Source of the DNA: Rhodohalobacter barkolensis
Lineage (GTDB): Bacteria > Bacteroidota > Rhodothermia > Balneolales > Balneolaceae
Direction: 5' to 3'
Assembly (NCBI RefSeq): GCF_002834295.1
Contig: NZ_PISP01000001.1
Coordinates: 1,550,001-1,614,000 of the forward strand
DNA: 64,000 nt
This document shows positions 1-64,000 of the stretch, piece after piece (within the stretch, counting starts at the first letter, position 1; each line of letters starts with the position of its first letter). The notes beneath the pieces were generated by a model. It was not told the origin of the DNA, did not search any database, and saw nothing but the letters and a program-made list of their open reading frames with translations. A program made the translations under genes and the position numbers.

Positions 1-215
1 AAGATAGATTTCAAACCAAGAATGGCGAGTGGATTGAAATAGAACTTGCATTAAAAGACTTTGAACCTACTTACAGGGGAAGAAAACCTCAAAATGCCGC
101 GACGTTGGATGTGGAAAATATTGAACAGTTTGGTTTCTTGATCAGTGACAAACAAAAAGGGGAATTCCGGCTTGAAATCAATAAAATTGAAGCCTTACCG
201 GATTCCCACTCTTAA
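1..215 (+). CDS. CIA30-family protein, C-terminal fragment
   Basis: The frame is open from the window edge and stops with TAA at 213-215, giving about 70 residues of a protein whose start lies outside. The visible part contains PTYRGR and FGFLISDKQ followed by FRLEI. This matches the C-terminal end of the CIA30 family (complex I intermediate-associated protein 30 / NDUFAF1-like), a beta-sandwich fold related to carbohydrate-binding domains. In mitochondria the family helps assemble complex I; the role of bacterial members is not settled. The gene converges on the outer-membrane protein gene, with 6 bases between the stop codons and no clear hairpin there. Family call is by motif recognition only. 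Confidence 0.75.
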   Translation, partial: DRFQTKNGEWIEIELALKDFEPTYRGRKPQNAATLDVENIEQFGFLISDKQKGEFRLEINKIEALPDSHS

Positions 216-221
216 CCATTT

Positions 222-1781
222 TTAGTATAAATTAAATCTCACCGTTGCAAGCACTTGCCAGCGGTCTACATTTCTGGATGCATTTTCTGACTGAAAATTA
301 AATGCAGGCGGTTCATCCGGAAGGGCTGAATAATCATATTCTGCATAATCGTAAACGGATGATACCTCATCCCATGCTTTATATTGACCTGCAAACTCAA
401 ATTGAACACCGGGTGAAATTGCAATTCCTGTTCCAAAAGAAAAGATACTGCGGTCATCGGTACCGTTTTCAAATTTACTTGGCAAATAGCTGTAACCGCC
501 ACGTAAAGTTAATCCATCATTAATCTGATATTGAACCCCTCCTCTAAGATTCCAAACCGATCTGAAGTTATTCTCGATAAACTCATTTTCTACAATTTCA
601 TCTTCAAAAAGGTTACCGTCATTGAAATCTACTCGGGTACCGGCGTAGTTTACATACTCAGCAGCAGTCGAGATTGTAATTCCATTCAGATCATTCAGTG
701 AAAAACCGATCGAGGTTCTTGAGGGCATCTCTATATTGTAGACAAACTCACTGTTTAGCTCATCCTCAAAGACTACACTGTTGTCAAACGTGGTTTGAAT
801 ATTCGCATCAAAGATCTCCTCAACTTCCATACGGGTTCCCATTGTATAACTTGCACCTATGTTGAGAATCTCGTTCAAGCGATATATTGCACCTGCTCGA
901 AGTTTTAATCCTGTATAATTACTTCTGATTTGATCTTGAAGGAGGATATTATCAATATCACTATCTCCTGTACCATCATCATTCGTATCGATAAAATCAC
1001 TATTGTAGTCATTAAAATTATCCACTTCCTGGAAGAGGCGATCATACTTGTAACGTCCGTTCAAAACCCCCAGACTTACTCCAACCATCAAATCTTCCTG
1101 AAATTCAGTCGCTGCAAAGAAACTGTACTCACCGCCATAACCACTTTCAAAAATTTCTCCCTGCTGTCGAATACCTAAATAGTCACCCCATTCAGGAAAT
1201 CCGATTCTAAAGATCGACTCATCCCAATCTTCAAACTCATCACCGTAGTCGATAGCAAAAGTGTTAAAAGCGATGTCGGCATAAGTTGAACCGGGAGACT
1301 TAAATTGATCTGTAATGGAAGTCTGTTCATTGCGCCCCCTGAAGCCAAGAGCCCTGTTAAATACCGAATGTTGATTGTAGCCGGCCCCAACTACAAGACT
1401 TCCTTGCTGGGTAGGAAACGAGTAGACAAAACCTGCGCTCGACAAATTAAACTGATTGTCACTTAACGATTGCGAACTGTTTACAAATTGTGCTGATTCA
1501 TCAACAGTGGTATAAGCCAGTCCAAACTGGCCAAAACTTTGATTGTACAGCGCTGCAGAAGCCGGGTTATCTAAAAAAGATCCGAAGCCGCCTGCATATG
1601 CCGTCCCCGGCATTACAATTGTGACAGGATCCATTGCAATCCCCTGATCGCTAAACATATTTGCCTGGTTACTGTACAGCAGAGAATTTAATGAATTTGT
1701 TGATTGCCCGATCGACGTATTTAATCCGGTTACAAGCAGTAAAACCCCTACTATCGTCAGTGATTTTATAATTTTTTGCAT
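222..1781 (-). CDS. OmpP1/FadL-like outer membrane protein
   Basis: I place the start at 1781 because an AGGAG sits just upstream of this ATG; a start at 1808 would add nine residues before the signal peptide. The protein has about 519 residues. It begins with a signal peptide (MQKIIKSLT, then a hydrophobic run ending at SIGQS), followed by a segment with AYAGGFGSFLDNPASAALYN, typical of the N-terminal hatch region of FadL/OmpP1 proteins. The rest alternates short beta-strand-like stretches with Asp/Asn-rich loops and ends in FNLY, an aromatic C-terminus normal for outer-membrane barrels. The family transports hydrophobic compounds; the substrate cannot be read from sequence. Confidence 0.75.
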   Translation of the reverse strand: MQKIIKSLTIVGVLLLVTGLNTSIGQSTNSLNSLLYSNQANMFSDQGIAMDPVTIVMPGTAYAGGFGSFLDNPASAALYNQSFGQFGLAYTTVDESAQFVNSSQSLSDNQFNLSSAGFVYSFPTQQGSLVVGAGYNQHSVFNRALGFRGRNEQTSITDQFKSPGSTYADIAFNTFAIDYGDEFEDWDESIFRIGFPEWGDYLGIRQQGEIFESGYGGEYSFFAATEFQEDLMVGVSLGVLNGRYKYDRLFQEVDNFNDYNSDFIDTNDDGTGDSDIDNILLQDQIRSNYTGLKLRAGAIYRLNEILNIGASYTMGTRMEVEEIFDANIQTTFDNSVVFEDELNSEFVYNIEMPSRTSIGFSLNDLNGITISTAAEYVNYAGTRVDFNDGNLFEDEIVENEFIENNFRSVWNLRGGVQYQINDGLTLRGGYSYLPSKFENGTDDRSIFSFGTGIAISPGVQFEFAGQYKAWDEVSSVYDYAEYDYSALPDEPPAFNFQSENASRNVDRWQVLATVRFNLY

Positions 1782-1816
1782 ACTTCTCCTATAGATCTTG
1801 AATATCAAAATGAAGG

Positions 1817-1846
1817 TAAAAAAAGCCGAATGCAGAACATTCGGCT
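1817..1846 (-). terminator. Rho-independent terminator
   Basis: Perfect 9-bp stem (AGCCGAATG, 1824-1832, with CATTCGGCT, 1838-1846), 5-base loop, and a T-tract on the minus strand. It follows the lipoprotein gene and separates it from the FadL-like gene. Confidence 0.85.
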
Positions 1847-1851
1847 CTCAA

Positions 1852-3351
1852 TCAATTATTTCTATTGTTTGAAGATGATGAAGATCGACTTCTTGATGAT
1901 GACCCACTGCTGCTGGATCGATTACTTGATGATCGTTTAACAGCTGAACGATTTGAACTGCTGCTTCTGGTACGATTTACACTTGAAGAGGATGACCTAC
2001 GTGTATTCGTTACTCTTTCAACAGCTGCATTTCCTAATGCCTTACCCACAGATTTGAAGAAACTTGATGAACGGCTTTGTCTGTTACTTGTATTACCAAA
2101 ACGATTTGATCTATCCGTAATTCTATTCCGAACAGTGATGCTTTCAGCTCTGCGCTCTACAGCGGATCGATTTACAGATCGATTAACAGTAACAGGTCTG
2201 CGACTTACTGCCGAGTTTTTACCAACGTTTACTCTGTCACTTTTTGACAATGGAGCTACACTCACGGAAGTTCGGCTTGAGTTTGAACCGGATCTTACTG
2301 CAGCTGACCGCTGATCATTGTTATTTGATCGGTTTCTGTTCGCACTTGATCCGGACGACCGACTGGATGAATTACTCCTGTTAACGGTTCCACTGCTTCT
2401 GTTGTTTGATGAACTGCGTCGATTAACAGATCCACTGCTTCGATTGTTCGAAGATGATCTGTTTCGATTGACAGAACCGCTGCTGTTATTGTTTGAACGC
2501 GTACGGTTAACTGTTCCGGATGACCGATTTGTATTTGTACGTGACCGGTTTACTGTACTTCTGCTGTTCGATCTCGACGTGGCTCTTGATCGAATGGAGC
2601 TGGCAGATCGAGTCCTGTTCACAGTACTTCTGCTTCTGTTTACTTGAGAAGATCTTGCATTACTTCGTATTGCACTTCTGCTATTTTGAACTGAAGCTGA
2701 TCTATTGCGAACAACATTGCCTCTGCTTGCTAAACCGGTACTTCTCGGTCCGTAATCTCGTCTTACTGTTCGTGTGTTATAAACAACAATGGGTCGTCCA
2801 TAATAACCGCTGCCTCCCCAATATCCGCTATAATAGCCACCATAGTAGGAACTAGGGCTGTAAAAAAATCTATACGGATCATAGTAAGCCCAACCAAAAC
2901 CTACACTGAAATGAGGGCGATAAAAACTGAAGGCAAAGTAGCTATGACCATAATAAGCCGGACCGTAGTATCTGTAATAGGAAGGTGAATACCAGGAACT
3001 GAAGTGGTATGGATAGTAACTGTAATGATGATAAGAGCTGTAAGATCTGCGGACATAATTATTATGGGCCAGATCTATTCCGTAATTCAAATACCACTCT
3101 TTAGCTTCATAATCTTTGAAGTAGTACTCCTCGGCATCATCCCAGCCATCTTCGTAGCCAACTACATAATCTTCTTCGTTGACAATCTGTCCCGCTCTCT
3201 GTTCAACTGGCGCACGACGATCCGGTTCAGCCTGTGCAGATGCAGAATGGTATCCACGATCTGATTCAACCGTTTTAACTTGTGTATAGCAACCGGATAA
3301 AAATAGTCCTGATGCGATTAAAATTGCGATATTTCGTATTAGTGTTTTCAT
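1852..3351 (-). CDS. Tyr-rich, then Ser/Arg/Asn-rich lipoprotein
   Basis: 499 residues with a good GGAG before the ATG. A signal peptide with lipobox LSGC puts the lipidated cysteine at about residue 21. Residues 22-95 are acidic and contain an EDYVVGYEDGW segment. Residues 95-200 are extremely rich in Tyr, Ser, Gly and His. The remainder, to the C-terminus, is low-complexity Ser/Arg/Asn with many NRS, RSS and VNR units. I recognise no enzyme domain. A highly basic, disordered tail on an envelope lipoprotein suggests binding to polyanions or cell-wall/exopolymer material, but that is speculation. A 16-bp palindrome shared with the neighbouring kinase gene lies upstream. A similar Ser/Arg-rich tail is encoded at the right end of the window. 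Confidence 0.7.
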   Translation of the reverse strand: MKTLIRNIAILIASGLFLSGCYTQVKTVESDRGYHSASAQAEPDRRAPVEQRAGQIVNEEDYVVGYEDGWDDAEEYYFKDYEAKEWYLNYGIDLAHNNYVRRSYSSYHHYSYYPYHFSSWYSPSYYRYYGPAYYGHSYFAFSFYRPHFSVGFGWAYYDPYRFFYSPSSYYGGYYSGYWGGSGYYGRPIVVYNTRTVRRDYGPRSTGLASRGNVVRNRSASVQNSRSAIRSNARSSQVNRSRSTVNRTRSASSIRSRATSRSNSRSTVNRSRTNTNRSSGTVNRTRSNNNSSGSVNRNRSSSNNRSSGSVNRRSSSNNRSSGTVNRSNSSSRSSGSSANRNRSNNNDQRSAAVRSGSNSSRTSVSVAPLSKSDRVNVGKNSAVSRRPVTVNRSVNRSAVERRAESITVRNRITDRSNRFGNTSNRQSRSSSFFKSVGKALGNAAVERVTNTRRSSSSSVNRTRSSSSNRSAVKRSSSNRSSSSGSSSRSRSSSSSNNRNN

Positions 3352-3422
3352 AACAGTCTCCAGCTAATTGTCAGTTCCCTACCTTCAACAGTTAAAATAC
3401 ACATCTGGTTTCAAACATTGTA

Positions 3423-3438
3423 TCACATGTCCATGTGA
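3423..3438. promoter_or_regulatory. 16-bp palindrome, candidate operator
   Basis: TCACATG-TC-CATGTGA, a perfect inverted repeat with 7-base arms, 72 bases upstream of the lipoprotein start. Reading toward the gene it is followed directly by AATGTTTG, close to the Bacteroidota -7 consensus. The same motif occurs at 7193-7208 before the kinase gene. Confidence 0.5.
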
Positions 3439-3620
3439 GTATATGCAAATGTTGAATTTTAGTGAATTAACGTGTAAAGATTATAGTACTTGGTTTACAT
3501 CAGTTCAAAATTTGTCGAAAATTTGTTTAAAGAATGATAATCAATGTTTTTTGAATTCAGAATAACGAAAATACAGGTTAACCACTCACACACTTCTTAC
3601 TTACAGCGTAAAACTCATAA

Positions 3621-4253
3621 CTAAATCTCACCTCGCAGCGACTTGGCAATAACCTCTGCTTTGGAGTTGACATGCAGTTTTTTATAAATATTTCGGATGT
3701 GCGCACGAACCGTATCAATTGAGATATCGAAACGATCTGCAATCATTTTGTAACTGAGACCATCCACCAATCCGTTTACAATATCCTGCTCTCGGGGTGT
3801 TAAATCACTTTCGGGTTTCTTTTTGGTAACCGGTTTATTGAAATACTGAATAACTTTCCGCGCAATTTGAGGTGACATAGGGGCCCCACCCTTTGCCAAA
3901 TCCTCTACAGCCTCTTTAATTTCAGGAAGTGACGTGTGCTTCAATAAGTAACCTGAAGCTCCGGCTTTCAGCGAATCGAATATCTTATGAGAATCGTGAT
4001 AAACCGTCAACATAATGATATCAATTTCAGGGTAGTCCTGTTTAATAATTCCAATTCCTTCGATCCCGGTCATGCCTGGCAGCTGAATATCCATTAGAAG
4101 AATATCAGGATGTTCTTTTTTCTTTAAATAATCGAGCATTTCCTCTACTGAATCTACGGCGACGCCACAACTGATTCCTTCCTGCATATCCAGATAGCGC
4201 TGGATCAAATTCCTGATCTTTTTGTTGTCTTCAACTATTCCAACTTTAATCAT
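3621..4253 (-). CDS. NarL/LuxR-type response regulator
   Basis: 210 residues. An N-terminal receiver domain (1-120) shows the acidic pair E8-D9, the phospho-acceptor D55 in LLMDIQLPGM, the switch Thr in MLTVYH and Lys in YLLKH. A C-terminal LuxR-type helix-turn-helix (about 148-207) reads LTPREQDIV, then DTVRAHIRNIYKKL. A strong GGAGG precedes the ATG. The gene lies 21 bases downstream of a histidine kinase gene on the same strand, so the two form one operon and almost certainly a cognate pair. The palindromes at 3423 and 7193 are plausible targets. The inducing signal is unknown. Confidence 0.93.
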   Translation of the reverse strand: MIKVGIVEDNKKIRNLIQRYLDMQEGISCGVAVDSVEEMLDYLKKKEHPDILLMDIQLPGMTGIEGIGIIKQDYPEIDIIMLTVYHDSHKIFDSLKAGASGYLLKHTSLPEIKEAVEDLAKGGAPMSPQIARKVIQYFNKPVTKKKPESDLTPREQDIVNGLVDGLSYKMIADRFDISIDTVRAHIRNIYKKLHVNSKAEVIAKSLRGEI

Positions 4254-4274
4254 AATGCCTCCTCCTTCTCATTC

Positions 4275-7157
4275 TTATTCTACCTTTCCCATCACATGAA
4301 TGGAAAAACCTTTTTCCGAGTCGATCTCTACATCTGCTCCAATCCGAGTGGCTCTCATCTGGATATTATTCAATCCCTGACCGGTTTTACGATTTATATC
4401 TGCACCTGTTCCATTATCGTGAACTAACAACTCAAAATCCCTTCCATTAAAAGAGAACCTGATATCTGCACGTGTTGCATTTGAGTGCTTCACAATATTG
4501 TTGACAGCTTCCTTAAATATGAGATAGATGTTCTCTTTGATCTGAACCGGAAGTTTTTCATCCATATCCAGTTCCTCAAAATGGTACAGCACTTCAAATT
4601 TACCATTATTAAACATTTGATTAACGTAATCCTGCATCCGATCTGTTAAATCTCCGGCAGTATCATTACGGGCATCAATAGACCATACTATATCATCAAG
4701 ACTTGTTACAATTTTTCGGCTCTGTTCGCCCATCTGCTTTAGGGTGCTTCGCATTTCTTCACTGATTTTAAATGCCTGAAGAAAATCTGATTGAAGAGCA
4801 AGTTCGGTCAGGGACGAGCCTACATCATCGTGCAAATCACTGGCAATTTGTACACGCATCTTTTCAATATCAACTTGTTTTCGAACACGATAGTAGCGGA
4901 TAATAAACATTACAAACCCGATAAATAGGGTAAGCATCGACAGAATGAACCACCATTGAAAGTAGAACGGCGGTAAGATTGTAAAATAAAACTGTGCAGT
5001 TTTTTCACCACCGGCACCGTCGGCATTAAATGCCCGCACCTGAAAACGATATTCACCTGAAGGTAATGAAGGATATCGAACAAGGTTTTCCCTTCCTATT
5101 TGCCACTCCTGATCATAACCGCGAAGTCGATATTCATAAATGACTTGCTCCGGTGCATCATAGGTTAAACCGGAAAACGAAGCCTGTAAAAAATTATGGT
5201 CATGAGTAAAGGTATACTCCCGATTCGGGTCTACTGAATTCCCACTAATCAAAATCTCCTCAAATTCGAGTCCAGGAGCTAAATTATTCTCTCTAATTAA
5301 ATCTGTATCAAAACGGCTAAGCCCTTCTACAGTTCCAAGCCAAAGTGCTCCATCAGAAGCCAGGAAAGATCCCCCGGCGTTTAATTCATTGGCAATTAAA
5401 CCTTGATTTGTAGTAAAGTAGCGATACGAAAATATTCTGTCCAGTTCTGTTTGTGCTGCGTAAAAATCATCTTTCCTGAAAAGGATCATCCCTCTGTTTG
5501 TACCAAACCAATAACGCCCTGCAGCATCCTGAATGGCAAAATAGAATATCGTATCAATCTGTCTTGACCGGACCAAGCGTTCAACCTGTCCATCTGTGTA
5601 CCTAGCCGGGCCGTTAAAAGTAGAAAACCATTTATCGCCTTCATGGTCAATATAAATGTGAATCACACCATTGCTGGGTAAATCATCTGCAATTGTGATG
5701 AATTCGAAGTTTTCTCCATCGTACTTTGCAACACCCCCATATGTAGCAAACCAATAGATCCCCTCATCATCTTTTTTGATGTCCATTACCGTATTATTCG
5801 GAAATATATTGGAGGTATTAAAGTGATCGTACCCATCCTCCCTCAGGTGGTAAAGTCCGTCGTTATAGGTTGCAATCCAAAGATGCCCGCTACTGTCATC
5901 CCGATGTATTTTTCTGACAGATCTAAAATTAATTCCAAAAGCCTCAAAAGTCTCAAATCGTCCGTCATCATAAATACTGATCCCATTGCTCGTGCCTATC
6001 CAAATGCGTCCGTCTGTATCCTTATAAAAAGTATAGACCTTATTATCCACTAACCCGTCAGATTCATCCATCACAGTTAACTCATCCCCATCGTACACTG
6101 CTATGCCGCCTCCATAAGTTGCAATCCAAATGTTGCTCTCTTCGTCTTCAATAAATCCTGTAACAACATTGTTTGGGAGTCCCGTATCGATATTAAAACT
6201 CTGGAATAGCGGTCCCGAGTAGTATGAAATGCCCGATCCCAATGTACCGATCCACAAACTGCCTTCCCGATCAATCATTGTAGAACGAATAATAGTTACA
6301 GGTAAACCTTGCTCGCGGGTATAATTGGTAAATTGACTGCCATCAAACCTGGCAAGTCCCCCCTCTGTTCCCACCCAAATTGTACTGTAGTTCAAAACTG
6401 CAATGGTAGTTATCTGGAGATTATTCAAATCCTCTTCACTCCCAAAAAGCCTGAATGATTCGTGGTCATAGCGAATTAAACCCTCCGTTGAACCAATCCA
6501 AACCCGGTTGTATCTATCGACTGTAATGGCTAAAAATTCGTCTGCCATTAATCCATCCTGCTCCGAAAATTGGTGTGACTGATCTCCCTCCAATCGTAAC
6601 AATCCTTCTCTTGAAGCTACCCAAATGGCATCATCCTCAGTTTGTCCAATCGCTTCCACATTTACAATGGAAGGAAATTTATCTTCTGATACGTGCTGGA
6701 GTGTCCGATTTTGATTCAGTTTCCACAATCCGGAAGTGGAGGTACCAATCCACACATTTCCCTGGCGATCTTCAAACATATCCTGTATTGGAATACCGCT
6801 TAATTCTGCAAGATATGACGGTGTAACCAGGGAGTCATTTTCCAAAATGGATATTCCCGATTCCGTACCAACCCATATTTTCTTATCAGAATGCTCCAGG
6901 AGTGAATGCACCCGGTTGTTGGATAGGCCGTTATCCTCATAATATTGACGAAATCCTTGTCCATCAAAACGGTTGAGCCCGTAACCTGTAGCCACCCAAA
7001 TATACCCTTTAGAATCCTGCAGCAAGTCGTGTCCGCCGGATTCACTCAACCCGCTTTCAATAGAATAGGAACGAAATGGCAGAAGCTGGGCCGACAGCAT
7101 ATCCAACCCTAAAAGAGTGATAAGTATCGTAAATGTAAAAGTTAGCCGTAGATTCAT
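4275..7157 (-). CDS. Periplasmic-propeller sensor histidine kinase
   Basis: 960 residues. After a signal peptide (to about residue 23, LSAQ), residues 25-650 hold about a dozen repeats of the Reg_prop type (IWVGT..GISIYD, WIATYGGGI, WFGTNRGM) that build beta-propellers, then a Y_Y_Y domain (YEYRLRGYDQEW). One membrane helix follows at about 737-760, then a HisKA_3 domain with H-box DLHDDVG (H776), an N-box with EAVNNIVKH, and a G-box DNGTGAD...GQGLNNI. This is the architecture of half a hybrid two-component sensor as used by Bacteroidota for extracellular signals, but the regulator is a separate protein encoded just downstream. The ligand is unknown; polysaccharide sensing is common for the family but no such genes are nearby. 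Confidence 0.92.
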   Translation of the reverse strand: MNLRLTFTFTILITLLGLDMLSAQLLPFRSYSIESGLSESGGHDLLQDSKGYIWVATGYGLNRFDGQGFRQYYEDNGLSNNRVHSLLEHSDKKIWVGTESGISILENDSLVTPSYLAELSGIPIQDMFEDRQGNVWIGTSTSGLWKLNQNRTLQHVSEDKFPSIVNVEAIGQTEDDAIWVASREGLLRLEGDQSHQFSEQDGLMADEFLAITVDRYNRVWIGSTEGLIRYDHESFRLFGSEEDLNNLQITTIAVLNYSTIWVGTEGGLARFDGSQFTNYTREQGLPVTIIRSTMIDREGSLWIGTLGSGISYYSGPLFQSFNIDTGLPNNVVTGFIEDEESNIWIATYGGGIAVYDGDELTVMDESDGLVDNKVYTFYKDTDGRIWIGTSNGISIYDDGRFETFEAFGINFRSVRKIHRDDSSGHLWIATYNDGLYHLREDGYDHFNTSNIFPNNTVMDIKKDDEGIYWFATYGGVAKYDGENFEFITIADDLPSNGVIHIYIDHEGDKWFSTFNGPARYTDGQVERLVRSRQIDTIFYFAIQDAAGRYWFGTNRGMILFRKDDFYAAQTELDRIFSYRYFTTNQGLIANELNAGGSFLASDGALWLGTVEGLSRFDTDLIRENNLAPGLEFEEILISGNSVDPNREYTFTHDHNFLQASFSGLTYDAPEQVIYEYRLRGYDQEWQIGRENLVRYPSLPSGEYRFQVRAFNADGAGGEKTAQFYFTILPPFYFQWWFILSMLTLFIGFVMFIIRYYRVRKQVDIEKMRVQIASDLHDDVGSSLTELALQSDFLQAFKISEEMRSTLKQMGEQSRKIVTSLDDIVWSIDARNDTAGDLTDRMQDYVNQMFNNGKFEVLYHFEELDMDEKLPVQIKENIYLIFKEAVNNIVKHSNATRADIRFSFNGRDFELLVHDNGTGADINRKTGQGLNNIQMRATRIGADVEIDSEKGFSIHVMGKVE

Positions 7158-7192
7158 CTTGGAAAGCTAACAACTTATCATTTACCTGCAAA

Positions 7193-7208
7193 TCACATAT
7201 TCATGTGA
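7193..7208. promoter_or_regulatory. 16-bp palindrome, candidate operator
   Basis: TCACATA-TT-CATGTGA, matching the 3423-3438 site at all arm positions except one base. It lies 36 bases upstream of the kinase start, where a promoter would be expected, and could mediate autoregulation of the two-component operon. Confidence 0.5.
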
Positions 7209-7224
7209 ATAGCTCTTAAAACAG

Positions 7225-7250
7225 AAAAAGCCCCGAATCCGGAGCTTTTC
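7225..7250 (-). terminator. Rho-independent terminator after rpoD
   Basis: AGCCCCG (7229-7235) pairs with CGGAGCT (7240-7246) with one mismatch. A runs on the left and T runs on the right make it potentially bidirectional; it follows rpoD on the minus strand. Confidence 0.75.
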
Positions 7251-7281
7251 TGATCTAAATTTTCTTTTAAAAGAGAATTGA

Positions 7282-8136
7282 TTATCCGAGATATGCCCTT
7301 AACGCAGCACTTCGGTTATGATGACGCAGTTTACGCAGCGCTTTCTCTTTAATTTGGCGCACACGTTCCCGCGTCAGGTCAAATCGCTCACCTATCTCTT
7401 CGAGAGTTAATGAGTGTTCACGACCAATACCGAAATAGAGACGAATAACTTCTGCCTCACGCTTCGTCAGTTTTGAAAGTGCCCGTTCAATTTCAACCTT
7501 CAGGGATTCACCCATCAGATCGTTATCGGGATTTGGAATTTCTTCGTTCTCAAGTACATCCAACAGACGGTTGTCTTCACCCTGAGCAAACGGTGCGTCC
7601 ATTGAAAGATGGCGACCTGAAATTTTCAGGGTATCAGCCACTTCAGAAACAGTCATTTCCAGGCTTTCAGCAAGTTCTGCAGCAGAAGGTACTCGTTCGT
7701 ACTCCTGTTCCAGCTTTGATAATTCTTTACCAATTTTGTTTAATGCACCAACACGGTTCAGTGGCAATCGAACGATACGACTCTGCTCGGCAAGTGCCTG
7801 AAGAATAGATTGTCGAATCCACCATACAGCATAGGAGATAAATTTAAAACCACGGGTTTCATCAAAACGCTTTGCAGCCTTAATCAAACCGAGGTTACCT
7901 TCGTTAATCAAATCTCCGAGTGATAATCCTTGATTCTGATACTGTTTTGCAACGGAAACAACAAAACGTAGGTTGGCTTTGGTAAGCTCTTCGAGTGCTC
8001 TCTGTGATCCTTTTTGAATCTCTTTGGCCAAACGAACTTCATCGTCGGGGGTAATGAGCTTCTCTTTTCCTATTTCGTGTAAGTATCGATCTAAAGATTC
8101 AGATTCGCGGGTAGAAATTCCTGAACTTTTTGCCAC
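7282..8136 (-). CDS. rpoD: Primary RNA polymerase sigma factor, short form
   Basis: 284 residues from a GTG start. Region 1.2 is [18 protein letters not shown]; region 2 includes [34 protein letters not shown] and the -10-binding helix [14 protein letters not shown]; region 3 and region 4 follow, the latter ending in [18 protein letters not shown]. Region 1.1 is absent, as in the primary sigma factors of Bacteroidota, which are about 285-290 residues and recognise TTG / TAnnTTTG promoters. It stands alone, with a terminator downstream and 165 bases of non-coding sequence upstream holding its promoter. Confidence 0.93.
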
Positions 8137-8301
8137 GTTATAAATAGATTTCTTTAAAGTTGTGCTTGCGCCTGTATGATCTGATAATGCAACGAGCAGC
8201 GATGAATAATGTTGTTAATCACCCTAAACTCGAACTGCTTAAGATACAAACAAAATGTATTCTTTTGAAATTCGATTTACAGGTTTAAGCAAATGAATTG
8301 A

Positions 8302-9477
8302 CTATAAAACCCCATTCAGAAAAGAAGTTCCCGGCAGCGGATTTTCAATTTCAAAAAAATCCAGTACAGAAGCTGAAACATCCGAAAAAGTTTCTCTGAT
8401 ACCTAAATCCTTACCCGGCTTTTTTGATCCGGCTACAGCTATCAATGGGACAAATTCACGGGTATGATCAGTACTGTAATCGGTGGGGTCATTTCCATGA
8501 TCTCCCAAAAATATCAGTACATCTCCTTCTTCAAGTTTTTGAATCATCGCCGGTACAGCACGATCTATCTCCTCAAGCGCCGACGCAAATCCATCCGGAT
8601 CCTGTCGATGTCCATATTTTTGATCGGTATCGATTAAATTCACAAATACAAAACTGTTCTCAATTTTGGCACTCATCAGGCTGAGTGTTTGAGATATTCC
8701 TTCCGCATTACTCTTTGTGCGTCGGTATTGATCAAATCCCTCTTCAGCAAACAAATCAACAATTTTGCCAATAGAATAGGTTTTGACACCTTTTTCTTGC
8801 AATAACGAAAGTAAATTGGGTTTTGGCGGATTCAGAGAGTAATCGTGTCGGTCATCCGATAAGCGTTCAAAGTTTCCCACTTCACCATGAAATGGCCGCG
8901 CAATCACACGCCCTACCCCATGCTCTCCAACCATTACTTCCTGTCTGGCAAATTCACACCAACTGTAAAGTTTATCCAATGGAGTTACATCTACATGACA
9001 AGCTACTTGAAACACACTGTCTGCAGAAGTATATACGATAGGCTTCCCGGTTTTCATGTGCTCTTCACCGTAATCCCGGATTACATCTGTTCCCGAATAT
9101 GGAAGATTAGCAAGAACTCCGTCGGTTCCTGTATTTTCACAGAATTTTTGAATCACTTCCTCCGGAAATCCTTCCGGGTATGTTGGAAAAGGCTGGTCTA
9201 AATGAATTCCGGCAATCTCCCAATGTCCTGTCGTAGAATCTTTCCCGGCAGATAACTCTCTCATTTTCCCATAACTTCCCAATGGCTCACTGTATTCATC
9301 GACAGAAGAGAGCGGTTCGATATTTCCCAACCCAAGGCGCTCCAAGTTTGGCAATTTTGCACCTGTATGTTTTAAAACATGAGCCAGAGTGTTGGTCCCT
9401 TCATCTCCATATTGAGCAGCATCTTCCTGAGCACCAATACCAAGGCCATCAATAACTACAGCGAAAAATCGTGGCAT
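8302..9477 (-). CDS. deoB: Phosphopentomutase
   Basis: 391 residues, the usual length. Phosphopentomutase interconverts (deoxy)ribose 1-phosphate and 5-phosphate in nucleoside salvage, using two Mn ions in an alkaline-phosphatase-like fold. Visible signatures are the N-terminal metal site VVIDGLGIGAQ, the phosphorylated-Thr region KDSTTGHWE, and the C-terminal metal ligands FLGDHGNDPT and STDHTREFVPL. It is the last gene of a co-directional run with pepF and a GAF-domain gene (gaps of 14 and 18 bases). No nucleoside phosphorylase lies nearby. Confidence 0.95.
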   Translation of the reverse strand: MPRFFAVVIDGLGIGAQEDAAQYGDEGTNTLAHVLKHTGAKLPNLERLGLGNIEPLSSVDEYSEPLGSYGKMRELSAGKDSTTGHWEIAGIHLDQPFPTYPEGFPEEVIQKFCENTGTDGVLANLPYSGTDVIRDYGEEHMKTGKPIVYTSADSVFQVACHVDVTPLDKLYSWCEFARQEVMVGEHGVGRVIARPFHGEVGNFERLSDDRHDYSLNPPKPNLLSLLQEKGVKTYSIGKIVDLFAEEGFDQYRRTKSNAEGISQTLSLMSAKIENSFVFVNLIDTDQKYGHRQDPDGFASALEEIDRAVPAMIQKLEEGDVLIFLGDHGNDPTDYSTDHTREFVPLIAVAGSKKPGKDLGIRETFSDVSASVLDFFEIENPLPGTSFLNGVL

Positions 9478-9495
9478 TCTTTATCGTCTATTTTT

Positions 9496-10959
9496 TTAAA
9501 AATTACTCGCTGAACGAGTTTCTCTTTCCTGCATTGTGTCCGACAACGCTTTTTTTGCCTTTCTGATCTGTTCAAAAACATCCCCACCGTCCGGTTCCAC
9601 CTCAATCATTCCATAGGTTAATGAAAGATCGATCTTCTGACCGCCCAGTAGTTCCACGGGCTTTTCAAGTTTTGAATCAACGGCAGATATCCATTTTGCA
9701 CATGTTTGTTCATCCTTGCCGGTAATAATTGCAGAAAAAATATAGTCTGAATTAAAACCAATAAATCCTGTAGACCCGCAACGCCCCGGATTTAAAATAT
9801 TGACTATAGAACGCTGCAGACGTTTTAAATCTTCAAGTCTGAAACGGGATCGCAGCTCAGGCAGATTATCAATCGTAACAAATCCAAACCAGGTTTTCTC
9901 ATCCGTTTTCCCCGCTCGTTTAATTTGAGTAGCCAATGTCTGCTCCCAAACCTCCGGGATAAAACTGCCGTACTCACTGGTTAAAATATCTTTGTCTACA
10001 TCTACCTTGCCTTGATTAATCTGGATGGACAAAGACGCCGTCCGAACCAGGTTCTTCAACTTATGTTTTGTTGAATCTTTGAATGTAAGTGGGTTCTTAT
10101 CGTATGCAATTACAACAGCATGACGACGGTCTTGAATCATAATTGGGATTGCGTACGTTACCCCATCGGTTCCGTTCTCTCTGCTTGAAATTCGTTTCGG
10201 ATTTTGATTGAAGTGAATCGAAAAAACATCTCTGCCTTTTTGAAGTGCATCATAAGCAACACTTTTTTCTTCCATCAACAGACCAAGCGCAGGGAAATCT
10301 GGAGATTGAACGGATCTGAAGATACTGCACCAGCTGTCCATTCCCCGGGCAACGACAGTAACTCCTCCGGATCTGAGCAGTTTTTGCATCTCTGAAACCA
10401 TCACTTCAAAAATCTCAGCTTTATGCATTTTTGGAGTGATTTTCTCTAATGCCTCATCGTATCTGGTCCACTCTTTTTCGTTTTCGTAAAGATCTGTAAG
10501 CTCCAGGTAGGTATTCAGCAAGTTAACCAGCGCATTTCTGTAAGAAGAAAGTACATCTTCATAGTCAGTCAGATTGATCTGGAACTCCGTCTCAATGACA
10601 GTTACGGCAACCGTTTCCCGGTTATTGATAAATGGGACGAGTGTTAAAAAACGAACCGGCACATGATCGTGGTAATGTGACAGATCGGGTACAGAAACTT
10701 CCTCTTCCACCTTGAGCTGAATAATCTGATCAATCTCTTTAAAATCATCGAGGAAATACTCATCAAAATCGACCCTGTCTTTAAACATCACATTGGGCAG
10801 AATGGTGGAGCTTGTTTCCAGTACAAACTGCTTGCGTGTCCGGTTCACCCAATACATATACACCGTATCAGCTTCAGTCGATTTACGCAGCAACTGCATG
10901 ATGTCTTCAACGGCGTGCTTAAATTCGAAAAGTGCTTTTTCTTCTCGCTTATTATCCAT
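9496..10959 (-). CDS. Tandem GAF protein with degenerate GGDEF-like domain
   Basis: 487 residues, cytosolic, no signal peptide or membrane segment. Residues about 10-150 and 165-325 look like two GAF-type sensor domains (patterns such as VTYAIPIMIQDRRHAVVIAY). Residues about 345-475 resemble a diguanylate-cyclase fold: WFGFVTIDNLPELRSRFR replaces the usual metal-site segment, and GFIGFNSDYIFSAII stands where RxGGDEF should be. The catalytic GG(D/E)EF residues are missing, so it probably binds a ligand or partner and does not make cyclic di-GMP. It sits between pepF and deoB with short gaps, in one likely operon. Domain assignment is by eye. Confidence 0.6.
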   Translation of the reverse strand: MDNKREEKALFEFKHAVEDIMQLLRKSTEADTVYMYWVNRTRKQFVLETSSTILPNVMFKDRVDFDEYFLDDFKEIDQIIQLKVEEEVSVPDLSHYHDHVPVRFLTLVPFINNRETVAVTVIETEFQINLTDYEDVLSSYRNALVNLLNTYLELTDLYENEKEWTRYDEALEKITPKMHKAEIFEVMVSEMQKLLRSGGVTVVARGMDSWCSIFRSVQSPDFPALGLLMEEKSVAYDALQKGRDVFSIHFNQNPKRISSRENGTDGVTYAIPIMIQDRRHAVVIAYDKNPLTFKDSTKHKLKNLVRTASLSIQINQGKVDVDKDILTSEYGSFIPEVWEQTLATQIKRAGKTDEKTWFGFVTIDNLPELRSRFRLEDLKRLQRSIVNILNPGRCGSTGFIGFNSDYIFSAIITGKDEQTCAKWISAVDSKLEKPVELLGGQKIDLSLTYGMIEVEPDGGDVFEQIRKAKKALSDTMQERETRSASNF

Positions 10960-10973
10960 TAAAATATGTTGTT

Positions 10974-12767
10974 TTATAGGGTATCTGCCAGTTCTTCTGC
11001 CTGCTCAACCATAGATTCAAACAGATCTAATCCGCGGTTCCAAAAATCGGCGCTTTTAATATCGATATCCATTTTACTCACAATATTGTGAGGCCAATCT
11101 GAACCTCCAGCTTCCAGGAGATCAATATATCGATCTGCAAATCCATTTTTTTGGTTTTTATAAGCGTCATATAACGCCAGCACCAATAACTCCCCAAATG
11201 CGTAAGCATAGACATAGCCCGGCGTATGTAAAAAGTGAGGAATATAACACCACCACAATTTGTATTCGTCTGTGATTGTTACCGAATCCCCATAAAGATC
11301 TTTCTGTGTTTCCAGCCAGTGGTTTGAAAATTCTTCTGTTGTAAGTTCACCCTTTTCACGACGTGTGGTGTGAATTTTGTCCTCAAATCTATTCATCGAA
11401 ACCTGCCTGAAAACCGTTGCAATGGTATCATCGATTTTACTGATTAACAGTGCCAGCTTCTCTTTTGGATCATCAATACTCTCCATCAACTTATTGAAAA
11501 CCAGCATTTCTCCAAAAACGGATGCCGTTTCTGCTGTAGTCAATGGTGTTGAGGACTGTAATTCTCCCTGTTTTCTTGAAAGATATTGATGCACTCCATG
11601 ACCCAGCTCATGCGCAAGGGTTTGCACATCCCGTAACTGGCCATCAAAATTCATAAAAACATAAGGGTGTACGTTGGTAACCGTACTCGCCGAATATGCA
11701 CCTCCTCTTTTACCGGGCCTGATCGCCGCATCAATCCATTTCTTATCAAAAAATTCTGATGCAATCGATTTCATTTGAGGATGGAAATCGCCATACGCTT
11801 CCAATACCATCGATTTAGCCTGATCCCATTTTACAGTCTCACGATTTTTTGCAATCGGAGCATATCGATCGTAGTCGAACATTTCATCAACTCCAAGCAG
11901 ATTCCGCTTTAGCTTGTAATAGCGCTGAACCAGTTCATACCGGCCGGTAACCGCAGATATCAGCGCATCTACCGTTTCGTTATCTGTTTGATTGGAGAGG
12001 TTTCTGGATGAGATCCAGCTCTCATATCCACGAAGTTTATCATTGGTGTGCTTATCCGCCAGAAGTGTGTTAAAAATAAATGTAAGTGATCGGGATAGCT
12101 GTGTAAAGGTTTTTGTAAGAGACTCGTGTGCTCTTTTTCTCAGTTCCCGATCCGGATTATGAAGTTTACTTAAAACCTGCTGTTCCGTCATCTCCTCACC
12201 GTCAAGCTCAAAGCGTGCTGCTCCAAGAGTCTCATCAAAATATCGGTTCCAGGCAGAACGACCCGTTACAGATTTCGCACTCATCACCTGTTCTGCATCT
12301 TCAGATAGCGTGTGATCTTTGTACATCCTTGAAACGCAAAGATAATGTTTCCAGGAAGCCAGCTCTTTAGAGTTGATCAATTCCTGGGCTCTCTCATCCT
12401 CAACTTTCATCCACTCCACGTCAAAGAAAACCAACTTCTGACTCAGCTCAGACCCCAATTCATTGGCTTCCTGCAGTAATTTCCCAAGTTTGGCATCTTC
12501 TGTGTTGGTAGACCAGATCAAATGTGCGTAGGATCCAATTTTACCTGCGCGCTGAATCAATTTTTCGTACGCTCTCAGTGCATCGGCAAATTCTGCCGCC
12601 GAAAGCATCTCAATCTTGCTGTGGTATTTATCTGAAAAATCATCCGCTTCTTTGAGAAGCTGTTTTTTATCTTCCGCCAGCTTAGGGTCTTCCGGCGAGT
12701 TGTAAAGATCCGAAAGATCCCATGCTACATTCTCTGCCCCTGTTTCTGTTTTATTTTTACTGCTCAT
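10974..12767 (-). CDS. pepF: Oligoendopeptidase F, M3 metallopeptidase
   Basis: 597 residues, close to the usual 600. The zinc-binding HEXXH is visible as AHELGHGVHQY with H386, E387 and H390, and the third ligand region follows (TTAETASVFGEMLV). The N-terminal half is the helical PepF domain. The enzyme is a cytosolic oligopeptidase that trims short peptides after protein or signal-peptide turnover. First gene of a run with the GAF-domain gene and deoB; its promoter lies in the region shared with the divergent 2-oxoglutarate dehydrogenase gene. Confidence 0.93.
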   Translation of the reverse strand: MSSKNKTETGAENVAWDLSDLYNSPEDPKLAEDKKQLLKEADDFSDKYHSKIEMLSAAEFADALRAYEKLIQRAGKIGSYAHLIWSTNTEDAKLGKLLQEANELGSELSQKLVFFDVEWMKVEDERAQELINSKELASWKHYLCVSRMYKDHTLSEDAEQVMSAKSVTGRSAWNRYFDETLGAARFELDGEEMTEQQVLSKLHNPDRELRKRAHESLTKTFTQLSRSLTFIFNTLLADKHTNDKLRGYESWISSRNLSNQTDNETVDALISAVTGRYELVQRYYKLKRNLLGVDEMFDYDRYAPIAKNRETVKWDQAKSMVLEAYGDFHPQMKSIASEFFDKKWIDAAIRPGKRGGAYSASTVTNVHPYVFMNFDGQLRDVQTLAHELGHGVHQYLSRKQGELQSSTPLTTAETASVFGEMLVFNKLMESIDDPKEKLALLISKIDDTIATVFRQVSMNRFEDKIHTTRREKGELTTEEFSNHWLETQKDLYGDSVTITDEYKLWWCYIPHFLHTPGYVYAYAFGELLVLALYDAYKNQKNGFADRYIDLLEAGGSDWPHNIVSKMDIDIKSADFWNRGLDLFESMVEQAEELADTL

Positions 12768-13096
12768 AGATCAAGCCAATTATTAAAAATTCGGTATTTA
12801 TTTTTGCATGAATATAACGAATGAAATGCCTTTGATGAACTAGGATTTAAGATCTGGTTCTCGTCATAAAAGTAACCGATATTCATCGTATTTTAATAGT
12901 TAAATGGTTAATTTAGACACTTATGAGCTTTTTAAGCTTAAGGCGTCTTAAAATGATTACATCCGTTTTTGTAAGTCGATTTTATTTCTCGAATTTAAAG
13001 ACGAGTAAGCGTTTAAATTATTACAACAAAGAAGAGATTGTGAGTTAACAATCTGCCATACATTTTAAAAACCCAATTAAAGACCAATTTGCTGTT
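12768..13096. promoter_or_regulatory. Divergent promoter region, pepF and kgd
   Basis: 329 AT-rich bases between two divergent genes. No gene or RNA is apparent. It must hold promoters for both directions; the only ordered element I see is the inverted repeat at 13035-13054. Confidence 0.6.
13035..13054. promoter_or_regulatory. Inverted repeat before kgd
   Basis: AGATTGT - 6 bases - ACAATCT, perfect 7-base arms, ending 42 bases before the TTG start. It could be an operator or a hairpin in the 5' leader; spacing alone does not decide. Confidence 0.35.
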
Positions 13097-16000
13097 TTGA
13101 AATCACTTGAATCTGTATTTGGACCCAACTCAGCTCTGGTAGAAGAGCTATACGAACAATATCAGTCTAACCCTGACTCTGTTCCCAATCACTGGCGTAA
13201 GTACTTCGACCAGATTGACGGCAATGAAATTCCAGCACCTGAGCAGACTACAAAGAAACCTGCACCATCAGAGAGAAAGAAAGAGACCGAAACTAAAAAA
13301 GAGCCATCCAAGCCTAAACCTTCCAAGCCTAAAAAAGAGACTCAGGAACCAACCATTCCGGAAGGCGCTGAATTGGAGAAGATCAAAGGGGTTGCCTCCA
13401 AGATTGTTGAAAACATGGATGAAAGTGTTGAGGTGCCCACAGCTACCTCATTGCGTGTTCTTCCGGTTAAGATGCTTACCGAAGATCGCTCTATTGTAAA
13501 TACTCATCTGCTGAAACGAGGTGAACCGAAAGCCTCTTTTACGCATTTTATCGCTTGGGCTGTAATCCGTGCACTCAAGGATTTCCCGAGCATTAACGCC
13601 TACTACGCTCAAAAAGATGGAGCTCACTATCGAGTGAATCCGGGTCAGATTAATCTGGGAATTGCCGTTGACCTGGAAAGCAGAGACGGATCCAGAAATC
13701 TGGTTGTTCCGAATATTAAGGGCGTTGACAAGATGAACTTTAAAGAGTTCCTGTATGCCTACGCAGAAATAATTGATAAGGCCAGAAACGGCAACCTTGA
13801 AGTTTCAGATTTCCAAAACACTACAATCAGTGTTACCAACCCGGGTACCATCGGCACAGTATCTTCAGTTCCACGACTTATGAAAGGTCAAGGTGCCATT
13901 ATTGCTACCGGTGCCATTAATTACCCCGCCGAATTCCAGTCGATGGCGCAAGATGTGCTCAATCAACTGGGTGTGAGTAAAGTAATGACGGTGACTTGCA
14001 CGTATGATCACAGAATCATCCAGGGTGCGGAATCCGGTATGTTTTTGCAGAAAGTTCATCAGCTGCTAAACGGTGAAGAAGATTTTTATGATACCATTTT
14101 CCGTGACCTTGAAATACCGTATCAGCCTTTACCGTACGGAGAAGATAAATATGAAGGTCAGCTGAGCGGAAAGGCCAATACATTAGAACAAGACCGACGA
14201 GCTATTGCGGTATGGAGACTCATCAACATGTATCGCATGCGCGGCCATGTACTTGCCGATCTCGATCCGCTTGGTTCAGGACCGGGTCAAAGCCCGGAGC
14301 TCGATCTCGAGTATTACGGCCTCACTCTTTGGGACCTGGACCGGGAGTTTTTCTGTGATGGACTGGGAGGCAAGAAAACTGCCAAACTCAGAGACATTAT
14401 TCAGCTTCTGAGAAGTACGTATTGTGGAAAAATTGGGGCAGAATACAAGCATCTCCTTGACCTTAATGAGAGGAAATGGCTGCGTGAGACCATGGAGTCT
14501 ACCACAAACAAGCCAAACCTTTCTAAAGAACAGAAAGAGGATATTCTGCATAAGCTCAATCAGGCGATGGCATTTGAGCAATTTCTGCATAAAAAATATA
14601 TAGGGCATAAAAGATTCTCCCTTGAGGGTGCTGAAACCCTAATCCCGATGATGCACTTTCTGATGGAGAAGGCGGGTGAAAAAGACATTGAGAAGTTTTT
14701 CCTCGGTATGGCTCATCGAGGTCGATTGAATATTCTTGTGAATATCATGAACAAGCCCTATCGCAAGGTATTTGCCGATTTTGAAGGGAATATCGATCCG
14801 GATACAATACAGGGTTCCGGTGACGTGAAATATCACCTGGGATCAAAAGGTTCTTACGAAACCAAGAGCGGCAAAGCCATTGAGCTTGAACTCCTGCCGA
14901 ACCCAAGTCACCTTGAAGCTGTAAACCCGGTGGTTGAGGGTGCTACTCGTGCCAACCAGGATCACTACGAAGGTGAAGATGATGCCAGTAAGAAAATAGT
15001 TCCTGTATTGATGCACGGAGATGCTGCATTTGCAGGTCAGGGCGTTGTAGCCGAGACACTCAATATGTCGCAACTTCGCGGGTATGAAACGGGCGGCACA
15101 ATACATGTTATCATCAATAATCAGATTGGATTTACCACTCTGCCAGAAGATGCCCGTTCTACTGAATACGCATCCGATCTGGCGAAAATGATTCTAGCAC
15201 CGATATTCCATGTAAATGGTGATGATCCGGAAGCCGCTGTTCATGCGATGAATTTAGCTATCGAGTATCGTCAGAAATTTGGAAAGGATGTGGTTATCGA
15301 CCTGATCTGCTACCGTAAGCATGGCCATAACGAGGGTGATGAACCTGCGTTCACACAACCGGGTATGTATAAAGAGATTGACAATCATGATCCGGTGCGC
15401 GACATCTATGTAAAAGAGCTGCTTAGAAAAGGAGAATTCAGCGAAGAGGAAATTCAGGCTATTTTTGATGAATTTGATGAATTACTGAATGAGGCATTTG
15501 AAGATGCAAAAAGCTCTCCTGCTCTCGAAGTTACAGACAAAATGCTCGACCGGACCGAAGAGCAACAGAAAGAGAGAGACACATTCCCGGATACGACGTA
15601 CTCTATTGAGGAACTAAAAGAGATTGCAGTTAAACTCAATACTGTTCCTAAAAACTTCGATGCGAATCCTAAACTTCTTCGTCAGCTTGCCAAGCGGGCT
15701 GATGCAGCGAAGAAGAATGAGAAGAAAATTGATTGGGGTTTTGCTGAAGCACTCGCATTTGGGTCTCTGTTAAAAAGCGGCAGAACGATCCGCTTGACCG
15801 GTCAGGATGTTGAACGAGGCACATTTTCTCACAGACATGTTGTACTTCACGGAACGGAGACAGCTCAGCGTTTTATCCCGTTAAATAATCTCGAAGAAGA
15901 TCAGGGGGCTTTTTTCCCTTTCAACAGTCTTTTGAGTGAATTTTCCGCTTTGGGATATGAGTTTGGGTACTCCGCTGCCAAACCGGATGCACTGGTCATC

Positions 16001-16756
16001 TGGGAAGCTCAGTTCGGTGACTTCGTGAATGGTGCTCAGGTCATCATCGATCAGTTCATTTCTGCTTCTGAAGCGAAATGGGGGCAAAAATCGGCGTTGG
16101 TCATGACACTTCCACACGGATATGAGGGTCAGGGACCGGAGCACTCTTCTGCCCGATTGGAAAGATTCCTACAGCTTTGTGCTGAAGATAATATGCAGAT
16201 TGCCAATCTGACCACACCAACCCAATATTTCCACGCTCTTCGTAAGCAGACCTTGCAAGAGAATAAAAAGCCAATGATCATTATGTCTCCAAAAAGCTTA
16301 TTGAGACATCCGTTGGCGGTTTGTAATGTAGAAGAGTTGGCAAATGGTAAATTCATGCCATTCATAAAAGATCAGGAAGTTGAAGATCCAAAATCTATAG
16401 ACCGGATTGTTATCTGTTCCGGTAAAGTCTACTACGATCTTTATAAAGAGCGTGAAGAACGAGGTCTTGATAATGTAGCTTTGGCAAGACTGGAGCAATT
16501 TTATCCATTCCCGGATAAAGATATTTCAGGCTATCTGGAAGAGATGAAACATGTGAAAGATATTGTTTGGTGCCAGGAAGAACCTAAAAATATGGGAGCC
16601 TGGAACTTCGCTGCAACCCGTTTTATGGAAGTTCTGAAGAAAGGACAAAATCTAACCTATGCCGGGCGACAAGCATCTGCTTCACCTGCAGCCGGACAGA
16701 AGAAGATCCATGAAGTTGAACAGCGGAACCTGATAGAAAAAGCACTCAACGCGTAG
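13097..16756 (+). CDS. kgd: 2-oxoglutarate dehydrogenase E1 with fused E2 domain
   Basis: 1219 residues from a TTG start; no ATG exists between the upstream in-frame stop at 13046 and this point, and the N-terminus (SVFGPNSALVEELYEQYQSN) fits the family. Residues 40-92 are a Lys/Pro/Glu linker. Residues 95-335 are an E2 succinyltransferase catalytic domain with D304-H305-R306 (DHRIIQGAESG), but there is no lipoyl domain. Residues 365-1219 are the thiamine-diphosphate E1: MAHRGRLNIL (H540) and GDAAFAGQGV (G641-D642). The same fusion is known from Mycobacterium Kgd. It catalyses the oxidative decarboxylation step of the TCA cycle, probably using a lipoyl domain carried by a separate E2. Monocistronic, with a terminator downstream. 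Confidence 0.95.
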   Translation: MKSLESVFGPNSALVEELYEQYQSNPDSVPNHWRKYFDQIDGNEIPAPEQTTKKPAPSERKKETETKKEPSKPKPSKPKKETQEPTIPEGAELEKIKGVASKIVENMDESVEVPTATSLRVLPVKMLTEDRSIVNTHLLKRGEPKASFTHFIAWAVIRALKDFPSINAYYAQKDGAHYRVNPGQINLGIAVDLESRDGSRNLVVPNIKGVDKMNFKEFLYAYAEIIDKARNGNLEVSDFQNTTISVTNPGTIGTVSSVPRLMKGQGAIIATGAINYPAEFQSMAQDVLNQLGVSKVMTVTCTYDHRIIQGAESGMFLQKVHQLLNGEEDFYDTIFRDLEIPYQPLPYGEDKYEGQLSGKANTLEQDRRAIAVWRLINMYRMRGHVLADLDPLGSGPGQSPELDLEYYGLTLWDLDREFFCDGLGGKKTAKLRDIIQLLRSTYCGKIGAEYKHLLDLNERKWLRETMESTTNKPNLSKEQKEDILHKLNQAMAFEQFLHKKYIGHKRFSLEGAETLIPMMHFLMEKAGEKDIEKFFLGMAHRGRLNILVNIMNKPYRKVFADFEGNIDPDTIQGSGDVKYHLGSKGSYETKSGKAIELELLPNPSHLEAVNPVVEGATRANQDHYEGEDDASKKIVPVLMHGDAAFAGQGVVAETLNMSQLRGYETGGTIHVIINNQIGFTTLPEDARSTEYASDLAKMILAPIFHVNGDDPEAAVHAMNLAIEYRQKFGKDVVIDLICYRKHGHNEGDEPAFTQPGMYKEIDNHDPVRDIYVKELLRKGEFSEEEIQAIFDEFDELLNEAFEDAKSSPALEVTDKMLDRTEEQQKERDTFPDTTYSIEELKEIAVKLNTVPKNFDANPKLLRQLAKRADAAKKNEKKIDWGFAEALAFGSLLKSGRTIRLTGQDVERGTFSHRHVVLHGTETAQRFIPLNNLEEDQGAFFPFNSLLSEFSALGYEFGYSAAKPDALVIWEAQFGDFVNGAQVIIDQFISASEAKWGQKSALVMTLPHGYEGQGPEHSSARLERFLQLCAEDNMQIANLTTPTQYFHALRKQTLQENKKPMIIMSPKSLLRHPLAVCNVEELANGKFMPFIKDQEVEDPKSIDRIVICSGKVYYDLYKEREERGLDNVALARLEQFYPFPDKDISGYLEEMKHVKDIVWCQEEPKNMGAWNFAATRFMEVLKKGQNLTYAGRQASASPAAGQKKIHEVEQRNLIEKALNA

Positions 16757-16785
16757 TCAATCACATCTATCTCTGAAAAATTCAA

Positions 16786-16820
16786 TAAAAAAGGCGACTG
16801 AGTAATTAGTCGCCTTTTTT
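16786..16820. terminator. Bidirectional terminator, kgd / folE2
   Basis: GGCGACT (16793-16799) pairs with AGTCGCC (16808-16814), with A-run before and T-run after. It serves the converging kgd and folE2 genes. Confidence 0.9.
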
Positions 16821-16852
16821 GTATGGGGAATATCAGAGAAGCCGGTGGCAGA

Positions 16853-17752
16853 TTATCTCAATCCGTTCGGCACACCTTTGCAAATTCTACTCACTGCATC
16901 GTGGCTGTGTAAGCTTTCGAGGTGAGCACATCGAACTACAAAGTCTCGGATTCGCTCGTCTGTATTTAGTTCGTCATAAAGAAGACGTGCTGCGTCTTCT
17001 ACAAATTTCTGATAAGCTCCGTTTAACTCTGCGAAGGCCTGTTCATCTTCTCGCTTAACCATCACCTGAGTTTCAGTTTTTAGAGCTTCACGGCAAGCCA
17101 TTACCAAATCGTCAATCATCATTTCGCTGTTCAGCTGAACGGTGATATTGGCAACACTGCGCTGGCTATGAGGAATCGTAGCAACATCACGGGTTTCCCG
17201 GGCATGCTCTGCCAGTTCAAATGAACAGGGACATGCGCTGCTGTATTCAAAATCAATATGAACAAAGCGTGTAAATTTGCCCTGTTCATCCAGCTTACCT
17301 TCAATGGCTACATTGTAGTACTGATATCCACTCATACCCGATCGGAGGCTTTCCTGAATCATCGGATAGCTAAATGATAGTTTCAGGAATGCGGAACGGG
17401 ATTCCAGATCTTCCTGATACTGCTCTAAAATATCTCTCAGCTTGTCAGGATGAAAAATTTCATCCTTAAACTTATAAAACGTTCTCATGATCCGGCTCAT
17501 GTTAATGCCTTTCTTTCCGGCATCAAGTCCTACATAACCATCCACGGATGTTTCAAGTGTAATAACATCACCCGAAGGAGTTGGATATTTTAACGGTAGC
17601 TTGAAGTTAGAAATACCAACTTGTTGAATAGGTACATTTGCACCTTCTATCAATGAAGCCGGTCCATTTTGTAAATCGGGCAAACTCTCTTTGTACTGAT
17701 CGGTTACCACAAATGTTGGGTCGTAGAATCTCTTTAGGTTTGTTGAAATCAT
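16853..17752 (-). CDS. folE2: GTP cyclohydrolase I type IB (FolE2)
   Basis: 299 residues. The family shows here as [15 protein letters not shown] near residue 43 and the SACPCS segment around residue 178. FolE2 converts GTP to 7,8-dihydroneopterin triphosphate, and unlike FolE it can use metals other than zinc. It lies 22 bases downstream of a pyruvoyltetrahydropterin synthase gene, so the two form an operon that takes GTP to a tetrahydropterin. The product can feed biopterin, folate or queuosine; the neighbour's eukaryote-like motif and the phhA and pcd genes in this window favour biopterin. Confidence 0.93.
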
Positions 17753-17774
17753 AATTCAATCTGTTTCAAAATTT

Positions 17775-18206
17775 TTAAACTGCCCGATAAGGACAATATT
17801 CTGCAATATTTCGTTCAGTCTCGAACAGCTTTACAGAATAAAGCTTCGATTTTCCATAGGCTGCGTCTGTCACGTCATGCTCCAGTTCATCAAAAAATGC
17901 TTTAACCAGATTTTCTGATGTTGGGATAATATTATCTAAGAAAGGAACCTCAATATTCAGATTTTTATGATCACATGGATCAAGAATTCGTTCTTGAATG
18001 ATTGATTTTAGCTTTCCTAAATCTATGACGTAACCTGTTTCGGGGTCAGGTTCACCTGCCACAGTAACTTCCAGAACATAGTTATGTCCGTGCCAGTTGG
18101 GGTTATTACATTTCCCAAAAGTTTTCTGATTCCATTCGTCAGACTTACCGGGGTTATGTAATCTGTGAGAAGCGTTAAAATGCGCCTTTCTTGTTACAAA
18201 AATCAA
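17775..18206 (-). CDS. 6-pyruvoyltetrahydropterin synthase family
   Basis: 143 residues from a TTG start. Zinc ligands H14 (ASHRL), H39 and H41 (NWHGHNY) and the candidate catalytic C33 (FGKCNNPN) are all present, as is DHKNLN. The CNNPN-HGHNY spacing matches animal pyruvoyltetrahydropterin synthase more than E. coli QueD, which has a shorter loop. It probably turns dihydroneopterin triphosphate into 6-pyruvoyltetrahydropterin for biopterin synthesis. A QueD (carboxytetrahydropterin) activity remains possible, as the families overlap. No queC, queE or queF is in the window. First gene of an operon with folE2. Confidence 0.85.
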   Translation of the reverse strand: MIFVTRKAHFNASHRLHNPGKSDEWNQKTFGKCNNPNWHGHNYVLEVTVAGEPDPETGYVIDLGKLKSIIQERILDPCDHKNLNIEVPFLDNIIPTSENLVKAFFDELEHDVTDAAYGKSKLYSVKLFETERNIAEYCPYRAV

Positions 18207-18310
18207 AGCTATGGGGTTTGGTCATTTTTATTTTACACCTGTAGAACACCGCATGATTGATTACGGTTCCCGATCACAAATTTATAAAATGACTGAACAA
18301 CGAACCCAAT

Positions 18311-18348
18311 AAAAAAAGGCCCAATCGAAATCATTCGAGTGAGCCTTT
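18311..18348 (-). terminator. Rho-independent terminator after TonB receptor
   Basis: 15-base arms (AAAGGCCCAATCGAA with TTCGAGTGAGCCTTT) with two mismatches, 4-base loop and a T7 tract on the minus strand. Confidence 0.85.
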
Positions 18349-18380
18349 CCGTAAGAATTCAGCTTGAAAAGAGAGTTGGC

Positions 18381-21296
18381 TTAGTTAATTCGGTAGGTAA
18401 AACTGAGCTTAAATGTTCTGCCCGGATTCAAAGCACTATTGGTGAAATAGGTTCCGGCATCCTCCTGATACTGAACCACACTGTAGTCTAATAAATTACT
18501 CACACTCAGTGAAGCAGACATTCTGTTCAAGAAGCTTTTTTGAACTCTGAAACTCATATCCGGCATCGGGCGTGAACTCGAGAGCCTGCCTTCTTCATTT
18601 AACTTGCCATTCACTTCATAGATATCAGGTGCTGCCCCGGAGCCATTTGCAGCAAGTCTTGCACCGGCAAAATTTGCATAGAGTGCCGCATCCCAACCGG
18701 TCTGACTATTTTCGTACATCAGCATCATATTAACCAGATAAGGCGACTGAAATGGAAATGGCCTGAATGACTTAATAGACGGGTCCAGATTGCGTCGTGT
18801 TTCCAACTCGCTCTCACCCAAATCTACTCTTGAATTGGTATATGTAAAGTTTGTTGAGAACTTGAAGTTGTTCAGAGCATCAGCAATAAAACCCAACTCT
18901 TTTCTGAACTCCATTTCAAACCCGAAAAGTCGGCCATTGTTTGTATTCACAAATTGATACTGTGGCTGATCGGATGCAACGTCTAACTCCCTTACAATTG
19001 GATTGGTAAAGTCTTTGTAAAATGCACTCACAGCAAGCATTTCTCCGGCATTTGGAAAAATTTCGTACCGCATATCCAGATTAATCACATTGGTTCGATC
19101 AATATCAGGATTACCAACTACCGGAAATCCACCCAGCAGGTCAAAAGAAGCAAACGGGGCAAGCTCTCTCATATTTGGCCTTGCAAGTGTCTGGCTTCCG
19201 CTAAACCTCAGGTTCGATTCTTCATTGAGAGCATAGATGACATTCATGGATGGTAAAATATCCACTTCATTAATACCACCTTCAGTTACAGACTCTCCCC
19301 TGGAACCCGGAGTGATTGAAAAGTCTGTATGTTCAATACGTGCTCCACCAAATACTTTTAGTTTATCTGTGATATCCCAAACGCCCATCAGGTAACCCGC
19401 TGTAACTTGTTCCGAACCTTCATAGCTATTTTCCGGGCGGGTTTGGTCGCGATAAGTTAATCCAAGAATGAGATCACCATTTTCGTCTCTACCCAATATA
19501 CCGGTATTATTTCGAGAAAAATAGTTAACAAAATCTCCCGATGCTTCACGGTAACTTAAAAAGTTTGGGCTTGAGGGATCTGTTCCATTGTTCTCCAGCT
19601 GAAAGCGAAATTCGTTGAAATTGCGATCTTTCTTAGTGAAGAATCCCCCTGATTTTACACTAAACTTATTTGAAAATTTATATTCAAGGTCCAGTTTTCC
19701 ATTGTACTGTGTGTCATTCAAATCTCTGAAAAAATGGAATGGCAGCTGAACTTCCCGAACAAAGAAGTACTGTCCCTGTTCGTCTACCGGAGAACCGATA
19801 AATCGCGTATTGGGCTCGTACTGACTCGATTTCACATAGTTACCTGACCATCGAACTTCCAGATTGTTAACGTTATGGCGACCCTTCAGTTGATTATTAA
19901 ACAGTTCTCGCTGTACAAATGAAATTACCCGGTTGTTATACGTGCCGGATGACAACGCTCCCGGGTAGGCACCGTTCCGCATATCCAATACAGATTCCGT
20001 CGCATTATTGTTATAGATGGTGGTAAATGTGATCTCATTTTTTTCATTAAACTGCAGAGTGGTTGACCCTATCAAGCCATTATTTATCTCATCTATGCTT
20101 TCACTGCCGTTGTTGAGTTGAAAATCCTGCATACGGCTGCTATTTCCATCCGGTATTCGTGCCGTGTAATTGTTGATCTCACGTTCATCGTATTGAGAAA
20201 ATGATTTACTGTAATTGATTCCAACATTATACCCAATTTGTGTTTCCCCGAAATAGTGACGATTACCAAAAGAAACATTCAGACTATGATCCAAACCCGG
20301 TGTCTCCTGCTGTACATTGAAAGGCCTGTCAGAAAAAGATTGCATTGTTGAATTGAAAGCCGATATATCCTGATCACTCATCTGATTATTCTGAATTTGT
20401 ATCAAATACAGGTTCAGTCTATTTAAATATTCATTATCAGACCAATCAGATTTTTTCTTTCTTGAACCATCATCAAAGCCCAATCTGCTTAAACTATTAT
20501 TGATCGGATCACCTAAAAAATTCTCGTTAAAGGTAGTTTGATCGTTAAAACTCACCGATGAGCTTAGTCTGAGGTAATATCGGTCCGGTAGCGACTTGGT
20601 CGTAATATCAACGGCACCGCCTGTAAAATTACCGGGAAGATCAGGTGAGAATGTTTTTTTCACAACGATGTTATCCACCATACTGGATGGTATGAGGTCT
20701 AAACTTGCGCTGTTTCTGTAGGGATTTGTAGTTGGCAGCACAATGCCATCCATGCTTGAAATACTATAGCGGTCTCCCAATCCGCGCATTACAATAAATT
20801 TTCCTCCTTCCACAGAGGCTCCGGTTACCTGTCGCATTGATTCAGCCGAATTACTAAATCCTATTCTGCTAATTTCTTCTGATGATATCCCATCCTGAAC
20901 CGGAAGTGATCGTTTTTGTAACCGAAGCAGCGAAACTTCATTATTGTCTATTCTTCTGGCTGAAACTACTACTTCATCCAGTTCCTGATTTGATTGAGAC
21001 ATGGTAATATCGAGCTGCGTTACCTCACCCTCTCGTACTTCAACATCTTCCACAATTTTTTTCTGATGGGTGATGTATGAAAATTCAACAGTGTAGGTAC
21101 CGGGGGTTAAACGAATATTGTACTTCCCATTTACATCTGTTACGCCCCCACCCGAGGTGCTGGGAATAAAAACATTCACTCCGATCATCTCTTCTCCGGT
21201 CTGCTCGTCAACAACAACCCCGGTTAATGTTCCTTCTTGAGCCAGTGCTGGTACGGCTAACAGCAGGCTGATTATTATTGAGAAAAAGTATTTCAT
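18381..21296 (-). CDS. TonB-dependent outer membrane receptor
   Basis: 971 residues. Signal peptide to about residue 19 (AVPALAQ), then a carboxypeptidase-like regulatory domain (20-110; GTLTGVVVDEQTGEEMIGVN), a TonB-dependent plug (about 130-240; FIVMRGLGDRYS, FTGGAVDITTK) and a long 22-strand barrel ending in LSFTYRIN. Such receptors import bound substrates across the outer membrane using the proton-motive force through TonB/ExbB/ExbD. No SusD partner is present; the upstream neighbour is an acidic beta-helix-like lipoprotein separated by a terminator, so the two may be functionally linked but are not a simple operon. Substrate unknown. Confidence 0.92.
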   Translation of the reverse strand: MKYFFSIIISLLLAVPALAQEGTLTGVVVDEQTGEEMIGVNVFIPSTSGGGVTDVNGKYNIRLTPGTYTVEFSYITHQKKIVEDVEVREGEVTQLDITMSQSNQELDEVVVSARRIDNNEVSLLRLQKRSLPVQDGISSEEISRIGFSNSAESMRQVTGASVEGGKFIVMRGLGDRYSISSMDGIVLPTTNPYRNSASLDLIPSSMVDNIVVKKTFSPDLPGNFTGGAVDITTKSLPDRYYLRLSSSVSFNDQTTFNENFLGDPINNSLSRLGFDDGSRKKKSDWSDNEYLNRLNLYLIQIQNNQMSDQDISAFNSTMQSFSDRPFNVQQETPGLDHSLNVSFGNRHYFGETQIGYNVGINYSKSFSQYDEREINNYTARIPDGNSSRMQDFQLNNGSESIDEINNGLIGSTTLQFNEKNEITFTTIYNNNATESVLDMRNGAYPGALSSGTYNNRVISFVQRELFNNQLKGRHNVNNLEVRWSGNYVKSSQYEPNTRFIGSPVDEQGQYFFVREVQLPFHFFRDLNDTQYNGKLDLEYKFSNKFSVKSGGFFTKKDRNFNEFRFQLENNGTDPSSPNFLSYREASGDFVNYFSRNNTGILGRDENGDLILGLTYRDQTRPENSYEGSEQVTAGYLMGVWDITDKLKVFGGARIEHTDFSITPGSRGESVTEGGINEVDILPSMNVIYALNEESNLRFSGSQTLARPNMRELAPFASFDLLGGFPVVGNPDIDRTNVINLDMRYEIFPNAGEMLAVSAFYKDFTNPIVRELDVASDQPQYQFVNTNNGRLFGFEMEFRKELGFIADALNNFKFSTNFTYTNSRVDLGESELETRRNLDPSIKSFRPFPFQSPYLVNMMLMYENSQTGWDAALYANFAGARLAANGSGAAPDIYEVNGKLNEEGRLSSSRPMPDMSFRVQKSFLNRMSASLSVSNLLDYSVVQYQEDAGTYFTNSALNPGRTFKLSFTYRIN

Positions 21297-21388
21297 TGAG
21301 TTATCAAATAATGGTTGGTTTTAATTGTAGGTAAAATTAACCGTCAAATGCTTCCTCAGCGTTACTTGTTTGTTAAGCTTGTGTAAAC

Positions 21389-21422
21389 AAAAAAAGGGGA
21401 GCCTCATCAGCTCCCCTTTTTT
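21389..21422 (-). terminator. Rho-independent terminator after acidic lipoprotein
   Basis: GGGGAGC (21396-21402) pairs with GCTCCCC (21410-21416), flanked by A7 and T6. It lies between the lipoprotein and the TonB receptor. Confidence 0.9.
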
Positions 21423-21441
21423 ATCTTTGATCTCTTGAAGA

Positions 21442-22923
21442 TTAGTCAGCAAGATATCCGTATCGCGCAAGGGTAGTCCAGCCTGAAATCCAGGTAGTCT
21501 GGCCGGGCTCAAAAGCACCCACATAAGTTGTCTGATCTACATTTGAGTCTGCAACGTTAGCAGCAATCGAATTTACTGAAGTAGACGCAGGAAGTGGGTC
21601 CAACACACCGCATCCTTGAATTCGGCAAATACCACCCAGTTCAGGATCTTCAAAAACATTGTCCCGATCATTAAGCCATGCTGCAGTCAGTGAACCGTCG
21701 GCATCTCTGGAACTTTCACCGGTAACACTAATCATGGTTTCAATACTTGAAGCGTTGCCTGTATACCAGATATTACCTGCAATGGAAGCGTCATCGCCGT
21801 TTACATTATTGATTGTTTTGTCATAGGAATCTTCCGACTCATCTTTATCCTCAACCTGAATTCCTAGGCCGTTGAAATCTGTCACAATTGAGTTGTACAA
21901 TGAGTAGGCTGAACCGTCCCGCATCATTACTGCAGGTGCGTCTTCACTTCGTTCTGTGCTGTTAAGCCCTTGTCCAATAAATGTAGCATTATATAGACGA
22001 GCAGTAGAGTAAGATGAATTATTGTCTGGTTTCGCACCATCCCATTCACCGCCGTGGTCGGCTCCGTTACCGCCCTGAATTGCAAACATATACTGCCCAG
22101 TTCCCGACCATCCGAGGTCGAAATCAAAGGAATCATCTTCTGCAAATGCAACCGAAATATTTCGGATATCTACAGTACCGCCGAATATCTCAATACCATC
22201 ATCAGCCGAGACAAAGATGTCGATATATTCAATCGTTGTTCCTCTGCCTACACCGCCAAGAGTCAATCCCTGAATCTCATCACCCGGTCCGATCTCGGCA
22301 CCTGAGAATCGAATAGACACATATTTCAAAATACCCGAGCTGTGTTCCGGATCGTCACCGCCATATAGTGCTCTGGCTTCCCCATCCGGGATACCTTCTA
22401 TCTGAACTTCGTCAGCACCTTCAGAATCAATCGGTGCCTTGCCAAGTACAATCAAACCGGCCCAGAGTTTAGAATTGTTCTGGTTCAGTATAATTGACTC
22501 ACCAAATGGCTCCTCATCCAACTCTGAGGTAAAGATAATTGGTTCCTCGGGAGTACCCTCAGCGTCGATTTGTGCATCCCGGGTAATAATTAGTGAGGAT
22601 TCGTTTCCTTCAGCAACTTCAGAAGGTTCCTCAAACGCCATGATTACCGTTCCTGGCTCAATCTCCAATGTTCCACTTTCTACGAAAATATAACCGTCGA
22701 TGTAGTAAACGGAATCAGCGCTAAGTGTACGGTCGCCTTCAATCGGCTCAGACAAAATTACGCCGTTTTCGACGATATCATCAGCATAAGGGTGTTGTTC
22801 TTCAGGTTCAGGTTCCGGCTCAGGTTCAGGACCTACCGGGTTATCATCATCACTGCATGAAACGAATAATCCCATTGCAAGAGATGCAATAAGAAGTGGT
22901 TTTAGTAAAAATTTGATATCCAT
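21442..22923 (-). CDS. Acidic surface lipoprotein, beta-helix-like
   Basis: 493 residues from the ATG at 22923; the longer frame would need a TTG start and would displace the signal peptide. The lipobox is LFVSC at about residue 22, followed by SDDDN (acidic residues right after the cysteine, a pattern linked with surface export in Bacteroidota) and a Glu-Pro repeat linker. The body, with VESGTLEIEPGTVI, repeated short beta-turn patterns, GGDDPEHSSGILKYVSIRFSG-like segments and few hydrophobic stretches, suggests a right-handed parallel beta-helix. No catalytic motif recognised. Its position before the TonB receptor gene suggests a capture or substrate-processing role at the cell surface. Confidence 0.65.
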   Translation of the reverse strand: MDIKFLLKPLLIASLAMGLFVSCSDDDNPVGPEPEPEPEPEEQHPYADDIVENGVILSEPIEGDRTLSADSVYYIDGYIFVESGTLEIEPGTVIMAFEEPSEVAEGNESSLIITRDAQIDAEGTPEEPIIFTSELDEEPFGESIILNQNNSKLWAGLIVLGKAPIDSEGADEVQIEGIPDGEARALYGGDDPEHSSGILKYVSIRFSGAEIGPGDEIQGLTLGGVGRGTTIEYIDIFVSADDGIEIFGGTVDIRNISVAFAEDDSFDFDLGWSGTGQYMFAIQGGNGADHGGEWDGAKPDNNSSYSTARLYNATFIGQGLNSTERSEDAPAVMMRDGSAYSLYNSIVTDFNGLGIQVEDKDESEDSYDKTINNVNGDDASIAGNIWYTGNASSIETMISVTGESSRDADGSLTAAWLNDRDNVFEDPELGGICRIQGCGVLDPLPASTSVNSIAANVADSNVDQTTYVGAFEPGQTTWISGWTTLARYGYLAD

Positions 22924-23049
22924 AATATTTGGAAGAAGTTGTTTTTTTGTTTCTGTTTGTTTCAACAGTTACAACTTATCCCTGCTACATTATGAACTCG
23001 TTACTGATATGTTATCAAAATAATAAGAAGTGGAATCTGCTTAATAATA

Positions 23050-23087
23050 ACTTAAAATAAAACAGGCTACTCGCAATGAATAGCCTG
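23050..23087 (-). terminator. Terminator after ftsH
   Basis: CAGGCTA (23063-23069) pairs with TAGCCTG (23081-23087); the minus strand continues into TTTTATTTT. Confidence 0.7.
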
Positions 23088-23115
23088 AAATTTCTATTGA
23101 TAAGAAGTAAACGTT

Positions 23116-25215
23116 CTAAGACGCATCCTTATCTTTATCCGTATTGTCATCAGAAAGTTCCGGTTCTTCTGATGCACTGCCTTTCTTCTTTTCATCACTC
23201 TTGTCATCCAAACCTTCCTCTTGATCTTCATCATTCGAAGCAGAACCGTTTGTAGCAGCCCTTTTAGAATCTTCGTGATCAAATATTCCCTCAGGATAAT
23301 TACCACTCGGTCGGTCACCCAGCATGTCTCTTAAATCGACATGATTTAAAACCTCTTTGTCGAGCAGGGTTTCTGCCATCTCTTCCAGTTTGTCTTTATG
23401 CTTGTTAAGCAGATCCACTGTTCTCTGGTAGTTCTTCTGAATGATGTTTCGGATGGCACCATCGATCTTCTGAGCTGTATTTTCAGAATATTTTTTATTG
23501 AAGCCATAGCTGTCATTCGGACTATTGGAATCCTTAAGAGAAATATATCCAAGCTCCTCACTCATACCGTACTCCGCAACCATAGCAAATGCCATGTTGG
23601 TAATGCGCTCAAGATCATTCTGAGCCCCGGTCGATATTTTACCAAATACTAATTCTTCGGCAACACGGCCTCCAAGAAGAGCACATATTTTATCTTCAAG
23701 TTCCTCAGTAGTCATTAAAAAACGATCCTCGAGAGGAGTTTGAAGTGTATAGCCGAGTGCAGCAAATCCGCGTGGAACGATGCTTACTTTAAGAACAGGA
23801 TCGGTATGCTCAAGAAACCAACCTACAATGGCATGACCCGCTTCGTGATAGGCTACAATTTTACGCTCGTCCTTGCTAATCAGTTTATTCTTCTTTTCCA
23901 ATCCGGCCACAACTCGCTCAATTGCGTCCTGGAAGTCGATCATTTCAACCTGTTTCTTGTCTCTTCTGGCAGCCATCAAAGCAGCTTCATTACATAGATT
24001 AGCAAGATCCGCTCCGGCAAAACCAGGTGTTTGAGATGCCAATACTTTCAGATCAATTTGATCGGAAAGCTTAAGTTTTTTAGAGTGAACGTCAAGTATT
24101 TGCATTCTTCCATTCAGATCCGGCTTATCGATCATGATTTGACGGTCAAATCGTCCCGGTCTCAACAGAGCCGAGTCCAGAATATCCGGCCGGTTTGTAG
24201 CCGCCATAATGATCACACCTTTATCACTATTAAAACCGTCCATTTCACTAAGCAGCTGGTTCAATGTATTTTCACGCTCATCATTTGAACTCATCTGCAT
24301 TCCTCGACCCCGTGTTCGGCCGATGGAATCAATTTCATCAATAAAGACTATACATGGTGCTTTCTCTTTAGCCTGCTTAAAAAGGTCCCGAACCCTGGCA
24401 GCACCTACACCTACAAACATCTCTACAAAATCGGATCCACTTAGAGAAAAGAATGGCACATCAGCTTCACCTGCAGTTGCTTTAGCCAGTAATGTTTTAC
24501 CGGTTCCGGGAGGGCCAACTAGCAGAACACCTTTGGGCAGTGTACCTCCAAGATTTGTAAATTTTTGCGGATTGCTCAAAAACTCAACGACTTCTTCCAC
24601 TTCAGCTTTTGCTTCCTGCAGTCCGGCTACATCTTTAAACGATACTTTACTTTCAGTCTGTTTATCATAAAGGCTCGCTTTATTTTTCCCGATATTCAGC
24701 ACCTGCTGTCCGGGATTCATTCTTTTGAAAATAAATACCCAGAATGCAATAATCAGAGCTATTGGAATCAACCAGATCAAAATACCGCTGAACCAACTCT
24801 CTTCAATTCTTACATCGTAAACAACTTCATATTCATCCAGTTCTGCACGGATATCATCCCCTTCCAGCATGGTTGTTGTAAACTTATCTCCGGCTGATTC
24901 AGAGCGATCCCAGCGGTTCTCTGATGGTTGTGGGCGTTCCGCAATCCCCTCTTCAAAAGCTTTTTCTGAATACTCACCCTGAATATTTCTACCATTTGTA
25001 ATCAGAATTTCATCTACATAGCCATTCTGTACGTATTCAAGAAATTCACTGTATTTAATCCGCTCAGAACTTTCTCCCGGGATGAAATAGAAATTAAATG
25101 CGATTAAGACTAAAAAGAGAACGATATAGATCCAGTTTGGAAACTTAGGAGCTTTCTTCGAATCTTTTGAATCGGAGTCTGATGAACCTTTTTTAAAATT
25201 GTTTTTCTTTGCCAT
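23116..25215 (-). CDS. ftsH: ATP-dependent zinc metalloprotease FtsH
   Basis: 699 residues. Two N-terminal membrane helices (about 28-45 and 142-163) bracket a periplasmic domain; then the AAA+ module with Walker A GPPGTGKT (about 232-239), Walker B IVFIDEID and the second region of homology; then the M41 protease with HEAGH (H457, E458, H461). The last 75 residues are strongly acidic (Asp/Glu/Ser/Lys). FtsH degrades membrane and regulatory proteins. Flanked by thiL upstream and a terminator downstream. Confidence 0.96.
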
Positions 25216-25345
25216 TAAATCAGATTTGGTAAAACTAAAAGAGCCCTAAATATAACTCTTTTTCTATAAAATTACGCAGTACACTTCACAATCAACCGTC
25301 TGTATACTGTACTTGGAGACAACGTTTGGCAGAGGCGTTTCATAC

Positions 25346-26377
25346 TTATGACTCTATTTCAATTTGATAGTTGTGTTCCTCTCCGGTATTTACTGTTAAC
25401 TGCTTCTCTGCCTCAGTAATTCTGCCTATTACAATAAAATCATCAAATTCTGCTTTAAATTTTTCAACCAAAGGCTCCGGTAACGTAAATAACATTTCAA
25501 AATCTTCACCTCCGTAGAAAGCGTACTTGTCTACATCCTCATTCATTTCGTCTGCAACATTTCTTGCTTCCAAACTGATTGGAACTGCCGGAGAGTAGAT
25601 CTCAGCACCCACACCCGACTGTTTCAAAACATCGCTGAGGTCGGCTACCAGACCTTGTGTAAGGTCTATCAAACAGTGTGGTTTAACTTCAGAATCTTTA
25701 AGAGCATTAAAAAGATCAATTCTGGCTTTGGGTATTAACTGCCTTTGCACTACATGCTCATAAGGTTGCAGATCCGGCTTGAATTGTTGCTCAGGATTAT
25801 CCTGCCACGCTCTTTTTTCTCTTAATAGTATTCTGAGTCCGGCTAATGCACTTCCCAGTTCACCTGTAACACAAATGATGTCTCCCTCTTTGGCTCCTTT
25901 TCGATAGATGATATCATCTTTCTCTGCAACACCTATACAAACAACAGAGGCTGCTAAAAATTGGTGTGATGCCGTAGTATCTCCTCCTGTCACTTGCACT
26001 TTATAGTCGTGTGCGGCAGCATCTATTCCCTTATAGAGCTGTTCAATCATTTGAACTGAATATTTATTGGGAATCGCTATATCAATCAGTATCTGTTCGG
26101 GTTCTGCATTCATAGCCAAAATATCGCTTACCGCAGCTGTTACAAGCTTATATCCCAAGTGCTGGAATGGAGTATAGGTAAGGTCAAAATGGACTCCTTC
26201 AACAAAAACCTCTGAACTGGTACAAGAAACTTTACCGTCACTTTGCATGGATACAGAGGCGTCATCTCCTATCCCCTTTAAAATATTATCTCTTTTGAAT
26301 CCTGTATATTTTTTAAAGGACTCAATAAGTGATTTAAAACCGATATCTTGTATCTGTTGAAATTCTTTCTTTGCCAT
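25346..26377 (-). CDS. thiL: Thiamine-monophosphate kinase
   Basis: 343 residues. ThiL phosphorylates thiamine phosphate to the diphosphate cofactor. The PurM-like fold is recognised by GIGDDASV near the N-terminus, VTGGDTTAS in the middle, and the C-terminal GGEDFEMLF motif. No thiamine-pyrophosphate riboswitch is apparent upstream, where instead the terminator of the exbD operon lies; thiL therefore has its own start of transcription. The diphosphate is needed by the 2-oxoglutarate dehydrogenase in this window. Confidence 0.94.
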   Translation of the reverse strand: MAKKEFQQIQDIGFKSLIESFKKYTGFKRDNILKGIGDDASVSMQSDGKVSCTSSEVFVEGVHFDLTYTPFQHLGYKLVTAAVSDILAMNAEPEQILIDIAIPNKYSVQMIEQLYKGIDAAAHDYKVQVTGGDTTASHQFLAASVVCIGVAEKDDIIYRKGAKEGDIICVTGELGSALAGLRILLREKRAWQDNPEQQFKPDLQPYEHVVQRQLIPKARIDLFNALKDSEVKPHCLIDLTQGLVADLSDVLKQSGVGAEIYSPAVPISLEARNVADEMNEDVDKYAFYGGEDFEMLFTLPEPLVEKFKAEFDDFIVIGRITEAEKQLTVNTGEEHNYQIEIES

Positions 26378-26388
26378 AGTTTACAAAT

Positions 26389-26429
26389 AAAAAAAGGCAG
26401 TTATCCCTGATTAGGGACAAATGCCTTTT
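26389..26429 (-). terminator. Terminator of exbB-exbD operon
   Basis: Two-part stem (GGCA/TGCC outer, TCCCT/AGGGA inner) around a short loop, with an A7 run on the left giving a T7 tract on the minus strand. Confidence 0.85.
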
Positions 26430-26453
26430 GTAATAATTAATTGTACAGTTTAA

Positions 26454-26900
26454 TTAAATCTCTCGTCGTGTAGAGTAATTAATCCTCAACGTTCCTGCAT
26501 GACGAAGCTCCTGCTGTACATCGGTGATAGTACCAAATTCTGAGTCTTCATCAACCCGAAGTGATACAATCAAGCGTGGTTCTTCCATCAATTTATCATA
26601 CATGATATTTCTGATAGAACCCATGTCATCGATTAGTGAGTCATCAATCTGAACTTTAGTTTCACCCAATCTATTCCCTGATAATCTTTCAGGTCCGATA
26701 TAGATGTAACTAACCAAACGTTTTTGCTCAATCTTTTCGATGTTTTCAGCATCCGCATAATTCACCTGTACCTGAAGTTCAACTTCCCTCAATACGGTTG
26801 TAACCATAAAGAAAATAAGAAGCATGAATACAACATCAGGCATCGCAGATGTCGGAATACTTTGCTTTGTACCGGCTTGTTTCTTTTTAAAATGTGCCAT
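26454..26900 (-). CDS. exbD: ExbD/TolR family protein (second copy)
   Basis: 148 residues: short cytosolic N-terminus, one membrane helix at about 22-42 (PDVVFMLLIFFMVTTVLR, with the conserved Asp in MPDVVFM) and a periplasmic domain. ExbD-type proteins pair with ExbB to turn the proton gradient into force on TonB or on related envelope machines. Last of a four-gene operon with another ExbD only 5 bases upstream; Bacteroidota often carry such paired ExbD genes. Confidence 0.9.
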   Translation of the reverse strand: MAHFKKKQAGTKQSIPTSAMPDVVFMLLIFFMVTTVLREVELQVQVNYADAENIEKIEQKRLVSYIYIGPERLSGNRLGETKVQIDDSLIDDMGSIRNIMYDKLMEEPRLIVSLRVDEDSEFGTITDVQQELRHAGTLRINYSTRREI

Positions 26901-26905
26901 ACTTC

Positions 26906-27448
26906 CTACCCCTCATCAGGTTCTGCGATTGATATTTTCTTAGGATACATATCCCTTATCTCATCATATTGCTCGCTGTTCTGCTCGAGTGAAGTAAAAG
27001 GCACTCCAAACCGATCCATCGAGGCCTGATGTCTGAGTTCTGCATACGCACCCATAACTTCATCAAGCATGTCGATGTAAATATTATAGGGTGTGCGCCT
27101 GTCAGTTTTAATCGATACGATTGCATCATCAGGAGATTCAGACAGATTAGGATCAGCTCCATTATTATCAACAAAAGTTTTGATACGATCTCTAACGTTG
27201 TTGAGTGAAGCCGGTTCATCGTCAATAAGAATCATTCCTTGAGCGTTCACCAGAATGTTGAGCAAGTTACGCTCCCTTACCGGCGGGGGTTCAATGTCGT
27301 CAGGTATGGGTGGTAATACCAAACCGATACCTGTATCAACATCAATAGTAGTTACAACAAGAAAGAAGATCAGCAAAAGAAAGGCAATATCCGCCAGGGA
27401 CGACCCATCAATTTCTCCACTTTCCTTATCTCGCTTTTTCTTAAGCAT
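26906..27448 (-). CDS. exbD: ExbD/TolR family protein (first copy)
   Basis: 180 residues. The membrane helix is at about 18-40 (LADIAFLLLIFFLVVTTID, including the conserved Asp). The periplasmic part has an extended proline-rich segment (LVLPPIPDDIEPPPVRER) before the globular domain, which is longer than in the second copy. It lies 4 bases downstream of the small membrane protein gene and probably forms a heteromeric complex with the other ExbD. Confidence 0.9.
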   Translation of the reverse strand: MLKKKRDKESGEIDGSSLADIAFLLLIFFLVVTTIDVDTGIGLVLPPIPDDIEPPPVRERNLLNILVNAQGMILIDDEPASLNNVRDRIKTFVDNNGADPNLSESPDDAIVSIKTDRRTPYNIYIDMLDEVMGAYAELRHQASMDRFGVPFTSLEQNSEQYDEIRDMYPKKISIAEPDEG

Positions 27449-27452
27449 ACAT

Positions 27453-27722
27453 TTAAAATTTAAATGTTCCGCGTGTTCCTGTTACGACAATGCCGAGTAT
27501 CATTGCTACTATCATAAACATCATAGTGGCAACGCCCGCCTGGTTAGCTGAACCTAAGGTAGCATAAGAGATTACGAATACTACAACGGGAACTCCCATT
27601 GCACCTACGCGTTTGATATCTGATTTTCCGTTAACCACATTTTTGATTCCGGAAACAAGTATACCAAGAACTCCTATACCGATCAGGCCTAAGACTAACC
27701 CTATTGCTAAATTTTCAATCAT
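27453..27722 (-). CDS. Small three-helix membrane protein in ExbB/ExbD operon
   Basis: 89 residues, no signal peptide. Hydrophobic segments lie at about 5-25, 42-58 and 64-81, with a short cytosolic-looking NGKSDIKRV loop. I do not recognise a named family. It lies between exbB (39 bases) and the first exbD (4 bases), so it is co-transcribed with them and is likely an accessory subunit or regulator of the energy-transducing complex. That function is inferred only from position. Confidence 0.6.
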   Translation of the reverse strand: MIENLAIGLVLGLIGIGVLGILVSGIKNVVNGKSDIKRVGAMGVPVVVFVISYATLGSANQAGVATMMFMIVAMILGIVVTGTRGTFKF

Positions 27723-27761
27723 AATAATTTCCTTAGATTGGATTTGGGTTTAAGTTAGTTC

Positions 27762-28475
27762 TTAGGCTTCGTCTGTGTCGGTGTTTTCAGGAACAATTTG
27801 TTTTCCTTCTTTCAACAGAACAATTGAATCGATCAATGTAATAGATCCTTCTTCCATATCTGAGATAATTCTGTCAATTTTGGATACACAGTAGTTGTAA
27901 CCGATTTGAAGAATAATACCCGCAAGAAGACCACCAGCTGTTGTCAAAAGCGCAATTTTAATACCACGTGCTACAAGACTTGGTGAAATATCAGCTGCAG
28001 CTTCAATAGCATCGAACGCCTCAATCATACCAACAACCGTTCCAAGGAATCCGAGGAGTGGTGCAATTGAAATGAAGAGTGAAAGCCAAACAAGTCCTCT
28101 TTCAAGGAAGCTCATTTCAATAGAACCGTAAGTTGTAATGGCTTTTTCTGCTGCTTCGATACCTTCATCAGCACGCATTAATCCAGCCTGAAATACTGAT
28201 GCAACAGGACCGCGTGTCTGGGCACAAAGTTCCTGAGCCGCAGGGATACCGCCTTCTTGTAATGCTTCCTGCACTTCAAGGATAAATTTTCTGGTGTTAA
28301 TGTCAGCTAAGTTGAGTGTGATGATGCGCTCTAAAAAGATAGCCAATCCAAGAATCAGGGCTATCAGAACAGGCCACATGAATTCACCACCTTCATTAAA
28401 TTTTTCGACGATTACGTTAAAAAAGCCAGCATCAGCTCCAGCTTGAAGAAAAATGAGAGCTAAAGATGAAGTCAT
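27762..28475 (-). CDS. exbB: MotA/TolQ/ExbB proton channel family protein
   Basis: 237 residues from the ATG at 28475, which has GGAG at the right distance; an upstream start at 28541 would add 22 residues with no family match. Three membrane helices (about 32-50, 130-150, 172-195) and the TolQ/ExbB signatures SIAPLLGFLGTVVGMI and IKIALLTTAGGLLAGI are visible. First gene of the operon exbB - small membrane protein - exbD - exbD. It likely powers TonB-dependent import in this cell. Confidence 0.92.
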   Translation of the reverse strand: MTSSLALIFLQAGADAGFFNVIVEKFNEGGEFMWPVLIALILGLAIFLERIITLNLADINTRKFILEVQEALQEGGIPAAQELCAQTRGPVASVFQAGLMRADEGIEAAEKAITTYGSIEMSFLERGLVWLSLFISIAPLLGFLGTVVGMIEAFDAIEAAADISPSLVARGIKIALLTTAGGLLAGIILQIGYNYCVSKIDRIISDMEEGSITLIDSIVLLKEGKQIVPENTDTDEA

Positions 28476-28773
28476 ACTATTACTCCGCGTTAAGTTTTGG
28501 TTAAGAGCTAAATTTGAAGGAAAATGATAGATCATTTGCACTTCAATGTCAAAGTCAGATTTTTAATTTAATAAACAGAAAATATTAAAAATCTGCCATT
28601 GACAATGTTTTAATGTTCGTATCGTGGAATATATTAGATCATATCCCTAACTACCAAACAGATTCCTTAATTATTTTTCAAAATGCTTAAATGAGCCGTT
28701 TTTTTTGTAAAAATTCGTTTATGAAGGGGAAATGGTCTTATTTCAAAAATTTATTTAACAAATTTTTTACAGA

Positions 28774-30681
28774 TCAGGAGCGTAATTGTTGATACCGCTC
28801 AATTCCACGGCTCAAAAACTCTTCAAAATCCTGAGCTCGGGTAAATCCAATGAGCTGATCCAGCACTTTTCCGGAGTGAGGATCTACTATTGCATATGTA
28901 GGAAGAGCGAGTGTTCCGGTTAAATCAAATTGAAATTGCTGGTTTTCTTCTGCACTATTTCCCCCATCCGTATACAGTTTAACCTTCTCCATTTGTGAAA
29001 ACTTTTCCTGAATGTTGTCTAGTGGAAATACAGTGGCTTCCATCGCCCTGCAATTTGTGCACGTGTAACCGGTAAAATCAACAAAGATTGGAACATTATC
29101 TGCGATTGCCGTTTCTACAGATGCGTCGTAGTTATCAGACCACTCCGATTCAACGGCACTGCTTCCACCTGCGGCGCTGATGGAGCGAACAACACTGACA
29201 TCTGTAGACTTAGCTGCGGGCAACCATGCATCCCAGATTCCAAGCGAGGCCCCCATTAATCCCGGTATCAGGTAAAAACTGAAAAGTAGAAACGGCATAG
29301 CCAGCAGCAATCTGCCTGTTGTAATGGATTTGGGTTTCTCCTCTCCATGAAGAGCAAAAAATCCAAGAATGTATAACCCGGCCAGGAAAAAGAAAGTAAT
29401 CCAGGCGGCAATTCCGAGCGGACGCGTTATAACACCCCATTCAAAAATAATATCGGCGTTTGCTAAAAACTTTATTGATGCTGCCAGAATTACAAAACCT
29501 AAAATCACTTTGACAACATTCATCCAGGAGCCACTTTTGGGCAGAGACTCCAGGTAACGGGGAAAGAGAGCCAGCAGTACGAATGGCGCCGCAAAGGCTG
29601 TCGAAAATGCAAGCATGCCTACAATGGGATAGAACCACTCCCCTCCTGCTGTAGCCGCAAGTATGGCGCCCACAAATGGAGCCGTACATGAAAATGAGAC
29701 CGCACTAATCGTGAATCCCATAAAGAGGGTTCCGGTAATCCCCCCGGCTTCATTACTTTTACGATTCAGCCAGTTCGTAAGTTGATAAGGAAGTCGCAAC
29801 TCAAATAAACCAAGCAGACTTACGCCAAAGAAAATAAAGAGCACACCTATGAACAGATTCACCCATGGGTTGGAGGCAAACTGACTCACCCCACTCACTC
29901 CTAAAATCACGGAAAGTATAGCACCCAAACCTGTAAAAATAAGGATAATGGAGAGCCCAAAAATTAGAGCCTGACCCCAATTTGTCTTTTTCTTTTCTCC
30001 TCCCTGATTGGAAAAATAGGAAACTGTAAGTGGTATTAATGGAAATACGCAAGGGGTTAACAAAGCTGCCAATCCTGCTGTGAGAGCCAACCAGATATAT
30101 GTCCAAATATCATCGAGCGGTACACCCGCAGAACTGGTTAACTCAAATTCCACCTCTTCTTCAGTAACTTCTTCAAAATCCTCATAGGGCGTTTCAGAAA
30201 CCCCATCCAGTATAATACTCGTTTCTATCTCTTTTGTTTTAGGAGGAAGGCAGGACACATCATCACAAACCTGATAAAGCACCTCCAGGCTGATAAGCTG
30301 TTCACCCTGTAACTCCGATCGAAAAGCGACCGGAATGGTAAACTCTGCCTGTTTTGAATGCCAGCCAAGTTCTGTATTAAAATTTGGATCAAAGGCGATT
30401 ACCGCTTCACTCTCTTCAACATCACCCGCAACAGCCATTTGATTGCTGCCTGAGGAAAACTTTGTCGGATATGGACCTGCGTCCGGATCATTCAGTATAG
30501 AATAGAGGTGCCATTCACCTTCTATTGCTGCTTCTACTGTTACTGTGAATATCTCACCGGCAGCTACCGAATCAGGTGAATCAACAATCTTGTAGTCTAC
30601 AGGATCTAATAACTGTCCATATACAAAAAATGGGGATAACGCCATTAAGACGATCCCCATCAAAAATCCAATTTTATTCAT
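28774..30681 (-). CDS. dsbD: Thiol:disulfide interchange protein DsbD
   Basis: 635 residues with the three-part DsbD layout: signal peptide; periplasmic N-terminal domain with a Cys pair in VCDDVSCLPPK; eight membrane helices (about 195-475) with conserved cysteines in LLTPCVFPLIPLT and FSCTAPFVG; C-terminal thioredoxin domain with C541-T-N-C544. It carries electrons from cytosolic thioredoxin to periplasmic targets, including cytochrome c maturation. It is 44 bases downstream of rplI on the same strand and may be read through from the ribosomal operon. Confidence 0.92.
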   Translation of the reverse strand: MNKIGFLMGIVLMALSPFFVYGQLLDPVDYKIVDSPDSVAAGEIFTVTVEAAIEGEWHLYSILNDPDAGPYPTKFSSGSNQMAVAGDVEESEAVIAFDPNFNTELGWHSKQAEFTIPVAFRSELQGEQLISLEVLYQVCDDVSCLPPKTKEIETSIILDGVSETPYEDFEEVTEEEVEFELTSSAGVPLDDIWTYIWLALTAGLAALLTPCVFPLIPLTVSYFSNQGGEKKKTNWGQALIFGLSIILIFTGLGAILSVILGVSGVSQFASNPWVNLFIGVLFIFFGVSLLGLFELRLPYQLTNWLNRKSNEAGGITGTLFMGFTISAVSFSCTAPFVGAILAATAGGEWFYPIVGMLAFSTAFAAPFVLLALFPRYLESLPKSGSWMNVVKVILGFVILAASIKFLANADIIFEWGVITRPLGIAAWITFFFLAGLYILGFFALHGEEKPKSITTGRLLLAMPFLLFSFYLIPGLMGASLGIWDAWLPAAKSTDVSVVRSISAAGGSSAVESEWSDNYDASVETAIADNVPIFVDFTGYTCTNCRAMEATVFPLDNIQEKFSQMEKVKLYTDGGNSAEENQQFQFDLTGTLALPTYAIVDPHSGKVLDQLIGFTRAQDFEEFLSRGIERYQQLRS

Positions 30682-30725
30682 TATTGAATATTATTAAAGA
30701 GTTTAAACTCTTAGAAAGTGGTTTT

Positions 30726-31172
30726 TTAGTCTTCTTTTACAACCCAAACCTTAACTTGAGGTTTCAGGTCTCCAAGAACATTTACTGTGGCTGTGTATTC
30801 GCCAAGTGATTTAATATCCTGATCGAGCGTAATATTACGTCTGTCTACCAAAATACCTCTTTCCTCAAGGGCTTCTGCAACCTGAATATTAGTAACCGTT
30901 CCGTGAATTTTATCATCTTCACCAACAGTTACAGGAATAGTAACGGAGGTTGTTTCGAGTTGTTGCGACAATTCTTTGGCCGCTTCAACTGAAAGTTCAG
31001 CTCTTAATGCTGCTTCACGTTTCAAGTGCTCATACTGCCTGATTGCTCCCTGAGTTGCCAAAACAGCTTTGCCCTGTGGGATCAAATAATTTCGTCCAAA
31101 ACCGGGCTTCACGTCAACAAGATCACCGGCAGAACCTAATTTTTCTACGTCTTCTTTTAAAATAAGCTTCAT
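30726..31172 (-). CDS. rplI: 50S ribosomal protein L9
   Basis: 148 residues. The N-terminal L9 domain is plain (MKLILKEDVEKLGSAGDLVDV, then GFGRNYLIPQGKA), followed by the long helix and the C-terminal domain (IHGTVTNIQVAEAL). The ATG at 31172 is preferred over a TTG two codons upstream. Third gene in the conserved rpsF-rpsR-rplI order. Confidence 0.97.
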   Translation of the reverse strand: MKLILKEDVEKLGSAGDLVDVKPGFGRNYLIPQGKAVLATQGAIRQYEHLKREAALRAELSVEAAKELSQQLETTSVTIPVTVGEDDKIHGTVTNIQVAEALEERGILVDRRNITLDQDIKSLGEYTATVNVLGDLKPQVKVWVVKED

Positions 31173-31189
31173 AATCAAATATCTGTGTC

Positions 31190-31441
31190 TTATCGCATGT
31201 TTTCGGTTACATATGGAATAAGAGCCAAAAATCTAGCTCTTTTAACTGCTCTTGAGAGCATTCTTTGGTGCTTGGCACTGGTTCCAGTTACTCGTCTGGG
31301 CAGAATTTTACCCTGATCGTTCATGAAGCGTTCCAATAAATCGGTCTGCTTATAGTCTATATACTCAACACCGGCTTTCGTAAACTTGCACTCTTTACTT
31401 TTCAGGTGTCCTTTTTTCGGATGCGAAGGATTGTTAATCAT
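31190..31441 (-). CDS. rpsR: 30S ribosomal protein S18
   Basis: 83 residues, normal length. Core motif [16 protein letters not shown] followed by [16 protein letters not shown] is diagnostic. S18 binds 16S rRNA as a dimer with S6, which is encoded 23 bases upstream in the same operon. Confidence 0.97.
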
Positions 31442-31464
31442 AATCTTAACCTATATTTCTTGAT

Positions 31465-31851
31465 TTAATCGTCGTCGTTTTCATCATTTTCTTCATCTAC
31501 TTCATCAAAAACAACGGGAAGGTCCCCTTTCTTTCTGAGTTCGTAGTAACGAGTCATTTTAGGGTCGTACTTCAATGTGAGGTATCTCAGAATATCATCA
31601 TTGATTCTCATATTGCGTTCAACCACACCAATCGCATCAGCGGGAGCATTAAAGTACAAGTTCACATAGTAACCGGTACTTTTCTTGTCAATATCGTAGG
31701 CGAGTTTGCGAACTCCCCATTCGTCAACTTCAGCGACTTCGCCGCCATTGTCTTCAATCAGTTTGTTCACATAACTTACGAGTTCTGAAAACTTCTCATC
31801 ATCGAGAACGGGATTCAGAATGTAAGTCATTTCATAAAAATCTTTTTTCAT
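31465..31851 (-). CDS. rpsF: 30S ribosomal protein S6
   Basis: 128 residues from the ATG at 31851 (MKKDFYEMTYILNP, the normal S6 N-terminus); the frame stays open upstream to 31962, but that part is leader. STGYYVNLYFNAPADAI matches the S6 core, and the C-terminus carries a typical acidic tail (DEENDENDDD). First gene of the rpsF-rpsR-rplI operon. Confidence 0.96.
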   Translation of the reverse strand: MKKDFYEMTYILNPVLDDEKFSELVSYVNKLIEDNGGEVAEVDEWGVRKLAYDIDKKSTGYYVNLYFNAPADAIGVVERNMRINDDILRYLTLKYDPKMTRYYELRKKGDLPVVFDEVDEENDENDDD

Positions 31852-31895
31852 TCTATATATATGTTTTCTTTGGTTGTTTTCTGTTTGTGAAAACA

Positions 31896-31919
31896 GTCGT
31901 CGTACGTTACGCCGACAAC
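31896..31919 (-). promoter_or_regulatory. Hairpin in rpsF leader
   Basis: The leader RNA can pair GUUGUCG (from 31919-31913) with CGACGAC (31902-31896) across a 10-base loop, and a second hairpin (CTGTTT/AAACAG, 31881-31896) follows. S6:S18 is known to bind a structured element in its own mRNA in many bacteria. I do not see the CCG loop I associate with that motif, so autoregulation is only a possibility. Confidence 0.35.
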
Positions 31920-31927
31920 AGAGCCTG

Positions 31928-31958
31928 TAAAGATAAGCATTGAAATTGAGATCTACAA
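31928..31958 (-). promoter_or_regulatory. Candidate promoter of rpsF operon
   Basis: On the minus strand TTG (31958-31956) and TATCTTTA (31935-31928) are 20 bases apart. This is one base away from the Bacteroidota consensus TTG-N19-21-TAnnTTTG and would start the transcript just before the leader hairpin. Confidence 0.4.
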
Positions 31959-32004
31959 TCAAAGAAAACCGTATTAAACCGGTCTTTCTGTTTTCTCTGA
32001 CAAC

Positions 32005-32032
32005 TAAAAAAGGCGCTCAAAAAGCGCCTTTT
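32005..32032 (-). terminator. Terminator after nuoN
   Basis: GGCGCT (32012-32017) pairs with AGCGCC (32023-32028), extended by flanking A and T runs. It ends the nuoL-nuoM-pcd-nuoN transcript. Confidence 0.88.
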
Positions 32033-32060
32033 AGATACTTAATGCTATTGAAAAATCTTT

Positions 32061-33500
32061 TTATACGTAGCTGAATGAGGAAAGCAATTCAAACAATCCT
32101 GAAGTTGGAAGCACAGGTTCTACACCATAATAGATAGTGAGAACGGCGAGTAAAATTAACACCAGCTTAAACAGCGTTCCCGGTGATTTTAAACTGTACT
32201 CCCTGTGTGCATCTTTGAAATACATGAATACCATCACCCTCAGGTAGTAATACACACTTGCGGCACTTGCCAACACACCAATTACTGCAAGAGCAATCAA
32301 GTCTGCCTGAACTGCTGCTGCAAATACATAATACTTACCAATAAAGCCTACAAATGGAGGAATACCGGCCAGTGAAAACAGGAAGATGGATAACATGACT
32401 CCCATTACAGGAACTTTAAAACCTAACCCTGCATAACTGTCAATTTCAGTGAAGTCGAGAGCTTTGTTTTTTTCGTAATATGCAATTACACCAAAGGCAC
32501 CAATATTCATTAAGGTATAGGCAAACAGATAATAAAGAACACCGCTGTAACCCGCGGCTGTACCGGCAGCAAGACCTACCATCAAATAACCGGCGTGGGC
32601 AATACTTGAGTATGCAAGCATTCTTTTCACATTATCCTGTGCTAATGCAATCAGGTTACCCACGATCATGGTTAGTATTGCAATCACTTGAATAACGTGA
32701 CTCCACTCTCCCGTTTCAGAACCTGAGAGCATTTGTGTCAGCACTAAAATAAATGCAACGAACGCCGCTGCTTTACCGGCAGTAGCCATGAAACCGGTAA
32801 GAGTGGTAGGAGTTCCCTGGTACACGTCCGGCGTCCACATATGGAAAGGCACTGCTGATATTTTGAAAAAGAGCCCAACAAAAAGTAATGCAACACCCGC
32901 CGTAAACATTACTGTTGCGTCAGCCGCAGCAGCAATTTCAATCAAGTTAGTATGACCTGTTGCTCCATAAATCAGTGCTATACCATAAAGTAAAAATCCG
33001 GTCGAAAATGCACCCAAAAGGAAATATTTCAGGGAAGCTTCGGCGCCTGTTTTTCTTGAATACCAAAGTCCGGCAAGTACATAAAGACTGATAGACATTG
33101 TTTCAAGACTTACAAACAGGCTGATCAGATCATTTGAAACAGCAAGCCCTGCCATACCGGTAGTTGCAAAAAGCATCATTCCATAAACTTCACCCGATTC
33201 AAGATGAATGTCGCGCAGATAGTCTCTGGATAAAATCAGCGATAAAAATGCACCAATAAGAACAACCACAGTACCAAACGCTGCCGGTCCGCCGTAAACA
33301 ATCATTCCTGAAAATGCCGTACCTGCTTCACCAAATAGTGATTGAATAGCAAGTACCAAGGCAACTGCCAAACCAACTATTGATACGTAATAAACTGACC
33401 CGGTTCCTTTTCTAAATACGGTAATTAAAATAGCTGCCAATCCTGTTACGGCTACTACTATACCCGGCAAGAAGGATTGTATATCGTGCAAATAGTTCAT
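32061..33500 (-). CDS. nuoN: NADH-quinone oxidoreductase subunit N
   Basis: 479 residues, about 14 membrane helices. NuoN is one of three antiporter-like proton-pumping subunits in the complex I membrane arm. Signatures include YVLAGLWYSRKTGAEASLKY, the FKISAVPFHMWTPDVYQGTP segment and the NVKRMLAYSSIAHAGY motif with its conserved lysine. Final gene of the nuoL-nuoM-pcd-nuoN operon; only 1 base separates it from the pcd stop. nuoA-nuoK are not in the window. Confidence 0.95.
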   Translation of the reverse strand: MNYLHDIQSFLPGIVVAVTGLAAILITVFRKGTGSVYYVSIVGLAVALVLAIQSLFGEAGTAFSGMIVYGGPAAFGTVVVLIGAFLSLILSRDYLRDIHLESGEVYGMMLFATTGMAGLAVSNDLISLFVSLETMSISLYVLAGLWYSRKTGAEASLKYFLLGAFSTGFLLYGIALIYGATGHTNLIEIAAAADATVMFTAGVALLFVGLFFKISAVPFHMWTPDVYQGTPTTLTGFMATAGKAAAFVAFILVLTQMLSGSETGEWSHVIQVIAILTMIVGNLIALAQDNVKRMLAYSSIAHAGYLMVGLAAGTAAGYSGVLYYLFAYTLMNIGAFGVIAYYEKNKALDFTEIDSYAGLGFKVPVMGVMLSIFLFSLAGIPPFVGFIGKYYVFAAAVQADLIALAVIGVLASAASVYYYLRVMVFMYFKDAHREYSLKSPGTLFKLVLILLAVLTIYYGVEPVLPTSGLFELLSSFSYV

Positions 33501-33501
33501 T

Positions 33502-33792
33502 TCAGTTATTTTTGTAAATCTTATCTATCGCCTTAGCGAGTTGAATATCTTTCTTAGTTACCTTGTTGTCTGCATCGTGAGTATTCAGCTTGATTGATAC
33601 AGAATTATAGACGTTACTCCAATTTGGATGGTGCCCCAGATCTTCAGCCTCAAAGCCTACCTTCACCATAAAAGCGAGGGCCTCTTTAAAATTATCAAAA
33701 CTGAAATCTTTCTTGATCTGATTATCCTCAAAATTCCAATTATCTAACTCTTTTAATTGCGACTCGACTTCTTCTGTTGTGAGAGGCTTCAT
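33502..33792 (-). CDS. phhB: Pterin-4a-carbinolamine dehydratase
   Basis: 96 residues, normal for the family. The active-site motif HHPNW (H54-H55-P56) and the second His-Asp (T71-H72-D73) are intact, with VYNSVSIKLNTHD between. The enzyme dehydrates 4a-hydroxytetrahydrobiopterin after aromatic amino-acid hydroxylation so that the cofactor can be recycled. It is tightly packed between nuoM (4 bases) and nuoN (1 base), hence translationally coupled with complex I genes. I recall the same placement being reported in Rhodothermus marinus. A phenylalanine hydroxylase gene lies 23 kb away. Confidence 0.93.
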   Translation of the reverse strand: MKPLTTEEVESQLKELDNWNFEDNQIKKDFSFDNFKEALAFMVKVGFEAEDLGHHPNWSNVYNSVSIKLNTHDADNKVTKKDIQLAKAIDKIYKNN

Positions 33793-33796
33793 AATA

Positions 33797-35416
33797 TTAG
33801 TCCGTTTTATTTACAAAAAATTGAGATTCCATCTGGTGCTCTTCTACACTATAAATTTTTGCTGTCCAATTTGGCAGCTCGTTCATATCAGCCTGATCCA
33901 GAACGGCAACACTTTTTTCTTCTGATGAGGTGATATAGGTTTCAACCCACCCTTCAGAGTATTGAGTAAAATCAATCGGACGGATTCCAATCCATACCAT
34001 AAAAAGTACCAAGGGAATCAGCAATCCGATTTCCCGCATGTTCAAATCTGTGAGCTTTTCATTCTCTTCATTGGTAATAGGACCAAACAGCACACGCTGG
34101 AACATCCATAGCATGTATACAGCTGCCAAGATCACACCGGTGGCGCCAAGTATTGCAAAGGTTTTATTCGCGTAGAGTTCTGAACTGAATGATCCGTTCA
34201 AAATTAAAAACTCACCAATAAATCCATTTAAACCCGGAAGACCGATCGAAGCCAACGTTGCAATCATAAACATAACAGCAAATACAGGAACTACTTTGGC
34301 AATACCGCCATAGTCGGAAATCATTCTTGTGTGTCGACGATCATAAATCATTCCAACGATAAGGAATAGCGCTCCTGTAGCCAATCCGTGATTAATCATC
34401 TGAATAATCGCGCCCTGCATGGCTATATCGTTCAAGGCAAAAATACCCAGAACTACAAAACCCATGTGACTCACAGATGAGTACGCAACCAATTTCTTCA
34501 CATCCTTTTGAACCATCGCAACCAGCGCACCATAGATAATTCCAATGACAGCTAGTATTGCCATGTAAGGTGCGAACTCCATAAACGCATTAGGAAAAGC
34601 CGGAAGGACAACACGAATCAAACCGTAAGTACCCATTTTCAACATAATCGCCGCCAACACAACTGAACCCGCTGTGGGTGCTTCTGTGTGAGCATAAGGT
34701 AACCAGGTATGAAATGGGAATAGCGGCACTTTAATACAGAAAGCAAGTGCAAAAGCCAGGAATAACCAGGTTTGCTCAACCAGTCCGATGGTATACTCCG
34801 GACTGGATATAAACCTCCAGTCGGCCGTAAAATCTACACCGCCCATCGCTGCCCCTGCATGATAACCGAGGTAGAGAAGTGCAACAAGCATGATCAAAGA
34901 TCCTACCAGCGTATAAATGAAAAACTTAATAGTTGCCCGGATTTTATCACTTCCACCCCAGATACCAATTAAGAAGTACATTGGAATTAAGGAAAGCTCA
35001 AAAAAGACGTAAAATACGACCAGGTCAAGTGCTGCAAACACGCCCAATGATGCAGTCTGAAGCAGAAGCAACATCGAATAGTAACCTTTCAAACTCTTGG
35101 AAACCGAGTTCCATGACGAAAGAATAACGATCGGCCCCATTAACGTGGTCAGCATAAACAGCAACAAACTCAGTCCGTCCAGGCCAACCAGGTATTTAAC
35201 ATCCATACCTGCAAAAATAGCAGCGCCTTCTGTTAAATATTGAGGAGTAGCGGAGGCATCCACATTAAAATTAAACAGTAGCGGAAGTGAAAGAAAAAAT
35301 GTAGCAGTTGTAACAATTAAACTGCTCCACTTCACCGCTGTATCATTTTTCATCAGCAGTATAGCCGCAATACCCAGGAGCGGCAGATAGATCGTAAAAT
35401 TTAGTAGGATCTCCAT
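33797..35416 (-). CDS. nuoM: NADH-quinone oxidoreductase subunit M
   Basis: 539 residues, about 14 membrane helices. Key features are FYVFFELSLIPMYFLIGIWG (with the conserved Glu of helix 5), FCIKVPLFPFHTWLPYAHTEAPT, and QKDVKKLVAYSSVSHMGF. The last 60 residues form a hydrophilic extension (TSSEEKSVAVLDQADMNELP) that is longer than usual. It couples quinone reduction to proton movement as part of complex I. Confidence 0.95.
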   Translation of the reverse strand: MEILLNFTIYLPLLGIAAILLMKNDTAVKWSSLIVTTATFFLSLPLLFNFNVDASATPQYLTEGAAIFAGMDVKYLVGLDGLSLLLFMLTTLMGPIVILSSWNSVSKSLKGYYSMLLLLQTASLGVFAALDLVVFYVFFELSLIPMYFLIGIWGGSDKIRATIKFFIYTLVGSLIMLVALLYLGYHAGAAMGGVDFTADWRFISSPEYTIGLVEQTWLFLAFALAFCIKVPLFPFHTWLPYAHTEAPTAGSVVLAAIMLKMGTYGLIRVVLPAFPNAFMEFAPYMAILAVIGIIYGALVAMVQKDVKKLVAYSSVSHMGFVVLGIFALNDIAMQGAIIQMINHGLATGALFLIVGMIYDRRHTRMISDYGGIAKVVPVFAVMFMIATLASIGLPGLNGFIGEFLILNGSFSSELYANKTFAILGATGVILAAVYMLWMFQRVLFGPITNEENEKLTDLNMREIGLLIPLVLFMVWIGIRPIDFTQYSEGWVETYITSSEEKSVAVLDQADMNELPNWTAKIYSVEEHQMESQFFVNKTD

Positions 35417-35439
35417 ATCTAACTATTCTTCAAAAACTT

Positions 35440-37458
35440 TTAAAAGAGTATCATTGAAAGAACCAAAATCACACCCAACATCAGGAAGAGTGCATAATTG
35501 GTTGTAATTCCTGTTTGTATATATCGGATCAAGCTCCCCGTAAGCCTCACAACTCCGGCTACTGCATTCACTACACCGTCTACAACCTTCATATCAAATA
35601 CAGCCAATACCTTCTCTGAAAAGCGAACAGTAGGGTGAACAATCACGCCTTCGTAAGCTTCATCCAGATTGTATTTCTGTTTCCAGATTTGATAAAGTGA
35701 ACCGAATCGATTTGCAATTTTTGCGTCCGATTCCTCTTGCTGATCGTTTCCATACATCTTAAATGCGAGGAACACAGAACCAACCGCAACTACGATGGCA
35801 AAGATCATTAATACCCATTCTGCAGCAATTGAAAGTGTTAACGGGATATCTGCAGCAATTGGCAGCATCCAGTCGTGCAGCCAGTTGATATGCCCATCAC
35901 CGCCAAATGTTTTCGATATGAAATTCGGAATACCGATAAATCCACCTACGATTGAAAGTCCTGCAAGCGCCCAGAGCGGAATCGTCATTGTAGAAGGACT
36001 TTCATGCAGATACTCCTCAGCACCTTCAGCTCCCTGAACTTTTTGAGGGAGTTTAAATGAACCGTGAAATGTGGTTAGTGTTAAACGGAACATGTAAAAA
36101 GCAGTAAGGAAAGCCGTAATGGTTGCCACACCCCACAAAATGAAGTACATGGCGCCGGCAAATTCACCAAAACCCATGTTAAAAGCGTGCATTACAATTT
36201 CATCTTTAGAGAAAAACCCTGCCAGTGGAGGGATACCGGCTATGGCAACCGTAGCAATTAAAAATGTTTTATATGTAGAAGGCATAAACTTTCTGAGACC
36301 ACCCATAAACCGAATATCCTGCGGATCAAAATCCACGTGTTTTCCGGCATCGTGCAATTTATGCTTCACATGATCCATTGTATGAATGACTGATCCTGAA
36401 CCCAGGAAGAGACAGGCTTTAAAGAAGGCATGTGTAACGACATGAAAAAGAGCGGCCGTAAATGCACCTGAACCAAGAGCCAGGAACATAAAACCGAGTT
36501 GCGATACGGTTGAGTAAGCCAGAACCCCTTTAATGTCATTTTGTGTGATGGCAATTGTTGCCGCCACAATAGCTGTAAGTGCACCAGTCACTGCAATAAT
36601 CATCATTACCTCCGGACTCATCACATACATTGGTGAAAGTCGTGTAATCAGATAGATCCCTGAAGTTACCATTGTAGCTGCGTGAATAAGTGCAGACACA
36701 GAGGTTGGACCTGCCATCGCATCCGGCAGCCACACGAAGAGTGGAATCTGAGCACTTTTACCGGTTGCCCCGATAAACATCAGGAACGGCACCCAGAATG
36801 TCCAGCTGGCTGAAAATGCATCCAGGTTGGCCAGGATAACGTCAAATTTTAAACTGCCAACAGCTTCAAAAATGGCAAAAATAGCAATCAGAAAAGCAAA
36901 ATCACCAACTCTGTTATATAAGAAAGCTTTCTTAGCGGCATCAGATTTTGCCATATCTGTATACCAGAAACCAATCAGCAGATAAGAACAGAGTCCTACT
37001 CCCTCCCAGCCGAGGAAAAGAAGCAGCAGGTTATCGGCCATAACCAGATTCAGCATAGCAAAGATAAACAGGTTCAGGAAAGCAAAAAACTTCCAGAACC
37101 CAGGATCGTGCGCCATGTATCCTATAGAATAAAAGTGGATCAGAGAACCCACACCGGTTACAACCAACATCATAATCAGTGAGAGCTGATCGATCTGATA
37201 GGCAATATCCACGCTAAAACTTCCGGCTTCTATCCAGGTAAATAACTTAGCCTGGATAGCCCCTGCCTCAGGATTAAAGTTTATGAAAAAGTAGAGAGAG
37301 ATTAGAAACGGAATAAAGACTGCAAAATTAGATAGAGCCCCTATGATGCTCTTCTTATTCCGGTATGAATCTGATGAAAGGCCCAGAATCCCGTTTATTA
37401 AAAAACCGAGAAGCGGTAAACCAACAATAAGACTTACAAGCGCTGTAGGTGATTCCAT
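35440..37458 (-). CDS. nuoL: NADH-quinone oxidoreductase subunit L
   Basis: 672 residues, about 16 membrane helices and the C-terminal lateral-helix extension typical of NuoL. Motifs are LFLGWEGVGLCSYLLIGFWY, SAQIPLFVWLPDAMAGPTSVSALIHAATMVTSG and NDIKGVLAYSTVSQLGFMF. It is the distal pump subunit. First gene of the local operon, starting 318 bases from the divergent Mrp cluster, so nuoL-M-N are transcribed apart from the other complex I genes. Confidence 0.96.
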   Translation of the reverse strand: MESPTALVSLIVGLPLLGFLINGILGLSSDSYRNKKSIIGALSNFAVFIPFLISLYFFINFNPEAGAIQAKLFTWIEAGSFSVDIAYQIDQLSLIMMLVVTGVGSLIHFYSIGYMAHDPGFWKFFAFLNLFIFAMLNLVMADNLLLLFLGWEGVGLCSYLLIGFWYTDMAKSDAAKKAFLYNRVGDFAFLIAIFAIFEAVGSLKFDVILANLDAFSASWTFWVPFLMFIGATGKSAQIPLFVWLPDAMAGPTSVSALIHAATMVTSGIYLITRLSPMYVMSPEVMMIIAVTGALTAIVAATIAITQNDIKGVLAYSTVSQLGFMFLALGSGAFTAALFHVVTHAFFKACLFLGSGSVIHTMDHVKHKLHDAGKHVDFDPQDIRFMGGLRKFMPSTYKTFLIATVAIAGIPPLAGFFSKDEIVMHAFNMGFGEFAGAMYFILWGVATITAFLTAFYMFRLTLTTFHGSFKLPQKVQGAEGAEEYLHESPSTMTIPLWALAGLSIVGGFIGIPNFISKTFGGDGHINWLHDWMLPIAADIPLTLSIAAEWVLMIFAIVVAVGSVFLAFKMYGNDQQEESDAKIANRFGSLYQIWKQKYNLDEAYEGVIVHPTVRFSEKVLAVFDMKVVDGVVNAVAGVVRLTGSLIRYIQTGITTNYALFLMLGVILVLSMILF

Positions 37459-37776
37459 TCAAACAGGTTAATTATAATGTTGCGCATTTAATGAATGTGA
37501 AACTGCATTTTTTGCAGCCTTGTTTTAGGTGGCAAAGATACAAAAATCTGCCCCAAGTTAAACCTCCGGAAGAGGAAAACTAAAGATCCCCATTAAATAA
37601 CTTTTTAATTTCAGGTTCTAAATTTAAGAAACATTTTAGTGAAGGCTATAATCAATCTTCACTTTTTTGAAATTTGTAAACAAATCCTAAACCGTCCGAT
37701 TTTTATTGCGGTTAATATCACCTTTTTGATAGTTTATAGGCTTAAATCCAAGACGTCATCAAATTCATGCTAACTA
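37459..37776. promoter_or_regulatory. Divergent promoter region, nuoL / mrpE
   Basis: 318 AT-rich bases holding the promoters of the complex I and Mrp operons. On the minus strand TATCTTTG (37540-37533) matches the Bacteroidota -7 element TAnnTTTG exactly, about 75 bases before nuoL; I do not see an equally good -33. A small hairpin CTGCA/TGCAG (37503-37517) falls in the nuoL leader. No coding sequence seen. Confidence 0.55.
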
Positions 37777-38337
37777 ATGAATAAGCTTTCGCTCTACAGT
37801 TTATCGCTCTCTTTTATCTCGCTCATGCTGTTTTGGGTTGTGATGAGTGGTTTTTTTGATGCCGTTCATTTAACCATGGGGGTTCTCTCGGTAGCCGGTG
37901 TAATGGCAATCAACCACAAACTTAAAGTGCACCGTTTTTTCAGTGACGACATGAACGACCTGAAAGAACTCCGATACTTCAGAGCTGTTTACTATTTTTT
38001 CTGGATGATTTACCAGATTGTAGTGGCCGGTTTTCATGTAGTTAAAGTGATTTTCAGCCCCAAGTTACCCACTAAATTGAGTATTGTGCGTTTTAAAGTT
38101 GACCTGCCGAGCTCACATGCCAAAATGATATTGGGTAACTCCATTACTCTCACTCCCGGAACACTAACTGTAGATATTGAGGGAGATTATTTTCTTGTTC
38201 ATGCTCTTGATGATTCATCTTATAAGGGAATAATTTCGGATGAAATGCCCAGGGAAGTTCTTAAGCTTTTTCAAAAAGAGGAGCGTCCTGTAATCAGTGA
38301 TGTTAAAATCACGACCAAAGAATATATACATACCTAA
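37777..38337 (+). CDS. mrpE: Mrp-type Na+/H+ antiporter subunit E
   Basis: 186 residues with two N-terminal membrane helices (about 8-24 and 28-44) and one at 68-88, then a cytosolic domain with GNSITLTPGTLTVDIEGDYFLVHAL, the MrpE signature. MrpE is needed for the assembly and stability of the antiporter. First gene of an eleven-gene cluster; the next gene starts directly after its stop codon. Confidence 0.92.
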   Translation: MNKLSLYSLSLSFISLMLFWVVMSGFFDAVHLTMGVLSVAGVMAINHKLKVHRFFSDDMNDLKELRYFRAVYYFFWMIYQIVVAGFHVVKVIFSPKLPTKLSIVRFKVDLPSSHAKMILGNSITLTPGTLTVDIEGDYFLVHALDDSSYKGIISDEMPREVLKLFQKEERPVISDVKITTKEYIHT

Positions 38338-38613
38338 ATGGATCAATTTTTTCTCTATAGCGCTGTGGTTCTTACCATCATTATCGCTGTTCCGCTTATC
38401 CGGGTAGTGAAAGGACCGACGCTTTTTGACCGATTGCTGGCCACCAATGCCATTGCCACAAAAACGATCGTTTTGATATGCCTGATCGGTTTTTTGTTTG
38501 GACGCATTGACATGTTTATAGATATCACCCTGGCCTATGCTATTCTCGGCTTCATCGGAGTACTGGCAATTGCAAAATACATTACATCTCCAAAAACACG
38601 GCGAAATGCTTGA
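38338..38613 (+). CDS. mrpF: Mrp-type antiporter subunit F
   Basis: 91 residues, three membrane helices. The middle RVVKGPTLFDRLLATNAIATK is the MrpF/MnhF signature (R-x-x-x-GPt-x-x-DR). No gap to mrpE, and its end overlaps mrpG by 8 bases. Small membrane subunit of the multi-subunit cation/proton antiporter. Confidence 0.93.
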   Translation: MDQFFLYSAVVLTIIIAVPLIRVVKGPTLFDRLLATNAIATKTIVLICLIGFLFGRIDMFIDITLAYAILGFIGVLAIAKYITSPKTRRNA

Positions 38614-38935
38614 AATACAATCAATCTTTAGCATTCTGTTTGTAACAACCGGCATTATTTTCATGTTGATGGGGAGCATCGGCATCTTGAGACTGCCGGA
38701 TTTTTACTCCCGAACCCACGCTGTCAGTAAAAGTGATACTCTTGGTGTGTTTTTCGTGATCATTGGTTTGATCATCTACGAAGGATTTACGCTCAGCAGC
38801 GGCAAACTCTTTTTGATCGTTTTGTTTATTGCACTTTCCAACCCTATTGGAACTCATGCCCTGGCCCGTGCCGCCCTCAAGAAAGGGATCAGACCTCTCC
38901 TTCACGACGATAAAAAAGGAGGGCCCTCATCATGA
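38606..38935 (+). CDS. mrpG: Mrp-type antiporter subunit G
   Basis: 109 residues from the ATG at 38606; a longer frame opens upstream inside mrpF, but its extra residues have no family match. Three membrane helices and the signature GILRLPDFYSRTHAVSKSDTLG identify MrpG/MnhG. The hydrophilic C-terminus (ALKKGIRPLLHDDKKGG) is normal. Overlaps the next gene by 4 bases. Confidence 0.93.
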   Translation: MLEIQSIFSILFVTTGIIFMLMGSIGILRLPDFYSRTHAVSKSDTLGVFFVIIGLIIYEGFTLSSGKLFLIVLFIALSNPIGTHALARAALKKGIRPLLHDDKKGGPSS

Positions 38936-39177
38936 TTTGGGAATTAGAACTGGTTATCTACATTTTCCTTCTGCTGTCTGCTATTGTTGCACTGGAATCT
39001 AAAGATCTGCTGGTCGCTGTTGTCATGACCACCGTATTCAGTTTTTTGATGGCGCTACTGTTTGTAACCATGGGGGCCATTGATGTAGGATTCACAGAGG
39101 CTGTAATCGGCGCCGGTGTATCCGGTATTCTATATGTTGTAGTAATCCATCAAACCACAAGACATTCAAAAGATTGA
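38932..39177 (+). CDS. MbhD-like antiporter subunit (split MrpA C-terminus)
   Basis: 81 residues, three membrane helices. The sequence IVALESKDLLVAVVMTTVFS and GFTEAVIGAGVSGILYV matches MbhD / DUF4040, which in classical Mrp systems is the first part of the MrpA C-terminal extension. Here it is a free-standing protein, as in archaeal Mbh/Mbx complexes. Overlaps neighbours by 4 bases on each side, so translation is coupled. Confidence 0.82.
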   Translation: MIWELELVIYIFLLLSAIVALESKDLLVAVVMTTVFSFLMALLFVTMGAIDVGFTEAVIGAGVSGILYVVVIHQTTRHSKD

Positions 39178-39476
39178 AAGCACTAAAAATCATCATACTG
39201 ATTTTATTTGCGTCTGTTATGATTTACGCAGCCAGTGACCTGCCTTACCGCGGAGATCCGGACAACCTGATGCATGCCGAGGAGAGTATTACCGGAACTA
39301 AAGTAGTGGGCAGCTATGTAATTCAGGAAGCCTATAACGATGCAAAAACTCCCAATATCGTAACTGTTATTCTTGGCGACTACAGAAGTGTGGATACGTT
39401 TGGTGAACAGGTTGTAGTCTTTACGGCCGGACTAATTACGATTTTGATTCTTCGAAACCGCAGGAGGCTGACATGA
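39174..39476 (+). CDS. MbhE-like antiporter subunit
   Basis: 100 residues from a TTG that overlaps the previous stop (TTGA). An N-terminal helix (5-22), an extracytoplasmic segment with VVGSYVIQEAYNDAKTPNIV and TVILGDYRSVDTFGEQVVVF, and a second helix near the C-terminus match MbhE, the second part of the MrpA C-terminal extension. DYR-x-x-DT-x-GE is the diagnostic motif. It supports the reading that MrpA is split here. Confidence 0.85.
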   Translation: MKALKIIILILFASVMIYAASDLPYRGDPDNLMHAEESITGTKVVGSYVIQEAYNDAKTPNIVTVILGDYRSVDTFGEQVVVFTAGLITILILRNRRRLT

Positions 39477-39913
39477 GACGACAAGAGGAAAGCCCGATCA
39501 TTCTGCTCGGTTCCAGATTGCTGAGTCCATATATCATGTTATTTGGACTCTATGTGATCTTTTTCGGGCACTACAGTCCCGGCGGCGGATTCCAGGGAGG
39601 AACTCTTCTGGCCGCATCTATACTTTTAATACGGCTTTCAGGCGGAAGGCGCGTATCCCGACTTCAAATTCAGGAATTTGCCACTACTCCACTGGCGGTA
39701 ACTGGAGTTATCATCTATTTCCTTACCGGTTTGGCTGCTATGGCAACAGGTGGATATTTTCTGGATTATGAACAACTCCCATTCCTGACTATGGAACCTG
39801 CTTACATGCGCTATTGGGGTATTCTTATCATCGAGGTGGGAATAGGGCTCGCAGTGATGGCTATCCTTGTGATGATTTATGATAATATGGTAAAAGGAGA
39901 AGATTATGCTTGA
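39473..39913 (+). CDS. mrpB: Mrp-type antiporter subunit B
   Basis: 146 residues, four membrane helices, with AGGAGG before the ATG. GHYSPGGGFQGGTLLAASILL is the MnhB signature. It overlaps mrpC by 8 bases. Required membrane subunit of the cation/proton antiporter. Confidence 0.93.
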   Translation: MRRQEESPIILLGSRLLSPYIMLFGLYVIFFGHYSPGGGFQGGTLLAASILLIRLSGGRRVSRLQIQEFATTPLAVTGVIIYFLTGLAAMATGGYFLDYEQLPFLTMEPAYMRYWGILIIEVGIGLAVMAILVMIYDNMVKGEDYA

Positions 39914-40274
39914 TTTTTTTCTGGGTCACTATGCCTATTGGTTTGTTGTTATTCTGATGTGTGTTGGCCTTTACGGAATACTTTTTAAAAAGAACTTGGT
40001 TAAAAAAACAATCGGGCTGGCCATCTTTCAGGTCTCTGTTGTTCTCTATTTTGTTTCAATTGCATCAAAATGGGATGCCACAGTTCCGGTCAGAGATTCA
40101 AACATACCTGTTGAGCAGGTTGCCAACTATTTGAATCCGCTGCCGCACACTTTAATGCTGACCGCTATTGTGGTAGGAGTTGCTACACTCGGGGTCGCCT
40201 TTACTCTGCTGATGGCCATTTACAACCGATACGGGACCCTTGACGAACAGGAACTGTTAGAAGAAATTCAATGA
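39906..40274 (+). CDS. mrpC: Mrp-type antiporter subunit C (NuoK-like)
   Basis: 122 residues, three membrane helices, homologous to complex I subunit K. GLYGILFKKNLVKKTIGLAIFQ and LPHTLMLTAIVVGVATLGVAFTLLM mark MrpC. Overlaps mrpD by 4 bases (ATGA). In Mrp structures MrpC sits next to MrpD and continues the polar proton path. Confidence 0.93.
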   Translation: MLDFFLGHYAYWFVVILMCVGLYGILFKKNLVKKTIGLAIFQVSVVLYFVSIASKWDATVPVRDSNIPVEQVANYLNPLPHTLMLTAIVVGVATLGVAFTLLMAIYNRYGTLDEQELLEEIQ

Positions 40275-41752
40275 TTGAGTCGCATCTACCGGCACTAATT
40301 GCTCTTACATTTGTACTATTTGCCATTCTGATTCCGGCATTCGGGCTGTGGAAACCCTCCACTTCACAACCACTTGCGGTTGTAGGATCGGGTATCGCTT
40401 CCGTCCTGTCTCTCTACGGTTTTTTATCGTATCTGCAAACCGGGAGTATCCGCTACTTCTTTGGTGGCTGGGAACCACCCGTTGGTATTGAATTTGTCTA
40501 CGATGGGTTATCCGGATTTTTCATCCTGGTTATCAATACCGTTGCATTTTTTGTTTTAATTCATTCGCGACATGTTGCCCGGACGGAGTATCCCGGTAAA
40601 GAGATGCCCTACTTTGCACTGGCCATGCTGGCTCTACTCGGGTTTAATGGAATGATCCTCACCGGCGACCTCTTCAACCTTTATGTATTTCTTGAGATTT
40701 CGTCACTGGCCAGTTACGGTTTAATCGCTATCGGATCACGCCCGGCACCCTTTGCCGCTTTTCGATATCTGATCATCGGAACAGCAGGAGGTACTTTATA
40801 TCTGTTGGGAGTAGGTTTTCTCTACACGGTAACCGGTACATTAAATATTATTGATATGGCGGCCATGCTGCCAAGCTTTGCTACAGATACCTCTGTAGTT
40901 GCTGCTTTGGTATTTATGGTTGTCGGTATAGGCGTAAAAGCGGCACTTTTCCCACTTCACGGATGGCTGCCCGACTCCTATACCTTTGCTTCATCCAGTT
41001 CCACGGCACTCATTGCTCCAATCGGGACAAAAGTAGCCGCATATATTCTGTTTAGAATTGTTTTCTATCTATTTGGTGTAGAGTTAACCGACGCCGTTGC
41101 CCCTATCACTACTGTTATTGGTGTTCTGGCAGCTATTGGAATACTCTACGGTTCTATCATGGCTATTGCACAAACTGAAATGAAGCGCATGCTGGCTTAC
41201 AGCAGTGTTTCCCAAATCGGATATATTATCATGGGGCTAAGTTTGGCCAATCCACTGGGTTTTGCAGGAGCGTTGCTTCACGTTTTAAACCATGCTGTGA
41301 TGAAAGCTTGTCTTTTTCTGGTTGCAGGAAATTTGAGAATGAAAGAAGGCCATTCAGACATCAGCAAATTTGACGACAGCTACAGAAAAAAATATCCCTG
41401 GACGATGGCTTCATTTAGTGTTGCCGCCATCTCCATGGTTGGATTGCCGCCATTGGCCGGCTTCTTCAGCAAATGGTATCTAGCACTTGGAACTATTGAC
41501 AATGAGAACTGGCTCTTTTTAACCGTAATTCTTGTGAGTTCACTGTTAAATGCGGTTTATTTCTTCCGAATTCTTGAGAAAGTTTACATGATGAATCCGA
41601 AGAAAGATCAGAAAGAAGCAACAGATGCTAAAAAAGATGAGGTTTCGGCAAGTATGCTGATTCCTACATCGGTTCTAGCCATTGCACTTTTTGTCATTGG
41701 ATTTGCAAATGCGGCTATTGTCGCCGTTCTGTTTGATATTTTCCCGATGTAG
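40271..41752 (+). CDS. mrpD: Mrp-type antiporter subunit D
   Basis: 493 residues, 14 membrane helices. Conserved elements include LFNLYVFLEISSLASYGLIA (Glu of helix 5), GIGVKAALFPLHGWLPDSYTFA (Lys and His of the ion path), and QTEMKRMLAYSSVSQIGYI. It belongs with NuoN/NuoM-type pumps. First of three such subunits in this cluster, followed by a 106-base gap, the largest inside the operon. Confidence 0.92.
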   Translation: MIESHLPALIALTFVLFAILIPAFGLWKPSTSQPLAVVGSGIASVLSLYGFLSYLQTGSIRYFFGGWEPPVGIEFVYDGLSGFFILVINTVAFFVLIHSRHVARTEYPGKEMPYFALAMLALLGFNGMILTGDLFNLYVFLEISSLASYGLIAIGSRPAPFAAFRYLIIGTAGGTLYLLGVGFLYTVTGTLNIIDMAAMLPSFATDTSVVAALVFMVVGIGVKAALFPLHGWLPDSYTFASSSSTALIAPIGTKVAAYILFRIVFYLFGVELTDAVAPITTVIGVLAAIGILYGSIMAIAQTEMKRMLAYSSVSQIGYIIMGLSLANPLGFAGALLHVLNHAVMKACLFLVAGNLRMKEGHSDISKFDDSYRKKYPWTMASFSVAAISMVGLPPLAGFFSKWYLALGTIDNENWLFLTVILVSSLLNAVYFFRILEKVYMMNPKKDQKEATDAKKDEVSASMLIPTSVLAIALFVIGFANAAIVAVLFDIFPM

Positions 41753-41858
41753 AATTTGAGCAGAATCATATAACTATTGAATTTTAAATCACACATTTTC
41801 ACAAAACTCTAAAACAGATTCACAGAGTTTTTAAAGAAATTAATTACAACAAAGATAG

Positions 41859-43346
41859 ATGGATCTTACGCTTGTACCTTTATTAGCTATTTTAGCATCG
41901 CTTGCAGCGGTTCCGCTCATTCTGTTCAGTTCGTCGAGACCGAACCTGAGAGAGTTTTGGACAATTTTGGCCGCTGTGGTCAAGTTTGGACTGGTACTGA
42001 CACTCCTTCCGTCAGCCCTAAGAGGGGAAAGCGTTGCACTTCATCTGTTTGATCTGGCTCCCGGCCTTCCATTTGCACTGAATGCAGATCCGTTAGGTGT
42101 ATTCTTTGCTGTTATTGCTTCCGGACTATGGATTTTCACCTCGTTTTACTCCATTGGATATGTACGAGGACACAAGGAGCATAAGCAGACCCGATACTAT
42201 GCAAGTTTTGCAATCTGTTTGTCGGCAACGATTGGAATTGCATTTTCCGGTAACCTGCTCACGTTCATTGTTTTCTACGAACTGTTAACACTGGCAACCT
42301 ATCCGCTTGTGATTCATACGGAATCGGATGATGCCATTAAAGCCGGTCGCAAATATCTGGCATTTACATTGACAGCCGGACTCCTTCTGATTGCTGCAGC
42401 CGGAATGGTTTATTACTACACCGGAACATTAGATTTTACCCCGGGCGGAATTCTTGCTGATGCAGATATCCCTTATCACATGATTCTGGTGATGTTCATT
42501 CTCTTTCTGGGTGGCGTGGGTGTTAAAGCCGGTATTATGCCGCTTCACGGCTGGCTTCCTGCAGCAATGGCTGCCCCAACCCCTGTTAGTGCACTTCTTC
42601 ACGCCGTTGCTGTTGTAAAATCCGGTGTATTTGCTGTACTAAGGGTTGTAGGCTACATTTTTGGAGTAGATGTAATGGCCGATTACGGTTTAAATGATAT
42701 TATCATCGTACTTGCCGGTGCAACCATCATACTGGCATCCTTGATAGCTTTTGCACAAGATAATTTGAAACGACGTCTTGCATATTCTACGGTTGGTCAC
42801 CTTTCCTACATTGTACTCGGTATCGCGCTGCTGACTCCTTTGGGAATTCAAGGTGGTATCATGCACATTGCCGCTCATGCAACGATGAAAATTACTCTCT
42901 TTTTCTGCGCCGGAGCCATCATTGTCAATCTGCACCGAACAGAAATCAGCAATTTAAATGGAATTGCAAAAGTGATGCCCTGGACGATGGGTGCTTTTGT
43001 AGTTGGATCGATGGGGCTTGCTGGCATCCCTCCCATCAACGGTTTTTTAAGTAAGTTCTACCTGATCTCCGGATCTCTTGAGGGAGATATGATGATTCCG
43101 GTCATCATCCTGATTGTGAGTGGACTATTAAATGCCGGGTACTTTTTTCCAATTATTCACCGGGCTTATTTCAAGAAAGGTGAAGGACTGGAAAAATATG
43201 GAGAGGCATCACCGTTTATGGTTGTTCCTATTGTAATTACTGCCACACTTTCTGTTCTCTTTGGATTGTTCCCAAATCTCTTTTTCAACTTTTTTGATCT
43301 CGCAGCACAAATCAGCGAATCACTCTTTAATTCACCATCACCATGA
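41859..43346 (+). CDS. Second antiporter-like (MrpD/NuoM-type) subunit
   Basis: 495 residues, 14 membrane helices. LLTFIVFYELLTLATYPLVIH, GGVGVKAGIMPLHGWLPAAMAAPTP and QDNLKRRLAYSTVGHLSY carry the conserved Glu, Lys and His of proton-conducting subunits. It is not a near-duplicate of the preceding MrpD. It may occupy the place of the N-terminal part of MrpA, or be an additional pump module. Its stop overlaps the next small gene by 4 bases. Confidence 0.85.
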   Translation: MDLTLVPLLAILASLAAVPLILFSSSRPNLREFWTILAAVVKFGLVLTLLPSALRGESVALHLFDLAPGLPFALNADPLGVFFAVIASGLWIFTSFYSIGYVRGHKEHKQTRYYASFAICLSATIGIAFSGNLLTFIVFYELLTLATYPLVIHTESDDAIKAGRKYLAFTLTAGLLLIAAAGMVYYYTGTLDFTPGGILADADIPYHMILVMFILFLGGVGVKAGIMPLHGWLPAAMAAPTPVSALLHAVAVVKSGVFAVLRVVGYIFGVDVMADYGLNDIIIVLAGATIILASLIAFAQDNLKRRLAYSTVGHLSYIVLGIALLTPLGIQGGIMHIAAHATMKITLFFCAGAIIVNLHRTEISNLNGIAKVMPWTMGAFVVGSMGLAGIPPINGFLSKFYLISGSLEGDMMIPVIILIVSGLLNAGYFFPIIHRAYFKKGEGLEKYGEASPFMVVPIVITATLSVLFGLFPNLFFNFFDLAAQISESLFNSPSP

Positions 43347-43555
43347 AAAACTGGCATTGGATCATATTAGGTATTCTATTTCTGGTAACTCTGGTTTTTG
43401 AGTTCACCTTTCTGGCCGATTACGACAGCCATTGGTGGAACTCAATTCCTGCTTTTTACGCCATTTTTGGCTTTGTAAGCTGTATCGTCATCATCTATTT
43501 TGCCAAATTTATTGCCAAAAACATTGTAAACCGCGACATCAACTATTATGATTGA
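43343..43555 (+). CDS. Small two-helix membrane protein of the Mrp cluster
   Basis: 70 residues with helices at about 4-24 and 37-57. The loop DYDSHWWNSIPAFYAIFGF is aromatic-rich and the C-terminus is FIAKNIVNRDINYYD. No family I can name. Overlapping both neighbours (4 and 8 bases) means it is translated with the antiporter subunits, so it is probably a structural subunit placed between two pump modules. Function is inferred from position. Confidence 0.75.
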   Translation: MKNWHWIILGILFLVTLVFEFTFLADYDSHWWNSIPAFYAIFGFVSCIVIIYFAKFIAKNIVNRDINYYD

Positions 43556-45263
43556 GCTTTTAACCATACCGGGTGTCATTTTAATTATCGGAGCAGTACT
43601 GCTTGCACTACTGCCTGAAAAATTTCGGAGTTCAGCATTTTTACTTTTCCCAATTGCTGCACTCGCTTTTGTGATTACCCGGCCGGACGGATATTCCGTA
43701 ACTGCTTCTCTGGGTAATTTCGAGCTCATTGTGATGGAAGTAGATGCACTGAGTCGGGTTTTCGGAATCATTTTTGCAATTACAGCTTTTGTAGCCGGCA
43801 CTTACGCATGGCACATTAAAGATTTAGGACAACAGGTTAATGCGCTGGTCTATGCCGGAAGTGCACTGGGCGTTACGTTTGCCGGGGATCTGCTCACACT
43901 CATCATTTTCTGGGAGCTGATGGCCGTCAGTTCAACGTGGCTCATCTGGGCAAATCGGAATGAGGCTTCAGATAAAGCCGGTATGCGCTATCTGATCTAT
44001 CACGTATTGGGAGGAGGACTGTTGCTTGGTGGTATTCTCTGGCACTATATGGATACCGGATCTCTTTTAGTTGAATCACTCGCTCAAGAGTATACAATCG
44101 GTAATGTGATGATGTTGATTGGTGTATCCATCAACGCGGCTGTAATTCCGCTTCACACCTGGCTGGCGGATGCCTACCCGAAGGCAACTGTTACAGGTGC
44201 GGTGTTTATGAGTGCTTTTACGACCAAATCTGCAGTTTATGTACTCATACGGGTCTTTCCGGGTTGGGAGCTACTCATCTGGTTTGGTGCGGCTATGGCT
44301 ATTTATGGTGTTGTGTACGCGGTAATCTGTAAAGATATCAGGGAAATTCTCGCATATCACATTATCAGCCAGGTGGGATTTATGGTATGCGGTATCGGTA
44401 TCGGTACAGACCTTGCTCTGAATGGAGCTACTGCCCACGCATACAGCCACATTCTTTACAAATCCCTCCTTTTTATGAGTACCGGGGCCGTACTTTATGC
44501 AACAGGCACATCCAAACTTGTACACCTTGGCGGTCTTGCTAAAAAAATGCCTTACGTATTGGGACTCTACCTTGTCGGGGGATTTTCGATCTCCGGATTG
44601 CCTCTGTTTAACGGATACATCAGTAAATCGATGACCATCAGCGCCGCCGGATATGCTCATAATGAAGCAGCTATGCTGATGCTTCTGTTCGCTTCCGTGG
44701 GTACATTCCTCAGTGTTGGGTTGAAACTCCCCTATTACACTTGGTTTGGAAAAGAGGACAACGACATTGAGGTAAAGCCACTTCCGAAAAATATGTATAT
44801 CGGAATGGGGATGGCTGCTTTTGCCTGTATTTTTTACGGCCTCTATCCGCAGGCACTTTACATGTATCTGCCATTTGATGCAGACTACAATCCGTTTACC
44901 ATCTATCACTTTGTAGAAGTCACTCAGATCAGTTTAATGACTTTTGCAGGATTCTGGTTACTCCGTAAGAAACTTGCAGGAGAGTTGATTATCGCGCTCG
45001 ATGTGGACTGGTTCTATAGAAAAGCAACACCGGCAGCACGCAGAGTATTTGTTCACGGAGTTGATAATTTCTACGATCGGGTTGAAGAGAAGATCTGGGA
45101 TATTGCCGGGTTTTTGACCAAAAAATTTAAAAATCCGATGTTATGGCTCAATCCATTTACAGATCGTAAAAATGTAGCTTCACGCTACAGCCCGTCGATG
45201 GAAGTCATTATGAGCTTCATTCTATTTACAATATTGGTGTTTTCGCTCGTCTACCTTACATGA
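43548..45263 (+). CDS. Third antiporter-like (NuoL/MrpA-type) subunit
   Basis: 571 residues. The first 440 hold about 14 membrane helices with LLTLIIFWELMAVSSTWLIW, SINAAVIPLHTWLADAYPKATVTG and KDIREILAYHIISQVGFMV. The final 100 residues carry an amphipathic extension (VHGVDNFYDRVEEKIWDIAGFL) and a last membrane helix, similar to the NuoL lateral helix or the MrpA linker. Together with the free MbhD- and MbhE-like proteins it could stand for a split MrpA. Last gene of the cluster. Confidence 0.85.
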   Translation: MIELLTIPGVILIIGAVLLALLPEKFRSSAFLLFPIAALAFVITRPDGYSVTASLGNFELIVMEVDALSRVFGIIFAITAFVAGTYAWHIKDLGQQVNALVYAGSALGVTFAGDLLTLIIFWELMAVSSTWLIWANRNEASDKAGMRYLIYHVLGGGLLLGGILWHYMDTGSLLVESLAQEYTIGNVMMLIGVSINAAVIPLHTWLADAYPKATVTGAVFMSAFTTKSAVYVLIRVFPGWELLIWFGAAMAIYGVVYAVICKDIREILAYHIISQVGFMVCGIGIGTDLALNGATAHAYSHILYKSLLFMSTGAVLYATGTSKLVHLGGLAKKMPYVLGLYLVGGFSISGLPLFNGYISKSMTISAAGYAHNEAAMLMLLFASVGTFLSVGLKLPYYTWFGKEDNDIEVKPLPKNMYIGMGMAAFACIFYGLYPQALYMYLPFDADYNPFTIYHFVEVTQISLMTFAGFWLLRKKLAGELIIALDVDWFYRKATPAARRVFVHGVDNFYDRVEEKIWDIAGFLTKKFKNPMLWLNPFTDRKNVASRYSPSMEVIMSFILFTILVFSLVYLT

Positions 45264-45271
45264 GAAAAAGA

Positions 45272-45303
45272 AGTCCGGCAAACTGTTATGAGTCGGCCGG
45301 ACT
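45272..45303 (+). other. Hairpin after Mrp cluster
   Basis: AGTCCGGC (45272-45279) pairs with GCCGGACT (45296-45303), a perfect 8-bp stem with a 16-base loop. No T-tract follows, so it is at best a weak terminator. A second small hairpin (CCGGAT/ATCCGG, 45364-45380) lies in the ppc leader. Confidence 0.4.
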
Positions 45304-45429
45304 GACAACATAAAATAAATTGTTAAAACAGTGAGTTGAGAGTAAATATACTCCACTTATTGGCCGGATTGTGGATCCGGTGCAAGCAACATCATGTAAC
45401 TATTTAATCTTACTGAAAGGGAATTTTCT

Positions 45430-48228
45430 ATGAATATGAAATGGGAAGAAACGATTGCGCACTATGCAAAAAAATCTAATATCAGTGAACCACTAACGGG
45501 TAAACTAACCTCCCTGACGGCACTTCTTGAAGATTATCTTGTTCACAACGATAAAGAACCGCTTCGTGAACTGGCAGCCAACCTACCGGATCAGGCAGCA
45601 TCCGCTCTCGATCAAAATGGAGGGAAAGCAAACCGGGAGCTGGTAGAAAAAATAAACAGTCTGTCATCAGACGAAATCAGAGGACTTTTACGGCTTACTA
45701 CAATATTTTTCCATCTCGTAAACTCTCTTGAACAGCACGAGATTATCCGCATAAACAGAGAGCGTTCTAAAACCATTGATGTTGAAAATCCCAGAGCTGA
45801 AAGTATAGCCGACGCACTGCGATATTTCAAAGAAAAAGAGATGAGCTACGATGAAGCACTCGAATTATTTAAAAAGCTCGATATTCAGCCAACGGTTACA
45901 GCTCACCCAACAGAGGCGCGTCGCAGAAGTGTTCTTTACAAACAGGAAAGTATAACTTCCAAAATTAACCTGTTAGAAAATGAAAACCTTACTCCCAACG
46001 AAAAAGATGCTTATCTGCATCAGGTAGTCAATGAAATTGCTCTGTTGATCTCTACCGATGAGGTACGCCCGGAACGTCTCACGGTTGAAGATGAAGTTGA
46101 AAACGGTCTCTTCTTTTTTTCCAATACCATTTGGGAAACAGTTCCAAGACTTTATGATGACATCCGGTCTGCTTTTTCTCAGCAATACAATAAAACTCCG
46201 GATTTGCCAATCGTTTTGAGATATCGCTCTTGGATAGGAAGCGATCGTGATGGCAATCCAAATGTAACCCGCGACGTTACGTGGAAAACACTAATCTATC
46301 ACAGACGTGTAGCGCTGAAACTCTATCTGAGAGACCTCAGAATGATTCGCCGATATTTATCAGTGTCCAAAAACTTTGTTGAAGTTCCGGAAAAACTGCA
46401 GAAATCGCTTAAAAAAGATGAACAGGATGTTCCTTTAAGTGAGCAATACAAGCGGCCATATAAGAATGAACCGTTTCGCAGAAAGATCACGCACATTATG
46501 CACAGGCTGCAAAACATGCTGGATGATTTGGATCAGCCTGAACAAGAGATATTGGCATCAGCAACATACAGAGCCTCAGATTTTGGAAAAGATTTAGAGT
46601 TAATCGCTGACTCTTTAAAAGAGTCGGGTCTGGAAGACGTAGCCCGTTTTGGAGACTTTAATGATCTCATAATTCGGGCTAAAACGTTCGGTTTTCACAT
46701 GGCAGCACTTGATATCCGCCAGCACAGTGGCCGCCACGAAAGTGCCGTTAGTGAACTGTTATCTGCTGCTAATGTTCATACCGACTATGAATCGTTAAGC
46801 GAGCAAGAAAAAGTGGACCTTTTGATGTCTGAGCTTCGTAATCCACGACCGCTCGCGCCGGTAAATGCAAAACTGAGTGAACCTACCGAGGAAATTCTTA
46901 ATGTATTCCGGCTTATTATCACTTTAAAAGAGCTGGACGAAAATTCTTTTGGCAGTTATATCATCAGTATGACACATGGTGTCAGTGATATGCTTGAGGT
47001 TGTTCTTCTTGCCAAAGAGACCGGTCTCTGGAGAATGGAAAATGGAAAAGTTGAAAGTGAAATCGATGTCGTTCCGCTGTTTGAAACCATTGAGGATTTG
47101 GACAAAAGTGCCGAACAGATGCAAAACATACTTTCAAACCCGGTGTATAAAGAGCAGGTTAAAGCAAGAAACGATTTTCAGGAAATTATGCTCGGTTATT
47201 CAGACAGTAATAAAGATGGCGGGTACTGGATGGCCAACTGGGCTCTTCAAAAAGCTCAGCTCGAACTGGGTGAGGTTCTTCGGGAAAACAAGATTGACTT
47301 CAGACTATTCCATGGTCGAGGTGGGTCTGTAGGTCGCGGCGGTGGCCGATCCAATCGTGCTATATTGGGGCTTCCCTCAATTAGTAATAATGGACGCATT
47401 CGATTTACCGAGCAAGGAGAAATTATTTCCTTTCGATACTCACTGCCGGAAATTACGCGTCGCCACCTCGAACAGATTGTGAATGCCGTTGCAAGGGTTA
47501 CAGCCGGCGAAGGCCAGAAACCCATTGTTGAGGGCGACGAAACCGAATCGATCATGAACCGGATAGCCGAGGGTTCGATGAAGGCGTATAGAGACTTAAT
47601 CGATGACGAAGAGTTTTGGCCATGGTTCAAAAAAATCACTCCTGTGGAGCATATCGGTAATTTACCCATTGCTTCCCGTCCGGTTTCGAGAGGTGGAAAA
47701 AAAGGCCTTCAGTTTGAAAATCTAAGAGCAATCCCTTGGGTTTTCGGTTGGACACAGGTGCGATATAATGTACCGGGTTGGTTCGGTCTGGGTGCGTCTC
47801 TCGAAAAACTTCTGGAGGAGAAACCGGAAACGATGGATCTCCTTAAAAAGTGGTATAAGGAGTGGAGCTTTTTCGGTACCATTGTCGATAATGCCCAGCG
47901 AGAAATAGCCCGAACACATCTGCTTACTTCGCAAATGTATAGCGAGAGATCTGATAAGCGACTCCACGAACGGATTATCAAAGATTTTGAGAAGTCCAGG
48001 GAGATTATATTGAAAATAACGGAGCAGGAAGATATTCTCGACAGCCGGAAAGTCATTCAAAACTCTATTGCTTTCAGAAATATCTTCACCTATCCGCTAA
48101 ATCTTATTCAGGTTGAACTGTTGAACAGAAAAGACAGTGCAGAAAGTGAAGAGGAGCTGCAACAACTTAAACAACTGATATTCCTAAGTATCAACGGGGT
48201 TGCAGCGGCTATGCAGAGTACGGGATAA
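45430..48228 (+). CDS. ppc: Phosphoenolpyruvate carboxylase
   Basis: 932 residues, within the bacterial range. It fixes bicarbonate onto phosphoenolpyruvate to make oxaloacetate and so refills the TCA cycle. Catalytic His H159 lies in TAHPTEARRRS, and the glycine-rich loop with H628 reads FHGRGGSVGRGGGRSN. The C-terminal half contains LGYSDSNKDGGYW and the final MQSTG, a usual end for this enzyme. AAAGG lies before the ATG. Monocistronic, with hairpins on both sides. Confidence 0.97.
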   Translation: MNMKWEETIAHYAKKSNISEPLTGKLTSLTALLEDYLVHNDKEPLRELAANLPDQAASALDQNGGKANRELVEKINSLSSDEIRGLLRLTTIFFHLVNSLEQHEIIRINRERSKTIDVENPRAESIADALRYFKEKEMSYDEALELFKKLDIQPTVTAHPTEARRRSVLYKQESITSKINLLENENLTPNEKDAYLHQVVNEIALLISTDEVRPERLTVEDEVENGLFFFSNTIWETVPRLYDDIRSAFSQQYNKTPDLPIVLRYRSWIGSDRDGNPNVTRDVTWKTLIYHRRVALKLYLRDLRMIRRYLSVSKNFVEVPEKLQKSLKKDEQDVPLSEQYKRPYKNEPFRRKITHIMHRLQNMLDDLDQPEQEILASATYRASDFGKDLELIADSLKESGLEDVARFGDFNDLIIRAKTFGFHMAALDIRQHSGRHESAVSELLSAANVHTDYESLSEQEKVDLLMSELRNPRPLAPVNAKLSEPTEEILNVFRLIITLKELDENSFGSYIISMTHGVSDMLEVVLLAKETGLWRMENGKVESEIDVVPLFETIEDLDKSAEQMQNILSNPVYKEQVKARNDFQEIMLGYSDSNKDGGYWMANWALQKAQLELGEVLRENKIDFRLFHGRGGSVGRGGGRSNRAILGLPSISNNGRIRFTEQGEIISFRYSLPEITRRHLEQIVNAVARVTAGEGQKPIVEGDETESIMNRIAEGSMKAYRDLIDDEEFWPWFKKITPVEHIGNLPIASRPVSRGGKKGLQFENLRAIPWVFGWTQVRYNVPGWFGLGASLEKLLEEKPETMDLLKKWYKEWSFFGTIVDNAQREIARTHLLTSQMYSERSDKRLHERIIKDFEKSREIILKITEQEDILDSRKVIQNSIAFRNIFTYPLNLIQVELLNRKDSAESEEELQQLKQLIFLSINGVAAAMQSTG

Positions 48229-48236
48229 TCAATATC

Positions 48237-48266
48237 TAAGGGAAGGTTTTCAACTGCCTTCCCTTA
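48237..48266 (+). terminator. Perfect 10-bp hairpin after ppc
   Basis: TAAGGGAAGG (48237-48246) pairs with CCTTCCCTTA (48257-48266). It lies 9 bases after the ppc stop. No T-run follows on the + strand, so termination is likely weak or factor-assisted. Confidence 0.55.
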
Positions 48267-48434
48267 TACAAAAAAAGATTTTCTCAGATAATAGACATTG
48301 GATAACAAAACCCTTATAATATAGAACACAATATAACAACACCCGGTAAGCCTTTCTTGAGACTGACGCGTTAATTCAACTCTACTCTTCTGAAATACCC
48401 TTTATTGGGTGACTAATAATACCAATACAATACA

Positions 48435-48653
48435 ATGACACAACAAGGAACAGTTAAGTGGTTTGATGCTGAAAAAGGATTTGGATTCATTAAACCTAAC
48501 GACGGAAGCAAAGACATTTTCGTCCACAGAAATAATGTAAATAACCTAGCTCCTAACCAAGGTTTGGAAGATGGAGAAGAGGTCGAGTTTGACGTAGAAG
48601 AGACTCCTAAAGGACTTAGTGCTGTTGATGTAAACAGCCTTACATACGAATAA
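48435..48653 (+). CDS. Cold-shock domain protein
   Basis: 72 residues, a single cold-shock domain with RNP1 (KGFGFI) and RNP2 (DIFVHR). Such proteins bind single-stranded RNA or DNA and act as RNA chaperones. The roughly 165-base leader contains a small hairpin (ACCC/GGGT near 48400), in keeping with post-transcriptional control of csp genes, though no specific element can be claimed. Strong terminator downstream. Confidence 0.95.
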   Translation: MTQQGTVKWFDAEKGFGFIKPNDGSKDIFVHRNNVNNLAPNQGLEDGEEVEFDVEETPKGLSAVDVNSLTYE

Positions 48654-48684
48654 GCGATAAATTTTCCGGGTAACCGGAAATAGT

Positions 48685-48719
48685 AAAGCCCGTTCTGATT
48701 TTTCAGAACGGGCTTTTTT
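48685..48719 (+). terminator. Strong terminator after csp
   Basis: 14-base perfect arms (AAAGCCCGTTCTGA, 48685-48698, with TCAGAACGGGCTTT, 48703-48716), TTTT loop, T-tract after. Confidence 0.95.
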
Positions 48720-48761
48720 CTTTTGTACCCGGAACCCCTAACCGGGCACCTATCTCTCTAA

Positions 48762-49208
48762 TCACTTCATCTGTGCAAAAGCGGCTCTCTTCTTGTCTAA
48801 ACCTCTATTTTTTGCATCTATACTGTACCTTGTATGCGGAGCAAACTCAAGGCGTCCTTTTTCAATTGGCTCACCGGTAGCACGGCAGATACCATAGGTT
48901 CCGTTATCGATACGTACCAACGCTCTGTTTAGCTCATTGATATATTTGCGATTTCTCTGGATTAGCCGGTATGTCAAATCCAAACTCTCTTCACGGCTGC
49001 CAAGATCTCCCATGTGGTGAGTCAAGGATGATGCATCATCATCATCAGATGAACGAATATCCTCTATTTGATTTTGTAAATACTCCAGCTCGTCCTGGGC
49101 TTCTTCTCTCTTTCTCAATATGATCGCTTCAAAATAAGCAAGTTCTTCCGGTGAGAGGTTCGTTTTAAGTTCTTCAGTTGTTTCGGGAAATTTATTGATT
49201 GCTTTCAT
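48762..49208 (-). CDS. DksA/TraR-family protein with degenerate zinc finger
   Basis: 148 residues. A long coiled coil (about 20-110) leads into GTYGICRATGEPIEKGRLEF, the DksA/TraR finger region. Only the first cysteine remains; the other three positions are T, H and D/A (CRAT...PHTRYSIDAK). The same degenerate type is common in Bacteroidota as I recall. DksA-like proteins bind the RNA polymerase secondary channel and adjust transcription in the stringent response. The coiled-coil tip carries an acidic run (SSDDDDASS), as expected for function. Without zinc, folding must rest on other contacts. Confidence 0.85.
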   Translation of the reverse strand: MKAINKFPETTEELKTNLSPEELAYFEAIILRKREEAQDELEYLQNQIEDIRSSDDDDASSLTHHMGDLGSREESLDLTYRLIQRNRKYINELNRALVRIDNGTYGICRATGEPIEKGRLEFAPHTRYSIDAKNRGLDKKRAAFAQMK

Positions 49209-49507
49209 TGTCTTGGGGTTTTGTCATTCAAGTTTTACTGTATTGTTCTATAAACAGAATACCTAAATAAGCTATATCCCAAAATCGGGGAAAACCCTAT
49301 GCAGTGTTGAGGTGAAAGAGTATCGGATGCAAACTTTGTGGGGATCTGACCTACTTCAATCCCTGATGTATGTCATATACTACCCTTGCAATGAATGATC
49401 CCTTTTAAACAGAAATGAAAAATGAGCAGACCAACAGATACGGATCTGTTCAGATGAAAGCAGTACCATCAAACTCGGAAAAAATTCAATGCGAATTTTT
49501 GGCACGT
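49209..49507. other. Intergenic, no feature recognised
   Basis: 299 bases between the DksA-like start and the dat stop. It must hold the dksA-like promoter. A short frame on the + strand runs into dat and looks like a shadow. No hairpin or repeat stands out. Confidence 0.5.
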
Positions 49508-50362
49508 TTATGCAATGCCATGCAGTCTCTTTTTATACTCCGCCTGTATGGCTCTTACAATCTTACCCGGTTTACCGCCACCGATGGCCCGGCCATCCAC
49601 GTCAATAATGGGTTGAATATCTGTTGTTGTCCCTGTAAAAAAGATCTCGTCCAGTTCATATAAGTCATCCAGACGTACAGGTTCCGTTGTCAATGGAATA
49701 TTGAGTCCCTCGGCAATGTCGATCACCACACGACGCGTAATTCCATTCAGGATATAGTTTGAAGCAGGAAATGTATATAACGTTTCATCTTTTACAGCAA
49801 AGATGTTGGCATTCGGACTCTCTGTGATCACTCCATCACGAATCATAATTGCACTGTTTACACCGGCATCCTTTGCCTGCTGTTTAGCAAGCGTATTTGG
49901 CAAAAGGTTCACCGTTTTCAGATTACAGCGGCTCCAGCGTACATCAGGCACCGTAATCACTTTAACACCATTTTCGTGAAGCTCATTATGCGGTTTAAAA
50001 TGGCCTGATGACAGGAAAAGTGTTGCCGGTACTTCAGGATCCGGAAACGTATGAGTTCTTGGAAATGCAGCTCCTCTGGTCACCTGTAAATAAACTGTCG
50101 CCTCTCCTTCAGTGTGACCATTTCTTTGAAGAAGTTCTCTGCTGAGCTCCGGAATTCGATTACGAAGTTCCTGATCTAATTTAATTTTCAAACCTTTCAA
50201 ACCTTCATCCAAACGATCCAAATGCTCTTTCTCCTGAAAGAATGATCCATTCACAACTCTGGTTACTTCATACACACCATCGCCAAATACAAAGCCACGG
50301 TCAGCAATGGAAATAGCCGCATTTTCTTGTTCAATAAAAGATCCGTTTAGATATACTTGCAT
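49508..50362 (-). CDS. dat: D-amino-acid transaminase (class IV PLP)
   Basis: 284 residues. Class IV aminotransferase fold with VFGDGVYEVTRV near the N-terminus, the PLP lysine in RWSRCNLKTVNLLPN, and the phosphate-binding loop FFTGTTTDIQPI. The RW-R-C-(I/L)K-x-(L/V)NLL pattern is closer to Bacillus D-alanine transaminase than to branched-chain aminotransferases. It would interconvert D-alanine and D-glutamate for the cell wall. Branched-chain or aminodeoxychorismate lyase activity is less likely. Stands alone. Confidence 0.85.
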   Translation of the reverse strand: MQVYLNGSFIEQENAAISIADRGFVFGDGVYEVTRVVNGSFFQEKEHLDRLDEGLKGLKIKLDQELRNRIPELSRELLQRNGHTEGEATVYLQVTRGAAFPRTHTFPDPEVPATLFLSSGHFKPHNELHENGVKVITVPDVRWSRCNLKTVNLLPNTLAKQQAKDAGVNSAIMIRDGVITESPNANIFAVKDETLYTFPASNYILNGITRRVVIDIAEGLNIPLTTEPVRLDDLYELDEIFFTGTTTDIQPIIDVDGRAIGGGKPGKIVRAIQAEYKKRLHGIA

Positions 50363-50564
50363 AGTTGTATAAAACTGATTGAGATTTTAATAGGAAATAC
50401 TGTAGATGAACACAAATTCGAAGTTTAGAAAATAGGCTTTTAAACATAAAAAGTGGAGCCGTTTTAAATATCATTACATACTCGACAATTGAACTGTAAC
50501 AATGAGCTATAAAAATCGTAGTATTTTCTAATCGTTCTCACTTTTGAAAAATCTGCTCTCCTTT

Positions 50565-51023
50565 ATGAAAGAGATCAATACTATCATTCATATCCATGCC
50601 CCTTCTGAAATTGTTTGGGAAACATTGATGAATTTCCGGGACTATCCGGATTGGAATCCATTTATCAAATCGATTGAGGGTAAACCTGTGAAAGGTGAAT
50701 CAATCTCTGTAACTGTTCAACCACCAGATGGCCGACCCGTAACTTTCAAACCCAGCGTTCTGAAGTCTGATGATCAAAAAGAGTTTCGATGGAGAGGCAA
50801 AGTGATGGTAAAAGGTCTGTTCGACGGTGAGCACTATTTTATTCTAACCAAACTCCCCAACGGAAGCACTGCTGTAAATCATGGTGAATCCTTCAGCGGT
50901 CTTATTGTTCCATTGATGCGAGGTGTTCTGCAAAAAACCGAAAGAGGGTTCAAGCGTATGAATATTGCTCTAAAGGAACGGTGCGAACAAAAATATAAAG
51001 CGACAAAAAACAACTCTGCTTAA
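50565..51023 (+). CDS. SRPBCC-fold protein
   Basis: 152 residues from the ATG at 50565; a TTG start seven codons upstream is possible. The opening IHIHAPSEIVWETLMNF and FRDYPDWNPF are the usual first strand and helix of the START/Bet v1-like (SRPBCC) superfamily, which binds hydrophobic ligands in a deep pocket. No active-site residue identifies a specific enzyme. It lies 62 bases before the Crp/Fnr regulator gene on the same strand. Confidence 0.75.
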   Translation: MKEINTIIHIHAPSEIVWETLMNFRDYPDWNPFIKSIEGKPVKGESISVTVQPPDGRPVTFKPSVLKSDDQKEFRWRGKVMVKGLFDGEHYFILTKLPNGSTAVNHGESFSGLIVPLMRGVLQKTERGFKRMNIALKERCEQKYKATKNNSA

Positions 51024-51085
51024 ATTTCGGTGGTTGATTCAACCTTTCTCTGTTATCTTAACTCAGAATCTTAAAAAATGCCCTA

Positions 51086-51709
51086 ATGAATCAACTGGAA
51101 AAAATTGCTGAATTTCAGGCCTCTGAGGAGTTCATATCCGATCTGAAAAGATATGGTCAGCTTAAGAAGTTAAAAGCAGGAGATGTGCTGTTTGAAGAGA
51201 ATACGGCAATTCGTGCGATCCCAATTATTCTGAAAGGAAGTGTAAAGGTTTATCAGTCAGATGATGAATTCAAGGAGCTCCTCCTCTACTATCTCAAAGA
51301 GGGAGATACCTGCATCATGTCTGTTTTGAATGGTTTGTATAACGAAACCAATAAATTGAAGGCTGTGGCAAATGAAGATAGTGAAGTACTAATGCTTCCG
51401 GTTCAAAAATTGGGATTACTCACCAAAAAACATCCCGAGTGGATCGATTATATCTTCAGAATTTATCACCAGAGGTTCCAGGAGCTATTGGACGTGGTGA
51501 ACGCCGTTGCTTTTAAAAAGATGGATGAGCGCCTCCTTCAGTATCTTCAAAAACAGGGTGAGGTGAGTGGCAGACGATCCATTAAAATTACCCACGAAGA
51601 ACTTGCCAACGAACTGGGAACTGCACGCGTTGTGATCAGTCGACTTCTTAAACAGATGGAGAGCAACGGCCTGGTCAGGCTCAGCCGGAATAAAATCACC
51701 CTTTTGTAA
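51086..51709 (+). CDS. Crp/Fnr-family transcription regulator
   Basis: 207 residues: cyclic-nucleotide-binding-type beta-roll (about 20-125) followed by a winged helix with THEELANELGTARVVISRLLKQME. It has none of the Fnr cysteine cluster and lacks the cAMP phosphate-binding motif of Crp, so the effector is unclear. It precedes a thioredoxin/OsmC operon and probably controls it; two GTTAACAGT half-sites in opposite orientation lie between them. Such regulators in Bacteroidota often respond to redox or sulfur stress. Confidence 0.88.
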   Translation: MNQLEKIAEFQASEEFISDLKRYGQLKKLKAGDVLFEENTAIRAIPIILKGSVKVYQSDDEFKELLLYYLKEGDTCIMSVLNGLYNETNKLKAVANEDSEVLMLPVQKLGLLTKKHPEWIDYIFRIYHQRFQELLDVVNAVAFKKMDERLLQYLQKQGEVSGRRSIKITHEELANELGTARVVISRLLKQMESNGLVRLSRNKITLL

Positions 51710-51754
51710 CATTTGTAACTGAGTTTCGCTTTTCTTCTCGGTATTTTAATTCTC

Positions 51755-51819
51755 GTTAACAGTTAAGTCCGAAGCTTATGTAAGAAATATCATCTAGGCC
51801 GGCTCTGTATACTGTTAAC
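51755..51819. promoter_or_regulatory. Inverted GTTAACAGT pair, candidate operator
   Basis: GTTAACAGT (51755-51763) and its reverse complement ACTGTTAAC (51811-51819), 47 bases apart, in the gap between the Crp/Fnr gene and the operon that starts at 51849. Possible binding sites for the regulator. Confidence 0.4.
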
Positions 51820-51848
51820 AATAGAGAATAACCACACAAAATCACTTT

Positions 51849-52094
51849 ATGTTTTCAAATCTATCTGAACAGATATTTACAAACTGGCACCCCATGCGTT
51901 GGGTTGCACTCACTTTTGGATTGGTACTGGGCTACAACTGGCTTGTACACAATGCATCACTCTCCGGAGCACTCTCCATTTTCTTTTTGTTTCAAGCCGT
52001 AACCAATACAGGTTGCATGGCCGGACAGTGCGCTCCAAGAGCCGTTGCTTCTGACGATCAGATAGAAGACGTAGAATATGAAGAGATTAAATAA
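51849..52094 (+). CDS. YgaP-like small membrane protein
   Basis: 81 residues: two membrane helices (about 18-34 and 38-55), then a cysteine pair C56-x4-C61 (NTGCMAGQCAP) at the membrane edge and an acidic C-terminus. It resembles the DUF2892/YgaP-type transmembrane proteins usually linked to rhodanese or thioredoxin genes. The cysteine pair just before a thioredoxin gene suggests a thiol or sulfur-handling role. First gene of the operon, 15 bases before trx. Confidence 0.75.
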   Translation: MFSNLSEQIFTNWHPMRWVALTFGLVLGYNWLVHNASLSGALSIFFLFQAVTNTGCMAGQCAPRAVASDDQIEDVEYEEIK

Positions 52095-52109
52095 AACTGA
52101 GATATTGAC

Positions 52110-52442
52110 ATGAGTACAGAAACAAAACAGATGAGCTTTAACGACATTATTAAAGGTGAAACCCCCGTTCTGGTTGATTTTTACGCCGATTGGTGCGGAC
52201 CCTGTAAAATGATGGGCCCCATCCTTCACGATCTGAAGAAGCGATTGGGTGATAGCATTAATATCATCAAGATCGATGCGGAAAAAAATCCTCAGGCGGC
52301 CATCAAATACCAGGTTCGCGGAGTTCCAACACTGATTCTTTTCAAAAACGGAGACATTCTCTGGCAGCAGTCAGGAGTTGTACGAACCCCTCAACTTGAG
52401 CAAATCATCAATCAAAAAACAGCTGAATATGAGCAGCGATGA
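52110..52442 (+). CDS. Thioredoxin
   Basis: 110 residues, classical thioredoxin fold with W28-C29-G30-P31-C32 and cis-proline in GVPTLILF. No signal peptide, so cytosolic. It reduces disulfides or persulfides on targets. Overlaps the osmC-type gene by 14 bases, so the two are made together. Second gene of the redox operon behind the Crp/Fnr regulator. Confidence 0.94.
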   Translation: MSTETKQMSFNDIIKGETPVLVDFYADWCGPCKMMGPILHDLKKRLGDSINIIKIDAEKNPQAAIKYQVRGVPTLILFKNGDILWQQSGVVRTPQLEQIINQKTAEYEQR

Positions 52443-52884
52443 AGAGCATAACTATGCGGTAAACATTGCATGGAAGGAAGGGCGGATTGGCACAATGAGT
52501 TCACCCGGTCTGGACGAAACCATTGAAGTTGCCACTCCGCCTGAATTTCCCGGCGGTATTAAAGGGATCTGGTCGCCCGAACACCTTTTTACGGCGTCGG
52601 TATCCAGCTGTTTTATGACGTCATTTACCGCTGTTGCAGAGTATTCAAAATTTGAGTTTGAGGATCTGAGGATCAACAGTTCAGGTAAAATGAGCAGGGA
52701 TGAAAACGGCAAGTTTGTAATGAGTGAAATTACACTGAATCCGATTTTAACCATCAGTGATGAGTCGAAAGAGAAAAAGGCATTTCGCCTTCTCGAAAAG
52801 GCCGAGGAGATCTGCTTGATTACCCGATCCATTAAATCGAAAGTTCTGTTTGAACCTGTTGTAACCGTTAAAATACCTGCTTGA
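52429..52884 (+). CDS. OsmC/Ohr-family peroxidase-like protein
   Basis: 151 residues from the ATG at 52429, inside the end of trx; an upstream start at 52378 would read out of frame through trx and adds no match. SPEHLFTASVSSCFMTSF contains the first conserved cysteine and ICLITRSI the second, giving the Cys pair of OsmC/Ohr proteins, which reduce organic hydroperoxides. Partner thioredoxin may recycle it. Last gene of the operon, followed by a terminator. Confidence 0.9.
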   Translation: MSSDEEHNYAVNIAWKEGRIGTMSSPGLDETIEVATPPEFPGGIKGIWSPEHLFTASVSSCFMTSFTAVAEYSKFEFEDLRINSSGKMSRDENGKFVMSEITLNPILTISDESKEKKAFRLLEKAEEICLITRSIKSKVLFEPVVTVKIPA

Positions 52885-52925
52885 AATTTTTAAACACTAT
52901 TCATCAAGAGGGTTGTGGTTATTGG

Positions 52926-52959
52926 ATTGCAGGTTCTGAAAAGGACCTGCAATTTTTTT
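52926..52959 (+). terminator. Terminator of trx-osmC operon
   Basis: ATTGCAGGT (52926-52934) pairs with ACCTGCAAT (52945-52953), followed by T7. Confidence 0.9.
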
Positions 52960-52998
52960 GTCTTTGGTTTACTATTTTAAGAGAAAATCTTTTGGGAT

Positions 52999-53046
52999 TG
53001 CCACGGAAGTATGGAATGGAATTTAAATTTCCGTGCTTCCGTGGCA
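52999..53046. repeat. Imperfect palindromic repeat
   Basis: TGCCACGGAAG (52999-53009) pairs with CTTCCGTGGCA (53036-53046), and the arms continue inward for five more pairs with two G-T pairs. The right arm recurs at 61783-61801 with one change in 19 bases, so this belongs to a dispersed family. Confidence 0.75.
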
Positions 53047-53100
53047 TTTAAAAACCATCATTATTTCTGATATTGATTTAATCCATTACTAAATCATTTT

Positions 53101-53132
53101 TCATCCCCCTGTCCCCCTTCAAAGGGGGAATT
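53101..53132. repeat. C5/G5 palindromic intergenic repeat
   Basis: CCCCCTT-CA-AAGGGGG (53113-53128) with a further ATCCCCC just before. I recall very similar short elements scattered between genes in many Bacteroidota genomes. One copy here, 31 bases before the trans-sulfuration gene. Confidence 0.6.
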
Positions 53133-53158
53133 CAATTTCATTTAAAAAACTGAACACT

Positions 53159-54280
53159 ATGCGATTCGAAACAAAAGCCATACACGCCGGACTGGAAATT
53201 GAAAATCCTTCTAAGTCGATCATACCGCCAATCTCTCCCAGTACGATTTACGAAATTGATGCCGAGGGCCGCGATGATTCAGACCTTCACTACACCCGGC
53301 TTGGAAACCCGAATCGGAATCAGTTTGAACACTTAATTGCCACGCTGGAAGGTGGCGAAGTTGCTGCCGCTTTTTCATCGGGCATAGCGGCCGGAATGGC
53401 GGTTCTGCAATCATTGAAACCGGGTGATCACATTATCGTCCCGGAGGATATTTATGCCGGTAACCGCAAAATGATTCACAAAATCATGAGCCGATGGGGG
53501 CTTAAATCGAGCTTTATTGATATGACGGACCTTCAGAATATTGAAGATCATATCAATGAGAATACGCAGTTAATCTGGATTGAAACTCCATCCAATCCAC
53601 TGATGCGAATTACCGATATTACCGCTGTGACACGCCTCGCAAAAAAACACGGAATACGAACCGTGGCCGATAATACCTGGCCCACTCCCGTCAACCAGCT
53701 TCCCCTTGAATTGGGTGTTGATCTCGTTCTACACTCAACTTCAAAGTACTTTGGCGGTCACAGCGACATTCTCGGTGGTGCCCTTATTGCAAAAAAGAAG
53801 GATGAATGGTTTGAACAGATCCGACTGATTCAGCGAATGGGCGGCGCGGTTCCTTCTGCTCAGGATTGCTGGATGCTGAGCAGAAGTACACGCACACTTG
53901 CTTACCGAATGAAAGGACATAATGAGCATGCTGAAAAAGTGGCCCAATTCCTGAATGATCACCCAAAAGTTTCGAAGGTAATATACCCGTGGCTTCCCTC
54001 CCATCCCGGACATGAGATTGCCAAAAAACAGATGAAGGGTTTTGGCGGAATGGTATCCTTCCTTGTTGATACTGATCAAAAAGAGGCCATTGCCATAGTG
54101 GGACGCTCCAAGCTCATTAAGCGAGCAACAAGCCTGGGTGGAGTTGAAAGTACATGGGAACATCGCCAGAGCAGTGAGGGTGAAGGATCTGTGACCCCCA
54201 TAAACCTAATCCGCGTGAGTATCGGACTGGAACATCCCAATGATATCATCGAGGATATTGACCATGCTTTGGGAAAGTAG
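53159..54280 (+). CDS. PLP-dependent trans-sulfuration enzyme
   Basis: 373 residues. The Cys/Met-metabolism PLP family shows as FSSGIAAGMAVLQ, IETPSNPLMRITD, the PLP-lysine motif LHSTSKYFGGHSDILGG, and SLGGVESTWEHR near the C-terminus. It may act as cystathionine gamma-synthase, gamma-lyase or beta-lyase; the residues visible do not separate these. It lies after the redox operon but behind a terminator and two repeats, so it has its own promoter. Confidence 0.9.
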   Translation: MRFETKAIHAGLEIENPSKSIIPPISPSTIYEIDAEGRDDSDLHYTRLGNPNRNQFEHLIATLEGGEVAAAFSSGIAAGMAVLQSLKPGDHIIVPEDIYAGNRKMIHKIMSRWGLKSSFIDMTDLQNIEDHINENTQLIWIETPSNPLMRITDITAVTRLAKKHGIRTVADNTWPTPVNQLPLELGVDLVLHSTSKYFGGHSDILGGALIAKKKDEWFEQIRLIQRMGGAVPSAQDCWMLSRSTRTLAYRMKGHNEHAEKVAQFLNDHPKVSKVIYPWLPSHPGHEIAKKQMKGFGGMVSFLVDTDQKEAIAIVGRSKLIKRATSLGGVESTWEHRQSSEGEGSVTPINLIRVSIGLEHPNDIIEDIDHALGK

Positions 54281-54362
54281 ATGTTTCCTTTCTGAATTTA
54301 TAAAGCATTGTTTATTTTGATCTGATCAATCAAATTAAAACATTTTAAAAACATACTTTTCC

Positions 54363-54842
54363 ATGAATAAAGCGTTAACAGCTATCTGTATATTTCTTGT
54401 AATACTCAGCGGTTTTCTATGGGTAAAAGTGACCAATCTTGAAAATCAGGTCCGGGATCTTCAAGATCCATCACTCTATGAAACCATGACTCTCATGCAG
54501 TCGGTTGTCCATAAAATTTCATACGCCGTTGACAATGAGAATGTAGAACTGCTCAATTTCTACATCCATGAACTTGAGGAAGCTGCCGAAGAGCTTGTCG
54601 AAGCAGATCTCGTCTACCACGACCAACCTGTGGGACAATTGACAGAAACAATGCTGGAACCTACTATTAAAGATTTGGAAGATGCTGTAGAGTCAGGAGA
54701 TTGGGATCGGGTTATGGATAGAAATATGGTCATGATTCAGGCATGCAATAACTGCCACTCTTCTACCGGTTACCCCGCTATACAAGTAACTGAAAAAGGT
54801 GAAGTCAACCCATTCAATCAGGACTTTTCAATACAGGAATAA
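54363..54842 (+). CDS. Membrane-anchored helical protein with CxxCH haem motif
   Basis: 159 residues. One N-terminal helix (5-22) anchors or exports it; a helical acidic body follows; near the C-terminus stands C128-N-N-C131-H132, the haem c attachment motif. Four-helix bundle plus C-terminal CxxCH is the layout of class II cytochromes (cytochrome c'), but I cannot confirm the fold. Lies alone between the trans-sulfuration gene and a candidate RNA. DsbD in this window could support haem c maturation. Confidence 0.7.
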   Translation: MNKALTAICIFLVILSGFLWVKVTNLENQVRDLQDPSLYETMTLMQSVVHKISYAVDNENVELLNFYIHELEEAAEELVEADLVYHDQPVGQLTETMLEPTIKDLEDAVESGDWDRVMDRNMVMIQACNNCHSSTGYPAIQVTEKGEVNPFNQDFSIQE

Positions 54843-54986
54843 TCTGTGCTCTCAATTGTGGTTATTTTTTGAGAAATAAATAATCTATCTCAAATTTACT
54901 TAATTTAATATTAAGTATAAGTTTTTGTTATTATTAGTTTTTTAAAACAAATATATGCGATTAAAAAAGAAAAAAATAACTGTAAG

Positions 54987-55118
54987 GGTTCTCTCTTTTC
55001 TGTGTCTTATATGCAGAGAACCACGATACACAAAACAAGAGTAAATTTGAGAAGTGCTTGAGCACACTTCTCAATAATATTTCAGGGATTGGGGCTGAAC
55101 ACCTCAATCCCTTTTTTT
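54987..55118 (+). ncRNA. Candidate structured RNA with three hairpins
   Basis: Within a 433-base non-coding gap, three stem-loops follow in series: GGTTCTCT/AGAGAACC (54987-55022), GAGAAGTG/CACTTCTC (55049-55072), and AGGGATTG/CAATCCCT (55084-55112), the last with T7 after it, like an intrinsic terminator. AT-rich sequence lies before the first. No reading frame fits. I do not recognise a known family (6S, tmRNA, SRP and RNase P RNA do not fit by eye). It could also be the untranslated tail of the haem-motif gene 145 bases upstream. Confidence 0.45.
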
Positions 55119-55275
55119 GTGCCTGTATCTCAAAAAACAGTGAGTTTTGGTATTTCTGAGCCAGTCAAAAAATTTACTAATCTTGCGTAACTCATATATA
55201 AATAAATTCTTGTCTCCGAACGTGTATCGTCCCCAAAACAAATAACCATTCTGACTGCTACCGAGCCGAAACAAA

Positions 55276-56262
55276 CTACCGTTTCAGTTCGGAGTACTCG
55301 CGCTTCAAGATATTTGCTGAGTTAACCAGTTTCTCCTGTTCCTCTTTCGTCAGCTCCGTTCCAATAATTGACGCCACTCCATTTTGTGAAATCAGGCAGG
55401 GTGTGGCCAGACAGATATCGCTGATTCCATACTCACCCTCAAGATGATATGAAACCGTGAGAACCCGCCTCTGATTTTTAAGAATCGCTCCCACAATCTG
55501 TACCAATGCGAGACCAACTCCGAAGTTTGTAGCGCCTTTGTAATCGATTATATGATATGCAGAATCCCTAACTTCCAGTTCAATCTCCTTCTTCTTTTCC
55601 GGCCAATTATCTATTCCCAGCTGCTTACTGTACTCATCGAGTTGAACGCCTGAAATATTAGCCATTGACCAAGCCGCAAACTCGCTGTCGCCATGCTCTC
55701 CCAAAATATATGCGTGAATACTCCCTACATAAACATTAAAAAATTCACTTAATAAATATTTAAAACGTGAACTGTCCAATACCGTCCCGGAGCCGATCAC
55801 CCGGCTGCGATCCCACCCGGAACGTTCGAGCGCAATTTTTGTAAGGATATCTACCGGATTCGTTACCACCACTATGGTAGCTTTTGAATCCTGAGCAGTA
55901 ATCTGATCCACTATTCCCTCAATTATGGCGCTGTTTTTCTTCAGCAGATCCAGGCGTGTCTCTCCTTTTTTCTGAGCTGCACCGGCCGTAATTACAATGA
56001 CATCCGCATCTGCATAGTCCTTTTCCGAACCTGCATAAATATTGATTGTGGGATAAAAGGGCAGTCCGTGAGACAAATCCAGAACCTGCCCTTTACAGAG
56101 TTCATTATTGAGATCGATCAGGCAGATTTCATCTGCTGCTCCATTTTGTGCCATTGCATATGCGAATGTAGCGCCAACAGCCCCTGCCCCAACGATTGCA
56201 ACTTTTCGGGACTTCCAGGCCGAACTCCCTTTCTGATGATTACGATCTTCTTGCTTTTTCAT
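55276..56262 (-). CDS. ldh: L-lactate dehydrogenase
   Basis: 328 residues. NAD-binding GAGAVGATFAYAM, the substrate loop GAAQKKGETRLDLL with Gln where malate dehydrogenases have Arg, and the catalytic His in LGEHGDSE identify lactate dehydrogenase. It interconverts pyruvate and L-lactate with NADH in the cytosol. The N-terminus has about 17 extra polar residues. Stands alone, downstream of a candidate RNA on the opposite strand. Confidence 0.9.
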   Translation of the reverse strand: MKKQEDRNHQKGSSAWKSRKVAIVGAGAVGATFAYAMAQNGAADEICLIDLNNELCKGQVLDLSHGLPFYPTINIYAGSEKDYADADVIVITAGAAQKKGETRLDLLKKNSAIIEGIVDQITAQDSKATIVVVTNPVDILTKIALERSGWDRSRVIGSGTVLDSSRFKYLLSEFFNVYVGSIHAYILGEHGDSEFAAWSMANISGVQLDEYSKQLGIDNWPEKKKEIELEVRDSAYHIIDYKGATNFGVGLALVQIVGAILKNQRRVLTVSYHLEGEYGISDICLATPCLISQNGVASIIGTELTKEEQEKLVNSANILKREYSELKR

Positions 56263-56461
56263 GATGTGAATTCAAGTGAGTGTTTCTAATATGTTAGTTA
56301 AATAGGAAAACTCTTTGCATATGACATCCGTTCAAACTATGTAATCATGGTAGAAGTAAGCAATGATATAGTGTAATCATTTTTTAATAAATTGAATGAT
56401 GATGAAATGTAATATGTATATATAATAGAATGGTATAAATCCCAATAAATAGTGGTACGTC

Positions 56462-56605
56462 ATGGAAGAGAAAAAAAATAAAGAGCCTGAAAAAAAGAAA
56501 GAGAAAACCAAGCTGGACAAAGAGCTCGATAAAACATTTCCGGCCAGTGACCCCCCCTCTCATACCAGGCCGGGCTATGGTCGGGATAAAGATGACGACA
56601 AATAA
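56462..56605 (+). CDS. Small charged protein with FPASDPP motif
   Basis: 47 residues from ATG at 56462 to TAA at 56603-56605. The first 24 residues are Lys/Glu-rich and helical; then TFPASDPPSHTRPGYG and an acidic tail. LD-x-x-(F)PASDPPS is a widespread motif in short uncharacterised bacterial proteins. Function unknown. It lies between ldh and phhA, convergent with phhA. Confidence 0.65.
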   Translation: MEEKKNKEPEKKKEKTKLDKELDKTFPASDPPSHTRPGYGRDKDDDK

Positions 56606-56639
56606 TTTATAGCCTTGTCAGATTCAAACGGCTGAATTT

Positions 56640-57374
56640 TTAAGCACTAACTTCTTCTTGCAGGGATTCTTCAAGTTCTTTCACGGAGTTAAAGAGCTCT
56701 TCGAAGGATTCAATCTCATAATAGCGAGTCTGAATCTCAGAGGTTATAAAGTCGTTTTCGAGCACCTTATTCACTTTATAGGGCAGAACTTCGATGTCAT
56801 CCTCAAAAATATGATCTGTTTCTCCGGCCGATGATATAATTCCGGCACCGTAGATTCGTGTACCTTTGTTTTGCTTTATCAAACCAAATTCTACTGTAAA
56901 CCAATAGAGGCGCTGCAGCTGTTTCTCTACAATTTTATTGTGGCCGTATTCAACACCTAGCTTTCCAAACTCTTCTACAAAGCGGGCGTAATCTGAGTTC
57001 ATCAGCAGCGGGATGTGGCCAAAAATATCGTGAAACATATCCGGTTCCTCGAGGTAGTCGAGCTGGTCCATTTTTCGCAGCCATATAGAGGAGCAAAACT
57101 TCTTTTCAGAAAGCAGTTTGAAAAAATCATCCACCGGTATCAGTCCCGGCACTACCACAACCGACCAACCATTTTGTGCCATCAGATATTCATTCAGTTT
57201 ATCAAAATTGACAATTTCATCCGGATTTAAAACATCACTGAGCTGATCCAGGCAGTTCAGATATTCAGGATGCGCTTTCCCGGGCAGATTTGCCTGCTGG
57301 CGCTCAAAGAGTGTCTTCCAAACCTTACGATCTTCGTCGGTGTACTTACTGTAGTCCTGCGTCATTTTTTCCAT
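56640..57374 (-). CDS. phhA: Phenylalanine 4-monooxygenase
   Basis: 244 residues from the ATG at 57374; starts at 57407 or 57365 are also open. The iron ligands are visible as FHDIFGH (two His) and the Glu in YWFTVEFGL. The bacterial short form lacks a regulatory domain. It hydroxylates phenylalanine to tyrosine with tetrahydrobiopterin and O2. Its cofactor could come from FolE2 and the pyruvoyltetrahydropterin synthase at 17-18 kb, and be recycled by the dehydratase at 33.5 kb. Not in an operon with any of them. Confidence 0.95.
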   Translation of the reverse strand: MEKMTQDYSKYTDEDRKVWKTLFERQQANLPGKAHPEYLNCLDQLSDVLNPDEIVNFDKLNEYLMAQNGWSVVVVPGLIPVDDFFKLLSEKKFCSSIWLRKMDQLDYLEEPDMFHDIFGHIPLLMNSDYARFVEEFGKLGVEYGHNKIVEKQLQRLYWFTVEFGLIKQNKGTRIYGAGIISSAGETDHIFEDDIEVLPYKVNKVLENDFITSEIQTRYYEIESFEELFNSVKELEESLQEEVSA

Positions 57375-57701
57375 CTGTAGATAAATATATAGTCTTAATA
57401 GATTCATAATTGATCAAACAGGAATAACAAATAGAAATGCACCTCATTCGTTCCGGTTTAATCTAAAATCTTAAGATCTTTTTTGAACCTCGTTTTAGAT
57501 TGTCGCAACTCATTTGAAGTACACAGTAATCGAAGAACTCTGATTATCTCATTTTTTAACCCGATTTAAACAATATTTCAATCCCTCCTCTTGTTAAATA
57601 TCCGGCTTAACATTTAGATAACATTTTCCTAACAGTGGTTTCCTAATATTTAAAGAGGCCAGTGGGAAATCATCACTGTCAAAAAATCTAAATTAACTCG
57701 A

Positions 57702-58859
57702 TTGAAAAAGTCTCCAAAAAAAAGTGGTGAATACATTAACCCCGCTATCAAATGGGTTCAGGTACTGTTGCTCATTTATCTTCTTCTTGCTGCAGTATCC
57801 ATCATTGGCGATGGATTTGAAATAGCCTCAGGTGGAGCCGCAGTTGAACTCTTTTCATTCGCTACAAATCCGGTCATTTCGTTGATGATTGGCATCGTAG
57901 CAACGGCCACTATTCAAAGTTCAAGCACGGTTACATCCATTATTGTTGGGCTGGTTGCCGGCGGACTCCCGTTATCGATGGCCATCCCAATGGTTATGGG
58001 TGCAAATATTGGCACATCTCTGACCAGTACAATTGTAAGCCTTGGTCATGTTAGGGACGGCGAAGAGTTTAAAAGAGCTTTTTCAGCTGCAACTGTTCAC
58101 GACAGTTTCAATGTTCTCGCGGTTCTTTTGCTTTTGCCGCTGGAACTTATATTTCACCCCCTTGAAAACGCGTCACTTTGGATTGCAGGTTTTTTTGCAG
58201 CTGAGATCACGGCCACAGGTGCTGACCTAAGCAGCTTCAACTTTATTTCATTGGCGATATCTCCTACTGTAAATCTTTTGACAGCAGCATCATCGATCAT
58301 TCAAGGTGTTTGGCAGGGAATTATACTTATCATAACCGGTATTGCGCTCATACTATTTGTTGTCCACACTGTCGGAAAAATCCTAAAAAAACTGCTGACC
58401 GGCAGAGCACTTGAAATTATGAATTCGGCTGTGGGACGCGGTCCTATTTCCGGGATAGGTGCAGGCAGTTTGATTACCATACTGGTTCAATCCTCATCTA
58501 CAACAACAGCCCTCATCGTGCCAATGGCAGGCAGTGGATTAATGACCATGAAACAGGTATATCCATTTACGCTTGGCGGGAACCTTGGAACTACAGTAAC
58601 TGCATTATTGGCGGCTACAGCTATCACCGGTACTACAGCTATTCTGGCATTTCAAATTGCCCTGGTACATATGCTGTTTAACCTTACTGCCATCTCGCTC
58701 ATTTATTCCATACCCTTCTTGAGGAATATTCCACCTGCACTGGCAGAAAATATGGCGGCCGCAACTCAAAAAAATAAGTGGTTTGTTGGTGCTTATATCG
58801 TCACTCTGTTCTTCTTAGTACCTCTTCTTGTATTGGGTATTTCAAGAGTATTCTTTTAA
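57702..58859 (+). CDS. Na+/phosphate cotransporter family protein
   Basis: 385 residues from a TTG start; the next Met lies too far in. About nine membrane helices and the two inverted QSSST repeats (ATIQSSSTVTS near 72 and LVQSSSTTTA near 262) define the NptA/PNaS family, which uses the sodium gradient to carry phosphate. No PhoU domain is fused. A decayed copy of its C-terminal part lies at 60284-60489. Confidence 0.9.
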   Translation: MKKSPKKSGEYINPAIKWVQVLLLIYLLLAAVSIIGDGFEIASGGAAVELFSFATNPVISLMIGIVATATIQSSSTVTSIIVGLVAGGLPLSMAIPMVMGANIGTSLTSTIVSLGHVRDGEEFKRAFSAATVHDSFNVLAVLLLLPLELIFHPLENASLWIAGFFAAEITATGADLSSFNFISLAISPTVNLLTAASSIIQGVWQGIILIITGIALILFVVHTVGKILKKLLTGRALEIMNSAVGRGPISGIGAGSLITILVQSSSTTTALIVPMAGSGLMTMKQVYPFTLGGNLGTTVTALLAATAITGTTAILAFQIALVHMLFNLTAISLIYSIPFLRNIPPALAENMAAATQKNKWFVGAYIVTLFFLVPLLVLGISRVFF

Positions 58860-59257
58860 AGAGGAATCTTTGTATTCATAACTGTCACTTTTCTTATTCA
58901 AGACAGATTAAACAATATATATTGAATCCAGATCTTTTTATTTGATCTTGTAAACCTCGAACATCCCTCAGATTATGAGAGACACATGAACAATTTCGTT
59001 TTACGTCTTTTAAGATCAACTTTTAGACCAAAAGATACCGCATCAACCCTACCCTTACTTTTATGGAATCGTTAATTTATTTTTTAAATCCTTTTCTAAA
59101 AATTAACATACAGTAACGAGTAGGTGGGAAAAGCTATCGGATTCCTGCTGCTTTTTATATGACAAAGTCTCATCATATATCGCACGGGTTTCATTGTTTG
59201 AAAAAAAAACAAAAATCAGCAGGTATAAAAAAAATACATACAACTGAATGATGAAAC
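58860..59257. other. AT-rich non-coding stretch with nested inverted repeat
   Basis: 398 bases without a convincing gene; the only frame is 29 codons (58986-59075) and I do not call it. At 59144-59223 an outer pair CCTGCTG-n-TTTTT / AAAAA-n-CAGCAGG encloses an inner hairpin TATATGA...TCATCATATA. It may be an RNA fold or a small mobile-element remnant. Confidence 0.4.
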
Positions 59258-60067
59258 TCAAAAAATATCGCGTCTTACGAAATTGAGAAAGAGTCTATTG
59301 ATATCTGTCAATTTTAATATGGTTAGGAAATCGACGGAGCCAAAGTCATGATCAAATGCAGGATAGCTGGCCACTTTTGATCCAATTTCCAAATATTTCT
59401 GAAAGAGAACAGGCGCCTCAATTGCATCCTGCATCAAGTGTCTAAAATCCGGAGGCTGTGGAATTTCATAATTTGCATGAACCGGAATCATGTAATCTGA
59501 ACTGCAATAGCCATTTTTCTTTAACTGCCTGTAAAAATTCCAGCCTTCACTGTAATCATTCAGAAAGAGAGAAGAACAACCGAAAATTACACTCTTCTTC
59601 ATACTCCTCATGTAAGCTGCAACCCCTTTCCATAGCAAAAAAAGAACTCTGCTGTTTCTATACTCTTTGCGAATACAAGCCTTTCCTGCTTCAACAGATC
59701 TTCTAAGTAATGGCAATGGTATCATATTCAGGTCAAATTCATTTTCAGAATAAAAACCCAGGCCTTTCTTAGCCATTTCGTAGGTCTGGAGTCTATATGT
59801 ACCGGCAAGCAATCCATTATTTTTATCGAATACCAGCAAATGATGGAATTGAGTGTCATAAAAATCGGTATCCATCTTTTCGGGTGCTCTATCTACAAAA
59901 TTCTTCTCACATTCCTCACAGAACACATCATAGCGCAGCCTGAGGGCCATTTCTATTTCGTTTGTTTTATTTGCTACAAAAACAATAAATGACCCATTTT
60001 TGAATAATATATTTTGGGCTTCCTTTCCGCTGTCCCAACTTTTCAGATTATTTATGTTGATTACCAT
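59258..60067 (-). CDS. OlsB-like N-acyltransferase (GNAT fold)
   Basis: 269 residues from the ATG at 60067; a TTG at 60097 would add ten. RLRYDVFCEECE, then LLAGTYRLQT, and RRSVEAGKACIRKEYRNS, with LLWKGVAAYM are the marks of the ornithine/hemolysin acyltransferase family (Acetyltransf_5), which puts a 3-hydroxyacyl chain on an amino acid during amino-lipid synthesis. In Bacteroides the related GlsB makes glycine lipids. The O-acyltransferase partner is not next to it. It stands in AT-rich non-coding sequence on both sides, a sign of recent arrival or local loss of genes. Confidence 0.8.
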   Translation of the reverse strand: MVININNLKSWDSGKEAQNILFKNGSFIVFVANKTNEIEMALRLRYDVFCEECEKNFVDRAPEKMDTDFYDTQFHHLLVFDKNNGLLAGTYRLQTYEMAKKGLGFYSENEFDLNMIPLPLLRRSVEAGKACIRKEYRNSRVLFLLWKGVAAYMRSMKKSVIFGCSSLFLNDYSEGWNFYRQLKKNGYCSSDYMIPVHANYEIPQPPDFRHLMQDAIEAPVLFQKYLEIGSKVASYPAFDHDFGSVDFLTILKLTDINRLFLNFVRRDIF

Positions 60068-60097
60068 CTCTGCAAATAGTTCGTTACTCTTTTTCAA

Positions 60098-60283
60098 ATA
60101 TCGAGATGGCAGGTAAAGAAAAAGTATCCTTATGAAAAGCTCATTGTAACATTTTTGTTATGCAGATGTAAAGGGCCTATCCAACCACTTTTAATCGATG
60201 ATGCAATCGCTGATTATCCGCAAATATCATTTTTTTTAAGGCCGAGTTAGACGATTTATTTACTTAAAACTCTTGACAGAATT
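60098..60283. other. Non-coding, nothing recognised
   Basis: AT-rich gap between the acyltransferase and the decayed transporter fragment. Weak similarity to the intact transporter may extend left to about 60258. Confidence 0.4.
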
Positions 60284-60489
60284 CTTGGCACTACAGTTAC
60301 CGTATTGGCGGCGGTTACAACCTTAACAGGATCAACTGCAAACTTTATGTTTCAAATTGACTTGAGCATCTGCTATTAAAGCTAACATCAATAAAATTGA
60401 TTTTTCTATTCCATTACTGCAAAATATCCCACTATATTTAGCAGAATACATCCCCCCCCCATAACCAATAAAATAAATGGCTTGCAGGT
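60284..60489 (+). pseudogene. Decayed C-terminal fragment of Na/Pi transporter
   Basis: Reading from 60284 gives LGTTVTVLAAVTTLTGSTAN then FMFQIDL, which aligns without gaps over 27 codons with residues 295-321 of the intact transporter at 57702-58859 (LGTTVTALLAATAITGTTAI, then LAFQIAL). A one-base shift then leads to LTSIKLIFSIPLLQNIPLYL, matching LTAISLIYSIPFLRNIPPAL, and further on NKWLAG matches NKWFVG after a stop and a C9 run. It is a broken paralogue, not recent, as many positions differ. Confidence 0.8.
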
Positions 60490-60914
60490 ACTTTAGGTTG
60501 ACAATCTTTACTAGGTAATTCCTCAGATTATAGTTCGTATTTCAAAAACGTTATTAAAAAACTCATCTATGTTACTAGCAAATGCATACATTTTTAAAAC
60601 CGATTCATATAGATTTTTAAACCTGTTTTTGGTTATCTGATTTTTAAGGAATAAGAATAACTGGAACTTTTTCTATTAACCTTTACAAAGGGCTTTTCAT
60701 AAGGTTCTATTGTCACTTATGTTCCTGCTATTTACATCTTTTGGTTTATAAGTTTCATCTTCTAATTAATTACCTCATCAACCCGAACGAATCTCACTCG
60801 AAGAAGCTTCTGCTGTCAACACCCGGCACTGAGTATGAACTCTGATTTCACTCATAGAAAAACAGGGATATATAAAAGCCTAATGTTTGTTTTAACCTTC
60901 TAATCGACAGACGC
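60490..60914. other. AT-rich non-coding stretch
   Basis: 425 bases without a gene or clear structure. The right end must hold the promoter of the DoxX-like gene. Confidence 0.5.
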
Positions 60915-61265
60915 TTGACCACTACATTTCAATTCGGATTAATCCTGAACGCCCTGTTCTTTCTTTTCTACGGTTTTCAATCCCTGAATTCACAGTTAAT
61001 GATTGATGAATTTAAGCGGTTCGGCATGACTGATTCACAGCGAAAGTTTACAGGGATCTTGCAAATTGCAGGATCAGCCGGGGTGCTTGCGGGCTTGATA
61101 ATTCCTGTCATTGGACTCCTTGCTGCAGCCGGCTTTACTGCCATGATGCTGGTGGCCTTCCTGGTTCGAATTAAAATAAAAGACAGTATTCTTCAGGCTA
61201 TGCCATCCATCATTTTTATTCTGATCAACGGGTGGCTGACAGTGGGATTTTTTAAGCTTTGGTAA
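60915..61265 (+). CDS. DoxX-like four-helix membrane protein
   Basis: 116 residues from a TTG start. Four membrane helices; the DEFKRFGMTDSQRKFTGILQ segment after helix 1 and AGLIIPVIGLLAAAGFTAMM are typical of DoxX-like proteins. Function in this family is poorly defined; some members act with thiol or oxidative-stress proteins. The neighbour on the other side of the repeat block encodes another of the same family. Confidence 0.7.
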   Translation: MTTTFQFGLILNALFFLFYGFQSLNSQLMIDEFKRFGMTDSQRKFTGILQIAGSAGVLAGLIIPVIGLLAAAGFTAMMLVAFLVRIKIKDSILQAMPSIIFILINGWLTVGFFKLW

Positions 61266-61308
61266 ATTGGATTGCATGCTAAATGAATTTTGTAGAAAAT
61301 GCGATATA

Positions 61309-61364
61309 AGACCTGTCAGCGTTCAAAGGTCCTGACAGCGTCTTGGTTTCTCGCAGAGTTTCGC
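61309..61364. repeat. 56-base direct repeat, copy 1
   Basis: Starts AGACCTGTCAGCGTTCA and ends GCAGAGTTTCGC. Identical in length to copy 2 at 61680 and differs at two positions. CTGTCAG and CTGACAG inside form a hairpin. Confidence 0.85.
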
Positions 61365-61404
61365 TGAGGGATGTTTGTTATTAGATGTGTAACGCATTAA
61401 ATCA

Positions 61405-61575
61405 ACTCCGGAGGAGTATCCTGTTTATAGCATTAAATAAGTTATATGGGATTTGCTCCTTAGGAGCTTCCTGCTACACAGGACGAGATAAATAGCACAA
61501 AACAGAAAGGACACTCCTATGGAGTGATGGCTTTAATCCACTCATCTTTCTAAAAACAGGCTATTCCTACGGAAT
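61405..61575. repeat. Four short palindromes at 50-58 base spacing
   Basis: ACTCC-GGA-GGAGT (61405-61417), GCTCC-TTA-GGAGC (61455-61467), CACTCC-TAT-GGAGTG (61512-61526) and ATTCC-TAC-GGAAT (61563-61575). Each has 5-6 base arms and a 3-base loop of varied sequence. Starts are spaced about 50, 58 and 50 bases. They look like REP-type elements. Confidence 0.75.
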
Positions 61576-61679
61576 AATATTTATCTCGGTAAGAGGCGTT
61601 CTATGCGAGCCTGCAAAATTCTCGCAGGGATAAATCCCGCGTTCGTGTGTACAATCCATAAATGGGTTTTTATAATAGA

Positions 61680-61735
61680 AGACCTGTCAGCGTTCAGAGA
61701 TCCTGACAGCGTCTTGGTTTCTCGCAGAGTTTCGC
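61680..61735. repeat. 56-base direct repeat, copy 2
   Basis: Second copy of the 61309 repeat, 54 of 56 bases identical. It is followed by a partial echo (GCGGATTTTCGCAGAG at 61746-61761). Confidence 0.85.
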
Positions 61736-61782
61736 AGATGAATTCGCGGATTTTCGCAGAGTAAACTCAATACATTTTGGAA

Positions 61783-61801
61783 TTTCTGTGCTTCCGTGGC
61801 A
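61783..61801. repeat. Second copy of dispersed CTTCCGTGGCA repeat
   Basis: TTTCTGTGCTTCCGTGGCA, one change from the right arm of the palindrome at 52999-53046. Followed by TCACGAAGACACAAAGTCACC, a kind of sequence often seen in Bacteroidota intergenic repeats. Confidence 0.65.
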
Positions 61802-61856
61802 GATAAATGTAAGTTGGTCACGAAGACACAAAGTCACCAAGGGTGTATATAAATAG

Positions 61857-61880
61857 GAAAAACCCCGAATTTTGGGGCTT
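61857..61880 (-). terminator. Terminator after DoxX gene
   Basis: CCCC (61863-61866) and GGGG (61874-61877) with extra inner pairs; an A5 run on the left gives T5 on the minus strand. Confidence 0.65.
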
Positions 61881-61886
61881 AATATA

Positions 61887-62249
61887 TTATAAAAGCCCTA
61901 TCACCAGAGAGAGCACCAGGAATGTAAAGGCAGGCAGTGATTTTTTGAGCGGATCACTGATTTTTATGTGCATGGATACGGCTCCCAGCATCAGAAAAGC
62001 AATCCCGAATGCGGCAACGGCTTCAACCTGCGGATAGTAAATAGAGGCGATAAGAAGAATAGCCAAAACAACTTTAGCTGTGCCCACCGCATACATAAAC
62101 CAAATTGGCAGACCATAGTTTTTGAACTCCTCTTTGATATCATTCGCATCACCGCCTCTCCAGGCCGTGGATTTTTTTGACCGGACAAGCCACACGTTGA
62201 GTATACTTAACCCAACAATCAGTTTTAGTGCTATCATTACAAATTCCAT
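61887..62249 (-). CDS. DoxX-family membrane protein
   Basis: 120 residues from the ATG at 62249, with AAAGGGA before it. Four membrane helices (about 3-18, 46-62, 70-88, 98-118). The loop RSKKSTAWRGGDANDIKEEF followed by YGLPIWFMYAVGTAKVVLA fits DoxX/YphA-like proteins. Function unknown. Separated from the other DoxX-like gene by the repeat block, and on the other strand. Confidence 0.75.
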   Translation of the reverse strand: MEFVMIALKLIVGLSILNVWLVRSKKSTAWRGGDANDIKEEFKNYGLPIWFMYAVGTAKVVLAILLIASIYYPQVEAVAAFGIAFLMLGAVSMHIKISDPLKKSLPAFTFLVLSLVIGLL

Positions 62250-62384
62250 AATCAAATCCCTTTTATTTCAATATTACTGTTAAGTATCGGTTGAAAGGTC
62301 GCTCAAAAAAGTCTATAAACCACCATCCCCTTTGCAGTTCAACCGATTGAATAGATGAACCGTTCAAACTCGTCAAAGAAATAG

Positions 62385-62969
62385 CTAAGGCGCTATCCAC
62401 CATTCTGTATCCTCATTATCACCCATAATCTTCTCCGACCTGATGTGCTTTACGCCATCCAGCTGCAGAAATTCCATGCGTTCTGCCTCTATTTTGATCA
62501 GGCAAAAGTTCGGTGAACCCTCGAGGTGCCAGTGATAAGCCTCTTTCGGGCTCTTTATCACTGTTCCCGGCGGAATGACGGACGTGTATGAGTGCGGACT
62601 TTTACTTCCGCGGGTGTCCCAGTTTCGTTTATACTCTTCCCCTGCCTTCACTACAGATGCGCTGCCTGAAACTCTGAGCTGCAGCTTTATTTCATCATCA
62701 TAAAACAGAAGACTCACAGAATCATTATCCCTGATTTCAAAGACTTTATCGGACCGGCTGTCTGTATAAATCGTGAACATTCGATCTTTTGCAAAATCTC
62801 GCAGCACGACCGTTCTCTGCTGAGGTGTGTTATTTTTATCAACCGTGGCAAGCGTCACATACCGAAACGGATGCCCGCTTTCGGTCACGGCCTCATTAAT
62901 CCGTGCTAATACACGTTCCCAGGCTTCAGCTAATGTCATCTCGGGAGTTACGACAAATTGTTTACTCAA
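62385..62969 (-). CDS. Pyridoxamine 5'-phosphate oxidase-like FMN protein
   Basis: 194 residues from a TTG; an ATG at 62939 is a possible alternative start. The split-barrel flavin fold is recognised by FRYVTLATVD, QQRTVVLRDF, TIYTDSRSDKVFEI and the C-terminal LEGSPNFCLIKIEAERMEFL. It belongs with the group that is annotated as pyridoxamine oxidase-like but often has unknown substrate. Single gene. Confidence 0.8.
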   Translation of the reverse strand: MSKQFVVTPEMTLAEAWERVLARINEAVTESGHPFRYVTLATVDKNNTPQQRTVVLRDFAKDRMFTIYTDSRSDKVFEIRDNDSVSLLFYDDEIKLQLRVSGSASVVKAGEEYKRNWDTRGSKSPHSYTSVIPPGTVIKSPKEAYHWHLEGSPNFCLIKIEAERMEFLQLDGVKHIRSEKIMGDNEDTEWWIAP

Positions 62970-63111
62970 TGGATTCTATTTTTTGGTTCAATCGACTTGT
63001 TAGATATTGCAGCTAACAGATGATTTCATCTTACTACAATAGAATTGCGCACTGAGTTCAGATACGGCTCCGACCGATGGCTGCCAAACATAACCCCTCA
63101 AAAATTAAACA

Positions 63112-63486
63112 ATGAATCTTAAACGTATCATCCGTTGGCTTCTGCTGATCTGCATCATACTGTTTCTTCTGATTCTTACGTGGTGGGCCATCGCCGGCGG
63201 GGTGCATCAGCTCTCTCACTCCAATACCCTTGGACAACACATTGAGACCGTTGTACAGCTCCTGTGCGGAGTTCTGAGCTTTTTAACCGTTTCCACCTAC
63301 TTTGTGTTGAAAAAATGGGCCTCGTTCATTCGGGTGGCCTGGATTTTTTCATTGGTTTTAACAGCCGGACTTTCAGCATTAGTCTGGGGTCCGCCAATGC
63401 CGCTCATCGCACTGCTTTTCGCAGCAGTCGCTCTACTTGCTGCCTATATTATCTTGTGGGGATTGCAACGTCTTTCAGTTGAGTAA
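63112..63486 (+). CDS. Small four-helix membrane protein, unknown
   Basis: 124 residues with hydrophobic segments at about 6-28, 45-65, 72-92 and 96-118. The polar loop GGVHQLSHSNTLGQHIETV lies after helix 1. I recognise no family. It is convergent with the partial Ser/Arg-rich gene at the right edge and is not in an operon. Confidence 0.6.
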   Translation: MNLKRIIRWLLLICIILFLLILTWWAIAGGVHQLSHSNTLGQHIETVVQLLCGVLSFLTVSTYFVLKKWASFIRVAWIFSLVLTAGLSALVWGPPMPLIALLFAAVALLAAYIILWGLQRLSVE

Positions 63487-63561
63487 AATCAGACGATTAA
63501 ACTCTGTAGAAATTTTCACTCGAACTATATGTGAAAATTAGAAACATAGATTTATAATCTG

Positions 63562-64000
63562 CTAATTTCTATTGTTACTGCTGGACGATGAAGAGTTATT
63601 CCTCGATGATCTTGTTCTGCTCTCTGATGATCTGTTTCTGTTTGAAGATCTCCTCACTGTAGCAGACCTTTCCGACGACCGGCTAACAGTTGACCTGTTT
63701 ACTCGTTCGAAAGAACGCGTTAGGTTCGAAGGGTTGCTTTGGGAATTATATCTACTGGAACCGTTACTGCGATTAAAATTTCCATGCATTGAATGCAGTG
63801 ATCTATTCCTGTTAAGACGCTCTCTGTAATCATCGTCTAATTTACTTCGATTGTACTCATTTCTGTCACGAGCGGTTACCCTTTCGACTGAAACTGGAGG
63901 AACAATCCTGTCTCGAGATGTTAAAACGAAAACATCGCTGCGTGAAAGTCCTGTAGTTCTGTGATTGTTTCCTTGCTGCGACATATTTTTGCTGCCATAT
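63562..64000 (-). CDS. Ser/Arg-rich protein, partial (N-terminus outside)
   Basis: The frame stays open through the right edge, reading YGSKN before the internal Met at 63984, so the gene probably starts outside the window. Visible are about 145 residues: a part with VLTSRDRIVPPVSVERVTAR, then RNRSLHSMHGNFNRS and a low-complexity Ser/Arg/Asn tail that ends SSSSNNRN. The tail is like that of the lipoprotein at 1852-3351, which ends SSSSNNRNN. Likely a second envelope protein of this kind; no known domain seen. Confidence 0.6.
   Translation of the reverse strand, partial: YGSKNMSQQGNNHRTTGLSRSDVFVLTSRDRIVPPVSVERVTARDRNEYNRSKLDDDYRERLNRNRSLHSMHGNFNRSNGSSRYNSQSNPSNLTRSFERVNRSTVSRSSERSATVRRSSNRNRSSESRTRSSRNNSSSSSSNNRN

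Follow-up and report, generated by a model that had tools for sequence, protein, structure and literature searches.

A widespread Mrp-type antiporter cluster with three pump subunits and a p2–small–p3 cassette that recurs in complex I operons

The window analysed here, a 64,000-nucleotide stretch of the Rhodohalobacter barkolensis genome, contains an 11-gene cluster whose sequences identify it as a member of a real and widespread bacterial and archaeal Mrp antiporter type predicted to have three pumps, not two. The products of the cluster probably assemble into a single Mrp-type antiporter that exchanges a monovalent cation (Na+ or K+) for H+ and has a lengthened pump arm; cation/H+ antiport is what would be expected from the family. 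This model is favoured because a complete set of Mrp parts lies in one operon-like run, because the full gene order is kept in 30 of 42 Mrp loci (among the best 80 of at least 582 relatives), and because the Asp/Glu carboxylates of MbhE are retained, pump 1 (p1) groups with NuoN and pump 2 (p2) lies beside NuoL and the MrpA N-terminal pumps (MrpA-N).

Gene content, setting and distribution of the cluster

The first-pass annotation had read the gene order as E-F-G-MbhD-MbhE-B-C-D followed by a second pump, a 70-aa protein and a third pump. The open reading frames and Pfam/NCBIfam profiles bear this out, giving mrpE-F-G-mbhD-mbhE-B-C-p1-p2-(70 aa)-p3 on the forward strand. The cluster starts with mrpE (37777–38337; MNHE family, PF01899, E = 6.6e-29), whose translation contains a TPGTL proline segment, mrpF (38338–38613; PF04066, E = 2.6e-14), which keeps the Asp of a GPT-x-x-D-R segment, and mrpG (38609–38935; PF03334, E = 4.4e-28), for which the start codon is our choice, the longest ORF beginning at 38537. 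These are followed by genes for a free MbhD-like protein (38932–39177; PF13244, E = 7.9e-18), equivalent to the NuoJ-like part of the MrpA tail, and a free MbhE-like protein (39174–39476; PF20501, E = 2e-9), equivalent to the end of that tail. MrpB (MnhB) is encoded by a separate 146-aa ORF (39473–39913; PF04039, E = 7.9e-25), and the NuoK-like MrpC (39906–40274; Oxidored_q2, PF00420, E = 1.1e-20) has antiporter subunit C as its best NCBIfam model. The remainder comprises p1, an MrpD/NuoN-like antiporter subunit (40271–41752; PF00361, E = 1.2e-59; best NCBIfam PRK12662, subunit D), p2 (41859–43346; PF00361, E = 4.4e-60; best NCBIfam PRK07234/PRK08375, under their cut-offs), a small two-helix membrane protein of 70 aa (43343–43555) and the terminal pump p3 (43548–45263; Proton_antipo_M; PRK12668 at 698 bits against a cut-off of 564). 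The small ORF lies immediately 5' of p3 and overlaps the p2 and p3 ORFs by a few bases each. MrpB, C, D, E, F and G homologues are encoded together, as is general for Mrp (CPA3) gene content.

Within the separated tail, MbhE keeps the D-T-F-G-E carboxylate pair seen in MrpA. The Glu of MbhD precedes that of MrpA by four residues, so the two cation sites are not the same; the MrpA residue, in the counterpart of MbhD, is reported as essential in the accessible text of PMC7419157.

The cluster faces nuoL-M-N, as had been claimed, and six pump-type proteins are encoded within 13.2 kb. On the opposite strand, positions 32061–37458 hold nuoL (35440–37458; PF00361, PF00662 and PF01010; NuoL group in the tree), a divergent neighbour and not a part of the antiporter, nuoM (33797–35416), a pterin-4a-carbinolamine dehydratase gene (33502–33792; PF01329, E = 1.3e-30) and nuoN (32061–33500), with nuoM and nuoN assigned by profile match and by their position in the NuoM and NuoN clades. 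The ppc gene also flanks the cluster. Promoter and terminator scans returned 20 sites against 18.5 expected and 9 against 8.5 expected, respectively. A profile search of the organism's own genome (a 97%-complete assembly) found nine Proton_antipo_M proteins and a single MbhD match, that of the window; with only one MbhD domain, the search proposed at first pass for another full-length mrpA found none.

To place the cluster among its relatives, loci were labelled with HMMs built on proteins of this study (the window, L010, L015 and subsets of L049–L080). Loci L081–L160 lay outside the training set, with some from the same strains as training genomes (L052 and L085 are identical). The survey covered the best 80 of at least 582 relatives, and its counts concern close relatives; phyla were taken from the titles of the records, which often belong to MAGs and are in some cases old or doubtful (e.g. 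'Deltaproteobacteria'). Among these 80, 42 loci from at least 14 phyla were of Mrp type, and those outside the canonical order either had a variant order (4) or were cut (8). Four haloarchaeal plasmids have the same gene order. The first-pass annotation's view of the cluster as something unusual is not supported, the order being widespread, while its idea of a separate type of complex, with three pumps and the MrpA tail divided between genes, is supported. Chance grouping of the genes was ruled out by the same 11-gene order in other genomes and by a 70-aa ORF whose dN is far below its dS.

Three pump families and a small companion protein

The pumps were compared in a 103-row tree from a quick search and a 48-row tree of chosen sequences from a careful search, the latter with classical MrpD thinly sampled by three rows. 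In the larger tree, one L111 row was relabelled from classical MrpD to p1 by context, and p1 requires three changes because two L088 rows called p1 by HMM fell with HyfB and HyfF. In the 48-row tree, p1, p2 and p3 formed three separate clades in 96, 100 and 100% of 200 bootstrap trees, each spanning many phyla. p1 groups with NuoN (94/88), and a grouping with the three classical MrpD rows was not rejected (AU test, p 0.09). The p2 clade (100/100) adjoins NuoL plus MrpA-N (89/77). The position of p3 varies: the quick tree joins it to MrpA-N, NuoL and MBS-like pumps (84), the careful tree to HyfB (94/90), and a p3, MrpA-N and NuoL grouping was not rejected (p 0.26). In both trees p2 and p3 form clades of their own outside MrpA, classical MrpD and NuoL/M/N; AU tests rejected a place inside the MrpA-N clade for p2 (p 0.0014) and marginally for p3 (p 0.032). 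The pump phylogeny that had been proposed as a check thus placed no pump inside the MrpA-N clade, which removes the first of the objections foreseen to a distinct complex.

Residue patterns were counted in 113 p3, 98 p2 and 66 p1 sequences, leaving out ORFs below 400 aa, domains below 1000 bases and p1 rows below 420 bits; the counts contain near-copies because some surveyed loci are from the same strains. Of the 113 p3 sequences, 111 have Asn in place of the TM7 lysine, a position that corresponds to residue 196 in the p3 of the window, and the TM5 Glu and TM12 Lys are retained. This lysine is present in nearly all other pumps compared, and the accessible literature reports it as absolutely conserved in such pumps. 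All 98 p2 sequences feature the Glu, the Lys, the other lysines and the NuoL/MrpA-type TM8 'switch' histidine. An AlphaFold model of p3 (pLDDT 90) has a lateral helix of MrpA/NuoL type at residues 488–526 and a last transmembrane helix at 551–570. Its best Foldseek match was MrpA (7qru_A, E = 7e-22), and it aligned with NuoL chains at a VIA Z of about 45 with part of the lateral helix included. MrpD and NuoM chains scored within about 2 Z of NuoL, and in this model-based comparison only the extra helix would separate MrpA/NuoL from MrpD/NuoM.

The small gene stands immediately 5' of p3 for 84 of 87 p3 rows (best 80 of at least 582 relatives). The three exceptions are a contig-end cut (L101), a row that is the second piece of one ORF (L094) and a second p3 without a small gene (L128). 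Compared with L060, the closest relative used, dN/dS was 0.021/1.149, a ratio that indicates purifying selection on the predicted protein; together with its presence before p3, this rejects a chance overlapping ORF. Pfam, NCBIfam and PDB searches gave no convincing match, and the protein was modelled as a two-helix hairpin (pLDDT 82). It was not detected in four of four haloarchaeal plasmid loci and so is not required everywhere; concealment within the long haloarchaeal p2 C-terminus was rejected, as that extension is an acidic insert with no match in any of the four. A locus titled Halobacteria archaeon (L133) does carry the small gene. Judged by these searches the family appears undescribed, and annotation calls it hypothetical. 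A literature search, with key subscription papers outside its reach, found no published account of the small protein, the p3 Asn or an Mrp origin of the cassette in green complex I.

A p2–small–p3 cassette and its relation to known systems

Genes for p2, the small protein and p3 occupy the NuoL slot of complex I operons in 26 of 80 loci (best 80 of at least 582 relatives), and the window has homologues of all three in the order of the green complex I cassette. In a tree of 74 rows (minimum lengths 470 aa for p2 and 540 aa for p3, with shorter or cut loci dropped), the complex I copies form one branch nested within the Mrp copies, with support of 99 when one long-branch Mrp row is included and 74 for the complex I copies alone. 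The three genes behave as a transferable unit, and a single move of this unit into complex I, to the position of NuoL, is the most likely course. A further 13 of the 80 loci (again the best of at least 582 relatives) were neither Mrp- nor complex I-type. A third host complex was rejected as an explanation, since most of these are cut or rearranged; the exception, L159, encodes p2-small-p3-small-p3 in a stretch free of Mrp and nuo genes, so the cassette may also stand alone. Extra small-p3 pairs are found in L115, L150, L159 and the contig-end-cut L113. A p2–p3 fusion was considered as Rosetta-stone evidence and given little weight, being a single Halobaculum ORF of 1096 aa whose relative Halomicrococcus has two genes.

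Replacement of NuoL by a pair of MrpD-like subunits has already been published for rhizobial 'green' complex I (Degli Esposti & Martinez-Romero 2016, cited by PMC9040806), and also for Manganitrophaceae Complex_I_3 (PMC9040806). The accessible text of PMC9040806 likens the Manganitrophaceae pair to the rhizobial pair and there names no Mrp cluster origin or small gene; our own comparison with Complex_I_3 is by this description. The rhizobial cassette is 47–50% (p2), 49–50% (p3) and 26–31% (small protein) identical to that of the window, but is joined to nuoA-N where the window cassette is joined to Mrp. Haloarchaeal mnh clusters (E-F-G-DUF4040-B-C-D-D-D, e.g. the Natronorubrum daqingense plasmid, L072) share the order and three pumps, with 49% (p2) and 34% (p3) identity to the window for L072. 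They differ in fusing MbhD and MbhE into one DUF4040 protein, in the acidic p2 insert, in a p3 that has no D-x-D-W-F-Y-R motif and in the undetected small protein. The group 3 Mrp of 'Ca. Nitrospira alkalitolerans', with two NuoM/NuoL-like genes 3' of mrpD, resembles the window's cluster in layout as described in the accessible part of PMC7784846, which mentions neither the small protein nor the shared cassette.

Group 1 and 2 Mrp systems (Bacillus, Vibrio) have E, F, G, C and a D-type pump in common with the window, with B separate or fused, but feature a one-chain MrpA (N-terminal pump plus tail) and only two pumps (Niallia, L079; Vibrio, L077). The seven-gene group 1 set with single-chain MrpA differs from the free MbhD and MbhE, the lack of an MrpA-N clade pump and the lone genomic MbhD found here, and the MrpA-MrpB fusion of group 2 differs from the separate mrpB. 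Group 3, defined in the accessible text of Ito 2017 (PMC5703873) by the presence of every subunit, irregular order and extra B/D copies, is worded loosely enough that the cluster may fall under it, yet the latter has no MrpA-N clade pump. Further literature was drawn on in its accessible parts (PMC9426454, PMC6349859, PMC12361115, PMC4938563, PMC9568556, PMC13358369, PMC7415380, PMC5419562).

Alternative readings and a proposed model

The first-pass annotation had suggested that the complex might work with complex I, and all three pumps, or just p2 and p3, could even be an alternative or extra arm of the adjoining complex I, making the cluster a complex I accessory. The neighbourhood link behind this proposal stands, and takes several forms. 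Besides the window, 10 of the 18 other loci from its phylum have a divergent nuoL-M. In L054 and L093, nuoM and nuoN flank the cluster and share its strand, L056 starts mid-cluster with nuoN downstream, and in L063, L065–L067 and L069 the cluster separates nuoJ-K from nuoL-M. A Syntrophaceae contig (L099) has both systems side by side, and the cassette itself is part of complex I in the 26 loci (of the best 80 of at least 582) described above. Against this proposal, the window's cluster encodes no redox subunit, only L-M-N of the nuo genes adjoin it, the other located subunits lying elsewhere, and it brings an MrpC, MbhD/E, B, E, F, G and p1 of its own. No nuo gene was seen in the fetched flanks of L052, L053, L059, L062 and L064, nor above 40 bits in 37 of 42 Mrp loci (best 80 of at least 582; many stretches short), and the genome has L, M and N sets for both of its complex I loci. 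We consider a complex I accessory unlikely.

Two further readings are less probable still. Free MbhD and MbhE are also found, with MrpC- and MrpD-like parts, in Mbh/MBS complexes, and the cluster could represent a hydrogenase- or sulfane-reductase-like, electron-transfer-driven antiporter whose redox module has been lost or misplaced; L070 and L071, of the same phylum, do have NuoB/C/D/H-like genes after an Mbh-type cluster. Mbh/MBS systems differ in having a redox module and another additional pump (a comparison made with L070 and L071 only), whereas none of the eleven ORFs is NuoB/C/D/H/I-like, the flanks are nuoL-M-N and ppc, and p2 and p3 differ from the L070/L071 pumps in the 103-row tree, which makes this origin very improbable. 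It is equally improbable that this is an ordinary two-pump Mrp with a duplicated mrpD and p2 and p3 as redundant copies. The best NCBIfam models do call all three pumps 'subunit D', but the three are separate multi-phylum clades at the bootstrap values given above, their residue patterns split by pump family and not by lineage, and p3 has a lateral helix for which p1 and p2 are too short.

In the favoured single-antiporter model, MrpE, F, G, B, MbhD and MbhE would form the cation-handling end, which MrpC would couple to p1 at the NuoN/MrpD position, and the arm would extend from p1 through p2 to p3. The lateral helix of p3 would run back along the arm and clamp it, as in MrpA and NuoL. The work of MrpA would thereby be divided between p2 (the histidine-switch ion path), p3 (the lateral helix) and MbhD plus MbhE (the tail). 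The 70-aa protein would be a p3 companion, probably packed at the p2/p3 interface. As p3 lacks the TM7 lysine of the Lys/Glu pair, it probably either moves ions differently or serves mainly as an end clamp. A broader proposal, which we advance tentatively and at somewhat less than even chances, is that a self-contained cassette arose in Mrp and was passed a single time to complex I, where it took the position of NuoL, that p3 is a natural lysine-less antiporter subunit off the canonical Lys/Glu chemistry, and that both complexes contain the 70-aa protein as a core subunit that has so far been overlooked.

At issue in complex I is which of its antiporter-like subunits act as pumps, and whether all of them require a TM5 Glu/TM7 Lys pair. 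The p3 family offers a natural experiment on this question, with TM7 Asn at the end of an antiporter arm and in some complex I NuoL slots. Should activity depend on p3, the notion that every such subunit requires its TM7 lysine would need revision; should p3 not pump, the stoichiometry would have to be recounted both for these Mrp complexes and for green complex I. The shared cassette would be a directional case of complex I taking antiporter parts, and it points to a small subunit currently annotated as hypothetical.

An antiporter cluster with three pump subunits

The cluster at 37777-45263 on the forward strand comprises eleven genes in the order given by the first-pass annotation: mrpE, mrpF, mrpG, free MbhD, free MbhE, mrpB, mrpC, p1, p2, a 70-aa ORF (here the small gene) and p3. 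The pump subunits p1, p2 and p3 (493, 495 and 571 aa, respectively) are Proton_antipo_M proteins, of which the whole genome encodes nine. Translation is probably coupled across the cluster, because eight of the ten gene joints overlap by a few bases and E-F abut, with a gap of 106 bases between p1 and p2. A split MrpA had also been proposed and was borne out by a genome search, where a single MbhD match meant that no full mrpA was found. Judged from its sequence, the cluster is a three-pump Mrp antiporter with a split MrpA, and a similar gene layout has already been noticed in print. Among the matches listed, the nearest relatives of p2 and p3 are on Balneolaceae contigs, with identity up to 81%.

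In total, 19 of 296 genomes of the phylum, R. barkolensis included, have a p3 above the PRK12668 cut-off. The same eleven genes occur in the same order in 16 of the 18 other phylum loci, while the remaining two (L056 and L058) are truncated at contig ends. Four haloarchaeal plasmids share this order with MbhD and MbhE fused, and one of these also has p2 and p3 fused: in Halobaculum marinum (locus L074, 8986-12276), the two form a single ORF of 1096 aa. They are separate genes in a relative (L164).

A wider scan used one genome per species; from at least 582 relatives it gave the 80 best loci, which were labelled with our own HMMs. These 80 comprised 42 Mrp-type and 26 complex I-type loci, with one (L099) counted in both, and 13 others that were cut, rearranged or, for L159, without Mrp or complex I partners in the stretch. 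The 42 Mrp loci, from at least 14 phyla by record titles, consist of 30 with the full canonical order, four variants and eight that are cut. Four loci on Desulfobacterota-type contigs (L113, L115, L150 and L159) carry another small-p3 pair after the first, which suggests an antiporter with four pumps; L113 breaks off at a contig end, and L115 (also cut) and L159 have no Mrp genes in the stretch. Downstream of the Mrp cluster in a Spirochaetia bacterium (L088) are two pump genes similar to HyfB/HyfF and a weak match to NuoD, which perhaps represent a hydrogenase-type complex beside the antiporter.

Relationships and channel residues of the pumps

The pump phylogeny, which the first-pass annotation had raised, was assessed with a 103-row tree (quick search) and a careful 48-row tree. 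In both, p2, p3, NuoL, NuoM, NuoN and the N-terminal pump part of MrpA (MrpA-N) each formed one clade (97-100% support), and a clade of MrpA-N and NuoL excluded p2 and p3 (98 in the 103-row tree, 100/100 in the 48-row tree). In the 48-row tree, p2 adjoins this clade (89/77), p3 groups with HyfB (94/90) and p1 with NuoN (94/88); the 103-row tree instead puts p3 together with MrpA-N, NuoL and, from two Mbh/MBS-like loci, the second pumps (84). MrpA-N as a partner was rejected by AU tests for p2 (p = 0.0014) and, marginally, for p3 (p = 0.032). Neither p3 with MrpA-N and NuoL together (p = 0.26) nor p1 with classical MrpD (p = 0.09) was rejected.

By E. coli NuoL numbering, all 113 p3 sequences feature TM5 Glu, TM12 Lys and Arg at the Lys305 position, and the TM7 Lys229 position is occupied by Asn (111/113), Asp (1) or Ser (1); no His was present at position 254 in tallies of 23 rows. 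TM5 Glu, TM7 Lys, His254, TM8 Lys, Lys305, TM11 Lys and TM12 Lys are all conserved in p2 (98/98), and p1 features TM5 Glu, TM7 Lys and TM12 Lys (66/66), with other positions variable. A structural paper (PMC7419157) describes the TM7 lysine as absolutely conserved and essential, and it is kept in all compared rows of NuoL (3), NuoM (10), NuoN (9), MrpA (7) and classical MrpD (3); one Mbh/MBS-like row (L071) has Glu at this position. His254 is described in PMC13358369 as a switch particular to NuoL/MrpA. Since p2 features the full residue set with His254 and p3 lacks TM7 Lys, the MrpA/NuoL-type ion path is predicted to be in p2, not in p3.

A model of p3 (mean pLDDT 90, pTM 0.86; 60-row alignment) features a long helix (488-526) after the core and a last TM helix (551-570), with a tail confidence of only 57-81. 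Its best Foldseek match was MrpA (7qru_A), and VIA-align gave a Z of about 45 to NuoL chains, with the alignment reaching into the lateral helix; MrpD and NuoM chains (Z 42-45) aligned with the core only. Neither p1 nor p2 is long enough for a lateral helix. The p3 tail after a conserved Phe has a median of 119 in complex I copies (range 115-123, 30 rows) and 105 in Mrp copies (61 rows; one truncated, others 94-169), and the greater length may come from additional pumps that the tail has to reach across. The D-x-x-x-E carboxylates seen in the MrpA tail are retained in MbhE, and the Glu of MbhD precedes the position of its MrpA counterpart by four residues, so we read the complex as a putative cation/H+ antiporter with a slightly different coupling site.

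The small protein is encoded directly upstream of p3 in 84 of 87 p3 rows from the best 80 of at least 582 relatives. Pfam and NCBIfam profiles gave weak scattered matches (any one family in at most 3/43 members) and PDB profiles gave E values of 0.4 and worse. Many members end in an [R/K]-x-E-D-Y-Y-D-like motif, dN is 0.02-0.11 and dS 0.8-2.3 between the window and five near relatives, and an AlphaFold model is a two-helix hairpin (pLDDT 82).

Neighbouring complex I genes

The expected neighbours, nuoL-M-N (32061-37458), are present on the opposite strand, with a pterin-4a-carbinolamine dehydratase gene (33502-33792) between nuoM and nuoN; this gene is also near nuoM in L055, L060, L061, L066 and L069. 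In Rhodothermus marinus, the complex I locus is reported to contain a gene for the antiporter nhaD and one for a pterin dehydratase, the latter of which would correspond to this dehydratase. Two sets of complex I genes are present in the genome: a compact set of 11 subunits (nuoA-D and nuoH-N, without E-F-G, at L010) and a scattered set in at least three places (nuoA-H at L015, nuoJ-K at L163), for which NuoI was not located. The window's L-M-N most likely belong to the scattered set.

It had been suggested that the antiporter works with complex I. In favour of this, nuo genes adjoin the cluster in the window and in 12 of 18 fetched phylum loci. In five relatives (L063, L065-L067 and L069), nuoJ-K and nuoL-M flank it on either side; in L093 and L054 it shares a strand with nuoM and nuoN and lies between them; and in L056, which is cut at its start, nuoN is downstream. 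A Syntrophaceae locus (L099, CG2_30_58_14) has a three-pump Mrp cluster and, immediately after it, a complex I operon with its own p2-small-p3. Among the 42 Mrp loci in the best 80 of at least 582 relatives, 37 had no nuo genes above 40 bits in the fetched flanks, many of which are short. We read this neighbourhood as co-expression or linkage; it does not prove that the two systems form one complex.

The p2-small-p3 cassette in complex I

Where both flanks of a complex I-type locus can be seen, its genes run nuoJ-K-p2-small-p3-M, and no NuoL match above 13 bits was found in the complex I-type stretches seen, some of them cut, among the best 80 of at least 582 relatives; the cassette thus occupies the position of NuoL. 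By record titles, this layout also occurs within the same 80 loci in Thermodesulfobacteriota, Myxococcota, Planctomycetota, Nitrospirota and a Nitrosomonadales contig. The replacement of NuoL by two MrpD-like subunits in rhizobia is already published, as cited in PMC9040806. Rhizobial complex I shares p2-small-p3 with the Mrp cluster, but there it occupies NuoL's slot. The literature searched yielded no description of the small subunit or of the lysine-less p3 family, nor a placement of the rhizobial cassette inside the Mrp tree, which is not proof of absence.

A tree of concatenated p2 and p3 (74 rows: 47 Mrp and 27 complex I; quick-search support, no root inferred by the method) requires a single change of context. 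By themselves, the complex I rows lie on one side of a branch (SH-aLRT 74), and support is 99 when one long-branch Mrp row (L148) is included. Next to this group are three Methanosarcinales/ANME-type Mrp rows (99), followed by four Desulfobacterota-type Mrp rows (99), while the haloarchaeal Mrp rows are far out. Unless the root lies within the complex I branch, this topology indicates that the cassette most likely moved from Mrp to complex I.
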